Virus record (IMG/VR): IMGVR_UViG_3300036846_001591
Coordinates: 1 to 38,470 of that record
Source: a virus
Direction: 5' to 3' (one strand)
DNA length: 38,470 nt
Position numbers and translations under genes: made by a program. The notes under the pieces are model-generated. The model did not search any database, was not told where the DNA came from, and was given only the letters and a program-made list of their open reading frames with translations. Position 1 is the first letter of the stretch; every line of letters begins with the position of its first letter. Below, in pieces: positions 1-38,470 of this stretch.

Positions 1-1233
1 TTAATCATTTTTTTTACCACCAACTATGTGGTAAAGAGCCTCCGGGTAAAACTCACCCAACCCCGCCTCATCTAAAGAAGTTCTAAGTTCATTTAAACCA
101 CTTTCAGTTATGTCCTCTGTAGCTAACCTCGAACATATTTTATCTAATTCGTCTTCTGCCCACTGAGGAATGGTTATTGAAACGCCAAGAACATCCCTTA
201 ATATTTTATTTGCAGTTGATGCTTTTTCCTCTAAATCCAACTTATAAGAATTAACTTTGTTGGAGTCATCATGTTTTAATGCATAAACATTAGAGTCTTT
301 CACTGAAGAAATTATGAATGGACTATGGGTGACAATAACAAACTGAACGTTAGGGAATGCTTTTGTCAGATCATTTAGTAATGACCGTTGCATTGTTGGA
401 TGAAGGTGGTTTTCCGGTTCATCAATTAATACAGTAAAGAGCTCTGCATCTTGGGAATAAAGCAATATTTGCCATGATATATCTATTATAGACATAATCC
501 CACCAGAAGCGGAATCTAATATGAAGTCACCTGAATCGGTCTCAAAAATAACATCTGGAACTTCAAACCTTATATTTTTGAACCCAATGGTTTTAGGTAG
601 AGTTATCTTTAGTATTTCTATGAATGAAGTAAATGTTTTTTCTGATTTTTTGTTTTTCTTTATGTAGCTATTCCCAACTCCCAAAGCAGCCATGGATAAC
701 AGTGATTGCTTCATTTCCACCGTTGGGTTGCCGTTAAATGAACTGTTTTCTAAGTGTTTTTTATATGCGTTTAGATGGTTTTTATAGGAGCTTTCTGCAT
801 TTATCACACCCGTTGGTATATTGGATGTCATTTCGTAGTTATTTGATGCTCTATGCGAATGTATAAATAGCCCTTTAATATTGCGGTCAATATTTTCAAT
901 GGTTATATCATAGTTTATAGTCCTGGGGTGCTCGTCTATATATATAGAGGATATGTGTTCATTTGAATACTCAACTTCTCCTATTTTATGTTTGATGTCA
1001 GAAGATGAATTTCTTTGACTTGCGTTAGTGAAAACATTAATCCCCTTATCTTCATCGTAAAGCGGCATTGCTAAAAAATCACAATTCCAAGAGAAATGCT
1101 TAGCTAATATTCTTAATACTGTTGACTTTCCTGCTCCATTAGACCCAGTGATCACTGTTACTTTATTATGGAAGTCTATGCTTACCTCATTAAATTGGCG
1201 CCAATCAGATATTTTTAGTTTTTTAAATTTCAT
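1..1233 (-). CDS. OLD-like / SMC-type AAA ATPase, putative defence ATPase
   Basis: A 410-residue ATPase of the OLD/RecF/SMC-related AAA class. Near the N-terminus is a Walker A loop, GSNGAGKST (about residues 30-38). Near residue 270 is a Walker B with ABC-type features, LIDEPENHLHP, followed by the H-loop segment VIVTHSPF. There is no TOPRIM domain, so it is shorter than OLD itself and resembles the ATPase subunits of two-gene systems such as Septu (PtuA) or PARIS (AriA). I chose the start at 1233 because an AGGAG lies just upstream; a 22-residue upstream extension is open but has no ribosome site. The stop codon is at the window edge, and an ATG at 8-6 overlaps the gene end, so a coupled partner gene probably follows outside the window. 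The gene is AT-rich compared with the phage genes. The ATPase class is certain; a defence role is inferred from class and location. Confidence 0.85.
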   Translation of the reverse strand: MKFKKLKISDWRQFNEVSIDFHNKVTVITGSNGAGKSTVLRILAKHFSWNCDFLAMPLYDEDKGINVFTNASQRNSSSDIKHKIGEVEYSNEHISSIYIDEHPRTINYDITIENIDRNIKGLFIHSHRASNNYEMTSNIPTGVINAESSYKNHLNAYKKHLENSSFNGNPTVEMKQSLLSMAALGVGNSYIKKNKKSEKTFTSFIEILKITLPKTIGFKNIRFEVPDVIFETDSGDFILDSASGGIMSIIDISWQILLYSQDAELFTVLIDEPENHLHPTMQRSLLNDLTKAFPNVQFVIVTHSPFIISSVKDSNVYALKHDDSNKVNSYKLDLEEKASTANKILRDVLGVSITIPQWAEDELDKICSRLATEDITESGLNELRTSLDEAGLGEFYPEALYHIVGGKKND

Positions 1234-1391
1234 GGTAACTCCTATTTTAGGTGCTAAATTTACCATAACATCCCGTTTACCACACCATCGGCACACCACT
1301 CACCACGAAAGTCCGCCGGAATGGTCAAAAGCGCGGGTTTTCTGCCCTATAAACGGGGGCTGAAGCCCAGGCGAATCTGAGTTAATACGCC

Positions 1392-1640
1392 CTAGCCAAC
1401 AAATTCTAGTTTCTCCCTCGCAACATGTTCCTGCCATTCAGTGGAGTCGAATTCCCAACTTGGCGCTGACATATCGTTTTCATCACCTTCATTAACGAAT
1501 GTTACCAAGAAAAAGATTTCATCCCCTTCTTCATCATCGTCATCCTCTACCACGTTTACATCAACAACAACCAAACGTTCTCCACCAGGAATTGTGGATA
1601 CATACAAACCTTCTTCAGGCACTTCAATATTATCAGGCAT
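1392..1640 (-). CDS. small acidic protein of unknown function, coupled to int
   Basis: An 82-residue, strongly acidic protein with an Asp/Glu run (VVEDDDDEEGDE) in the middle. Its ATG overlaps the integrase stop by eight bases, so it is probably translated by coupling to int. I do not recognise the family. The size, acidity and position beside an integrase would fit an integrase accessory protein or a DNA-mimic/anti-restriction protein, but nothing in the sequence proves either. Between its stop and the ATPase start (1234-1391) there is no further gene and no convincing terminator. Confidence 0.7.
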   Translation of the reverse strand: MPDNIEVPEEGLYVSTIPGGERLVVVDVNVVEDDDDEEGDEIFFLVTFVNEGDENDMSAPSWEFDSTEWQEHVAREKLEFVG

Positions 1641-2630
1641 GGGTAACGCTCTCCTTTACGTTTACAAGTGGGTTAAATCTAACTGCATCTTCCAAATAAT
1701 CTGGCGCAAAGTGCGCATAAGCCATTGTTTGTAGAATACTTGAGTGTCCCAAAATTCGCTGTAGCGCCAGAATATTGCCGCCATTCATCATGAAGTGACT
1801 AGCGAAGGTATGACGCAGAACGTGAACGGCCTGTCCTGCCGGCAAGCCGGGGGCAACCTCTTTGATGCACGTTCTCACATACGGATAATTCAACTCTGAA
1901 AACAAGGGGCCAGCCTTAATCCCACTGACGATTTCACCGCATAATTCCAGTGAGATCGGCACCGTTCGGTTTTTACTGTTCTTGGTGTTGAGGTAAGTCA
2001 CTTTGTTGCCGATCAGCTCTTCCCGCCGAACTTTGACCACCTCCCCCCAGCGTGCCCCTGTTGCCAGGCACAACTTGACCGCCTTCAGATGATCACCTTC
2101 CAGCCGGTCAAGCAACTGCCAGATTTCGTCATGAGTTAAGAAACCCATTTCCTGATCCGGCAGCTTTATTTTTTTCATCTCTTTGAGCGGATGTTCACCG
2201 TGATAAAGCCCCAGATCGATGAGAACGGAATACACCCCGCCCAGCTTCTCCTGATCGAGATTGACGGTCTTGGCCTTTCTGCCTTCGGCGAGGCGAAGCA
2301 CGCGATAATCAGAAAAGAAAGATCGATTGATCTGGCAAGCCTTGGGATTACCCATTTTGGCCGCCATCACCTGCAATTTATGCTCTATCTTCACGCCATC
2401 TTTCAAATTCTGGCCGTGATGTTTAAACCAAAGGTTTATCAATTCCGTTAATGGTCGTTGGTCGGCTGGTTTATCTACCCAGTCTTTATTGTTCTGTGTG
2501 CGATAACCCAACGCTCAAACTGCTGTGCCTCGGATTTCGTCTTAAATTTCTTGCGAACACGCTTACCCGTCCGACCTTGGGGGCGTACGTCCACCATATA
2601 GCCTTCAGCACCAAGCGATTTAATACTCAT
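1633..2630 (-). pseudogene. int: P2-type tyrosine integrase with one-base frameshift
   Basis: A phage P2-family tyrosine recombinase. The natural start is the ATG at 2630, preceded by AAAGGA, and opens with MSIKSLGAEGYMVDVRPQG, the usual P2-type N-terminal arm-binding domain. After about 45 codons (WVIA) the frame is lost near 2500: the continuation NNKDWVDKPADQRP lies in the -1 frame, and the original frame meets a TAG. Adding one base would restore a 332-residue protein of normal length. The catalytic domain is intact, with the Arg in TGARWGE, the box HVLRHTF, the His in LGHSS and the Tyr in MAYAHF. Translation could restart only from a TTG at 2511, giving about 292 residues without the arm-binding domain. 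No slippery heptamer is seen at the break, so a real mutation or a sequencing error is more likely than programmed frameshifting. Confidence 0.85.
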
Positions 2631-2693
2631 CCCAAAGATTCCTTTCGAAACAAATTCCGCCCTTACCCCAAGAATTCTTTATACGCCAGGCAA

Positions 2694-3002
2694 TTAACCA
2701 ACCTTCTGGCCTTTTTGGTTGTTGGATGTACTTTCGCGCCCATCAGGGGAGAGAACAGGCGAAATCTGGCCAATTTCTGGCGCGACATCCCCTGTCATTA
2801 GCCACAATGTATATTTTTTAAACTGTGGGTGGTTAACCACCTTATCTAAGATCGCTGCCCCTACTCCTTTTTGTCCCGTTTCATAGTTTTTAATGGTCCC
2901 TAATCCAATACCAGCAGCAAGCGCAAAATCACTTTGTGTCATGCCTTCTGATTTCCGTATCGCTTTAAGTTTTTCACCATGAACAATTGACAAGGTCACC
3001 AT
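2694..3002 (-). CDS. C: P2 C-type immunity repressor
   Basis: A 102-residue helix-turn-helix repressor of the P2 C family, which maintains lysogeny by blocking the early promoter. The N-terminal HTH is RKSEGMTQSDFALAAGIGLG followed by TIKNYETG. The C-terminal part (KYTLWLMTGDVAPEIGQISP) closely parallels the end of P2 C (KYTLWFMTNQIAPESGQIAP). The start at 3002 has AAGGA about ten bases upstream; an upstream TTG at 3035 has no ribosome site. The gene faces away from the Cox-like gene, and an imperfect 20-bp direct repeat lies over and beyond its start, as expected of the operator. Confidence 0.88.
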   Translation of the reverse strand: MVTLSIVHGEKLKAIRKSEGMTQSDFALAAGIGLGTIKNYETGQKGVGAAILDKVVNHPQFKKYTLWLMTGDVAPEIGQISPVLSPDGRESTSNNQKGQKVG

Positions 3003-3016
3003 ATGGAGACTATCCT
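2987..3016 (+). promoter_or_regulatory. rightward early promoter (Pe-like)
   Basis: A perfect -35 hexamer TTGACA (2987-2992) is followed after 18 bases by TATCCT (3011-3016). It points toward the Cox-like gene and the early operon. It overlaps the first copy of the repressor-operator repeat, so the repressor could block it directly. Confidence 0.55.
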
Positions 3017-3042
3017 TCACTTCAAGGTCACCCAAAGGAGAC
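2991..3042. repeat. direct repeat, candidate repressor operator
   Basis: CAAGGTCACC occurs at 2991-3000 and again at 3023-3032. Each copy is followed four bases later by GGAGAC, making an imperfect 20-bp direct repeat (16 of 20 identical) with a period of 32 bp, about three helical turns. P2-type C repressors bind directly repeated half-sites between the divergent early and repressor promoters. The position here fits that arrangement exactly. Confidence 0.6.
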
Positions 3043-3082
3043 CTATGTAACGTTAAAATGCGTGATCTTAAAGGGTATCACT

Positions 3083-3349
3083 ATGAACAAAAACCGACAA
3101 AAAAAGGTGGCTGGGGTAAGGGAAAATAATCTGCCGGCTGATTATCCATTTGGTGATCTGTTGGAAGAGTCGATCTCTGACTACGCCCTACGTATCGGAA
3201 AAAACAAGCAAACAATCCGTACTCAGGCGGACACTGGTGCTCTACCTATATTGCAAGCACGGCCAGGCGCAAAACGTCGCGTAAACCTATACGCCATCTA
3301 TCTGAATGCCAAGCGTCACGCGGAAAAGTTTGTTGCGCAAATGAGTTGA
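3083..3349 (+). CDS. cox: Cox-like excisionase / early regulator
   Basis: An 88-residue basic protein, first gene of the rightward early operon and divergent from the repressor. In P2, Cox represses the repressor promoter and directs excision. The core YALRIGKNKQTIRTQADTGA reads as a winged-helix/MerR-like DNA-binding segment. It is followed by LPILQARPGAKRRVNLYAIY, comparable with the LPVI...YWVYLPAW region of P2 Cox. The start at 3083 follows an AAAGGG. Similarity to P2 Cox is by layout and motif rather than close identity, so the name rests partly on position. Confidence 0.7.
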   Translation: MNKNRQKKVAGVRENNLPADYPFGDLLEESISDYALRIGKNKQTIRTQADTGALPILQARPGAKRRVNLYAIYLNAKRHAEKFVAQMS

Positions 3350-3357
3350 GGTGGGAA

Positions 3358-3570
3358 ATGCGATCAGGCAAACACGCTATCACCAAAATTAGCCGTAATT
3401 CATCACGCTATCGCAGCTTTGTTATTGTTTACCGCCCATGCACCATCGCTAACCCGATCGCCAGGTATGAAGTCAGCCAAGGCGATCAGTCTTATGGCCT
3501 GTTCGATACACAGGCACTAGCAACGTATTACATCGACCAACTTTACGCACAACAACGGGTGGCAGCATGA
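3358..3570 (+). CDS. small early phage protein, unknown
   Basis: A 70-residue basic protein directly after the Cox-like gene. I chose the ATG at 3358 because GAGGTGG lies just upstream; the frame is open a few codons further. It ends in the overlap ATGA with the next gene, which marks translational coupling. The family is not recognised. The sequence is rich in Arg, Tyr and Ser without clear domains (for example SRYRSFVIVYRPC). The position corresponds to P2 orf78. Confidence 0.65.
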   Translation: MRSGKHAITKISRNSSRYRSFVIVYRPCTIANPIARYEVSQGDQSYGLFDTQALATYYIDQLYAQQRVAA

Positions 3571-3839
3571 AACAGGCTTACATCATTTTGGTTGATGATC
3601 TGCTGACGCAGTACCACGCCAAAGCCCAAAACATCAATGCAGCCAGCGCTATCGCTCCAGCAGTGCGGGCTGTTTCACTGAATGATCACGCATTCCGTTT
3701 GAGCATTGGCCTTACTGGCTTATTTAGTGCCGCAGAAGCCGCAGGCGATGGTGTAGCTGCTGCGGTGATCGATAGCTTGGTGTCACGTTGCAACAATGGC
3801 GATATCCCATCCCCACGCGAAACACCGTGTTTCGCCTGA
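3567..3839 (+). CDS. small early phage protein, unknown
   Basis: A 90-residue protein coupled to the previous gene by a four-base overlap. It looks helical and alanine-rich in the middle, with no motif I can name. Its place in the early operon is where P2 has gene B, the DnaB helicase-loading protein, but length and sequence do not look like B. It is better left as hypothetical. A GC-rich hairpin follows its stop (3842-3856). Confidence 0.62.
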   Translation: MKQAYIILVDDLLTQYHAKAQNINAASAIAPAVRAVSLNDHAFRLSIGLTGLFSAAEAAGDGVAAAVIDSLVSRCNNGDIPSPRETPCFA

Positions 3840-4113
3840 TTGCCGGGTTGCCCGGCTCTATCTGAGAGAGCATCCCTTCCATTAACGAGTGGGCGATAGG
3901 CGTCGTGGGGTGCGCTCTCAGATAGGTAATAAGCATCCGATCGCGCCCTTATAAAAGAATGGGCTGCATATATCGGGTAATTACCTTCAGCATGAGCCGG
4001 CATGGGTAAAAACCGGCATATATTAGTTGCTTACTGAAATATATAAACCACTCGAAATAACAAATGCTGCCTTCTGGTGGCGGGCTTCCCACATCCTAAA
4101 TTCAGGGGGTTTT
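3840..4113 (+). other. noncoding gap with long inverted repeat
   Basis: This 274-base stretch of the early operon has no convincing gene. It holds a short perfect hairpin, GCCGGG-TTG-CCCGGC (3842-3856). It also holds a long inverted repeat with 19-base arms at 3858-3876 and 3907-3925, pairing at 17 of 19 positions around a 30-base loop. The last third is AT-rich and leads to the ribosome site AGGGGG of the gene at 4114. The structure could act in the early transcript as a small RNA, processing site or attenuator, or it could be a protein-binding dyad. Confidence 0.5.
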
Positions 4114-4314
4114 ATGAACGATGTTGCGTTAATGGAATTACTAACAGAAGCCCGCCGTGCCTCACGGTTACAACTTCTGGAGCTGTTAAGCACTCGGATT
4201 GAACGTTTGGAAGCCGACAATGCTCCCCGCGATCAAATTCTCTCCATGCTGAAAAGCTGGATAAGCGCCCGTCAAAATGTTGGGGCCAGTAAATCTCAGG
4301 GGGCCGCACTGTGA
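4114..4314 (+). CDS. small helical early protein, possibly DUF2732
   Basis: A 66-residue, mostly helical protein with Leu/Arg/Glu heptad character (MELLTEARRASRLQLLELLS). The start at 4114 has AGGGGG at a normal distance; the frame is open upstream but without a ribosome site. The size, composition and place before the replication genes resemble the DUF2732 proteins common in P2-like early operons, an assignment made from memory of the family and not firm. It overlaps the next gene by four bases (GTGA). Confidence 0.65.
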   Translation: MNDVALMELLTEARRASRLQLLELLSTRIERLEADNAPRDQILSMLKSWISARQNVGASKSQGAAL

Positions 4315-4532
4315 TAACGCTTGCTGGCACCCCTGCCAAACCTGACGTCTACCGCAAAGCCATTTCTTTATTAGCTCAGTTTCGCCGAGGCAATCGAGTG
4401 TTTCGCCGTATTAAGCCACACGGCTACCTAAAAATAGATATCGGTTATCGCTGGCGCTTGCTGAGTAAAAACGGTGGCAAAGATTGGCGGTTAATGACTC
4501 ACGAAACTTACAACGTGGAGTACCGAAAATGA
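4311..4532 (+). CDS. small basic early phage protein
   Basis: A 73-residue basic protein starting at GTG and overlapping the previous stop (GTGA), with its own end overlapping the next ATG (ATGA). It is therefore embedded in a tightly coupled gene string. The C-terminal half reads YLKIDIGYRWRLLSKNGGKD and then WRLMTHETYN, a pattern I associate with small conserved P2/186 early proteins of unknown role. No catalytic motif is seen. Confidence 0.65.
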   Translation: MITLAGTPAKPDVYRKAISLLAQFRRGNRVFRRIKPHGYLKIDIGYRWRLLSKNGGKDWRLMTHETYNVEYRK

Positions 4533-4678
4533 CGGGTTTAGACCTAGCCATCACCATAGCCAGTATCTGGGCTGTTATCGCCTTTGGTCTGGTTGGCTTA
4601 TTTCTCTACAGCTATTGCAAGTTCTGCCGGGTATTTAACCGCCAGTGTTTGCAGCCAGAAGAACGCAATTACGACTAA
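4529..4678 (+). CDS. small single-span membrane protein
   Basis: A 49-residue protein with one strong transmembrane helix (IASIWAVIAFGLVGLFLYSY, about residues 9-28) and a short Cys-containing, charged C-terminus. It starts at the ATG that overlaps the preceding stop by four bases. Small membrane proteins are common in this part of P2-like early operons; the role is unknown. Superinfection exclusion at the membrane is one possibility, without evidence beyond topology. Confidence 0.6.
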   Translation: MTGLDLAITIASIWAVIAFGLVGLFLYSYCKFCRVFNRQCLQPEERNYD

Positions 4679-4687
4679 GGATGCCTG

Positions 4688-4981
4688 ATGACGGATCAAA
4701 TCGACATGGCACAGGAACGGCATCAGCTAATCCTTGACGCCCAAATCAAAAACGCCCGCCCGCAACCTTGCGGGCCTTCCACACTTCACTGCGAAGAATG
4801 CGGCTCATCTATTCCTGAACCTCGCAGACGTCTAATTCATGGCGTCACTACCTGCGTGCACTGCCAAGCAATACGCGAAGCCAAATCACGTCACACGAAG
4901 TTCCAGGGGAAGCCGTCACCACGAAATGAGGATGTTAACGCTGGCTGGATGCAAAAAATCAAACCGAGTAATACCGAGTGA
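4688..4981 (+). CDS. TraR/DksA-type zinc finger protein
   Basis: A 97-residue protein with a four-cysteine zinc finger, CEECG...CVHCQ (Cys35, Cys38, Cys56, Cys59). The spacing and the surrounding I-P-x-x-R-R motif (SSIPEPRRRLI) are those of the TraR/DksA family found in the P2 early operon. Family members act on RNA polymerase through the secondary channel. The N-terminal helix is short, as in TraR. The start follows AAGGA. Confidence 0.85.
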   Translation: MTDQIDMAQERHQLILDAQIKNARPQPCGPSTLHCEECGSSIPEPRRRLIHGVTTCVHCQAIREAKSRHTKFQGKPSPRNEDVNAGWMQKIKPSNTE

Positions 4982-4988
4982 CGCCCGT

Positions 4989-5219
4989 ATGAAAACACGC
5001 TCCTGTGCCGCGCCAACTGGCGTTTTTACATTCAACTGTAATTCTCGCGATTTTGTTGTTCAACAAAAAGACGTCGCTTACTTCCACCCTTCAACAACTA
5101 ATACGGGGCAGTATTTCGTGATGATGCAAAACGGTAAGCAGTACCGAGCTGAAAACCTCGTGGAGATTACAAGGATGATCGGCCCAAGTGAAACAATCAG
5201 CGTGAGGAAGAAACTTTGA
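4989..5219 (+). CDS. small early phage protein, unknown
   Basis: A 76-residue protein starting eight bases after the zinc finger gene's stop. The frame is open upstream, but the long form would lie inside the zinc finger gene, so I prefer the ATG at 4989. Its ribosome site is weak and its context suggests coupling. The content is beta-rich (VFTFNCNSRDFVVQQKDVAY) with no known motif. It sits just before the replication gene. Confidence 0.5.
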   Translation: MKTRSCAAPTGVFTFNCNSRDFVVQQKDVAYFHPSTTNTGQYFVMMQNGKQYRAENLVEITRMIGPSETISVRKKL

Positions 5220-5255
5220 TCAAATTCACGTTGGTAAAGCACCAGGCCATCATGA

Positions 5256-7778
5256 ATGGCTAGAAATTCCGGTGGACGTCACGCTCCCACCCCACCGCTG
5301 CCATACCCTGGTAGCGGCGCGCCTGCTTTTGAATGGGCATTCTCATGGAATGCTCCGCTTCCGGTTATCGACTCGTCATTAAATCGACCGCCCGAGCTCG
5401 ATAAACAGACCGAAGAGCAGATCGCCGCCACCCTCAACGCTTATCTCCTGCTTGAACAGCAACCACAGCTGATCCAACGCGATGTGCGCTACCACATCAA
5501 CAAACTGGAAGATTCCCAAGGCATCCGCCGGGCCAATGCGTACTTGACGAAAAACTTTGTTGAGCGCGTATTGCCACGGCTTGATCTCGTCAGTGATAAA
5601 TACCGCGCCTCCGATAACAACAGCGATGCCGCCCTGTGCCACCGCTTTAACCATCTGCCAGACGCCGGGCGAGCTGATATTGAACTGCTGGCGAAAGATA
5701 TCGCCGCTGTCATCAAGCAAGAACTGAGTGTAGTAGATGAAGAGACTGGCCAATCTTCTGAATTATTGAGCGCGATGGTGCTATATAAAGGGGCCGCCGT
5801 ACTTACCCGCCGGTTTAAACAAAAGCCGCCACTGTGGGAAACCTATCAGGTAGCTCCATGGAACATGACTGTTGAAAATACTGCCCCGGAAGTCAAGCGC
5901 ATGATGTCAGAGGATTGGTGGCTGCGACGTTTGCGACGCCATGCTGACCGCTGGAAAGAGCACCTGCATATTGCCATTGGCCACGTCAGCAAAAAAGCCA
6001 CCCCTTACGCCAGCCGGCCAACGGTCAGCGACTGGCGAGAGCAGAAGCGGCGCACTCGTGAATTTCTCAAGTCGATGGAGCTGGAAGATGAAGAAGGCAA
6101 CCGCTTTTCTCTGCTCGACAAGTACGATCACAGCGTCGCTAACCCGGCCATTCGCCGATGCGAACTGATGAACCGCATTCGTGGCTTTGAGGATATCTGC
6201 AATGAAATGGGGTTCGTGGGCGAGTTTTACACCCTCACAGCCCCTTCCCGCTTCCATGCCACCAACAGGCACGGCCACCGCAATCGTAAATGGTGCGGGG
6301 CCAGCCCGGACGAAACTCAACGTTATCTGCGTAATGTATGGGAGCGCGCTCGCGCCAAACTGCATCGTAAAAAAATCCGCATCTTCGGGATCCGCGTAGC
6401 CGAACCTCATGGCGACGGCACACCGCATTGGCACATGCTGTTATTCATGCGCCCGGAGGAAGTTGGCCAGGTGCGCGACATCCTGCGCGCCTATGCCAGT
6501 GCGGAAGACGCCAGCGAACTTTACAGCGAGCGGTCACGAAAAGCCCGTTTTCACGCGGAGGCCATTGATCCGGAAAAAGGCAGCGCGACCGGTTATATCG
6601 CCAAATACATCAGCAAAAACATTGATGGTTATGCGCTGGATGGCGAACTGGACGACGACAGCGGCAAAGAGTTGAAAGAGGTCGCCCCGGCAGTCTCCGC
6701 TTGGGCGGCCCGCTGGCGCATCCGTCAGTTTCAATTTATTGGCGGCGCGCCGGTAACGGTGTTCCGTGAATTGCGCAAGATGTCAGACCATGAAACTGCC
6801 GTTGGCCTAAGTGTCGAGTTTGCTGTGGTGCATGATGCTGCCAACCATGGCCGCTGGGCTGAATACGTCAATGCCCAGGGCGGCCCATTTGTCCGACGTG
6901 ATGAGCTGATTGTTCGCACCTACTACGAGCCAGCGGAAACCACCAACGACTATGGCGAAGATGTGATTCGGATCCGGGGTGTATTTTCGCCGCAGGTCGG
7001 AATAGATACCCCAGTTATCACCCGCACGAAGGAATGGAAGTTTGTTCCGGCCCGTGCCGTTGACCTGGACGTTGACTTTAAGGGCGCGCCTGCGCCCTCT
7101 CGGAGTTCTGTCAATAACTGTACGGTGCAGCCGAAAAGGCTAAAAACCAAACAGGCTAAGGAACCACCTCCACCGCCTGAAAACCTCGATTTTGAGCGAA
7201 TAACCGACAAGGAACGGCGATTGTTGCTCCGGCGGATACGCAACGCACCGCCAGAACCTGTGAAAAATCCATTTATGGCCGTCGCCGAAGGCTTCGCATT
7301 GCCAGACGAGGGGCTAAATCTGCCACCAATAAGGTCGATACTGCTAGATCCGGCCAGCAATAAGCGGTGGCGGGAACAGGTGCGCCACGAACAAGAGCAA
7401 CGCGCCCTGGCTTATTTCAGTTTGGATGATGGGCCGGAAGCTGAACATCACCGACCACCTACGGCCAGCGCTGGCATTAACACAATCAAGCGGCCACTCA
7501 GCAAGCTGGAACGCCAGATCGGCAGCTTCGCCGAGTCCATCGGTTTCAGTCTGGATGCCTCCATTTTGAAATCACTGGCCAGGGGCGCAACGGTCGTGAT
7601 TGACGGTCAGCGCTACCGAGCGCGGACAGATGGTTGTCTGTATCAGCAATCAACGCCAGCAACCACTACCGCGCTGACGCGACTCACTGCGCTATGGCAT
7701 CGACAGATACCAGAGCAAACACGCCTTGTTGGTGACCACCTGAGAAAAGAAGCAATAAAGCACCCATCGGAGGAATAG
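5256..7778 (+). CDS. A: replication endonuclease A (rolling-circle initiator)
   Basis: An 840-residue homologue of P2 gpA, the HUH endonuclease that nicks its own origin inside the A gene and stays linked to DNA through tyrosine to start rolling-circle replication. Visible motifs are the metal-binding HUH block PHGDGTPHWHMLLF (near residues 384-397) and the paired active-site tyrosines in YIAKYISKN (Tyr447 and Tyr451). Other regions matching P2 A are the N-terminal AFSWNAP and the C-terminal GATVVIDGQRY. It is about 80 residues longer than P2 A. A stop codon lies directly before the ATG at 5256, which fixes the earliest start, although the ribosome site is poor. No gene B homologue was found beside it. 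Confidence 0.93.
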   Translation: MARNSGGRHAPTPPLPYPGSGAPAFEWAFSWNAPLPVIDSSLNRPPELDKQTEEQIAATLNAYLLLEQQPQLIQRDVRYHINKLEDSQGIRRANAYLTKNFVERVLPRLDLVSDKYRASDNNSDAALCHRFNHLPDAGRADIELLAKDIAAVIKQELSVVDEETGQSSELLSAMVLYKGAAVLTRRFKQKPPLWETYQVAPWNMTVENTAPEVKRMMSEDWWLRRLRRHADRWKEHLHIAIGHVSKKATPYASRPTVSDWREQKRRTREFLKSMELEDEEGNRFSLLDKYDHSVANPAIRRCELMNRIRGFEDICNEMGFVGEFYTLTAPSRFHATNRHGHRNRKWCGASPDETQRYLRNVWERARAKLHRKKIRIFGIRVAEPHGDGTPHWHMLLFMRPEEVGQVRDILRAYASAEDASELYSERSRKARFHAEAIDPEKGSATGYIAKYISKNIDGYALDGELDDDSGKELKEVAPAVSAWAARWRIRQFQFIGGAPVTVFRELRKMSDHETAVGLSVEFAVVHDAANHGRWAEYVNAQGGPFVRRDELIVRTYYEPAETTNDYGEDVIRIRGVFSPQVGIDTPVITRTKEWKFVPARAVDLDVDFKGAPAPSRSSVNNCTVQPKRLKTKQAKEPPPPPENLDFERITDKERRLLLRRIRNAPPEPVKNPFMAVAEGFALPDEGLNLPPIRSILLDPASNKRWREQVRHEQEQRALAYFSLDDGPEAEHHRPPTASAGINTIKRPLSKLERQIGSFAESIGFSLDASILKSLARGATVVIDGQRYRARTDGCLYQQSTPATTTALTRLTALWHRQIPEQTRLVGDHLRKEAIKHPSEE

Positions 7779-7779
7779 C

Positions 7780-8124
7780 ATGACCACATCGGCAGAACGT
7801 AAACGCACACAGCGACAGCGCGATAAGGCGAACGGCATCACTACGATCACCCTGCGCGTAAACAGCCAGGAAATGGCGATGATTTTGGAAGGCTGCCAGC
7901 AGCGCCGTATTGCACGGGAACCCTATGAAGTGACAGAATACTTGATTGGCCTCATCAGGCAGGACAACAAGTTGTTGCATAAACAGTTGGTCGAACTGCG
8001 CAAAAGCAGTTGCCGGAAGTGTGGGGATACATTGCCGGGCGAACCTAATGGTTGCTGTATGCAGGGCGACTCTCAATGCTGGCAGACAACGGGATACAAA
8101 AAACTGATGCTGATAACGCTATAG
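7780..8124 (+). CDS. small protein after A, with Cys motif
   Basis: A 114-residue protein starting two bases after the A stop, with a strong GGAGG. The N-terminus is very basic (ERKRTQRQRDKANG), and the next segment, ITLRVNSQEMAMILEGC, reads like a ribbon-helix-helix or related DNA-binding fold. The C-terminal half carries CRKCG...CC...C, a possible metal site. Small basic proteins in this place occur in most P2-like phages (orf91 position). It is probably an accessory to replication, or the last early gene before the cargo locus. Confidence 0.7.
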   Translation: MTTSAERKRTQRQRDKANGITTITLRVNSQEMAMILEGCQQRRIAREPYEVTEYLIGLIRQDNKLLHKQLVELRKSSCRKCGDTLPGEPNGCCMQGDSQCWQTTGYKKLMLITL

Positions 8125-8182
8125 AACCTTCGACAGACACGCATAGTAGCAGCAGAGAAATGGTAAGTATTACTATAATAAA

Positions 8183-8203
8183 AGCCCTCTACTAGAAAGG
8201 GCT
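8183..8203. terminator. bidirectional hairpin terminator
   Basis: AGCCCT (8183-8188) pairs with AGGGCT (8198-8203) around nine bases. On the minus strand it is followed by TTTTATTAT, a reasonable U-tract for the NTPase gene ending at 8231. On the plus strand the tract GTTATTT is weaker but could end the early operon. Confidence 0.6.
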
Positions 8204-8230
8204 GTTATTTAACAGTAGATTGCGTTCGTT

Positions 8231-10312
8231 TTATTCGGAGAGGTTAATAGCTTCTTTTATATATTGTACAGTATCTACTGAGTAGTTTTTCTTATTCACA
8301 TCCAAAAAAGAGGCTCCAGTAACACTTCCCAGTTTGTTTGGCTCGAGATAATACATATGGCTTTCAGCACTGATGACACCGTCGTCGATAAGTTTGTCTA
8401 AAAGAGCTCGCCCATCTGCATCACGAAGCATACGGGCATGATTAACTTTATCTTGGAGCCTTGCGAGTCTTCCCTTGCTGTGGGAGCGAAATGCCATGAC
8501 TATGCGCCTAAATACTCTTAACGTATCGGCAATACGACCACTTGATTCATCATCAGAAAATTTGCTCGAAAAGGACGACCATGGAAATGTTTCCGAAGAA
8601 GGCCAGCTAACATAAAGCTCAGATCCAGACCTTACGATTGGAACGTTGACAGGTTTGTCACTTTTGAAGTTTTTAGCCTCAAGGATAACACTTGTGTTGG
8701 TGCCATCGCCTTTTAGAGATTTAACGATTATTTTTTCGCTATGTACAATTAAATTATCACAAGAAATACTAACTGGCGAAAATAATTCTAGCTGTTCGCT
8801 TGAAGAAAACTCAACATCTGAGATTTCTGTACTTATAAAAACATTTCCAACCTTGCTTCCTAATAGGAGTACGCCGTATCCTTCTGAAGAGAACTCTATT
8901 TCTTTAAATACACCATTTTCATTAATAATGAACTCTATATTTAGTGAGGAATCATCATTATCATTAATTATCAATGTCGCATTGTCTGAATTTTTAAGCT
9001 TGGATAGAGCAGAGTCAAACAACAAACCAACATATTCACTGCTAATTTTAGGAGAGTTTTCTTTGGGAAATGCTTCTACAAAAAAGTCAAATAGGAACGG
9101 GTTAGGTGTAATTCTTCCAGAAAGGCAGTAATTACGTGCATTTATTGCTATGTTAGATTTATTACTCTGTAAAGCATGAGCCAGCACGCAAGCCTCAAAA
9201 ACAGAACTAGCAAATTTTGTCCCTGCACCGTCTAAGAATGGATGCTGAGGCAGCATACTATTAACAGCATCATCATAGATTGAAACCAAATCATCGGTTA
9301 ATGATGAAGGTGCCGCTATAGGCTCAATATTGAAGATCTGGCAAGCAAGCCTACTCAACTGCTCATCAGCCGTATACAAATTATCCTTTAATAATTCTAA
9401 TCTATCTGTCAATTGAGCCGTTAGTTTTCCTTGCTCACGATTCAAAATAGCTTTACATATATTGAGAAGCAGCTCACCACTGAGGATGCTAGTCATTTCT
9501 TCAGAAATTTTAGAAGGGTTAGATATGGTTCCTATAACCTTAGACACTGCATCTAATACAGGTGCATACCCAAAGAATCTAGTCGACTCATTGCCGGAAA
9601 CTTGTTTTAACGATTGAACAATTTCATAAACAGATCGTTCATAAACAGGATAATGATCACGCAATGTGACAGGAAGATGCTTGTAGTCAACATTTGAACA
9701 GTCGTGTTCAGACAATCCATTTAGCGATTCTAATATAAATGATTTCGCTTCATCTTCATTGAAAAATTCAATATCAAAAACAGGGCAATGGACCCCATGA
9801 AACTCGCTGAGAATCAACCAAGTCTCTTCTATTATACCAACCCTTCCAAATATTACTATGGGGTTATTATTCCTCTTGGATACTTTATTTACATCCTCCA
9901 GAAAGTCCTCAAATGAGTTTTGAGTTACTCTTAGCCTAGCTTCATCTAAAGAATCGATAACAAGTCCAGCAGTCCCTTTATTCCAATCATCAAGTATATC
10001 CTTATCAGCAAGGCCACCGATAAGATAGTTCCCAGCTATTGTAGAAGCCTGTGATAGATCTAAATATATAGCACCTGTTTCATTGCTTAATTCCCTTGCC
10101 ATCACTGACTTCCCTACAGCACCAGGCGCACTTATCAAAATTATCCTGGCATCATCTACAGCACCAACTAACGACTCATTAAGAGTTAGTCTCGCAGGGC
10201 TATATTTTTTACTCTCATCTTTGGTAAAAAACCAACCATTAGAGTCGCTGTGATTAACTATACGTTTAACGTTACTAAATTTAGTAGTAATATCATATAA
10301 TGTATGAGTCAT
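8231..10312 (-). CDS. P-loop NTPase of STAND-like build, cargo gene at old/tin locus
   Basis: A 693-residue protein I cannot assign to a named family. The N-terminal NTPase has a Walker A, SAPGAVGKS (residues 61-69), a Walker B with adjacent acidic residues, GLVIDSLDEA (116-125), and a sensor-like strand PIVIFGR (151-157). This resembles NACHT/STAND or AAA signalling ATPases. A helical middle part follows. From about 440 to 560 comes a strand-rich stretch of repeated short beta segments (TLIIN, LNIEFII, VLLLGS, VFISTE, DNLIVHS) that looks like a beta-solenoid sensor. The C-terminus is helical and charged. AAAGGAAAAGG precedes the ATG. The gene is AT-rich, stands alone, and sits after A where P2 carries tin and old, so an antiphage role is a reasonable inference. 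No separate effector domain is recognisable. Confidence 0.8.
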   Translation of the reverse strand: MTHTLYDITTKFSNVKRIVNHSDSNGWFFTKDESKKYSPARLTLNESLVGAVDDARIILISAPGAVGKSVMARELSNETGAIYLDLSQASTIAGNYLIGGLADKDILDDWNKGTAGLVIDSLDEARLRVTQNSFEDFLEDVNKVSKRNNNPIVIFGRVGIIEETWLILSEFHGVHCPVFDIEFFNEDEAKSFILESLNGLSEHDCSNVDYKHLPVTLRDHYPVYERSVYEIVQSLKQVSGNESTRFFGYAPVLDAVSKVIGTISNPSKISEEMTSILSGELLLNICKAILNREQGKLTAQLTDRLELLKDNLYTADEQLSRLACQIFNIEPIAAPSSLTDDLVSIYDDAVNSMLPQHPFLDGAGTKFASSVFEACVLAHALQSNKSNIAINARNYCLSGRITPNPFLFDFFVEAFPKENSPKISSEYVGLLFDSALSKLKNSDNATLIINDNDDSSLNIEFIINENGVFKEIEFSSEGYGVLLLGSKVGNVFISTEISDVEFSSSEQLELFSPVSISCDNLIVHSEKIIVKSLKGDGTNTSVILEAKNFKSDKPVNVPIVRSGSELYVSWPSSETFPWSSFSSKFSDDESSGRIADTLRVFRRIVMAFRSHSKGRLARLQDKVNHARMLRDADGRALLDKLIDDGVISAESHMYYLEPNKLGSVTGASFLDVNKKNYSVDTVQYIKEAINLSE

Positions 10313-10542
10313 TTTACCTTTTCCTTTGGTATCAGTTTGTACTAGATGTTCCCATCACAATCCATGGTTTTGTCTCCTCCTAGGTATACTACCTAGAGGC
10401 CTTTCGCCACGGGCTTGGTATATTGAATCTCTCCCAACCCCGTAGATAAGTCTACCCTATATCTGGCTAACATTCATGAGCGTTAAGCACCAAAGTCAAC
10501 TCGTTGCTTACTGGTTTTCATCGTGTTTAACACAGAACACAG

Positions 10543-10731
10543 CTAGGTCAAGTCTGAGCAAACACAGATGACGCAATCAAAATGAATCAATTTTCGCAAA
10601 AATGAATACCCGCAGCGAATCAACATTAAAGTCCGTACATTACCACCCATATCAAAGCGCCCATACGCCACACAGCGAGGTGCTTTTTTTGCACTAAAGA
10701 TCGTGCATCGAATCTGATCGCCTCGCAGCAA
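10543..10731 (-). CDS. doubtful small reading frame over the cos region
   Basis: An open frame of 62 codons from a TTG, which stays open upstream to about 10786, past the hairpin. It has no good start codon or ribosome site. The composition (Cys- and Arg-rich, SAKKAPRCVAYGRFDMGGN) is protein-like and resembles short hypothetical proteins often annotated in enterobacterial prophages. Its last codons (SDLT-stop) are matched by a second copy at 29655-29669. It may be a real conserved peptide or conserved DNA with another role, such as packaging. Confidence 0.25.
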   Translation of the reverse strand: MLRGDQIRCTIFSAKKAPRCVAYGRFDMGGNVRTLMLIRCGYSFLRKLIHFDCVICVCSDLT

Positions 10732-10741
10732 TGCGCAGGTG

Positions 10742-10802
10742 AATGCGGTGCGGGGTTTACGGAGGATAGGCAGAAAACGATCCCCATCGTTCTCCTAATC
10801 CG
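10742..10802 (+). other. candidate cos site with adjacent hairpin
   Basis: TGCGGTGCGGGG (10744-10755) resembles the start of the P2/186 cohesive end (GGCG-GGCGGGG) in position, orientation and G-rich core. It is followed by an imperfect stem-loop (10760-10802) centred on AACGAT-CCCC-ATCGTT. The site lies between the old/tin-position cargo and Q, as cos does in P2. The sequence is not identical to P2 cos, and cleavage cannot be shown from the sequence alone. Confidence 0.4.
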
Positions 10803-11106
10803 TGCCGTCCCCCCCGCCCCCGCGCTGCATACTTAAGAATTCACTTTTTATGCAGTAGGAAAAACGAGTCAAACCTTGATGGCTGTAGCTTGAAAGGATG
10901 AATAGGCATGCAAGAAAGTATGCGGATTGTTGCACTTAGGATATGCAGTGTTTTTTTATTTGAAATCCGGGTCTATCCCGATAATAAACACGCTTTATAG
11001 AAGAGTGACAGCGTAAAGCATCCCGGAAAACGTTAAACAATCCTGCCACGTCACATTTTTATTTTCAACAGGCATGTGACTATGGCATTGTCATGAAAAA
11101 ATCGTC

Positions 11107-11120
11107 TGTGACATGTCACA
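11107..11120. promoter_or_regulatory. 14-bp perfect palindrome TGTGACATGTCACA
   Basis: A perfect palindrome, followed two bases later by another ATGTCAC. Related half-sites (CGTCAC, ATGTGAC, TTGTCAT) lie within the preceding 70 bases. The arrangement looks like an array of operator half-sites. It resembles a CRP site, but the spacer is four bases instead of six. Confidence 0.45.
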
Positions 11121-11162
11121 ATGTCACTCGGTGATGCAACTGCATATAAATAATCGCGCTAA

Positions 11163-11187
11163 AAAATAAAAACCGCCTTTCGGCGGC
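11163..11187 (-). terminator. terminator of the two-gene cargo operon
   Basis: CCGCC-TTTC-GGCGG (11173-11186). Read on the minus strand, the hairpin is followed by TTTTTATTTTTT, a classical rho-independent terminator. It lies 38 bases after the stop of the gene at 11225. Confidence 0.75.
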
Positions 11188-11224
11188 TATTATGACGCTT
11201 GTAATACCAATGAACGCTTCAATT

Positions 11225-12244
11225 TCAAAACTCTTTGAAGTCGACAATTTCGTTATTTAACACTGCTGACTCTGATGAGTCTAAAGGATCTAACAAGCTG
11301 AGTTCAGGAAACAATTTTCTTTTCGTACTAGGTTTGATATACACCTGAGAGATCATCGCCAGAAAATTTTCGGTACTGTAAATAGTCTCATAATGAGCAG
11401 AACCTTCACCATCGTCATACCAGGAACCTGTATCAACTACGGGAGTGTTAAGTAATGGTAATATTGTGCTGAAATCGTCAGTGCGAATTGAAACAGCAAA
11501 CTTGAATGGATATGAGTCTCCCTGCGAAAAATAATCTTCTCCACGGCCATATTGCCTCGTAATTTCGACCGTGCCCCGAACCAGAAGATAAATATAGGTT
11601 TCATCGAGGCTAAGTAATTCCGTTTCGTCTACATTACACCAATCAACAATCGTCTGTGCTGATAAAATATCCAGTTCGTCTGGTATGTTGTTCCTTGTAA
11701 CTTCATTAACTTCATCCTGTACTTTTTCGATTATTGATTCAGTAATTAGGTGCTCAAGATCATCGAAATCATCGAATATTGTATTACACAATTGAAATAG
11801 TAATTTCGCACGTTCAAAAAACTCTTTAGGGTTACTATCGAACGAACTTTCACTAATGTGTGTGTAATCATTTAACGATGCATAGTTTTTATTAAACCAT
11901 CCTATAGCAGAATCTAGACTTTCGAGGACACCCTCATCCAGAAGATCATCGGATATATGTTTCTGGGCAATATATTTAGCCTGTTGCTTCCGAGTGATCG
12001 TGGCATTATTTTTATTTTTTGTGAACCATGGTGACGCCTTAACTCTATCATCAGGTGCCAGTCGTTTCAGTACATGGTTTATCAGTTCACGTATTGCATA
12101 AGCAAAATTGTTGAAGCGTAGAGGGTTTCCGTGGGAGCAGTAATTACGAAGGCTTGCATACAAAAGCGCATGTTCAAAATCTGTTTCTAGGTGCTCCTGA
12201 AACTCTAGAATAAAATCCATTTTAAGCATTCTCTTTAGTTTCAT
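11225..12244 (-). CDS. putative HEPN / pPIWI-associated nuclease-like protein
   Basis: A 339-residue acidic protein and second gene of a leftward cargo operon. The N-terminal helical part contains RNYCSH (residues 33-38), which fits the R-x4-6-H signature of HEPN ribonucleases. It is followed by GNPLRFNNFAYAIRELINHV and, near residue 146, the segment NDYTHI. The C-terminal part is beta-rich (LVRGTVEITRQYG...SYPFKFAVSI). The whole layout recalls proteins annotated as predicted pPIWI-associating nucleases, known from bacterial conflict islands, but this is recognition from memory. AAGG precedes the ATG. It is AT-rich. A toxic RNase or nuclease effector paired with the DUF559 protein upstream is the leading idea; catalysis is unproven. 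Confidence 0.7.
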   Translation of the reverse strand: MKLKRMLKMDFILEFQEHLETDFEHALLYASLRNYCSHGNPLRFNNFAYAIRELINHVLKRLAPDDRVKASPWFTKNKNNATITRKQQAKYIAQKHISDDLLDEGVLESLDSAIGWFNKNYASLNDYTHISESSFDSNPKEFFERAKLLFQLCNTIFDDFDDLEHLITESIIEKVQDEVNEVTRNNIPDELDILSAQTIVDWCNVDETELLSLDETYIYLLVRGTVEITRQYGRGEDYFSQGDSYPFKFAVSIRTDDFSTILPLLNTPVVDTGSWYDDGEGSAHYETIYSTENFLAMISQVYIKPSTKRKLFPELSLLDPLDSSESAVLNNEIVDFKEF

Positions 12245-12339
12245 ATAAGTACCTTAGCAATAATTATTATAAGTTGTTAGCCAACCATTCCAGCGAAAGT
12301 TTTTCTAGTTTTAATTCATTTCATTGATCTGCTATAAAA

Positions 12340-13293
12340 TCACATCTCATACAAAGTTAAGCCCACAGAAGCTCCAATAATGTACCAAATTCGTTGCCAT
12401 AGAACATACACAAGCTCGCTACCGATATAGGAAGTGTTTTCATTACCATGACGTAACAGCTTAGCATTCGCTAAATAGCTAGAATTATATCCTCCAAAAT
12501 TTCTTTCACTCAGAGTGGCAGGAAGAACCGACCTCAGCGGTTCAATATAAACAGGATCATCTGCGACCAAGATAAAATCATCAAACAAATGAGAAAAGCT
12601 TTTCATATGCGTACCTAATTCAAGTGAATACCACTCATCTGAGAACAGATTGATCCTAACCTCACCTTTTTCATATTCCTTGATTAAACCATCCAGATGT
12701 TTTACTTCTTTCTCATCTTCTGGTGGATGAAAAACAAATGCAGTAATAAATGATTTTTCATGAAGCCATGAAATAGCGTGAGGGATAAGTTCATCAAGAC
12801 TTACAGGTTTTAACTCTCTACCGGGATGTAATTCTCGAAAGAAACGTAATGCCTTAGCTGTTTCTCTATAAACAAATGGATAATCTATATACATAACACG
12901 ATATTTTGCAGGTGTTCTTTGCAACCTTTCTTTATATATCCCCCTCACTTCTGAAACACATTCACGAGGATTCCTATTTATTTCCTTCCCGGTAAATATA
13001 ATTACAGAGTATCCAGCCCTAGTAAGATACCGTTGCCTTATCGCATCTTTTTCTAGCTGTTCCTTTGTAGAGTGAAATTCATGTCCATCTAATTCAATAA
13101 TTAATCGAGCATCTTTTAAAATGAAGTCAACACGGTATCGAGAGTGTTTTTCTCGGTCACCAAACCAATGTTCACTTTCAATAGCGTCGGCTAAGTCACC
13201 CAACTCTTTACTAAATGCTTCCTCAATATAAGATTGTTCTCTATCTCGGTACCAACTTGGAGGTGATTTTGGTTGTCCTGGATACTTCAACAT
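12340..13293 (-). CDS. DUF559-type PD-(D/E)XK endonuclease-like protein
   Basis: A 317-residue protein whose N-terminal third is a Vsr/DUF559-type nuclease fold: YRVDFIL (Asp56), IIELDGHEFH (Glu67 and Asp69), then the helix with KDAIRQRYLTRAGY and the strand SVIIFTGKEI. The rest (residues 140-317) is unassigned, with a hydrophobic segment near the C-terminus (YVLWQRIWYIIGASVGL). I chose the ATG at 13293 because GAGTGGG precedes it and a candidate promoter would begin transcription after the alternative ATG at 13350. It lies 95 bases upstream of the gene at 11225, same strand, with a shared terminator, so the two probably form one operon. The strong A+T content and place beside Q suggest acquired cargo. 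Confidence 0.78.
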   Translation of the reverse strand: MLKYPGQPKSPPSWYRDREQSYIEEAFSKELGDLADAIESEHWFGDREKHSRYRVDFILKDARLIIELDGHEFHSTKEQLEKDAIRQRYLTRAGYSVIIFTGKEINRNPRECVSEVRGIYKERLQRTPAKYRVMYIDYPFVYRETAKALRFFRELHPGRELKPVSLDELIPHAISWLHEKSFITAFVFHPPEDEKEVKHLDGLIKEYEKGEVRINLFSDEWYSLELGTHMKSFSHLFDDFILVADDPVYIEPLRSVLPATLSERNFGGYNSSYLANAKLLRHGNENTSYIGSELVYVLWQRIWYIIGASVGLTLYEM

Positions 13294-13351
13294 TTTCCCA
13301 CTCACTTGTATCAAAATGTGTCTATAACAATAATCCTGATACACTGCCATT

Positions 13352-13380
13352 TCAATAAATTATTCATAACATACTATCAA
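13352..13380 (-). promoter_or_regulatory. candidate promoter of the DUF559 operon
   Basis: On the minus strand, TTGATA (13380-13375) is followed after 17 bases by TATTGA (13357-13352). The -35 is good and the -10 poor. Transcription would begin near 13345, between the two possible starts of the nuclease gene. Confidence 0.3.
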
Positions 13381-13419
13381 TCCTGCCACATGTTAAAAAC
13401 CTCATGTTCAAACTGTAAA

Positions 13420-13476
13420 AAGGAGGTGATTAAGGATGTCAACCAACATCCGTTCTTGACACCTAGCTAGCTGTCA
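13420..13476. other. dyads and a strong ribosome site with mini-ORF between Q and cargo
   Basis: AAGGAGGTGAT on the plus strand is an 11-base match to the complement of the 16S 3' end. It is followed nine bases after AGGAGG by ATG and a seven-codon frame (MSTNIRS). The mini-ORF covers a hairpin, GGATGT-CAACCA-ACATCC (13434-13451). A second dyad, TGACA...TGTCA around CTAGCTAG, follows at 13457-13476. On the minus strand these two dyads lie after the Q stop and could end the PQ transcript before the cargo operon. Confidence 0.4.
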
Positions 13477-13529
13477 GTTTAAGTTTAGCGCAGACCTTGA
13501 GACGGAACATATCAATATGAGTCAACAGC

Positions 13530-14567
13530 TTATAAGTCCTGCTTCAGCAATTCATAAGGCTTGAAGCTGATCACCTCTTCCCCTGCCCACTCGTTTAGCT
13601 CACACAGCCGCTCTTGCAGCGGAGCCAGCTCGTTAATCGCGAAAACCCGAGCCGCCTTCTCAACATCCCCAAAACCACCGGTGTTATTCGGCAAAATACC
13701 CATCAGTTGCGGCGGTGTGCGCTGGGCGGCAAGCTGATCATCGCGGGTCACGTTCTTGATGTTCAAAAATTCGTCCTTTGCCGCGACTTCGGCCAGCGGG
13801 ATCAGTTGTAACCCATCCGGCTTACCGCCAGGCGCATACATAAACAGGTTTCGGAAGTTACCCGGCCCTTTAGACTCTTTCAGCGCTTTACGCAGGTTGT
13901 CGATATCCTCCTGCTTGTGCGCCGCATCGTTCATGTACAGGATAAACCCGGCATGACTGCCGTTAAGGTAGTATTTCCGGCGGAACAGCGTCGCTGCCTC
14001 GTTAAGCCAGATGGAATTAAGTGAGGAGAGGTATTCGGGAACGCCGTAAATCTCCTGGTTAATGTCAGGATCCATCAGGTGAAAAATAGAACCCTTCGCA
14101 AACTGATGCGGTTCCATCCACGATTGTACGAACCAATAAGAATCAGTTTCTACGCCACAGCGGGTGTATTTCGCCAGGCTGGGGGCCAGTTTCATCAGAC
14201 CGCCCAACCGGTTATAGCGCCCCTCAATAAAACTGTTGCCGAACACCATAAAATCCTGCGCATAACGGCTAAAATCCTGCTTTGACAGCAACCGGTGTGG
14301 TTTGAACATGCTCACTAAAATATTGCGCTTCATGGTGATCGGTGAACTGTGATGCACCGCCGCGCGGAACGTTTTCGCCAGGCCACTGAATGAGATCGGC
14401 GGCTCATACCAACGGTCAACAATGCTGCATTCCAGATAGTCCAGGATTTCACGCCGATCCAGCATCGGGATAGGGTCGCCGAAGGTAAACGCCTCAACAT
14501 GCTGCGCGCCGCTTTGTTTCTGCGTGATAGGCTGGGTATTTTTGTGGCCCCGGTTGCGTTTGCTCAT
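13530..14567 (-). CDS. Q: capsid portal protein Q
   Basis: A 345-residue portal vertex protein, the same length as P2 Q. It forms the dodecameric ring through which DNA enters and to which the tail joins. Family features include the N-terminal EAFTFGDPIPMLDRREILDY, the block PPISFSGLAKTFRA, and AAQRTPPQLMGILPNNTGGF near the C-terminus. Its ATG directly follows the TAA of P, so the two are coupled in the leftward PQ operon. Confidence 0.95.
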   Translation of the reverse strand: MSKRNRGHKNTQPITQKQSGAQHVEAFTFGDPIPMLDRREILDYLECSIVDRWYEPPISFSGLAKTFRAAVHHSSPITMKRNILVSMFKPHRLLSKQDFSRYAQDFMVFGNSFIEGRYNRLGGLMKLAPSLAKYTRCGVETDSYWFVQSWMEPHQFAKGSIFHLMDPDINQEIYGVPEYLSSLNSIWLNEAATLFRRKYYLNGSHAGFILYMNDAAHKQEDIDNLRKALKESKGPGNFRNLFMYAPGGKPDGLQLIPLAEVAAKDEFLNIKNVTRDDQLAAQRTPPQLMGILPNNTGGFGDVEKAARVFAINELAPLQERLCELNEWAGEEVISFKPYELLKQDL

Positions 14568-16337
14568 TTAAAAAATCTCCATAAAACCTGTATTACTACC
14601 GGTTGCCCCTTCGAGCGGTTCATTGAATAAGGCGTGCATTACCGCCCAGGCCACATCACCGTGGCTGACGCCCTCTGCGCGGCTGGTGACATAGGTTGCC
14701 CGCCGGCCCGTTGCGGTCATCTGTTTACGAATGGACATAAACGCCTGAGCGATATCCAGCGCGCCGGCGTCGAACTCCAGCCGGCCAGAGCGGATCACGT
14801 CGCGGGCTTTCAGCACCAGGTCGGTTTTCATTTCAAGGCTGTAGTTGATGGCGTTAACCGCCGGGAAGAATTGGCGCACCAGTTGCGACACCGCACGGCC
14901 AAGGCCAGTGTTATCAATCCCGATATAAGTCACGTTGTAGCGCTCAGTCAGCGCCTTGATATTTTTGGCCTGGGCGGAAAAATCCATTCCGCGCCACTGA
15001 TGGCGCTCCAGCACGCGGAACTTGCCGCCAGCAATCAGCGGCGGCAGGATAACCGCACAGCCTGCGCTGTCGCCGTTTTCAGAACTGGCCGGGTCATAAC
15101 CGATCCAGACTTCCCGCGCCTCCACCGGGCGCAATGCGAAGGGTTTAACGTCCGTCCAGTGTTCCCAACTGTCGACCATACAACGCTGCATTTCCCCCAT
15201 CGGGAACACCGACGCGGTATCGTCAATGAAGTTGCACATGAACAGGTTTTCAAAGTCTTCATCGCTGTTCTCTTCGCGCAATTCATCCAGATCAAACAGG
15301 TCACAGCCACCGCGTAACGCATCCTCAATGGTGACAATCTGGCGGAACTGCTTATCTTCACAGAGCAGGCCACTGGCCAGACGTTTATAGCTAACATCAA
15401 TTTCCCGGCGTCTGTCCTTCGACTTACCCTTGTTAAACAGCGTGCCATTCCAGAATGAATAGGCTTCATGGGTCATGCTGGATGGGGTGGAAAAATAGGT
15501 GGAACGGTAGCGCGTTTGCGACGCCATACCCGATGCGGCCCGGCGCAACTTCTTAAAGCCCGGGATCCAGAAATACTCATCCAGATACAGGTTGCCCGGT
15601 CGCCCCTGGGCGGTGTTGGAGTTGGTGCCCAGAAAGTGCATTTCCGCCGCGTTTGGCAGAATGATAGTTTCCCCGCGCAGCTCTACATCAACCTCCTGGG
15701 CAAAGGCCATGATGTAGTTTTTGAACTGGTGCGCCTGCGCTTTCGAGGCAGAAACAAACATCTGATTACGGCCAGAATCCAGGGCGTCGATCAGGGCTTC
15801 GCGGGCAAAATAGTAGGTTGCGCCAATCTGGCGACTTTTCAGGATATTGCGGATACGGAATTCTTTCGACAGCCCGGCCTGATACCAACTGCGTTGATAC
15901 TCAAACATCTGTTCAAGAAAGATTTCTTTCAGCCGGGCGTGTTGCTCATCCGTAAAGGCATTTTTCTGCGTGCGTTTGCGCGGGCCGGCGTTACGGGCGG
16001 CAATGTTGGGGTTCAGAACTGTCTCATTACCGCCGTCATTGTATTTCCCTATGCGGGCGTGCCGCTCTGCCTGGCGGGCCAACAGGTCAATTTCTTTGAG
16101 GTCGCGCCCTTCCTTCTCCGGCTTTAGGATTAACTGACAGTAGCGGGCGGCAGTGGTGATTTGCATCTGGTCGAGCGGGCCGTAATCGTCCCACTTGTCG
16201 CGACGTTTCCAACTGTGTACCGTGACGGACTTCTCCCCGATCATCTCGGCGATGCGGGTCACTCGCAGCCCCTGCCAGTAGAGATACATCGCTTGACGAC
16301 GGGGATCCAAATCGGCACTGATAGTAATAGCACTCAT
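14568..16337 (-). CDS. P: terminase large (ATPase) subunit P
   Basis: A 589-residue large terminase matching P2 gpP, which cuts at cos and drives DNA packaging with the small subunit M. The N-terminus carries a helix-turn-helix-like segment (about residues 20-50). The ATPase has a Walker A-like loop, KSRQIGAT (167-174), and a Walker B, YLDEYFW (251-257). The C-terminal nuclease domain begins with IGYDPASSENGDSAG and includes GIDNTGLG. It is transcribed leftward, divergent from O, with an Ogr-type site between the two genes. Confidence 0.95.
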   Translation of the reverse strand: MSAITISADLDPRRQAMYLYWQGLRVTRIAEMIGEKSVTVHSWKRRDKWDDYGPLDQMQITTAARYCQLILKPEKEGRDLKEIDLLARQAERHARIGKYNDGGNETVLNPNIAARNAGPRKRTQKNAFTDEQHARLKEIFLEQMFEYQRSWYQAGLSKEFRIRNILKSRQIGATYYFAREALIDALDSGRNQMFVSASKAQAHQFKNYIMAFAQEVDVELRGETIILPNAAEMHFLGTNSNTAQGRPGNLYLDEYFWIPGFKKLRRAASGMASQTRYRSTYFSTPSSMTHEAYSFWNGTLFNKGKSKDRRREIDVSYKRLASGLLCEDKQFRQIVTIEDALRGGCDLFDLDELREENSDEDFENLFMCNFIDDTASVFPMGEMQRCMVDSWEHWTDVKPFALRPVEAREVWIGYDPASSENGDSAGCAVILPPLIAGGKFRVLERHQWRGMDFSAQAKNIKALTERYNVTYIGIDNTGLGRAVSQLVRQFFPAVNAINYSLEMKTDLVLKARDVIRSGRLEFDAGALDIAQAFMSIRKQMTATGRRATYVTSRAEGVSHGDVAWAVMHALFNEPLEGATGSNTGFMEIF

Positions 16338-16411
16338 GCGTAATCAGCCTGAATTTCAACGTTTCAATGCCGAAAGGCTACCTACCCGCTACCGCCAACA
16401 CCCTTAATGCA

Positions 16412-16435
16412 CCTTGTGCCATTGACCACACAAGG
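16412..16435. promoter_or_regulatory. Ogr-type activator site between P and O
   Basis: CCTTGTG (16412-16418) and CACAAGG (16429-16435) form a hyphenated dyad containing TGT-N12-ACA, the form known for P2 Ogr/Delta binding about 55 bases before late start sites. Counting 55 bases outward gives starts near 16478 (toward O) and 16368 (toward P). Both lie shortly before the gene starts, so one symmetric site may serve both divergent late promoters. Confidence 0.75.
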
Positions 16436-16527
16436 CCGCCGCGTTGTCCCCATTCCAGCCCCCCGCCAACATAAGCCAAACACGGCCAACACCGGCCACA
16501 TTCGCTTACATGATCGGGGCTTATCCA

Positions 16528-17325
16528 ATGCCAATTTCAAAATCTTTCCGTGTCGCCGTCGAGGGGGCTACCAGTGATGGCCGTCAGATCCAGCGCCAGC
16601 ACATCAAAGAGATGGCCGAAACCTATAACCAACAGTTCAAACCGGCACGCGTCAACCTTGAGCATTACCTGAGCATTTTTCCTGACAGCACCTTCTGTGC
16701 TTATGGTGATGTGCTGTCCCTGAGTACCGTTGAAATCAACGATGGCCCGCTAAAAGGCAAGTTGGCGCTCTATGCCCAGGTTGACGCGACGGATGGCCTG
16801 GTGCAGTTGAACAATAAGCGTCAGAAGATTTTCACCAGCATTGAGTATTACGAAAAATTCGCTGATACCAACAAAGCCTATCTGACCGGCCTCGCGTTCA
16901 CGGATAACCCGGCATCACTCGGCAGTGAAGCGATGAAATTCAGCTCAAACCACCTGGCACAGCAAGGCCTGTTTTTCTCAGCCGGCGAAGAAACCACCCT
17001 CGAATTCGAAGCACCGGAAACCGACAAACCGAACCTGCTCGCCAGCATTAAAGCCATGTTCAGCAAACGGCAGGCCTCTGATGATGCGCGCTTTATCGAT
17101 GTTCACCAGGCCGTGGAGTTGGTCGCCGAAAGGCAGCAGCAGGCCGAGGAAAAACTTTCCGGTCTGGATGGCATGAAAGACACCATTCAAAAGCTGACAG
17201 ACCGACTGACCGCCAGCGAGACGGCATTTTCCACACTGGAAACCAAACTCAGCACCACCGACCGCAGCGACAAGCGTCGCGATCTGTCAACGGGTGGCGA
17301 AAGCGCCGAGCTAACCGACTGTTAA
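16528..17325 (+). CDS. O: capsid scaffolding protein / protease O
   Basis: A 265-residue homologue of P2 gpO, the internal scaffold that also cleaves N, L and itself during head maturation. The N-terminal protease domain is recognisable from SKSFRVAVEGATSDGRQIQ, VNLEHYLSIFPDST and YLTGLAFTDNPASLG. The C-terminal scaffold part has coiled-coil character (about residues 190-255). The start at 16528 matches the P2 O start by alignment and has GGGGC upstream; the frame is open further but would overlap the promoter region. Confidence 0.92.
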   Translation: MPISKSFRVAVEGATSDGRQIQRQHIKEMAETYNQQFKPARVNLEHYLSIFPDSTFCAYGDVLSLSTVEINDGPLKGKLALYAQVDATDGLVQLNNKRQKIFTSIEYYEKFADTNKAYLTGLAFTDNPASLGSEAMKFSSNHLAQQGLFFSAGEETTLEFEAPETDKPNLLASIKAMFSKRQASDDARFIDVHQAVELVAERQQQAEEKLSGLDGMKDTIQKLTDRLTASETAFSTLETKLSTTDRSDKRRDLSTGGESAELTDC

Positions 17326-17380
17326 GCAACCAATTACAGGCGGTGATAGCACCGTTCTAGCCGATTAAAGGAAAAGAGAA

Positions 17381-18439
17381 ATGAGAAAGGTAACCCGTGA
17401 GCAGTACAAGAAGTATGTGAGCCAGATTGCAAACATCAACGGCATTGATGCTATTGATGTGGCGGCAAAGTTTACCGTTGAGCCATCCGTCAGCCAAAAG
17501 CTGGAAGAAAAAATTCAGGAAAGCAGCGGTTTCCTGAAAAAAATCAATATCGTCCCGGTTGATGAACAAAGCGGTGACAAAATCGGCCTGGGGATTGATC
17601 GCCCGGTTGCCAGCACCACCAACACCGATGAAAAAGACCGTGAACCCATCGATCCAACCAGTTTAGATGAACAGGGCTACGTGTGTACCCAGACCAACTT
17701 TGATACCGCATTGAAGTATTCAAAACTGGATTCGTGGGCCAAGTTCAAGGATTTCCAGGTCAAAATTCGCAACCAGATTGTGAAACGTCAGGCGCTGGAT
17801 CGCATCATGATCGGCTGGAACGGAACTAAACGTGCAAGAACATCCGATTTCACCGTCAACAAGCTGTTGCAGGACGTGAATATTGGCTGGCTGGAAAAAA
17901 TCCGCAAAGGCGCGCCGGATCAGGTGATGTCAAAGATTTTGGATGAGGCTGGCGCTGTCGTGTCAGAAAAAATCCGCATCGGCAAAACTGGCGACTATCA
18001 CAACCTGGACGCCCTCGTTATGGATGCCGTCAACGAACTGATCGCCGCCTGGTTCCAAGACGACACCGAGTTGGTCGCCATCGTCGGACGCTCCCTGCTG
18101 GCGGATAAATACTTCCCGATCGTCAACAACGAGCAGGAAAACAGCGAAATGCTGGCGGCGGACGTCATTATCTCGCAAAAACGCATCGGTGGGTTGCAGG
18201 CGGTGCGCGTCCCTTCCTTCCCGGATAACACCATTCTGATCACCCGTCTGGATAACCTGTCTATTTACTGGCAAGACGGCACCCGCCGCCGCCACATCAT
18301 CGACAATCCGAAGCGCGATCGCATTGAAAACTACGAATCGGTCAACGAGGCGTATGTGGTGGAGGATTATCAATGCGCCGCACTGATCGAAAATATCGAC
18401 ATCCGGAAACCAGCCGCACCGGCACCGTCGGAGGGTTAA
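17381..18439 (+). CDS. N: major capsid protein N
   Basis: A 352-residue major capsid protein of P2 type (P2 N has 357). The N-terminus MRKVTREQYKKYVSQIANIN and the segment FLKKINIVPVDEQSGDKIGL are typical, as is the block DNLSIYWQDGTRRRHIIDNP near the C-terminus. A strong AAGGAAAAGAG precedes the ATG. Helper capsid proteins of this type are also used by P4-like satellites. Confidence 0.95.
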   Translation: MRKVTREQYKKYVSQIANINGIDAIDVAAKFTVEPSVSQKLEEKIQESSGFLKKINIVPVDEQSGDKIGLGIDRPVASTTNTDEKDREPIDPTSLDEQGYVCTQTNFDTALKYSKLDSWAKFKDFQVKIRNQIVKRQALDRIMIGWNGTKRARTSDFTVNKLLQDVNIGWLEKIRKGAPDQVMSKILDEAGAVVSEKIRIGKTGDYHNLDALVMDAVNELIAAWFQDDTELVAIVGRSLLADKYFPIVNNEQENSEMLAADVIISQKRIGGLQAVRVPSFPDNTILITRLDNLSIYWQDGTRRRHIIDNPKRDRIENYESVNEAYVVEDYQCAALIENIDIRKPAAPAPSEG

Positions 18440-18442
18440 TCC

Positions 18443-19099
18443 ATGACCAGCCCAGCACGCAGACATAAACAATATATCGCTGCACAGCAGTCCTCCTCAC
18501 TCAGTGAAGCGGCCAGCCTGAGCCACCTGGGCAACAATGACCTGCTGCTGTTCAAGATGCAGCAGGACTTGGCCAGGCTGAGTGGTGTTGAGTCCCACGA
18601 CACCAAGGCGGAACTGAAACGCCGCATGATCCCCACTTACATGCCGTGGGTCGCCGGTGTGCTGCAAAGTGATGCCGGCAGGCAGGACGCCATTCTGATG
18701 CGCGTGCTGGTCTGGTTGCTGGACGTGGGCGACATGGAAACCGCGCTGAATATCGGCGAATACGCCATCAAGCATGATTTGGTTGCCCCTGACGGTTTCG
18801 AGCGTTCTACCGGCTGCCTGATTGCCGAAGAACTGGCCGCCGCTGCACAACGCAGCATGACGGCCAGTAAACCGCTGGACACGGCACAGTTACTCCGCGC
18901 TCAGCAGTTGCTCACAGGGCAGGATATGCCGGACAAGGTCAAGGCCCGGCTGTATAAATTCGCAGGATATGCCCTGCGTCAAGACGGTGACACCGTGCTT
19001 GCCCTGGACACATTAAAAAAAGCCCTGCTGAAAGATGAGAATTCCGGTGTGAAATCTGACATTAAACAACTGGAAAAACTCACTCAGGCAGGAAGTTAA
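18443..19099 (+). CDS. M: terminase small subunit M
   Basis: A 218-residue protein in the P2 M position with the family N-terminus TSPARRHKQYIAAQQ and the core LRVLVWLLDVGDMETALNI-like segment. The small subunit recognises cos DNA for the large subunit P. It starts three bases after the N stop with GGAGGG upstream. The usual phage order O-N-M-L is intact. Confidence 0.92.
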   Translation: MTSPARRHKQYIAAQQSSSLSEAASLSHLGNNDLLLFKMQQDLARLSGVESHDTKAELKRRMIPTYMPWVAGVLQSDAGRQDAILMRVLVWLLDVGDMETALNIGEYAIKHDLVAPDGFERSTGCLIAEELAAAAQRSMTASKPLDTAQLLRAQQLLTGQDMPDKVKARLYKFAGYALRQDGDTVLALDTLKKALLKDENSGVKSDIKQLEKLTQAGS

Positions 19100-19192
19100 C
19101 GAATCGCCCCCGGCGAGGGCGGCACGGGAGCCGCGACAGGTTTTAACCGCATCAACGCTCCCGTCCACCGCCCGACTCACAGAGAAAAAACC

Positions 19193-19714
19193 ATGGTCAG
19201 CATAGCGATTGAACCCGCACCGGGCGACCAGCAACCCGGCAACAATCTGGAAATTGATGTGACACCTCCCCCCGCGCCGCCGGTCAGCACGGTGATCAAA
19301 AATACGGTTTTTTGGCCGGATATCGACCTGAAACAGTACCGGGAGGATATGCGCCAGGACGGCACGATCACACAGCCGCGTCTGCTGGAAGCCACCCGCA
19401 ATGCCATCAATGAAGTTAACGAACGCCTGGCCAACTGGCGAAAACAGCAGCAAAGCGCGGGCAATAGCGCGCTGGATCAGGTTCCTGCCGATCGTCTGGA
19501 TGATGAGAGCACCCGCGTACAGCTTTACCGCCGTGCGGTGTTTTGTCTGACGCAAGCCAGCCTGACTGAGCGTTTTCGCAGCTTTGACGCCACCAACTCA
19601 GGCAACAAGCGGGCCGAGTCATTGGAGCCAACCGTTGACGACCTGCGCCGCGATGCGGATTGGGCCATCAATGATTGCCAATCGCTGCCGCGCATGACGG
19701 TTGAGTTGATCTGA
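19193..19714 (+). CDS. L: head completion/stabilisation protein L
   Basis: A 173-residue homologue of P2 gpL, which closes filled heads and connects portal and tail. The motif NTVFWPDIDLKQYREDMRQD near residue 37 and LYRRAVFCLTQASLTERFRS are typical. It follows M after 93 noncoding bases that contain no recognisable signal. Its stop overlaps the ATG of X. Confidence 0.92.
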   Translation: MVSIAIEPAPGDQQPGNNLEIDVTPPPAPPVSTVIKNTVFWPDIDLKQYREDMRQDGTITQPRLLEATRNAINEVNERLANWRKQQQSAGNSALDQVPADRLDDESTRVQLYRRAVFCLTQASLTERFRSFDATNSGNKRAESLEPTVDDLRRDADWAINDCQSLPRMTVELI

Positions 19715-19917
19715 TGAAGGTCTATGCGCACCAGGGCGACACTGTTGATGCACTGTGCCAGCGCTATTACGGCAAAACACAGGGTGTCACCGAACAGGTA
19801 TTGCTGAGCAATCCGGGCCTGGCCGATCGGGGGCCAATTCTGCCCCACGGTTGCCCGGTAGACATGCCGGATATCATTCAAGCCGCATCGGTGCAAACCC
19901 TTCAATTATGGGATTAA
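19714..19917 (+). CDS. X: tail protein X
   Basis: A 67-residue homologue of P2 gpX with a LysM-like sequence (VYAHQGDTVDALCQRYYGKT). It is needed for tail assembly, probably at the tail-head end or tip. It overlaps the L stop by one base. Confidence 0.9.
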   Translation: MKVYAHQGDTVDALCQRYYGKTQGVTEQVLLSNPGLADRGPILPHGCPVDMPDIIQAASVQTLQLWD

Positions 19918-19941
19918 CCCCCTGCGGGCGGGAGGTGGAGA

Positions 19942-20208
19942 ATGAAAATTATGACGGAAAAACTTGCCGCCGGTCTTAACTACTGCATTGCCGGCGGACT
20001 CTGCACCGGCGGTCTGGTCGACTGGTTCCGCCATGTGGACTGGAATCAGGTTGCGGTGATCGGCGGTTTTATCCTGGGCCTGATCACTTATCTCACGCAG
20101 ACCTATTTCGACTGGCGGCGCACCAAAGCTTATGAAAAAGGGGTAAGCGCCGGGATCATCACCGAACCGCCGGTAAAGCGCCGCCTGTTCCGTAAGGAGG
20201 CCGAATAA
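19942..20208 (+). CDS. S21-like pinholin with dual-start motif
   Basis: An 88-residue holin resembling the phage 21 pinholin S21. It begins MKIM, matching the MKSM dual start of S21, where Met1 gives the antiholin and Met4 the holin. The first membrane segment (YCIAGGLCTGGLVDWF) is weakly hydrophobic and Gly-rich, as in a SAR-type helix; the second (VAVIGGFILGLITYLTQTYF) is a normal span. The C-terminus is basic. P2 itself uses an unrelated holin Y, so this is a lambdoid replacement. It precedes the SAR endolysin, its expected partner. Confidence 0.85.
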   Translation: MKIMTEKLAAGLNYCIAGGLCTGGLVDWFRHVDWNQVAVIGGFILGLITYLTQTYFDWRRTKAYEKGVSAGIITEPPVKRRLFRKEAE

Positions 20209-20702
20209 TGGCGATGTCACCTACCTTGCGGAAAAGTTTGCTTGGTGCTGCCGGTACTGGCGCAGTGGCGATCGCCTCATTAATGATCCCTGAGCTGGAA
20301 GGCGTCAGGCTTGAGCCTTATCGCGACGTCGCAGGCGTGTTGACGGTCTGCTACGGCCACACCGGCCCCGACATTATCCCCGGCAAGCGCTACAGTCTGG
20401 CGCAATGCAAAGCCATGCTGGACAGAGACCTGATCCCCTTTTCCCGTTCAGTTGAGCGATCGGTAAAGGTTCCCGCGACAGAGTACCAAAAAGCCGCGCT
20501 GATCAGTTTCAGCTACAACGTGGGGGTTTACGCTTTTGAGCATTCTTCCTTGCTACGCAAGCTGAACGCAGGCGACGCAGCCGGCGCTTGCGCTGGCCTT
20601 CGCCAGTGGATTTATGCCGGCGGCAAACCGTGGAAAGGCCTGATGAACCGCCGCGATATAGAGCATGAGGTGTGCACCTGGGGGCAAAAATGGCCCGTCT
20701 GA
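20208..20702 (+). CDS. SAR endolysin, GH24 lysozyme (R21-like)
   Basis: A 164-residue muramidase of the T4/P22/R21 lysozyme family. The catalytic triad is Glu31, Asp40 and Thr46 (E-x8-D-x5-T) in LEGVRLEPYRDVAGVLT. Ahead of it is a signal-anchor-release segment rich in Ala and Gly (LLGAAGTGAVAIASLMI, residues 11-27), which lets the enzyme sit inactive in the inner membrane until depolarised by the pinholin. The C-terminal GGKPWKGLMNRRDIEHEVC is typical. AAGGAGG precedes the ATG, which shares a base with the holin stop. Confidence 0.93.
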   Translation: MAMSPTLRKSLLGAAGTGAVAIASLMIPELEGVRLEPYRDVAGVLTVCYGHTGPDIIPGKRYSLAQCKAMLDRDLIPFSRSVERSVKVPATEYQKAALISFSYNVGVYAFEHSSLLRKLNAGDAAGACAGLRQWIYAGGKPWKGLMNRRDIEHEVCTWGQKWPV

Positions 20703-21127
20703 TTGCCGTCATCGTCCTGATCCTACTCTGCCTGCTGACCTTTCTGTTCTACAGCAATCAGGGGCTGCGCCAGGTGCGCGACACATTGCAGGATGCCAAC
20801 GGCCAGTTAACCCGCCAGATTGATTGGCAGAACAAGACGCAGCGCGCTGTTGCTGCCATTGACGAAAACCGAAGCCGGGAATTAACCGATGCGAAAAGTA
20901 AAATTGATGATTTGCAGCGTGATATTGCCGATGGCCGTCGCCGGCTGCGGCTCAGCGCCACGTGTCCAACCGCCACCGCCGCCAGCCTGGCTGATGCAGA
21001 CGGCCCCCGACTTACTGACGCCGCTCAACGGAATTATTTCACTCTCAGAAAGCGAATTGAAACCGCCCACAGCCAAATAGCCGGCTTGCAAGACTACATC
21101 CGCAACGTCTGCCTGGCACAACCGTAG
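20690..21127 (+). CDS. Rz: i-spanin Rz-like
   Basis: A 145-residue protein with an N-terminal membrane anchor (LIAVIVLILLCLLTFLFYS) and a long charged coiled-coil region. This is the build of the inner-membrane spanin that fuses inner and outer membranes in the last step of lysis. It overlaps the lysozyme end by 13 bases and has TGGGGG upstream. It replaces the P2 lysB/lysC arrangement with a lambda-type pair. Confidence 0.85.
   Translation: MARLIAVIVLILLCLLTFLFYSNQGLRQVRDTLQDANGQLTRQIDWQNKTQRAVAAIDENRSRELTDAKSKIDDLQRDIADGRRRLRLSATCPTATAASLADADGPRLTDAAQRNYFTLRKRIETAHSQIAGLQDYIRNVCLAQP
20889..21080 (+). CDS. Rz1: o-spanin Rz1 lipoprotein, nested in Rz
   Basis: A 63-residue lipoprotein read entirely inside Rz in another frame. 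The signal peptide ends in a lipobox, MAVAGC (Cys20), and the mature part is Pro-rich (PRVQPPPPPAW), as in lambda Rz1. Complete nesting is a known arrangement for this class of spanin genes. Confidence 0.87.
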   Translation: MRKVKLMICSVILPMAVAGCGSAPRVQPPPPPAWLMQTAPDLLTPLNGIISLSESELKPPTAK

Positions 21128-21135
21128 GAGGCATC

Positions 21136-21603
21136 ATGTTAAAACCGGACTCACTTCGCGCGGCCCTGGGCGGTTCCGTAAGCTACGTGAAGCAAAACCC
21201 CGATTGCCTGCACATTTTTATTGATAAAGGGGTAATTTATTCCACCCTGGCCCCGTCGCTGTCTTTTGAATATCAGTACACGCTGAACCTTATCGTGACC
21301 AGCTATGCCGATGACGCCAATCTGTTGATCGTGCCTATCCTGCATTGGTTGCGTACCCATCAGCCCGATATCATGGCCAACCCGGATAAACGCGGCGATG
21401 GCTTCACCTTTGAAGCCGATTTCCTGAATAATGCCACAAGGGATATCAGCATTGACCTAAAACTGACCGAGCGCGTGATCGTCAGCGAGGACAATGGCAA
21501 GCTGAACGTCAGGCATGTGGATGAACCGCCACCACCGCCGAGCGACCTCAGCAGTTATGAAATTTGGATGGAAGGTCGCAAGGTGGCAGCATGGGCAGCT
21601 TAA
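21136..21603 (+). CDS. R: tail completion protein R
   Basis: A 155-residue homologue of P2 gpR, needed to finish the tail so it can join the head. The N-terminus MLKPDSLRAALGGSVSYVKQ and the motif DDANLLIVPILHWLRTHQPD are typical. AGGAGG precedes the ATG. It overlaps S by 13 bases. Confidence 0.92.
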   Translation: MLKPDSLRAALGGSVSYVKQNPDCLHIFIDKGVIYSTLAPSLSFEYQYTLNLIVTSYADDANLLIVPILHWLRTHQPDIMANPDKRGDGFTFEADFLNNATRDISIDLKLTERVIVSEDNGKLNVRHVDEPPPPPSDLSSYEIWMEGRKVAAWAA

Positions 21604-22046
21604 ACGACTTCCAGGCGCTGGACGAAACACTGTCCGTGTTGCTACAGCAGCTTTCCCCGCAGTCCCGCCAGGTATTCACCCGCCAGGTGGCCAAAGAGTT
21701 GCGCCAGCGCCAGCAAAAGCACATCCAGGAACAGAAGAACCCGGACGGTTCGCCGTACATACCGCGCAAAAACAAACGGCAGGACAAGCACGGGCGCATC
21801 CGCCGCAAAATGTTTACCCGGCTGCGCACCGCACGCTTTATGAAAACCGAATCCAACACCGATGAAGCCGCCGTGACGTTTGCCGCCGGTGTGACCAATT
21901 TATCCGCCGTCCACCATTACGGCCTGCGGGATAAAGTCAGCCCAGACGGCCCCACGGTGCGCTATGCGCGCCGGCAGTTGTTGGGCTTCACCGATGCCGA
22001 TATTGAATGGATTAAGGATCTGGCGTTGACGCACATCGCCAAATAA
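21591..22046 (+). CDS. S: tail completion protein S
   Basis: A 151-residue virion morphogenesis protein matching P2 gpS. Typical segments are SRQVFTRQVAKELRQRQQKH, the RIRRKMFTRLRTARFMK block, and the end GFTDADIEWIKDLALTHIAK. I chose the ATG at 21591 for its AAGGTGG. It ends the ONMLX-lysis-RS operon; no clear terminator follows before the V promoter. Confidence 0.9.
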   Translation: MGSLNDFQALDETLSVLLQQLSPQSRQVFTRQVAKELRQRQQKHIQEQKNPDGSPYIPRKNKRQDKHGRIRRKMFTRLRTARFMKTESNTDEAAVTFAAGVTNLSAVHHYGLRDKVSPDGPTVRYARRQLLGFTDADIEWIKDLALTHIAK

Positions 22047-22074
22047 TCACCCCGCCTTACTGAGCACGCCACCG

Positions 22075-22098
22075 CTTTGTGCCATCGCTGGCACAAAG
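22075..22098 (+). promoter_or_regulatory. Ogr-type activator site before V
   Basis: CTTTGTG (22075-22081) and CACAAAG (22092-22098) form the same TGT-N12-ACA dyad seen before O and FI. The expected start, 55 bases downstream, falls near 22141, immediately at the V start codon. Confidence 0.75.
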
Positions 22099-22141
22099 CA
22101 CACAAAATGCCCCACGCGCCCGCACGCGGCACACTGGCAAC

Positions 22142-22780
22142 ATGAAAGCTTCCATCGCCGAACTAAAACGCCTCCTGGCTAACATTGTGCGCATTGGCAC
22201 CGTCTCCGAAGTGGATACGGCCAAAGGCCTGTGCCGCGTGAAGATCGGGAAAAATGAAACCGACTGGCTGAACTGGTTGACGCTGCGTGCCGGTCGCGTG
22301 CGCTTTTGGTCTGCCCCGTCGGTTGGCGAACAGGTGATCGTGCTGAGCATCTTCGGTGATCTGACCACCGGCTTTGTACTGCCGGGCGTATTTTCAGATC
22401 AGTATCCCGCCGCCTCGGCGTCTCCCGATGCTGTTCGCCTGGACTTCCCCGACGGCGCGGTCATTGAGTACGAGCCTGATAACGGCACGCTGACGGCAAA
22501 GGGCATGAAGTGCGCCGATATTCAGGCATCTGAAAAAATTAGCGCCACCGCCAACGTCGTGGTGGTGACAGCCAATCAGATGATCACCCTGGATGCACCC
22601 GTGGTGGAATGCACCCATAAATTGATTGCTGGTTCATTGTTGCTCAAATACGGCGGAGAAATGTACGGGAATATCACCCACACCGGCGGCAGCTTTAATT
22701 CCAACGGTGTGATCATCCACATCCATTATCACGGCAACGTGCAGAACGGCGGCGGTAATACCGGGGGGCCAGCATCATGA
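22142..22780 (+). CDS. V: baseplate spike protein V
   Basis: A 212-residue homologue of P2 gpV, the membrane-piercing spike at the tip of the tail tube. It has an N-terminal OB-fold (DWLNWLTLRAGRVRFWSAPS) and a triple-helical C-terminal needle ending in HIHYHGNVQNGG, where the His-x-His motif probably binds the iron ion at the tip. The ATG at 22142 matches the P2 V start but has almost no ribosome site. With a start of transcription near 22141, V mRNA might be leaderless. Confidence 0.93.
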   Translation: MKASIAELKRLLANIVRIGTVSEVDTAKGLCRVKIGKNETDWLNWLTLRAGRVRFWSAPSVGEQVIVLSIFGDLTTGFVLPGVFSDQYPAASASPDAVRLDFPDGAVIEYEPDNGTLTAKGMKCADIQASEKISATANVVVVTANQMITLDAPVVECTHKLIAGSLLLKYGGEMYGNITHTGGSFNSNGVIIHIHYHGNVQNGGGNTGGPAS

Positions 22781-23124
22781 TGTATCTCGGCATGAACCGT
22801 AACGATGGCCAGGCTATCAGCGAAATCGAACACATCCGCCAGTCGGTCAGCGATATTTTGATCACGCCCGTCGGCAGCCGTGTCATGCGCCGTGACTACG
22901 GTTCGCAGTTATCGACCCTGATTGACCAGCCCCAAAACCCCGCGCTAAACCTCCAGATGATGGCCGCCATTTATGGTGCGGTTCTGCGCTGGGAAACCCG
23001 CATTTCCCTCACTGCGATCAATCTCGCTTCCAGCGTTGACGGGGAAATGGTGGTTGATTTGGTCGGCAACCGGACGGACACCGCCGGGCGTATCCAGTTC
23101 TCATTACCTGTCAGGGGGCAATAA
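22777..23124 (+). CDS. W: baseplate protein W
   Basis: A 115-residue protein, exactly the length of P2 gpW and related to T4 gp25, a baseplate wedge part. Typical segments are ISEIEHIRQSVSDILITPVG and SRVMRRDYGSQLSTLID. It overlaps V by four bases. Confidence 0.94.
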   Translation: MMYLGMNRNDGQAISEIEHIRQSVSDILITPVGSRVMRRDYGSQLSTLIDQPQNPALNLQMMAAIYGAVLRWETRISLTAINLASSVDGEMVVDLVGNRTDTAGRIQFSLPVRGQ

Positions 23125-24032
23125 TGGCCACCATTGATCTGAGCCAACTCCCCCGCCCCAATGTCATTGAGGCATTGGATTTTGAGACGCTATTTTCCGA
23201 ACGAAAAGAGCGGTTAATCAGCCTGTATCCCGAAGAAGAGCGGGAGGCGGTACGCCGCACCCTGGCTTTTGAATCCGAGCCGATCGTCAAAATCCTGCAA
23301 GAGTCAGCTTATCGGGAGATGTTATTGCGGCAGCGCGTCAACGAAGCGGCGCAGGCGGTCATGGTGGCCTACGCCATCGGTAATGACCTTGAACAGCTTG
23401 GTGCAAATAACAACACACCACGATTAACGATCGTCCCGGCAGATGACGAAGCTATCCCGCCAGTTGAGGAAGTGAAGGAGTCGGACGCCGATTACCGCCA
23501 GCGCATCCCGGCGGCCTTTGAAGGGATGAGCGTCGCCGGCCCGACCGGGGCGTATGAATTCCATGCACAAAGTGCGGACGGAAAGGTCGCGGATGCCTCG
23601 GCAATCAGTCCCGCCCCGGCAGAAGTCACGATCAGCGTATTGTCTCGCGATGGTGATGGCACCGCATCCCCCGAACTGTTGGCCACCGTCAGCGCCGCAT
23701 TGAATGACGAGGCAGTCCGCCCGGTGGCTGATCGGCTGACCGTGCAATCTGCCCAAATCGTCAATTATCAGATCGACGCCATGCTGTTCGTTTACCCTGG
23801 CCCGGCCATCGAACCGATTATGGCCGATGCTGAACTGCGCCTTAAAAGCTACATCAACGAGCAGCGCCGGTTAGGTCGCGATATTCGACTATCGGCCATC
23901 TATGCGGCACTGCATACCCAGGGCGTGCAACGCGTTGAACTGGCGGCCCCCCAGGCTGACGTGGTGTTAGACCGCACCCAGGCGGCCAACTGTACCGATT
24001 ATCGCATCCGGATCGGCGGTTCGGATGAATAG
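23124..24032 (+). CDS. J: baseplate protein J
   Basis: A 302-residue P2 gpJ homologue, a baseplate wedge protein related to T4 gp6. Conserved parts include LYPEEEREAVRRTLAFESEP, the ESAYREMLLRQRVNEAAQAV helix and the GDGTASPELLATVSAALNDE segment. It overlaps W by one base and I by eight bases. Confidence 0.94.
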   Translation: MATIDLSQLPRPNVIEALDFETLFSERKERLISLYPEEEREAVRRTLAFESEPIVKILQESAYREMLLRQRVNEAAQAVMVAYAIGNDLEQLGANNNTPRLTIVPADDEAIPPVEEVKESDADYRQRIPAAFEGMSVAGPTGAYEFHAQSADGKVADASAISPAPAEVTISVLSRDGDGTASPELLATVSAALNDEAVRPVADRLTVQSAQIVNYQIDAMLFVYPGPAIEPIMADAELRLKSYINEQRRLGRDIRLSAIYAALHTQGVQRVELAAPQADVVLDRTQAANCTDYRIRIGGSDE

Positions 24033-24633
24033 CCTGTTGCCATCTGGCTCATCCCCGCTTGAACGACGCGCGGCAGAAGCCTGCGCCGGCATCAGCGATC
24101 TGAATACTCCACTGCGTGACCTGTGGAACCCTGACCGCTGTCCGGTCAAGTTTCTGCCCTATTTGGCCTGGGCGTTTTCAGTCGATCGCTGGGATGAGCA
24201 ATGGACGCCGGCGGAAAAGCGCAAGGCGGTCAAAGACGCCTTTTATATCCATCGCCGCAAGGGAACGATAGCCGCCATCCGGCGCGTGATTGAGGTGATG
24301 GGCTACTCAATGTCAATCGCGGAATGGTGGCAGGTCGCAGACCCGCGCGGCACGTTCCGCCTCACTATCGACGTGAACGACGTCGGGATCACAGAGGAAA
24401 TTGTCCGTGAGCTTGAACGGCTTATCGGTGATGCCAGACCCGTCAGCCGACACATTGCACAATTAAGTATCACGACGAAGGTCAGCGGCTTTATCTATTC
24501 CGCCGTCTCAGTTCATGACGGCGATATCGTCACTGTCTACCCTGCCGATTACGAGCCGGACGACAGCGTTAAATACAACGGTATTCCGCGCTTTGGTCGC
24601 GGCTATCACTATTCCGGGGGAAAAAATGTCTGA
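24025..24633 (+). CDS. I: baseplate protein I
   Basis: A 202-residue P2 gpI homologue, which links baseplate and fibres. LPSGSSPLERRAAEACAGI, LAWAFSVDRWDEQW and HRRKGTIAAIRRVIEVMGY are family hallmarks. The C-terminus extends about 25 residues beyond P2 I (VTVYPADYEPDDSVKYNGIP). The next gene starts inside its last codons. Confidence 0.92.
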   Translation: MNSLLPSGSSPLERRAAEACAGISDLNTPLRDLWNPDRCPVKFLPYLAWAFSVDRWDEQWTPAEKRKAVKDAFYIHRRKGTIAAIRRVIEVMGYSMSIAEWWQVADPRGTFRLTIDVNDVGITEEIVRELERLIGDARPVSRHIAQLSITTKVSGFIYSAVSVHDGDIVTVYPADYEPDDSVKYNGIPRFGRGYHYSGGKNV

Positions 24634-26443
24634 GCTGAGCGAAGAAGCAAAATGGGAAGATTCGATATATCAAATACAGCGCGGAGATGAAGTGTCGGGC
24701 GGCCGTGATGGCGTGGCAAATAAGCCCACCCGGCAATTGGCAAACCGCACCCGGGCATTAAAAAATGACGTGGACAAACTCAACACGTCAGTGATGAGTG
24801 ATGCCAAAATTTATGACAGTGTCGAAGAGGCGCAAGCAGCGATCACTGCCGGTACCGAAACCCGCCGGCTGTTTACCGTTAATTCCCCCATCACTAATTA
24901 TTGGGTGGAGCAATACGAAAATGTTAACGGTATCGCGACACCGACCGGTAAGAACATTGTCACGGCAGCATTCGTTGAAGCGGTAGAACTGCTGGCCTCG
25001 GCGACCGACAAGCGCACGCGTGGCTTGCTGACAATGCCCCGCTCAAAAAAACCGGTCGATTTTGTCAGCCGACAGGGTAAGAGCATGTTCTCAATCAATG
25101 AGAACAGTGAAAAAGAGATGCCTGGAAAAACCTTCTCCGATTACATGAATATTTTCCGAGAACTGATTATCGGCCCGTCGTCATTACGCCGCGCCCGTCC
25201 AGGGTATCTTTTTAATCTCGTGACGGGGGGTTTTCGGCTTCTGGCTGTTCGTGATGATGGAACCAGCACCCTTGAATATCGGGGCATACCGGTAGAAACC
25301 CATCTTGGGCTGTTGCAAAACACCCTGGGAGGCTTCGGGGATTCGATATCAGACAATGGCCGCAACCCGGCGAATACAGGTAAACCGCGCGGCTGGACGT
25401 ATAACGCGCGCTCATGGCAGGTGTGGTCATCGCTATTTAGCAATGGTCGGATTAAATACGTCGGCCAATGGGCTACGGGCGGCCATACAACGGCGGACAT
25501 GATCCGAGATCACTTAAAACCTGCTATCGCTGCGAAACCGCGTTTTATGACGTTTCTCGGCGGGCGAAATGATGTTATTCAGAAAAACACTAACGGGAGT
25601 TTTAAATTCTCAATCGCAGCAATAAAAGACAACGTCAAATACATTCTGACCGAATTCAGAAAGAACGGGATTATTCCCGTTGTCTGCTCAATGGCGGCAC
25701 AGAATAACGCAGACCCGGCGTTAAAGGGGCGAGAAAATGAAGTTAATGCGTTTTTGCGAGCATATGCAAGGGAGCAGGGTTTCCCGTTTGTTGATATGCG
25801 CACGGTAACCGTTGATCCGATGACTGATGGCTGGAAAGACGGCTATAACGGCGTGCTGTCGAACGGGCAACCCGACCCCTCACACCCTGTTGCGCTAGGG
25901 GCCTTTCACATGGGTAAAGCGCTGGCGGAAGCGCTCGAGCCTTACACCATGCCCGTGTATCCGCAACTTGCAATCGCAAACCCAGCGACGCAGGACGGGC
26001 CAAACGCCATTGTTAATCCATTGTTTATGGACGTCGTCGCGGGCGTGCCCACAGGCTGGACAGTAGGAGCAGGCAGTGCAGTCATTACGACAGGCCCCGC
26101 AGTCATCGGTAACGTTCTTACCGTAACCGGCTCAGGTAGTACGATTGCGCGCGTATCGCAAGTGGTAATCGTCTCTCCCGGCGAGGTGCGCACGTTTAGT
26201 TTCAGGGTGAAAACGGACGTTACGGATAAAAACTCAACCGCCTGTTATCTCGAAGCAAACGACGAATTTAAAACGAATCTCGCCGGGATCAGGACGTGGA
26301 ATCATTCTACGGACGGCTTTATGACATTCAGCTATGACGTCCTTATCCCCGCTGAGGTCACGGAAATTAACGTCATTATCGCGGCTAATGCGGCAACAAT
26401 CAGCGTCGGCCAGATGGGTTTATTAAAACAGGAGGCAGTATGA
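24626..26443 (+). CDS. tailspike/fibre with SGNH (GDSL) hydrolase domain
   Basis: A 605-residue receptor-binding protein. Residues 1-60 (SELSEEAKWEDSIYQIQRGD and following) look like a particle-binding head used by several phage spikes. The middle is an SGNH/GDSL hydrolase: block I FGDSIS with Ser240, block III GGRND with Asn315, and block V DPSHP with Asp417 and His420. The last 150 residues form a beta-sandwich that resembles a carbohydrate-binding module. Such domains deacetylate surface polysaccharides (capsule or O-antigen), so the phage may modify its receptor during adsorption. GGGGG precedes the ATG at 24626; the frame is open upstream but inside gene I. This gene has no counterpart in P2, where the plain fibre H follows I. 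Confidence 0.85.
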   Translation: MSELSEEAKWEDSIYQIQRGDEVSGGRDGVANKPTRQLANRTRALKNDVDKLNTSVMSDAKIYDSVEEAQAAITAGTETRRLFTVNSPITNYWVEQYENVNGIATPTGKNIVTAAFVEAVELLASATDKRTRGLLTMPRSKKPVDFVSRQGKSMFSINENSEKEMPGKTFSDYMNIFRELIIGPSSLRRARPGYLFNLVTGGFRLLAVRDDGTSTLEYRGIPVETHLGLLQNTLGGFGDSISDNGRNPANTGKPRGWTYNARSWQVWSSLFSNGRIKYVGQWATGGHTTADMIRDHLKPAIAAKPRFMTFLGGRNDVIQKNTNGSFKFSIAAIKDNVKYILTEFRKNGIIPVVCSMAAQNNADPALKGRENEVNAFLRAYAREQGFPFVDMRTVTVDPMTDGWKDGYNGVLSNGQPDPSHPVALGAFHMGKALAEALEPYTMPVYPQLAIANPATQDGPNAIVNPLFMDVVAGVPTGWTVGAGSAVITTGPAVIGNVLTVTGSGSTIARVSQVVIVSPGEVRTFSFRVKTDVTDKNSTACYLEANDEFKTNLAGIRTWNHSTDGFMTFSYDVLIPAEVTEINVIIAANAATISVGQMGLLKQEAV

Positions 26444-27156
26444 TTATCATTTGTGATGGCGTCGTGAATGCCAGTGATTTGGAACTGGCCGAGCCTGAAA
26501 TGCTGCTGAATGACGACGCCAGCGTCGCCACCTACGGGATGCAGGACAAGTACGATTCCAGCGGAAACGCGCGCGACTTGGTGACAGAAAACGAATTCAC
26601 CCAGCGCGGTATGAACACCCTTGCTGACTCAGTGCACGGTGCTGACACAGGCATTATTGAAACAGACGAAATGACGTTTGCGCTCTGCATCAATATGAAT
26701 AAACCCGCCGTTAGCGGTCGTCTCTTTTCCAATTTCTATCCCGGTGTAGCACCATTCTCGGGCATTCAGTTGCGTATCGAAGCCAATGGCGTGCTGATTT
26801 TGCAAGTTGCCACTGGTGATGTGAACAACGGCCCGGCGGGAACCATTTCCGTGACCTCGGTCGAGAACGGCGGAGCTGTCGGGGGATGGACGCGCTTCAC
26901 AGTAACAATTTCGAATACCGAAGCATCGATCACTCGCGCTGCGGGTAATCGGGTGGTAACGCCAATCACGAAGCGAAACAAATCGACCCGACCGTTGATG
27001 TTGAATGGTTCGCCCAGCCCGGAGCAAAACATGGGCCTGCCGGGGATCATGGGCGCATTCGCTGTTTATGACAGAGTATTGACCGCCGAAGAGCAGACAG
27101 ATAAGCGTGACAAACTTAAGACGGTCATGAGCCTGCGTGGCGAATTCGTTAATTAA
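26440..27156 (+). CDS. LamG/concanavalin-like lectin-domain protein
   Basis: A 238-residue protein of the concanavalin A-like fold. The central strands (MTFALCINMNKP...GRLFSNFYPG...GIQLRIEANGVLILQVA) and the C-terminal GIMGAFAVYDRVLTAEEQ are the usual LamG end pattern. It overlaps the spike gene by four bases with AGGAGG upstream, so the two are made together. It probably binds a glycan, either as part of the spike complex or as a second adhesin. No signal peptide is seen. Confidence 0.78.
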   Translation: MIIICDGVVNASDLELAEPEMLLNDDASVATYGMQDKYDSSGNARDLVTENEFTQRGMNTLADSVHGADTGIIETDEMTFALCINMNKPAVSGRLFSNFYPGVAPFSGIQLRIEANGVLILQVATGDVNNGPAGTISVTSVENGGAVGGWTRFTVTISNTEASITRAAGNRVVTPITKRNKSTRPLMLNGSPSPEQNMGLPGIMGAFAVYDRVLTAEEQTDKRDKLKTVMSLRGEFVN

Positions 27157-27167
27157 CAGGTGGGGAT

Positions 27168-28343
27168 ATGGCCGATAAAAAGTTTCTCACGCTGATCACT
27201 GCCACGGGTGCCGAACGTCTGGCAAATGCAGCGGTAACAGGCACGCCGGTAGCCATCGCAGAAATGGCCGTCGGTGATGGCGGTGGCCTTTTGTCGATGC
27301 CAGGTAGCGCCAGTGTCGGTCTGATCAGTGAACAGTACCGGGGCATACTGAATAAGCTGGTGATCGCCGACAGTGATGCCAGCGTGATCGAGGCTGAAAT
27401 GATCATGCCGCCACAAATTGGCGGCTTTTGGCTACGTGAGCTGGCGCTCTATGCCGAGGACGGTGAATGCATCGCCGTTGGCAACATGCCGGAAACCTAT
27501 AAGCCATTACTGGCCGAAGGCTCTGGCCGTTTCCAAATCATCAGGATGCAGTTGAAAATCAGTAGCACAGCGGCGGTGGAACTGATAGCTGATCCGTCTG
27601 TCATTCTGGCAACGGTCGAAGACGTCAATACCCTGGAAGAAAAGGTCAAAGACTATACCGATGACCAACTGTCAGACCATGAACAATCGCGCAATCACCC
27701 GGACGCAACGCTGAAAGCCCGAGGCTTTACCCAGTTGAGCAATGCCACGGACAGTGATAGTGAAGACTTAGCCGCAACGCCGGCAGCAATCAAAGCTGCA
27801 ATCAAAGAAGCAGTCAAAGAAGCTGTGAGCCAGGCATGGGAGCTGGATAACCCTATTGGAACTTCTCGTCTGTTCAATCAGAACGTAAATCCCAATGAAC
27901 GTTGGCCGTGGTCAACGTGGGAATATGCCGGCGAACACCTGACGATCAGAACGGCTAAAGCAGACGGCTCCGATGTTGGCACCCTGGGTGGCAGCGACAC
28001 AGTGACAATTGCGCGTGCAAATCTGCCGGCGGAAAAAATCAGCGTATCAGGGACAGCACAAGATACCGACCTTGGGACGAAGCGCACCAAGCCTAGTGGT
28101 AAACACGTTCATCATGGCGTACCTAAACGCAACAGTGATTATGAGCTGGGCGGTAACAATCGGGTATTCTTCGACCCTTATCAGGAAGGCGACACAGACG
28201 AAGCCGGCGAACACGATCACGAATTGGAGTTAGGCCCACACGGCCACCCCGTTGCGGGGAAAACTGACGCGCTGGGCCAAGGGCAGGCGATCAGCATCGT
28301 TGAGCGGCACAAGCTGCAAATGCTGTGGCACCGTGTAGCATAA
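27168..28343 (+). CDS. H: tail fibre H, P2-type head with short collar-like tip
   Basis: A 391-residue fibre. Residues 1-190 match the P2 gpH N-terminus (DUF3751), including MAVGDGGG, PPQIGGFWLRELALY, MPETYKPLLAEGSGR and HPDATLKARGFTQLSNATDS. The remaining part is short and different, with His-rich loops (KHVHHGVP, EHDHELELGPHGHP) like metal-binding collar or short-tail-fibre tips. P2 H is about 670 residues, so most of the P2 shaft is missing. No G chaperone gene follows, which fits a fibre tip that folds without one. Confidence 0.88.
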   Translation: MADKKFLTLITATGAERLANAAVTGTPVAIAEMAVGDGGGLLSMPGSASVGLISEQYRGILNKLVIADSDASVIEAEMIMPPQIGGFWLRELALYAEDGECIAVGNMPETYKPLLAEGSGRFQIIRMQLKISSTAAVELIADPSVILATVEDVNTLEEKVKDYTDDQLSDHEQSRNHPDATLKARGFTQLSNATDSDSEDLAATPAAIKAAIKEAVKEAVSQAWELDNPIGTSRLFNQNVNPNERWPWSTWEYAGEHLTIRTAKADGSDVGTLGGSDTVTIARANLPAEKISVSGTAQDTDLGTKRTKPSGKHVHHGVPKRNSDYELGGNNRVFFDPYQEGDTDEAGEHDHELELGPHGHPVAGKTDALGQGQAISIVERHKLQMLWHRVA

Positions 28344-28750
28344 GCTGTATAGCTCGGACCTGAACTGATAGTCGGCTTTGAACGAGAAGCGTACTGTTTC
28401 AATATCTTTTAGAACTGAACTTCAGCTTTCCCCGCGAAGATATGAAATCTATTGATAAGATGCAATAAATGGTAGATCTTTTTCTTGGTTTGAATCGATA
28501 TCGTGAATTAATATTGTTTTATTTTCAAGCAATACTGGGAAGAAGTAAGGATGCTTCATTGCCTGCCAAACTCTTATCTGAAACTGCCGAGCCCCTATAG
28601 CACCGTCAGTGACAGCCCATGATTTTGTGTTGTACATCAATATGTTAACATGGAATCCTGCATTTTTGTTCCGTTGGACTTCAAACCCTTTAGACTGAAA
28701 AATTACATACGATAACATCAAGCCAATAGAAAAAATTTGGAGTACAAAGT
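28344..28750. other. AT-rich gap before the Z/fun-position gene
   Basis: About 400 bases with no convincing gene. The base composition changes sharply from the fibre gene to AT-rich DNA. A minus-strand frame (28449-28796) runs through it, but it overlaps the start of the next gene and lacks support. The last 20 bases contain TTGGAG, the ribosome site for the GTG at 28751. I see no clear promoter hexamer pair. Confidence 0.5.
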
Positions 28751-29539
28751 GTGAAAATGAACGCAGGGACTCTCCTCGATTATCTAAATGCAACACTTGA
28801 AAATTCTAACGATCACGCACAGGAACATCCTCAGCTAATGCATATGGTTCTTCAGATGGATCAGATATTTCAAGAAGAAATTTTTGATCATGAATTTGAT
28901 GTGAACCCTATTGCCGGTTTTCTGGCAATGAATTCCTATACACTACTGTTAAGCGCAGTACGGCAGGCGCTATCTGGACACCTAGTGGCAGTTTTTCCGA
29001 TCGTTCGTACCGCGCTTGAATCCGCCTGTTATGCCTACCTGATAGCCCATAACGAAGCGATGGGAGATATATGGTTAAATAGGCACACAACTGAGAACGC
29101 ACTTCAGAAATGCCGAAAAATGTTCTCCGTGAAAAAGGCTTCAAATGAATTAAAATCCATTTCCCCTGAAATGGCTGAATTTGTGATGGCTAACTATGAA
29201 GCTGCTATCGATTTTGGAGCACATCCAAATAAAAAATCTGTATTTAACCACTTGACGGACATGGGTGAGGTAAATGATAGATTTCATGGCTTCGAGCTTA
29301 CCGGTGTTTACGGACGAAATAGCTGGCATGTGAACTATGCACTACTTGTTAGCACTGAGGTGGGCCAGGCAATTGCATTCCTGCTTGCTGCTTGTGCCGA
29401 TAAACATCCTCTAATTCATGAGCGCTTAGAAGTGTTCACTAACTGGGTCAATGAAAAGAATGAGATGGCCGACGAAATCAATGGTGAACCAATAGACTAT
29501 TCTGGGCCGATGTATTGTTCAGTTAAATCGCCAGAGTAA
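28751..29539 (+). CDS. unknown cargo protein at Z/fun locus, possibly DUF5677/HEPN-like
   Basis: A 262-residue helical protein I cannot firmly name. The segment VAVFPIVRTALESACYAYLI (about residues 76-95) resembles the R-x3-E helix of DUF5677-like, HEPN-related proteins. Elsewhere there are helices with KCRKMF, a GRNSWHVNY stretch, and a hydrophobic helix (QAIAFLLAACA). Translation probably starts at GTG 28751, nine bases after TTGGAG; ATG 28757 is the alternative. It lies between the fibre genes and FI, exactly where P2 carries Z/fun, the gene that excludes T5. A+T richness and location suggest an exclusion or defence function. Confidence 0.7.
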   Translation: MKMNAGTLLDYLNATLENSNDHAQEHPQLMHMVLQMDQIFQEEIFDHEFDVNPIAGFLAMNSYTLLLSAVRQALSGHLVAVFPIVRTALESACYAYLIAHNEAMGDIWLNRHTTENALQKCRKMFSVKKASNELKSISPEMAEFVMANYEAAIDFGAHPNKKSVFNHLTDMGEVNDRFHGFELTGVYGRNSWHVNYALLVSTEVGQAIAFLLAACADKHPLIHERLEVFTNWVNEKNEMADEINGEPIDYSGPMYCSVKSPE

Positions 29540-29679
29540 AAATTAGGCAGGTAACCTGTCCCCAATTGTTTAGTACAACCTTATGCTATTAACGCCCGCT
29601 TCTTGCACAGAGCTACCTGTCAGATTGGGTTGGGCTCTGTGCCATAGCTGTGTCAGGTCAAGTCTGAGCTAATACACAT

Positions 29680-29702
29680 AAGCCCCGTACGGGGCTTTCA
29701 TT
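29680..29702 (+). terminator. rho-independent terminator before the FI promoter
   Basis: AAGCCCC-GTAC-GGGGCTT is a perfect seven-base stem with a four-base loop, followed by TCATTTTT. It would end transcription from the V-W-J-I-fibre operon and from the cargo gene. Confidence 0.8.
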
Positions 29703-29758
29703 TTTCGTTAAACGCAGTCATTGTTATGCATTCCCGCCACTTAAGCGTCCATCGCGCA

Positions 29759-29781
29759 CCTTGTGCCATCTCTCACACAAA
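29759..29781 (+). promoter_or_regulatory. Ogr-type activator site before FI
   Basis: CCTTGTG followed by CACACAA forms TGT-N12-ACA (TGT 29762-29764, ACA 29777-29779). The predicted start, 55 bases on, is near 29825, leaving a short leader with AGGAG before the FI start at 29850. Confidence 0.75.
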
Positions 29782-29849
29782 GCCCACCACATGCATTAAC
29801 CACCTGCCGCAGACACCATAGGGGAACACCGTTACAGGAGATCCACCTA

Positions 29850-31022
29850 ATGGCTCAAGACTACCACCACGGCGTGCGCGTGCAGGAAATCAACGAAGGC
29901 ACCCGCACCATCACCACCGTCAGCACGGCTATTGTTGGGCTGGTCTGTACCGGTGATGACGCCGATGCGAAAACCTTCCCGTTAAACACACCCGTATTGC
30001 TAACCGACGTATTGACCGCCAGTGGCAAAGCCGGCGATTCTGGCACCCTGGCCCGTTCCCTGGACGCCATCGGCGACCAGACAAAACCTGTCACTATTGT
30101 GGTGCGTGTCGCCCAGGGCGACACCGAAGCGGAAACCACCACCAACATCATCGGCGGCGTGACCACCGAAGGCAAAAAAACCGGCATGAAAGCCCTGTTG
30201 GCCGCGCAAAGCCAGCTTGGTGTAAAACCCCGCATTCTGGGTGTGCCTGGTCATGATAATGAGGCTGTAGCCTCTGAATTGTTAGCTATCGCACAAAGCC
30301 TGCGCGGCTTCGCGTACCTAAGCGCCTATGGCTGTAGAACCGTGGCCGAAGCCATCGATTACCGTAAAAACTTCAGTCAGCGTGAAGCCATGCTGATTTG
30401 GCCAGACTTCCTGAGCTGGGATAGTGTGACCAACGCATCGGCAACCGCCTACGCGACGGCCCGCGCGTTGGGGCTGCGCGCCAAGATTGATGAGCAAACC
30501 GGCTGGCACAAAACCCTGTCAAACGTCGGCGTCAATGGCGTGACCGGCATCAGCGCCGATGTGTATTGGGATTTGCAGGATACGGCCACCGATGCCAATC
30601 TGCTGAACCAAAACGATGTCACCACATTGATCCGCAAAGATGGATTCCGTTTCTGGGGTTCCCGCACCTGCTCAGATGATCCGCTATTCCAGTTTGAAAA
30701 TTACACCCGCACCGCGCAGGTGTTGGCGGACACCATGGCCGAAGCACAAATGTGGGCCGTTGATCAGCCTATGCACCCTTCCCTTGCCAAAGACATTATC
30801 GAAGGCATCAAGGCCAAATTCCGTGAGCTGAAATCCGGCGGCTACATTATCGACGGTGATTGCTGGATGGATGATGCGGCCAACGATAAGGACACGCTTA
30901 AGGCGGGCAAGTTGGTGCTGGACTACAACTACACGCCCGTGCCGCCGCTTGAAAATCTGCTGCTGCGCCAGCGCATCACCGACCAATATCTGATGAATTT
31001 TACTCAGAACGTGAACAGCTAA
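29850..31022 (+). CDS. FI: contractile tail sheath protein FI
   Basis: A 390-residue tail sheath protein of P2 type (P2 FI has 396). The N-terminus [20 protein letters not shown], the segment [20 protein letters not shown] and the C-terminal [20 protein letters not shown] are typical. AGGAG precedes the ATG; an open frame continues 29 codons upstream but overlaps the promoter. First gene of the FI-FII-E-T-U-D operon. Confidence 0.96.
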
Positions 31023-31032
31023 GGGGGACGCG

Positions 31033-31548
31033 ATGGCCTTACCACGCAAACTGAAATTCCTGAACTTGTTCAACGACGCCAATAACTATCAGGGCGTCGT
31101 TGAAGAAATCACCCTGCCGAAACTGACGCGAAAGCTTGAACAGTATCGCGGCGGCGGCATAAACGGCAGCGCCGGTGTTGATCTGGGGATCGATGATAGC
31201 GCGCTGGACGCAGAAATCACCCTCGGCGGCATTGAGGCACAGCTTTATAAACAGTGGGGGATCGCCAAGGTTGATGGCGTACTGCTGCGTTTTGTTGGCT
31301 CTTTCCAGCGCGATGACACCGGCGAAATTGTCGCCGTGGAAGTGGTCATGCGCGGTCGTTTTTCTGAGTTTGATTTTGGCAACTACAAGCAGGGTGACAA
31401 CACGCAAACCAAACTCAGCGCCAAAAATACCTATTACAAGCTGACGATGGACGGCGCTGTCCTGCTTGAAATCGACGTGGTGAACATGATCGAAATCGTG
31501 GATGGCGTCGACCGCCTGGCAGAACACCGCCGCGCTATCGGCCTGTAA
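31033..31548 (+). CDS. FII: major tail tube protein FII
   Basis: A 171-residue tail tube protein, one residue from the P2 length. MALPRKLKFLNLFNDANNYQ at the N-terminus and the GRFSEFDFGNYKQGD segment are family hallmarks. AGGGGG precedes the ATG. Confidence 0.96.
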   Translation: MALPRKLKFLNLFNDANNYQGVVEEITLPKLTRKLEQYRGGGINGSAGVDLGIDDSALDAEITLGGIEAQLYKQWGIAKVDGVLLRFVGSFQRDDTGEIVAVEVVMRGRFSEFDFGNYKQGDNTQTKLSAKNTYYKLTMDGAVLLEIDVVNMIEIVDGVDRLAEHRRAIGL

Positions 31549-31625
31549 CTGGCCAGCCCACTTGCACAATTGTTCCCGTGGCCCCGGTCTGGGGCCGGTA
31601 AACCAGACAAAATGAAGGTTAAACA

Positions 31626-31979
31626 ATGAAAAACGATAAATCTGTAAACGTTGAAATCAATGATGGCCGGGGCGATGCCGTTACTGATTTGCTGAACAAG
31701 CCGGTGATCCTGGACGTCCCTGTCCTGCGTGGTACCGTGCAGATCACCGAAGTAACCGTCAACAAACCAAACGCCGGTGCGTTGCGTGGCACCCGGTTGC
31801 AGGAGTTGATTGAAACTGACGTCAATTCACTGATTACCGTCCTGCCGCGTATCACCTCCCCGGCCCTGACGGCTAACGAAGTCGCCAGCCTGGATCCGGC
31901 AGACCTGTATCAGTTGTCCCAAGCGCTGGCGCTTTTTTTCTTACCGAGTTCGGTCAGATCCGATTTCCTCAACAGCTAA
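31626..31979 (+). CDS. E: tail protein E (unshifted product)
   Basis: A 117-residue P2 gpE-type tail assembly protein. It corresponds to gpG of lambda: an abundant short form whose -1 frameshift makes a longer form. Core motifs are DVPVLRGTVQITEV, KPNAGALRGTRLQEL and VLPRITSPALTANEV. The last residues after the T-tract (LPSSVRSDFLNS) are in the unshifted frame only. Confidence 0.9.
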   Translation: MKNDKSVNVEINDGRGDAVTDLLNKPVILDVPVLRGTVQITEVTVNKPNAGALRGTRLQELIETDVNSLITVLPRITSPALTANEVASLDPADLYQLSQALALFFLPSSVRSDFLNS

Positions 31980-32113
31980 CCGTTGAAGACCTGACGGCGG
32001 ACATTGCCGCCGTCTTCCACTGGCCGCCAACCGTTACCGACCTGATGCCGCTGGCCGAGCTGTTGGAATGGCGGCACAGAGCCATTATCCGCAGCGGGGC
32101 AAGTGATGAGTGA
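31626..32113 (+). CDS. E': tail protein E' by -1 programmed frameshift
   Basis: At 31934-31940 the heptamer T TTT TTC lies in the correct phase for simultaneous -1 slippage. In the new frame the reading continues from LTEFGQI through LTVEDLTADIAAVFHWPP and ELLEWRHRAI to a TGA at 32111-32113, giving about 162 residues. The HWPP and W-R elements match the P2 E' extension. This fusion is the tail assembly chaperone that recruits the tape measure. The extension ends inside the first codons of T. Confidence 0.88.
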
Positions 32114-35027
32114 CAAAAACCTCCGATTGCAGGTTTTACTGAGTGCGGTCGATAAAATCACCCGCCCGTTTAAATCCATGCAGGCCAGCAATAAAGCGCT
32201 GGCCGCGTCGGTTAAAGCCACAAAAGACCAGTTAAAACAGCTTGATACTCAAGCCGGGAAAATTGACGGTTTCCGCAAGACAAAAAACCAGGTTGCCGCC
32301 GCCGCGCAGGCGCTGAACACGGCCCGCGATAAAGCGCGCGATCTGGCCATTGCATTGAAATCCACTGACGGCCCGACCGCCAAGCAGGCCCGCCAATTTC
32401 AGAAAGCCAGGGAAGAAGCGGCCAAGCTTCAACAGAAATTCGCAGATTTACGGCTTTCACTGCAAAACCAGCGTACCGCCCTGCAAAACAGCGGCGTGGC
32501 AACAAATCGATTGGGCGAGGCTCAGCGTTCTCTGCGGTCAAACATCACCGGGGTGACGGGTGCATTAGCCGCGCAGCAGAAACGATTAGACCAGCAGGCA
32601 CAGCAGCAAAAGCGGCTGAATGCCGCCCGCCACCAGTTTGATGAAAGCAATCAGCGCAAAGTGATGGCCGCCGGGGTGGGCTATACGTCAATGGCCACCG
32701 GGCGCGCCATGGGCCGTGGACTGGTTGACGCTTTGCATGTGGGCTATGACTTCGATGCGATGATGAGTAAAACACAGGCAGTGACACGCATCCCAACCAA
32801 AGCCGATCCGCAAATGCAGTCATTACGGCACCAGGCGCGAACCTTGCCGCTATCGTCAAAATTCACCGATCTCCAGGTGGCTGAGGGGCAATATTTTCTT
32901 GGCAGAACAGGCTACTCACCCCAACAAGTTTTAAAGGCGATGCCAGGGATGTTGAATCTGGCCGCTGCCGGCGACATTGACCTTGGCACCACGGCAGATA
33001 TTGCGTCAAACATCCAAACCGCCATGGGGATCCCTGCGGAAAAAATGGACAGGGTTGCAGACGTTCTTACCGCCCTGTTTACCCGTAACAACGTTGATAT
33101 TCCCATGCTGGGCGAATCGCTGAAATATTCCGCCGGTGTGGGGCGTGAGTACGGGCAAAGCCTGGAAACCGTATCCGCTGCCACGGCCATTATGGGTAAT
33201 GCCGGCATTCAGGGGAGCCAGGCGGGTACAGCGATGCGTGCCATTCTGAGCCGTATCGGTAACAGCGCCACGGTTAAAAAGCTGGGTGTAACCACCAAAG
33301 ATAAAGACGGCAACATGCGTGACTTGGTCGATATTTTAAAAGATATCAATCAGAAAACGTCAAAAATGGGGAACGTCGATCGCGGCAAGGTTTTTAAAGA
33401 CATTGCCGGCATGTATGCAGTCACCGGATTTGGTGAACTGATGCGGGCGGTATCGGACGGTAAGCTGCAACAAATGCGCGGCGCGCCGGGTGAGTATGAC
33501 GGGGAGGCAAAGCGGGTTTCCAACACCATGCTGGATAACATGAAAGGCGACATGACGATGTTACATGCCGCCCTGGAAAATATCAGCGTTGAATTATTTG
33601 AAAAAAATGACGCCTGGCTGCGCAAAACGGCAAAAGGCATCAGCAACTTTTTACATGGCGTTGCTGAGTTCCTGAAAGCACATCCAAAAGTCAGCGCCGC
33701 CCTCGTCAAAATTGGTGCGGCAGCGGCCATTTCAACCACCGTTTTCGGCACACTGGCCATCGCTGTTGTAGGTCTACTGGGGCCGTTCGCCCTACTCCGA
33801 TTCAGTACGCGCATGTTGGGGATCCGTCTGCTGCCCAATCTGTCACTCAGCATGCTGAAATTTGCCAGCACTGCCCCGATCACAACCAGGCAGGTCGGCA
33901 GTTTCAGCCGTTCACTGCTGGAAGCGGGAAAGAATGCACTGACCTTTTCTAAACAGCACCTTGGAAGCGCCGGGCGCGCTGTCGCGTCTTTTGCATCATC
34001 ACCGCTACAAACTGCAACTAAAGGGATTAAAGGCATTGGCCGCGTCTTTACCTGGCTGGCTACATCCCCGTTGCGGTTCCTGCGTTTTGCCCTGGGCGGC
34101 CTGGGGAGCATGTTCGGTATTTTGGTCAGCCCGCTTGGGTTGATTGCTGCCGCCGTCGTCGGCGCAGGCCTGATGATTTATAAATACTGGAATCCGATCA
34201 AAGCATTCCTGAGTGGCGTGGTTGACGGTTTCAAAGCTGCGGCGGCCCCCATCAAAGACGCTTTTGCACCACTGATGCCGGTATTCACCTGGATTGGTGA
34301 CAAGATTAAGGCCCTTTGGGGCTGGTTTACCGATCTGCTAACCCCGGTGAAGTCGACAAAAGACAACCTGGACAGTGCCGCATCGGCGGGGAAAAAGTTC
34401 GGCGAGTTTCTGGCATCAGGCATTGAATTAGCACTTACACCGCTAAAGCTACTCACAGATTCAATTAAGTGGGTTTTAGACAAGCTAGACGAAGTTAAAA
34501 CCAAATCGGATAAAACCCGTCTATTAGCCCAGACAAACCCCGGCGTTGCCGATGCGGCCCGCCGGGCCGGTGTGGTCATGACGCCAGGCCCGCAAGGCAA
34601 TTCAGCGGCAGCAATACGCAATAGGTATACCGGCGAGCACGATAGCGGCGGCAGGATCCCGCTGGGGAAATTTGGCGTCGTGGGCGAGTATGGCCCGGAA
34701 ATTGTCAACGGGCCGGCGAATGTCACCAGTCGCAAGAATACCGCCGCCATGGCAGCAGTCGCCGCATTATTTATGGGTGACCCTGCTACCGCTGCCGACG
34801 CCCCCTTGCACCCCTATAGCCTGCCGGGGAGCCAATACCCGCGCGGGGCTACTTCATCGCATCACCAGGGCGGCGATACATACATCGACATTCACGCCCC
34901 TATTCAAATTATCGCTCAGGCCCACCACACCCCACAGGACATTGCGCGGGAAATCGCGCGGCAACTGGATGCACGGGAACGGCAGGCAAGATCCAGGGCG
35001 AACAGCAGTTTTAACGATATCGAGTAA
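32106..35027 (+). CDS. T: tape measure protein T
   Basis: A 973-residue tail length determinant. The N-terminus has long coiled-coil segments (residues 20-180). It is followed by the tape-measure core with GYDFDAMMSKTQAVTRIPTK and MGNAGIQGSQAGTAMRAILS, then hydrophobic segments near residues 540-565 and 670-695. The tail ends with QLDARERQARSRANSSFNDI. Length exceeds P2 T (815 residues), which would predict a slightly longer tail. Confidence 0.94.
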   Translation: MSDKNLRLQVLLSAVDKITRPFKSMQASNKALAASVKATKDQLKQLDTQAGKIDGFRKTKNQVAAAAQALNTARDKARDLAIALKSTDGPTAKQARQFQKAREEAAKLQQKFADLRLSLQNQRTALQNSGVATNRLGEAQRSLRSNITGVTGALAAQQKRLDQQAQQQKRLNAARHQFDESNQRKVMAAGVGYTSMATGRAMGRGLVDALHVGYDFDAMMSKTQAVTRIPTKADPQMQSLRHQARTLPLSSKFTDLQVAEGQYFLGRTGYSPQQVLKAMPGMLNLAAAGDIDLGTTADIASNIQTAMGIPAEKMDRVADVLTALFTRNNVDIPMLGESLKYSAGVGREYGQSLETVSAATAIMGNAGIQGSQAGTAMRAILSRIGNSATVKKLGVTTKDKDGNMRDLVDILKDINQKTSKMGNVDRGKVFKDIAGMYAVTGFGELMRAVSDGKLQQMRGAPGEYDGEAKRVSNTMLDNMKGDMTMLHAALENISVELFEKNDAWLRKTAKGISNFLHGVAEFLKAHPKVSAALVKIGAAAAISTTVFGTLAIAVVGLLGPFALLRFSTRMLGIRLLPNLSLSMLKFASTAPITTRQVGSFSRSLLEAGKNALTFSKQHLGSAGRAVASFASSPLQTATKGIKGIGRVFTWLATSPLRFLRFALGGLGSMFGILVSPLGLIAAAVVGAGLMIYKYWNPIKAFLSGVVDGFKAAAAPIKDAFAPLMPVFTWIGDKIKALWGWFTDLLTPVKSTKDNLDSAASAGKKFGEFLASGIELALTPLKLLTDSIKWVLDKLDEVKTKSDKTRLLAQTNPGVADAARRAGVVMTPGPQGNSAAAIRNRYTGEHDSGGRIPLGKFGVVGEYGPEIVNGPANVTSRKNTAAMAAVAALFMGDPATAADAPLHPYSLPGSQYPRGATSSHHQGGDTYIDIHAPIQIIAQAHHTPQDIAREIARQLDARERQARSRANSSFNDIE

Positions 35028-35038
35028 GGACGATCATT

Positions 35039-35503
35039 ATGATGATGGCATTAGGCATGTTCGTGTTCATGCTGCAAACCGTTCCATACCAGGAGTTTCA
35101 ACACCAGATGGCCTGGCGGCATCCGACCAATAGCCGCGTCGGACTTCGCCCACAAAGCCAGTTTCTGGGGCCGGATGATGAAACCATCACGCTAAGCGGC
35201 GTTTTGCTGCCGGCATTAACCGGGGGCCGGGTTTCCCTGATGGCTATCCAATTAATGGCTGAAACCGGCAAGGCCTGGTCATTGATTGAGGGGAGCGGTG
35301 CAATACATGGCATGTTCGTGATCGAGAGCCTGAGTCGCACCAAAACTGTATTCTTTGCGGATGGCTCCGCCCGTCGTATTGAGTTCACGATCACACTCAA
35401 GCGCACGGATGAAGGACTAAAAGACATGTTCGGCGATTTGTCTCAGCAATTTGAAGACCTGGCCGAGCAGGTTTCCGATACCGTCGGTGGGTTCCTGTCA
35501 TGA
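35039..35503 (+). CDS. U: tail protein U
   Basis: A 154-residue homologue of P2 gpU. ALGMFVFMLQTVPYQEFQHQ and WRHPTNSRVGLRPQSQFLGP are conserved. AAGGA lies at the right distance for the first of the consecutive ATG codons (35039). It overlaps D by four bases. Confidence 0.93.
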   Translation: MMMALGMFVFMLQTVPYQEFQHQMAWRHPTNSRVGLRPQSQFLGPDDETITLSGVLLPALTGGRVSLMAIQLMAETGKAWSLIEGSGAIHGMFVIESLSRTKTVFFADGSARRIEFTITLKRTDEGLKDMFGDLSQQFEDLAEQVSDTVGGFLS

Positions 35504-36591
35504 GCCTGATCGATACGTTAGACAAACTCGGCGGCGACAATACCCCGGCGTACTCACTTAGCATTGAGGGCGTTGATATTACCGGGAAGGTGAAAGAAAA
35601 ATTAATCAACCTGACGCTAACGGATAACCGGGGCTTTGAAGCTGACCAGATCAACATTGAGCTTGACGATAGCGAAGGCAATTTGAAGCTGCCACGCCGT
35701 GGCGTCAGCCTGGCTGTTGCACTTGGTTGGAAAGATACCGGGGTGATCGATAAAGGGACGTTTGTCGTTGATGAAATTGGCCATGCTGGCGCACCTGACG
35801 TATTGACCATAACAGCCCGTAGTGCGGATTTTCGGCAAACATTGAACGTGAAGCGTGATGCCTCCTATCATAAAAAAACCATAGGAGACATTGTCAAAAC
35901 CATTGCCGGCCGCAATAAGCTGGCGGCGGTCATCAATAAGAATGTGGCAGACATTCAGATCGGACATATCGACCAGACTACCGAATCGGACGGGAGTTTT
36001 ATCACCCGGCTGGCAAAAGAGAATGGCGCAGTGGCAGCAATAAAAAATGGCAATCTGCTGTTTTTTAAACAGGGCCAAAATATGACCGCCGGGGGAAAGC
36101 AGATTCCGGCAATCCTCATTAACCGCCAGTCCGGTGATAACCATCAATTCACGTTAACCGATCGGAGAGCTTATACCGGCGTTGTGGCCAACTGGCTGAA
36201 TACCCGCACGGCAAAAAGCGAACAGGTTAAGGTTAAACGCCGTCGGGTAAAGAAACCTGCGGTTGTCGATGAGAAACAGGGGGAATACCTGATCGGCAGT
36301 GATGAAAATGTGTTGGTACTGCGTCACACCTACGCATCAAAATATAATGCACAACGAGCAGCAAAGGCCAATTGGGAACGTATTCAACGTGGTGTTGCCA
36401 CCTTCTCTATTCAGCTTGCGCACGGACGCGCAGACATTTACCCGGAAGCACCGGTCACAGTTTCAGGTTTCAAAAAAGAGATCGATGAGGCCAACTGGAC
36501 GCTGGTTAAAGTGACCCACTCACTGAATAACAGCGGTTTTACTACCGCCCTCGATTTGGAGGTCAAGATTGACGATCTGGAAATGGAATGA
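35500..36591 (+). CDS. D: tail hub protein D
   Basis: A 363-residue gpD homologue, often annotated as late control protein D; it is the baseplate hub related to T4 gp27. Typical are DNRGFEADQINIELDDSEGN, VDEIGHAGAPDVLTITARSA and SDGSFITRLAKENGAVAAIK. Last gene of the operon. The 74 bases after it hold a dyad AATAATT-GTGCAT-AATTATT (36603-36622) and the ogr ribosome site. Confidence 0.95.
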   Translation: MSLIDTLDKLGGDNTPAYSLSIEGVDITGKVKEKLINLTLTDNRGFEADQINIELDDSEGNLKLPRRGVSLAVALGWKDTGVIDKGTFVVDEIGHAGAPDVLTITARSADFRQTLNVKRDASYHKKTIGDIVKTIAGRNKLAAVINKNVADIQIGHIDQTTESDGSFITRLAKENGAVAAIKNGNLLFFKQGQNMTAGGKQIPAILINRQSGDNHQFTLTDRRAYTGVVANWLNTRTAKSEQVKVKRRRVKKPAVVDEKQGEYLIGSDENVLVLRHTYASKYNAQRAAKANWERIQRGVATFSIQLAHGRADIYPEAPVTVSGFKKEIDEANWTLVKVTHSLNNSGFTTALDLEVKIDDLEME

Positions 36592-36665
36592 TGCAAAACA
36601 GCAATAATTGTGCATAATTATTAGCAATACTGACCATAGTCAGGGCATCTCGGAGAATCCCCCCC

Positions 36666-36887
36666 ATGATGCATTGCCCGCTTTGCGGCCAGGCCGCACA
36701 CACCCGATCATCAAGCTATATCACCACAACCACCAAAGAACGTTACAACCAGTGCACCAATATCAATTGCGGTTGCACGTTCGTGAGCCATGAAACCTTT
36801 ACCCGTACCATTTCCCAACCGCAAACCGTGGATCCCGTCCAGCCTCACCCCAAAAGCAACGGACAAACCTCATTAATCTTTGGCTAA
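36666..36887 (+). CDS. ogr: late gene activator Ogr
   Basis: A 73-residue zinc finger activator matching P2 Ogr (72 residues). The zinc ligands are Cys4, Cys7, Cys30 and Cys35 in HCPLCG...CTNINC. SYITTTTKERYNQC is nearly identical to P2. Ogr binds TGT-N12-ACA dyads and contacts RNA polymerase alpha at late promoters. The three such sites in this window are its likely targets, and it may also answer P4-like satellites. Confidence 0.95.
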   Translation: MMHCPLCGQAAHTRSSSYITTTTKERYNQCTNINCGCTFVSHETFTRTISQPQTVDPVQPHPKSNGQTSLIFG

Positions 36888-36997
36888 TTAAGCTGCCCGC
36901 AGAAGTGGGCGGTTGCACATCCTCGCTTACCCCGCGGTCTAAATGTGGACACTAAAAATAAAAAATACTTATAATTCAATTGAAAAAACAATAAAAA
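36888..36997. other. right phage-host junction (attR region)
   Basis: A 110-base stretch between ogr and the ptsG terminator. It begins with a weak hairpin (GCCCGC...GTGGGC) that may end the ogr transcript, then AT-rich host-like DNA. attR should lie here because the ptsG terminator is intact. The matching attL core was not found in bases 1-1391, so its exact position is unknown. Confidence 0.5.
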
Positions 36998-37017
36998 AGG
37001 GAGGCTTTCACCTCCCT
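36998..37017 (-). terminator. ptsG terminator
   Basis: AGGGAGG (36998-37004) and CCTCCCT (37011-37017) pair around six bases. Read on the minus strand they are followed by TTTTTATTGTTTTTT, a strong rho-independent terminator 20 bases after the ptsG stop. Confidence 0.85.
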
Positions 37018-37036
37018 CAAAACTCCCCTACCTGAA

Positions 37037-38470
37037 TTAATGGTTACGGATGTACTCGTCCATATCCGTTTTCAGGTTATCAGATTTGGTACCAAAGATA
37101 GCCTGAACACCCGAGCCTGCGACAACGACGCCGGCAGCACCCAGTTTTTTCAGGCCAGCCTGGTCAACCTTACTCACGTCCGCCACGCTAACACGCAGAC
37201 GGGTGATACAGGCATCCAGGTTGGTGATGTTTTCTTTACCGCCGAAAGCCTGAACCAGCGCCGCAGACATTTCAGAACCGCCCTGCGCAACCTGCTCAGA
37301 AACAGTGTCTTCGCGACCTGGGGTTTTCAGATCCAGCTTGGCAATCAGCACACGGAAGATGGTGTAGTACACCAGACCGTAGATGATACCGACGATTGGG
37401 AACAGCCAAATTTTGCTGCTGTTACCGCTCAGTACGATAAAGTCGATCAAACCGTGTGAGAAGCTGGTGCCGTCACGCATACCCAGCAGGATACAGATCG
37501 GGAACGCCAGGCCAGCCAGGATGGCATGGATTGCGTACAGGATCGGCGCGACGAACATGAATGAGAACTCGATCGGTTCGGTGATACCGGTCAGGAACGA
37601 GGTCAAGGCAGCGGAGATCATGATACCGCCGACTTTAGCGCGGTTTTCCGGCTTGGCTGAGTGCCAGATGGCAATCGCAGCAGCAGGCAGACCGTACATT
37701 TTGAACAGGAAGCCGCCCGACAGTTTACCCGCAGTTGGGTCACCCGCCATATAACGTGGGATATCGCCGTGGAATACCTGACCTGCTGCGTTGGTGTACT
37801 CACCAATCTGCATTTGGAACGGTACGTTCCAGATATGGTGCAGACCAAATGGCACCAGCGCACGTTCAACCACGCCGTAAATACCAAACGCCACTACCGG
37901 GTTCTGATAAGCAGCCCATTGGGAGAAGGTCTGGATAGCCGTACCGATTGGAGGCCAGATGAAGGACAATACTACGCCCAGAACGATCGCCGCCAGGCCG
38001 GAGATAATCGGCACAAAACGCTTACCTGCAAAGAAGCCCAGGTATTCCGGCAATTGAATGCGGAAGAAGCGGTTGAACATATAGGCAGCGATGGAGCCGG
38101 AGATAATCCCCCCGAGCACACCGGTATCCGCCAAATGTTTGGCCGCAATCTCTTCAGCCGGCAAGTGCAGCACCAAAGGTGCAACCACCGCCATGGTTTT
38201 CACCATGATGCCATAAGCCACGACTGCAGCCAGTGCGGATACACCGTCGTTGTTTGTGAAGCCCAGGGCAACACCGATGGCGAAAATTAACGGCATATTG
38301 GCGAAAACAGAACCGCCGGCTTCCGCCATCACGTGGGAGACTACCGCAGGTAGCCAGCTAAAGTTGGCGGAACCGACGCCCAGCAGGATACCTGCTATAG
38401 GCAATACGGACACCGGCAGCATTAGCGACTTACCTACTTTTTGCAGGTTTGCAAATGCGTTCTTGAACAT
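37037..38470 (-). CDS. ptsG: glucose PTS permease IICB
   Basis: A 477-residue glucose transporter, EIICB-Glc, the same length as in E. coli and nearly identical to it. The IIC part (residues 1 to about 380) carries multiple membrane spans and the glucose-binding ITEPIEFSF motif. The C-terminal IIB domain contains the phosphorylated cysteine in [11 protein letters not shown] (Cys421). It receives phosphate from EIIA-Glc (crr) and imports glucose as glucose 6-phosphate. The linker (about residues 380-400) differs from E. coli. The start codon is the last three bases of the window, so its promoter is outside. Confidence 0.97.

Follow-up and report, generated by a model that had tools for sequence, protein, structure and literature searches.

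The window, that is the whole stretch of 38,470 bases analysed here, is a P2-like (Peduoviridae) phage record. Among named phages it is closest to Klebsiella and Yersinia Peduoviridae, with which parts of its capsid, terminase and tail genes share 72–77% DNA identity. Downstream of the baseplate gene gpI lie a tail spike of the SGNH (GDSL-type) esterase class, a small gene for a protein of lectin fold (LamG) and a short H, followed by a cargo gene and the sheath gene FI (Table 1). The spike start was placed at 24626, where homologues and the PHROG anchor begin, the mechanical ORF start being 24515, and the LamG start overlaps the spike stop through the sequence ATGA. A receptor-recognition cassette is proposed to occupy the P2-like spike locus, between gpI and the sheath gene. 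Searches of NCBIfam and PADLOC with the spike, LamG and H genes were unproductive.

Table 1. Genes, domains and catalytic codons at the spike locus (positions in the window)
Feature	Position	Strand	Basis
gpI baseplate/tail protein, upstream neighbour	24025-24633	+	Pfam Tail_P2_I 5e-49
SGNH (GDSL-type) esterase tail spike, 605 aa	24626-26443	+	Pfam Lipase_GDSL_2 6.7e-15; AF2 and Foldseek match to GDSL esterases
Spike: swappable N-terminal virion anchor, res 1-52	24626-24781	+	phrog_10372/3100 match
Spike: small domain and shaft, res 53-232	24782-25321	+	AF2 low confidence as monomer
Spike: SGNH catalytic domain, res 233-450	25322-25975	+	Motifs, alignment, AF2, Foldseek
Catalytic codon S240	25343-25345	+	
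Catalytic codon N315	25568-25570	+	
Catalytic codon D417	25874-25876	+	
Catalytic codon H420	25883-25885	+	
Spike: C-terminal jelly roll, carbohydrate-binding-module-like, res 455-605	25988-26440	+	AF2 pLDDT about 90
LamG/ConA-like lectin-fold partner gene, 238 aa, phrog_4390 relative	26440-27156	+	Laminin_G_3 3.5e-6; AF2 pLDDT 89.6
Short H / tail-collar fibre, 391 aa	27168-28343	+	PF12571 1.2e-44; PF03406 2e-14
Cargo gene in the H-FI interval, where P2 has fun(Z)	28751-29539	+	phrog_36906 3e-85; DUF5677 weak; P2 map
Sheath gene FI	29850-31022		

The cargo gene is outside the adsorption module and has no relative within the phage collection. The distance between H and FI varies among relatives, with extremes of 70 bases in L004 and about 2.9 kb in L002, and because of this variation the interval looks like a second cargo site. 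A defence hotspot is known in P2 (PMC9122126), and the minus-strand region 8231-13350, between gpA (5256-7778) and the portal gene Q (13530-14567), lies at this hotspot. It encodes a pPIWI-associating nuclease (11228-12244; pP_pnuc_1 1.9e-35, PADLOC Aga_Nuclease 4e-57), a DUF559/MTES_1575-type nuclease (12343-13350) and an orphan protein of 693 aa with no clear family (8234-10312), making the region a candidate for a new pAgo-like defence locus. At positions 1-1299, also on the minus strand, an OLD-like/AAA_15 ATPase gene is cut by the left end of the window and adjoins the integrase (1633-2511).

The spike and its SGNH domain

The spike is a modular SGNH esterase, composed of a swappable N-terminal anchor, a shaft, the SGNH domain and a C-terminal jelly roll of sugar-binding type. 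The anchor is of a type common to many P2-like spikes, and a tail location follows from the tail-fibre PHROG matches covering residues 1-112 together with the position of the gene between gpI and H; the first ~50 residues would hold the spike in the baseplate. Relatives carry other anchors on the same spike body (L013, L014 and L030), that of L013 being a lambda-type phage_tail_N, while L014 and phage KLB5 begin differently again. Structure prediction, which the first-pass annotation had put forward as one means of checking its reading, returned an SGNH domain and a jelly roll for the spike, both modelled with high confidence. The full-length AF2 model is of moderate confidence (pLDDT 73.9), the shaft being poorly modelled, as is to be expected when a trimeric region is folded as a monomer. 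Foldseek comparisons show similarity of the jelly roll to parts of CBA120 TSP4 and to a hyaluronan-binding module, its counterpart in the homologue L013 matches CBM_4_9 (1.6e-4), and the domain may serve to hold the polymer.

The four catalytic residues previously assigned to the spike, Ser240 (in GDSIS), Asn315 (GGRND) and Asp417 and His420 (both in DPSHP), are exactly numbered in the translation. Together with G286 they are identical in 29/29 aligned spike relatives, down to 28% identity, so that all of the SGNH/GDSL blocks are present: block I with the GDS serine, block II with glycine, block III with the GxND asparagine and block V with the aspartate and histidine of DxxH. The AF2 model of residues 233-450 adopts the flavodoxin-like SGNH fold, matching GDSL esterases in Foldseek at E 4e-10 and TMt 0.71-0.86, and the proximity of the catalytic atoms was judged via this fold match. 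Acetylxylan esterase Axe2, including its catalytic mutants S15, D191 and H194, and a sialic acid (sialate) esterase are among the matches.

The function of SGNH fibres as capsule or O-antigen deacetylases is established (PMC13123978, PMC9569702), the tail fibres of Klebsiella prophages, G7C gp63.1 and Possum gp66 being demonstrated esterases or deacetylases. Because these fibres are proven enzymes, trimming of an acetylated polysaccharide is the best-supported role for the spike, which by analogy very probably removes acetyl groups from a host surface sugar; esterase activity on an O-acetylated glycan would be its chemical basis. The first-pass annotation had proposed such a deacetylase acting on capsule or O-antigen, and in this respect it is supported. 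The presence of such an enzyme on a P2-type phage is not in itself surprising; temperate phages with SGNH esterase spikes have been reported before (PLoS Biol 2026).

It is improbable that the spike enzyme acts on some other ester, such as a lipid or a non-acetyl substituent, or only binds, and is no polysaccharide deacetylase. Enzymes of the SGNH/GDSL superfamily catalyse a wide range of reactions, the fold matches of the domain include TesA thioesterases and one spike homologue is annotated as thioesterase-like, all of which leave some room for this alternative. Against it, the catalytic set is intact in all relatives, acetylxylan and sialic acid esterases are close fold matches, the LamG partner is shared with SASA acetylesterase spikes (see below) and those SGNH phage fibres that have been assayed are acetyl esterases (PMC13123978). 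As a deacetylase, the spike enzyme is one more case of an established SGNH fibre type, and what is worth following up is its dedicated lectin partner.

Pairing of the spike with a lectin-fold gene

A LamG lectin ahead of H had been recognised previously, and the gene is found there with a predicted ConA-like jelly roll matching ConA-like lectin domains in Foldseek, only the first 11 residues being disordered. The Laminin_G_3 match only just clears the Pfam cut-off, while the match to the phrog_4390 profile is significant (E 6.9e-11, residues 63-234). The top PDB matches of the model are the lectin-like receptor-binding domains of clostridial neurotoxins, at 10-16% identity, a resemblance at the level of the ConA-like fold only, and a function drawn from them was rejected; a PDB sequence search with LamG was unproductive. 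The protein may bind sugar, although a LamG fold by itself is no proof of this, and it would sit in the virion, on the spike. The homologue in phage AAM37 carries the record label "structural protein".

In 44/44 intact loci of the spike subfamily of the window, LamG directly follows the spike gene and is always a gene of its own, with a gap of -4 to about +12 bp between the two. These loci are distinct contigs drawn from IMG/VR, named phages and bacterial genomes, leaving out those cut by contig ends (L027/L050, L066) and one with a frameshifted LamG (L017). The pair is carried by P2-like, lambda-like, Chaseviridae and Dibbivirus backbones. Such obligate adjacency rejects the notion that LamG is a single gene caught by chance, and the earlier view of it as an independent insertion is not borne out.

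For the reverse comparison, 392 genomes were searched with phrog_4390; 12 of them yielded a total of 15 matches, and every match follows an esterase-type spike (GDSL or SASA). The spikes belong to four unrelated families, namely the SGNH subfamily of the window, two other GDSL spikes and a large SASA cluster; the latter is tied together by BLAST, with members lacking a Pfam match scoring 4e-25 or better against the SASA-spike profile. Fourteen of the lectin genes lie within 12 bases of the spike, the exception (L129) being a shortened gene at 137 bases. The count leaves out a pair of degraded LamG fragments from a single genome (L075/L077) as well as L071, where a large protein contains a weak match. 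The combination of a SASA spike with LamG behind it is also present in named phages of Serratia (Opt-155 and ChuuTotoro), Pseudomonas (UF_RH7) and Acinetobacter (fLi-Aba02) and in three genera of Klebsiella Peduoviridae, and 7/7 further IMG/VR contigs have it. The non-esterase spikes that Gegevirus (CotH) and Gegavirus (TSP4-like) carry at the same P2 locus are accompanied by other accessory genes. Some SGNH spikes (G7C gp63.1, Jojan60 and Footloose) have no LamG after them, so that LamG is not a general requirement of esterase spikes.

A search of E. coli genomes and plasmids was unproductive, as was a viral scan using an alignment of Opt-155-type LamG, and a scan of genome contigs returned Serratia proteamaculans only. 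One bacterial genome (G627) holds three LamG loci (C1:1.91 Mb, 2.01 Mb and 3.49 Mb), two behind a GDSL spike and one behind a SASA spike.

Among 26 non-redundant pairs, LamG distances track spike residues 131-232 best (r = 0.92), followed by the CBM-like domain (0.83-0.86), the SGNH domain (0.78-0.84) and, lowest, the anchor (0.46-0.57). All of these correlations exceed permutations, yet relatedness alone yields as much, so that only their ranking is informative, and this ranking is itself sensitive to segment length and saturation. The spike-LamG cassette has been exchanged between phage backbones. In L003 the whole cassette, at 80-92% DNA identity, sits on a diverged backbone (50-64% just upstream), and in L002 the spike and the first ~60 LamG codons have been swapped inside a backbone that is roughly 90-96% identical. 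The L002 breakpoint, near LamG residue 60, fits contact between the LamG N-terminus and the spike, although a single breakpoint is no proof.

Block exchange of phage tail genes would also allow LamG to be an independent fibre, hitch-hiking beside the spike since the cassette moves as a block, and a published description gives fLi-Aba02 two separate fibres (PMC11058221). This is very doubtful, given that the adjacency holds over unrelated backbones and four families of esterase spike while non-esterase spikes at the same locus go without LamG. It is the same distribution that argues for LamG as a dedicated partner of esterase spikes.

The short H and the proposed mechanism

H consists of a P2 H-type N-terminus, the collar domain matched by PF12571 (1.2e-44), one fibre repeat and a Gp10_C-like tip. 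The histidine-rich tip noted previously takes the form of three HxH motifs, largely kept in sister phages. The HxH tips of T4 fibres bind metal, and the tip of H probably does likewise. When the tip of the window (27843-28340) is compared with those of L004/L007/L010/L012, two clearly different variants are seen with one and the same spike family, so that tip and spike specificity are exchanged independently.

On the P2 map gene G is present at the corresponding place, whereas a search of all 38,470 bases for PF02413, the family of the gpG/Tfa chaperones, gave no match even at E ≤ 10; a G hidden elsewhere in the record was accordingly rejected. Of 34 IMG/VR records that carry the SGNH-LamG pair, 32 likewise lack the family; in the other two (L060 and L068) the match lies upstream of the spike gene. 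At least 80% of the length of the short H is matched in 36 named phage records, an H of 357-391 aa with no annotated G is normal in sister genera and the order I, spike, accessory gene, short H is the layout of five Klebsiella Peduoviridae genera examined. Truncation of H by damage was rejected, the same length and tip being found in relatives from five named genera. A short H without a chaperone is therefore ordinary for a branch of Peduoviridae, and the terms shortened and missing, as used in the first-pass annotation, are apt relative to P2 only.

Absence of the Tfa family from most records with the pair speaks for the main rival to a virion lectin, in which LamG is a maturation factor (a chaperone or trimerisation helper) for esterase spikes that replaces Tfa/gpG and is absent from the finished virion or left as a cap. 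LamG occupies the Tfa/G position directly after the spike, is never fused to it and co-varies with its shaft, as such a helper might. It has a lectin fold, however, and not a Tfa fold, some SGNH spikes do without it and the AAM37 homologue carries its structural label, which together make a maturation factor an unlikely, if serious, contender.

The reading of the locus that is preferred, and held to be probable by a modest degree, is that of a receptor-recognition cassette made up of an O-acetylesterase spike, a dedicated LamG lectin partner and a chaperone-free short H. The SGNH domain would most likely take O-acetyl groups off the host surface polysaccharide, leaving the chain uncut, and LamG would most likely be a lectin subunit in its own right, attached to the shaft of the spike and gripping the polysaccharide that the enzyme trims. 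The short H with its HxH tip would act as a second fibre, a short one able to do without a Tfa-type chaperone. For the wider proposal, that stand-alone LamG proteins of the phrog_4390 group are the obligate second subunit of sugar-O-acetylesterase spikes of several unrelated families, a widespread and overlooked "trim and grip" device, the chances are judged to be about even. If it is true, esterase spikes tested alone may be incomplete.

SGNH esterases are reported among the commonest enzymes of prophage receptor-binding proteins (PMC13123978), yet the specificity and host-entry mode of these esterases are poorly understood. Should SGNH spikes often pair with a dedicated lectin encoded by the next gene, spike-only assays could overlook binding or specificity, predictions of host range based on the spike by itself would fall short and phrog_4390, of unknown function so far, would gain a testable role.

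Comparison with known systems

No paper in the open-licence full-text literature was found to describe a lectin as a general partner of esterase spikes; the closest mention is a remark that, of the fibre proteins of fLi-Aba02/03, one is SGNH and one ConA-like (PMC11058221). The SGNH tail fibres of Klebsiella prophages (PMC13123978) resemble the window in coming from temperate phages with SGNH in a receptor-binding protein, and there esterase activity and capsule specificity were shown. In those fibres SGNH is situated at a brush-like C-terminus, whereas in the spike of the window a CBM-like domain follows SGNH and a separate, obligate LamG gene is present; the main text of that study does not mention a lectin or concanavalin-like partner.

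The fibres G7C gp63.1 (Escherichia) and Possum gp66 (Pectobacterium) deacetylate O-polysaccharide by an SGNH enzyme while the backbone is kept, as proposed for the window. These fibres belong to another phage type and, as noted, the gene for gp63.1 is not followed by LamG. Close kinship of the spike to gp63.1 was rejected, similarity beyond the motifs not being significant: the only match is local and spans 27 residues (E 0.029), the A3 profile search gave no hit and homology over the enzyme domain was not found.

The same gene pair in the same order is seen in AAM37 (gp29-gp30, Pantoea), Faunus (GDSL and hypothetical, Erwinia) and KLB5 (MVRE034-035, Klebsiella), with about 30% identity to the window for the spike and 22-31% for the lectin. 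These pairs differ in having other backbones and anchors and no P2-type H behind, and their records do not call the pair a unit. Acinetobacter fLi-Aba02 (gp21-gp22) also has an esterase fibre followed by a ConA-like lectin gene, a co-occurrence that has been noted (PMC11058221); its enzyme, however, is of the SASA rather than the GDSL class, and its lectin is a core member of phrog_4390.

In the CotH spike of Klebsiella phage ST437-OXA245phi4.1 (L031 10558-12507), at the same locus, the CotH-kinase domain (1.9e-19) represents a kinase-like fold in a tail spike and is accompanied by a phrog_2889 accessory gene. Gegevirus, Gegavirus, Reginaelenavirus, Dagavirus and Vimunumvirus are the five Klebsiella genera that share the layout of the window, with no annotated G, while differing from it in a spike that is CotH, TSP4-like or SASA, not GDSL, and, for Gegevirus and Gegavirus, in having an accessory gene other than LamG.
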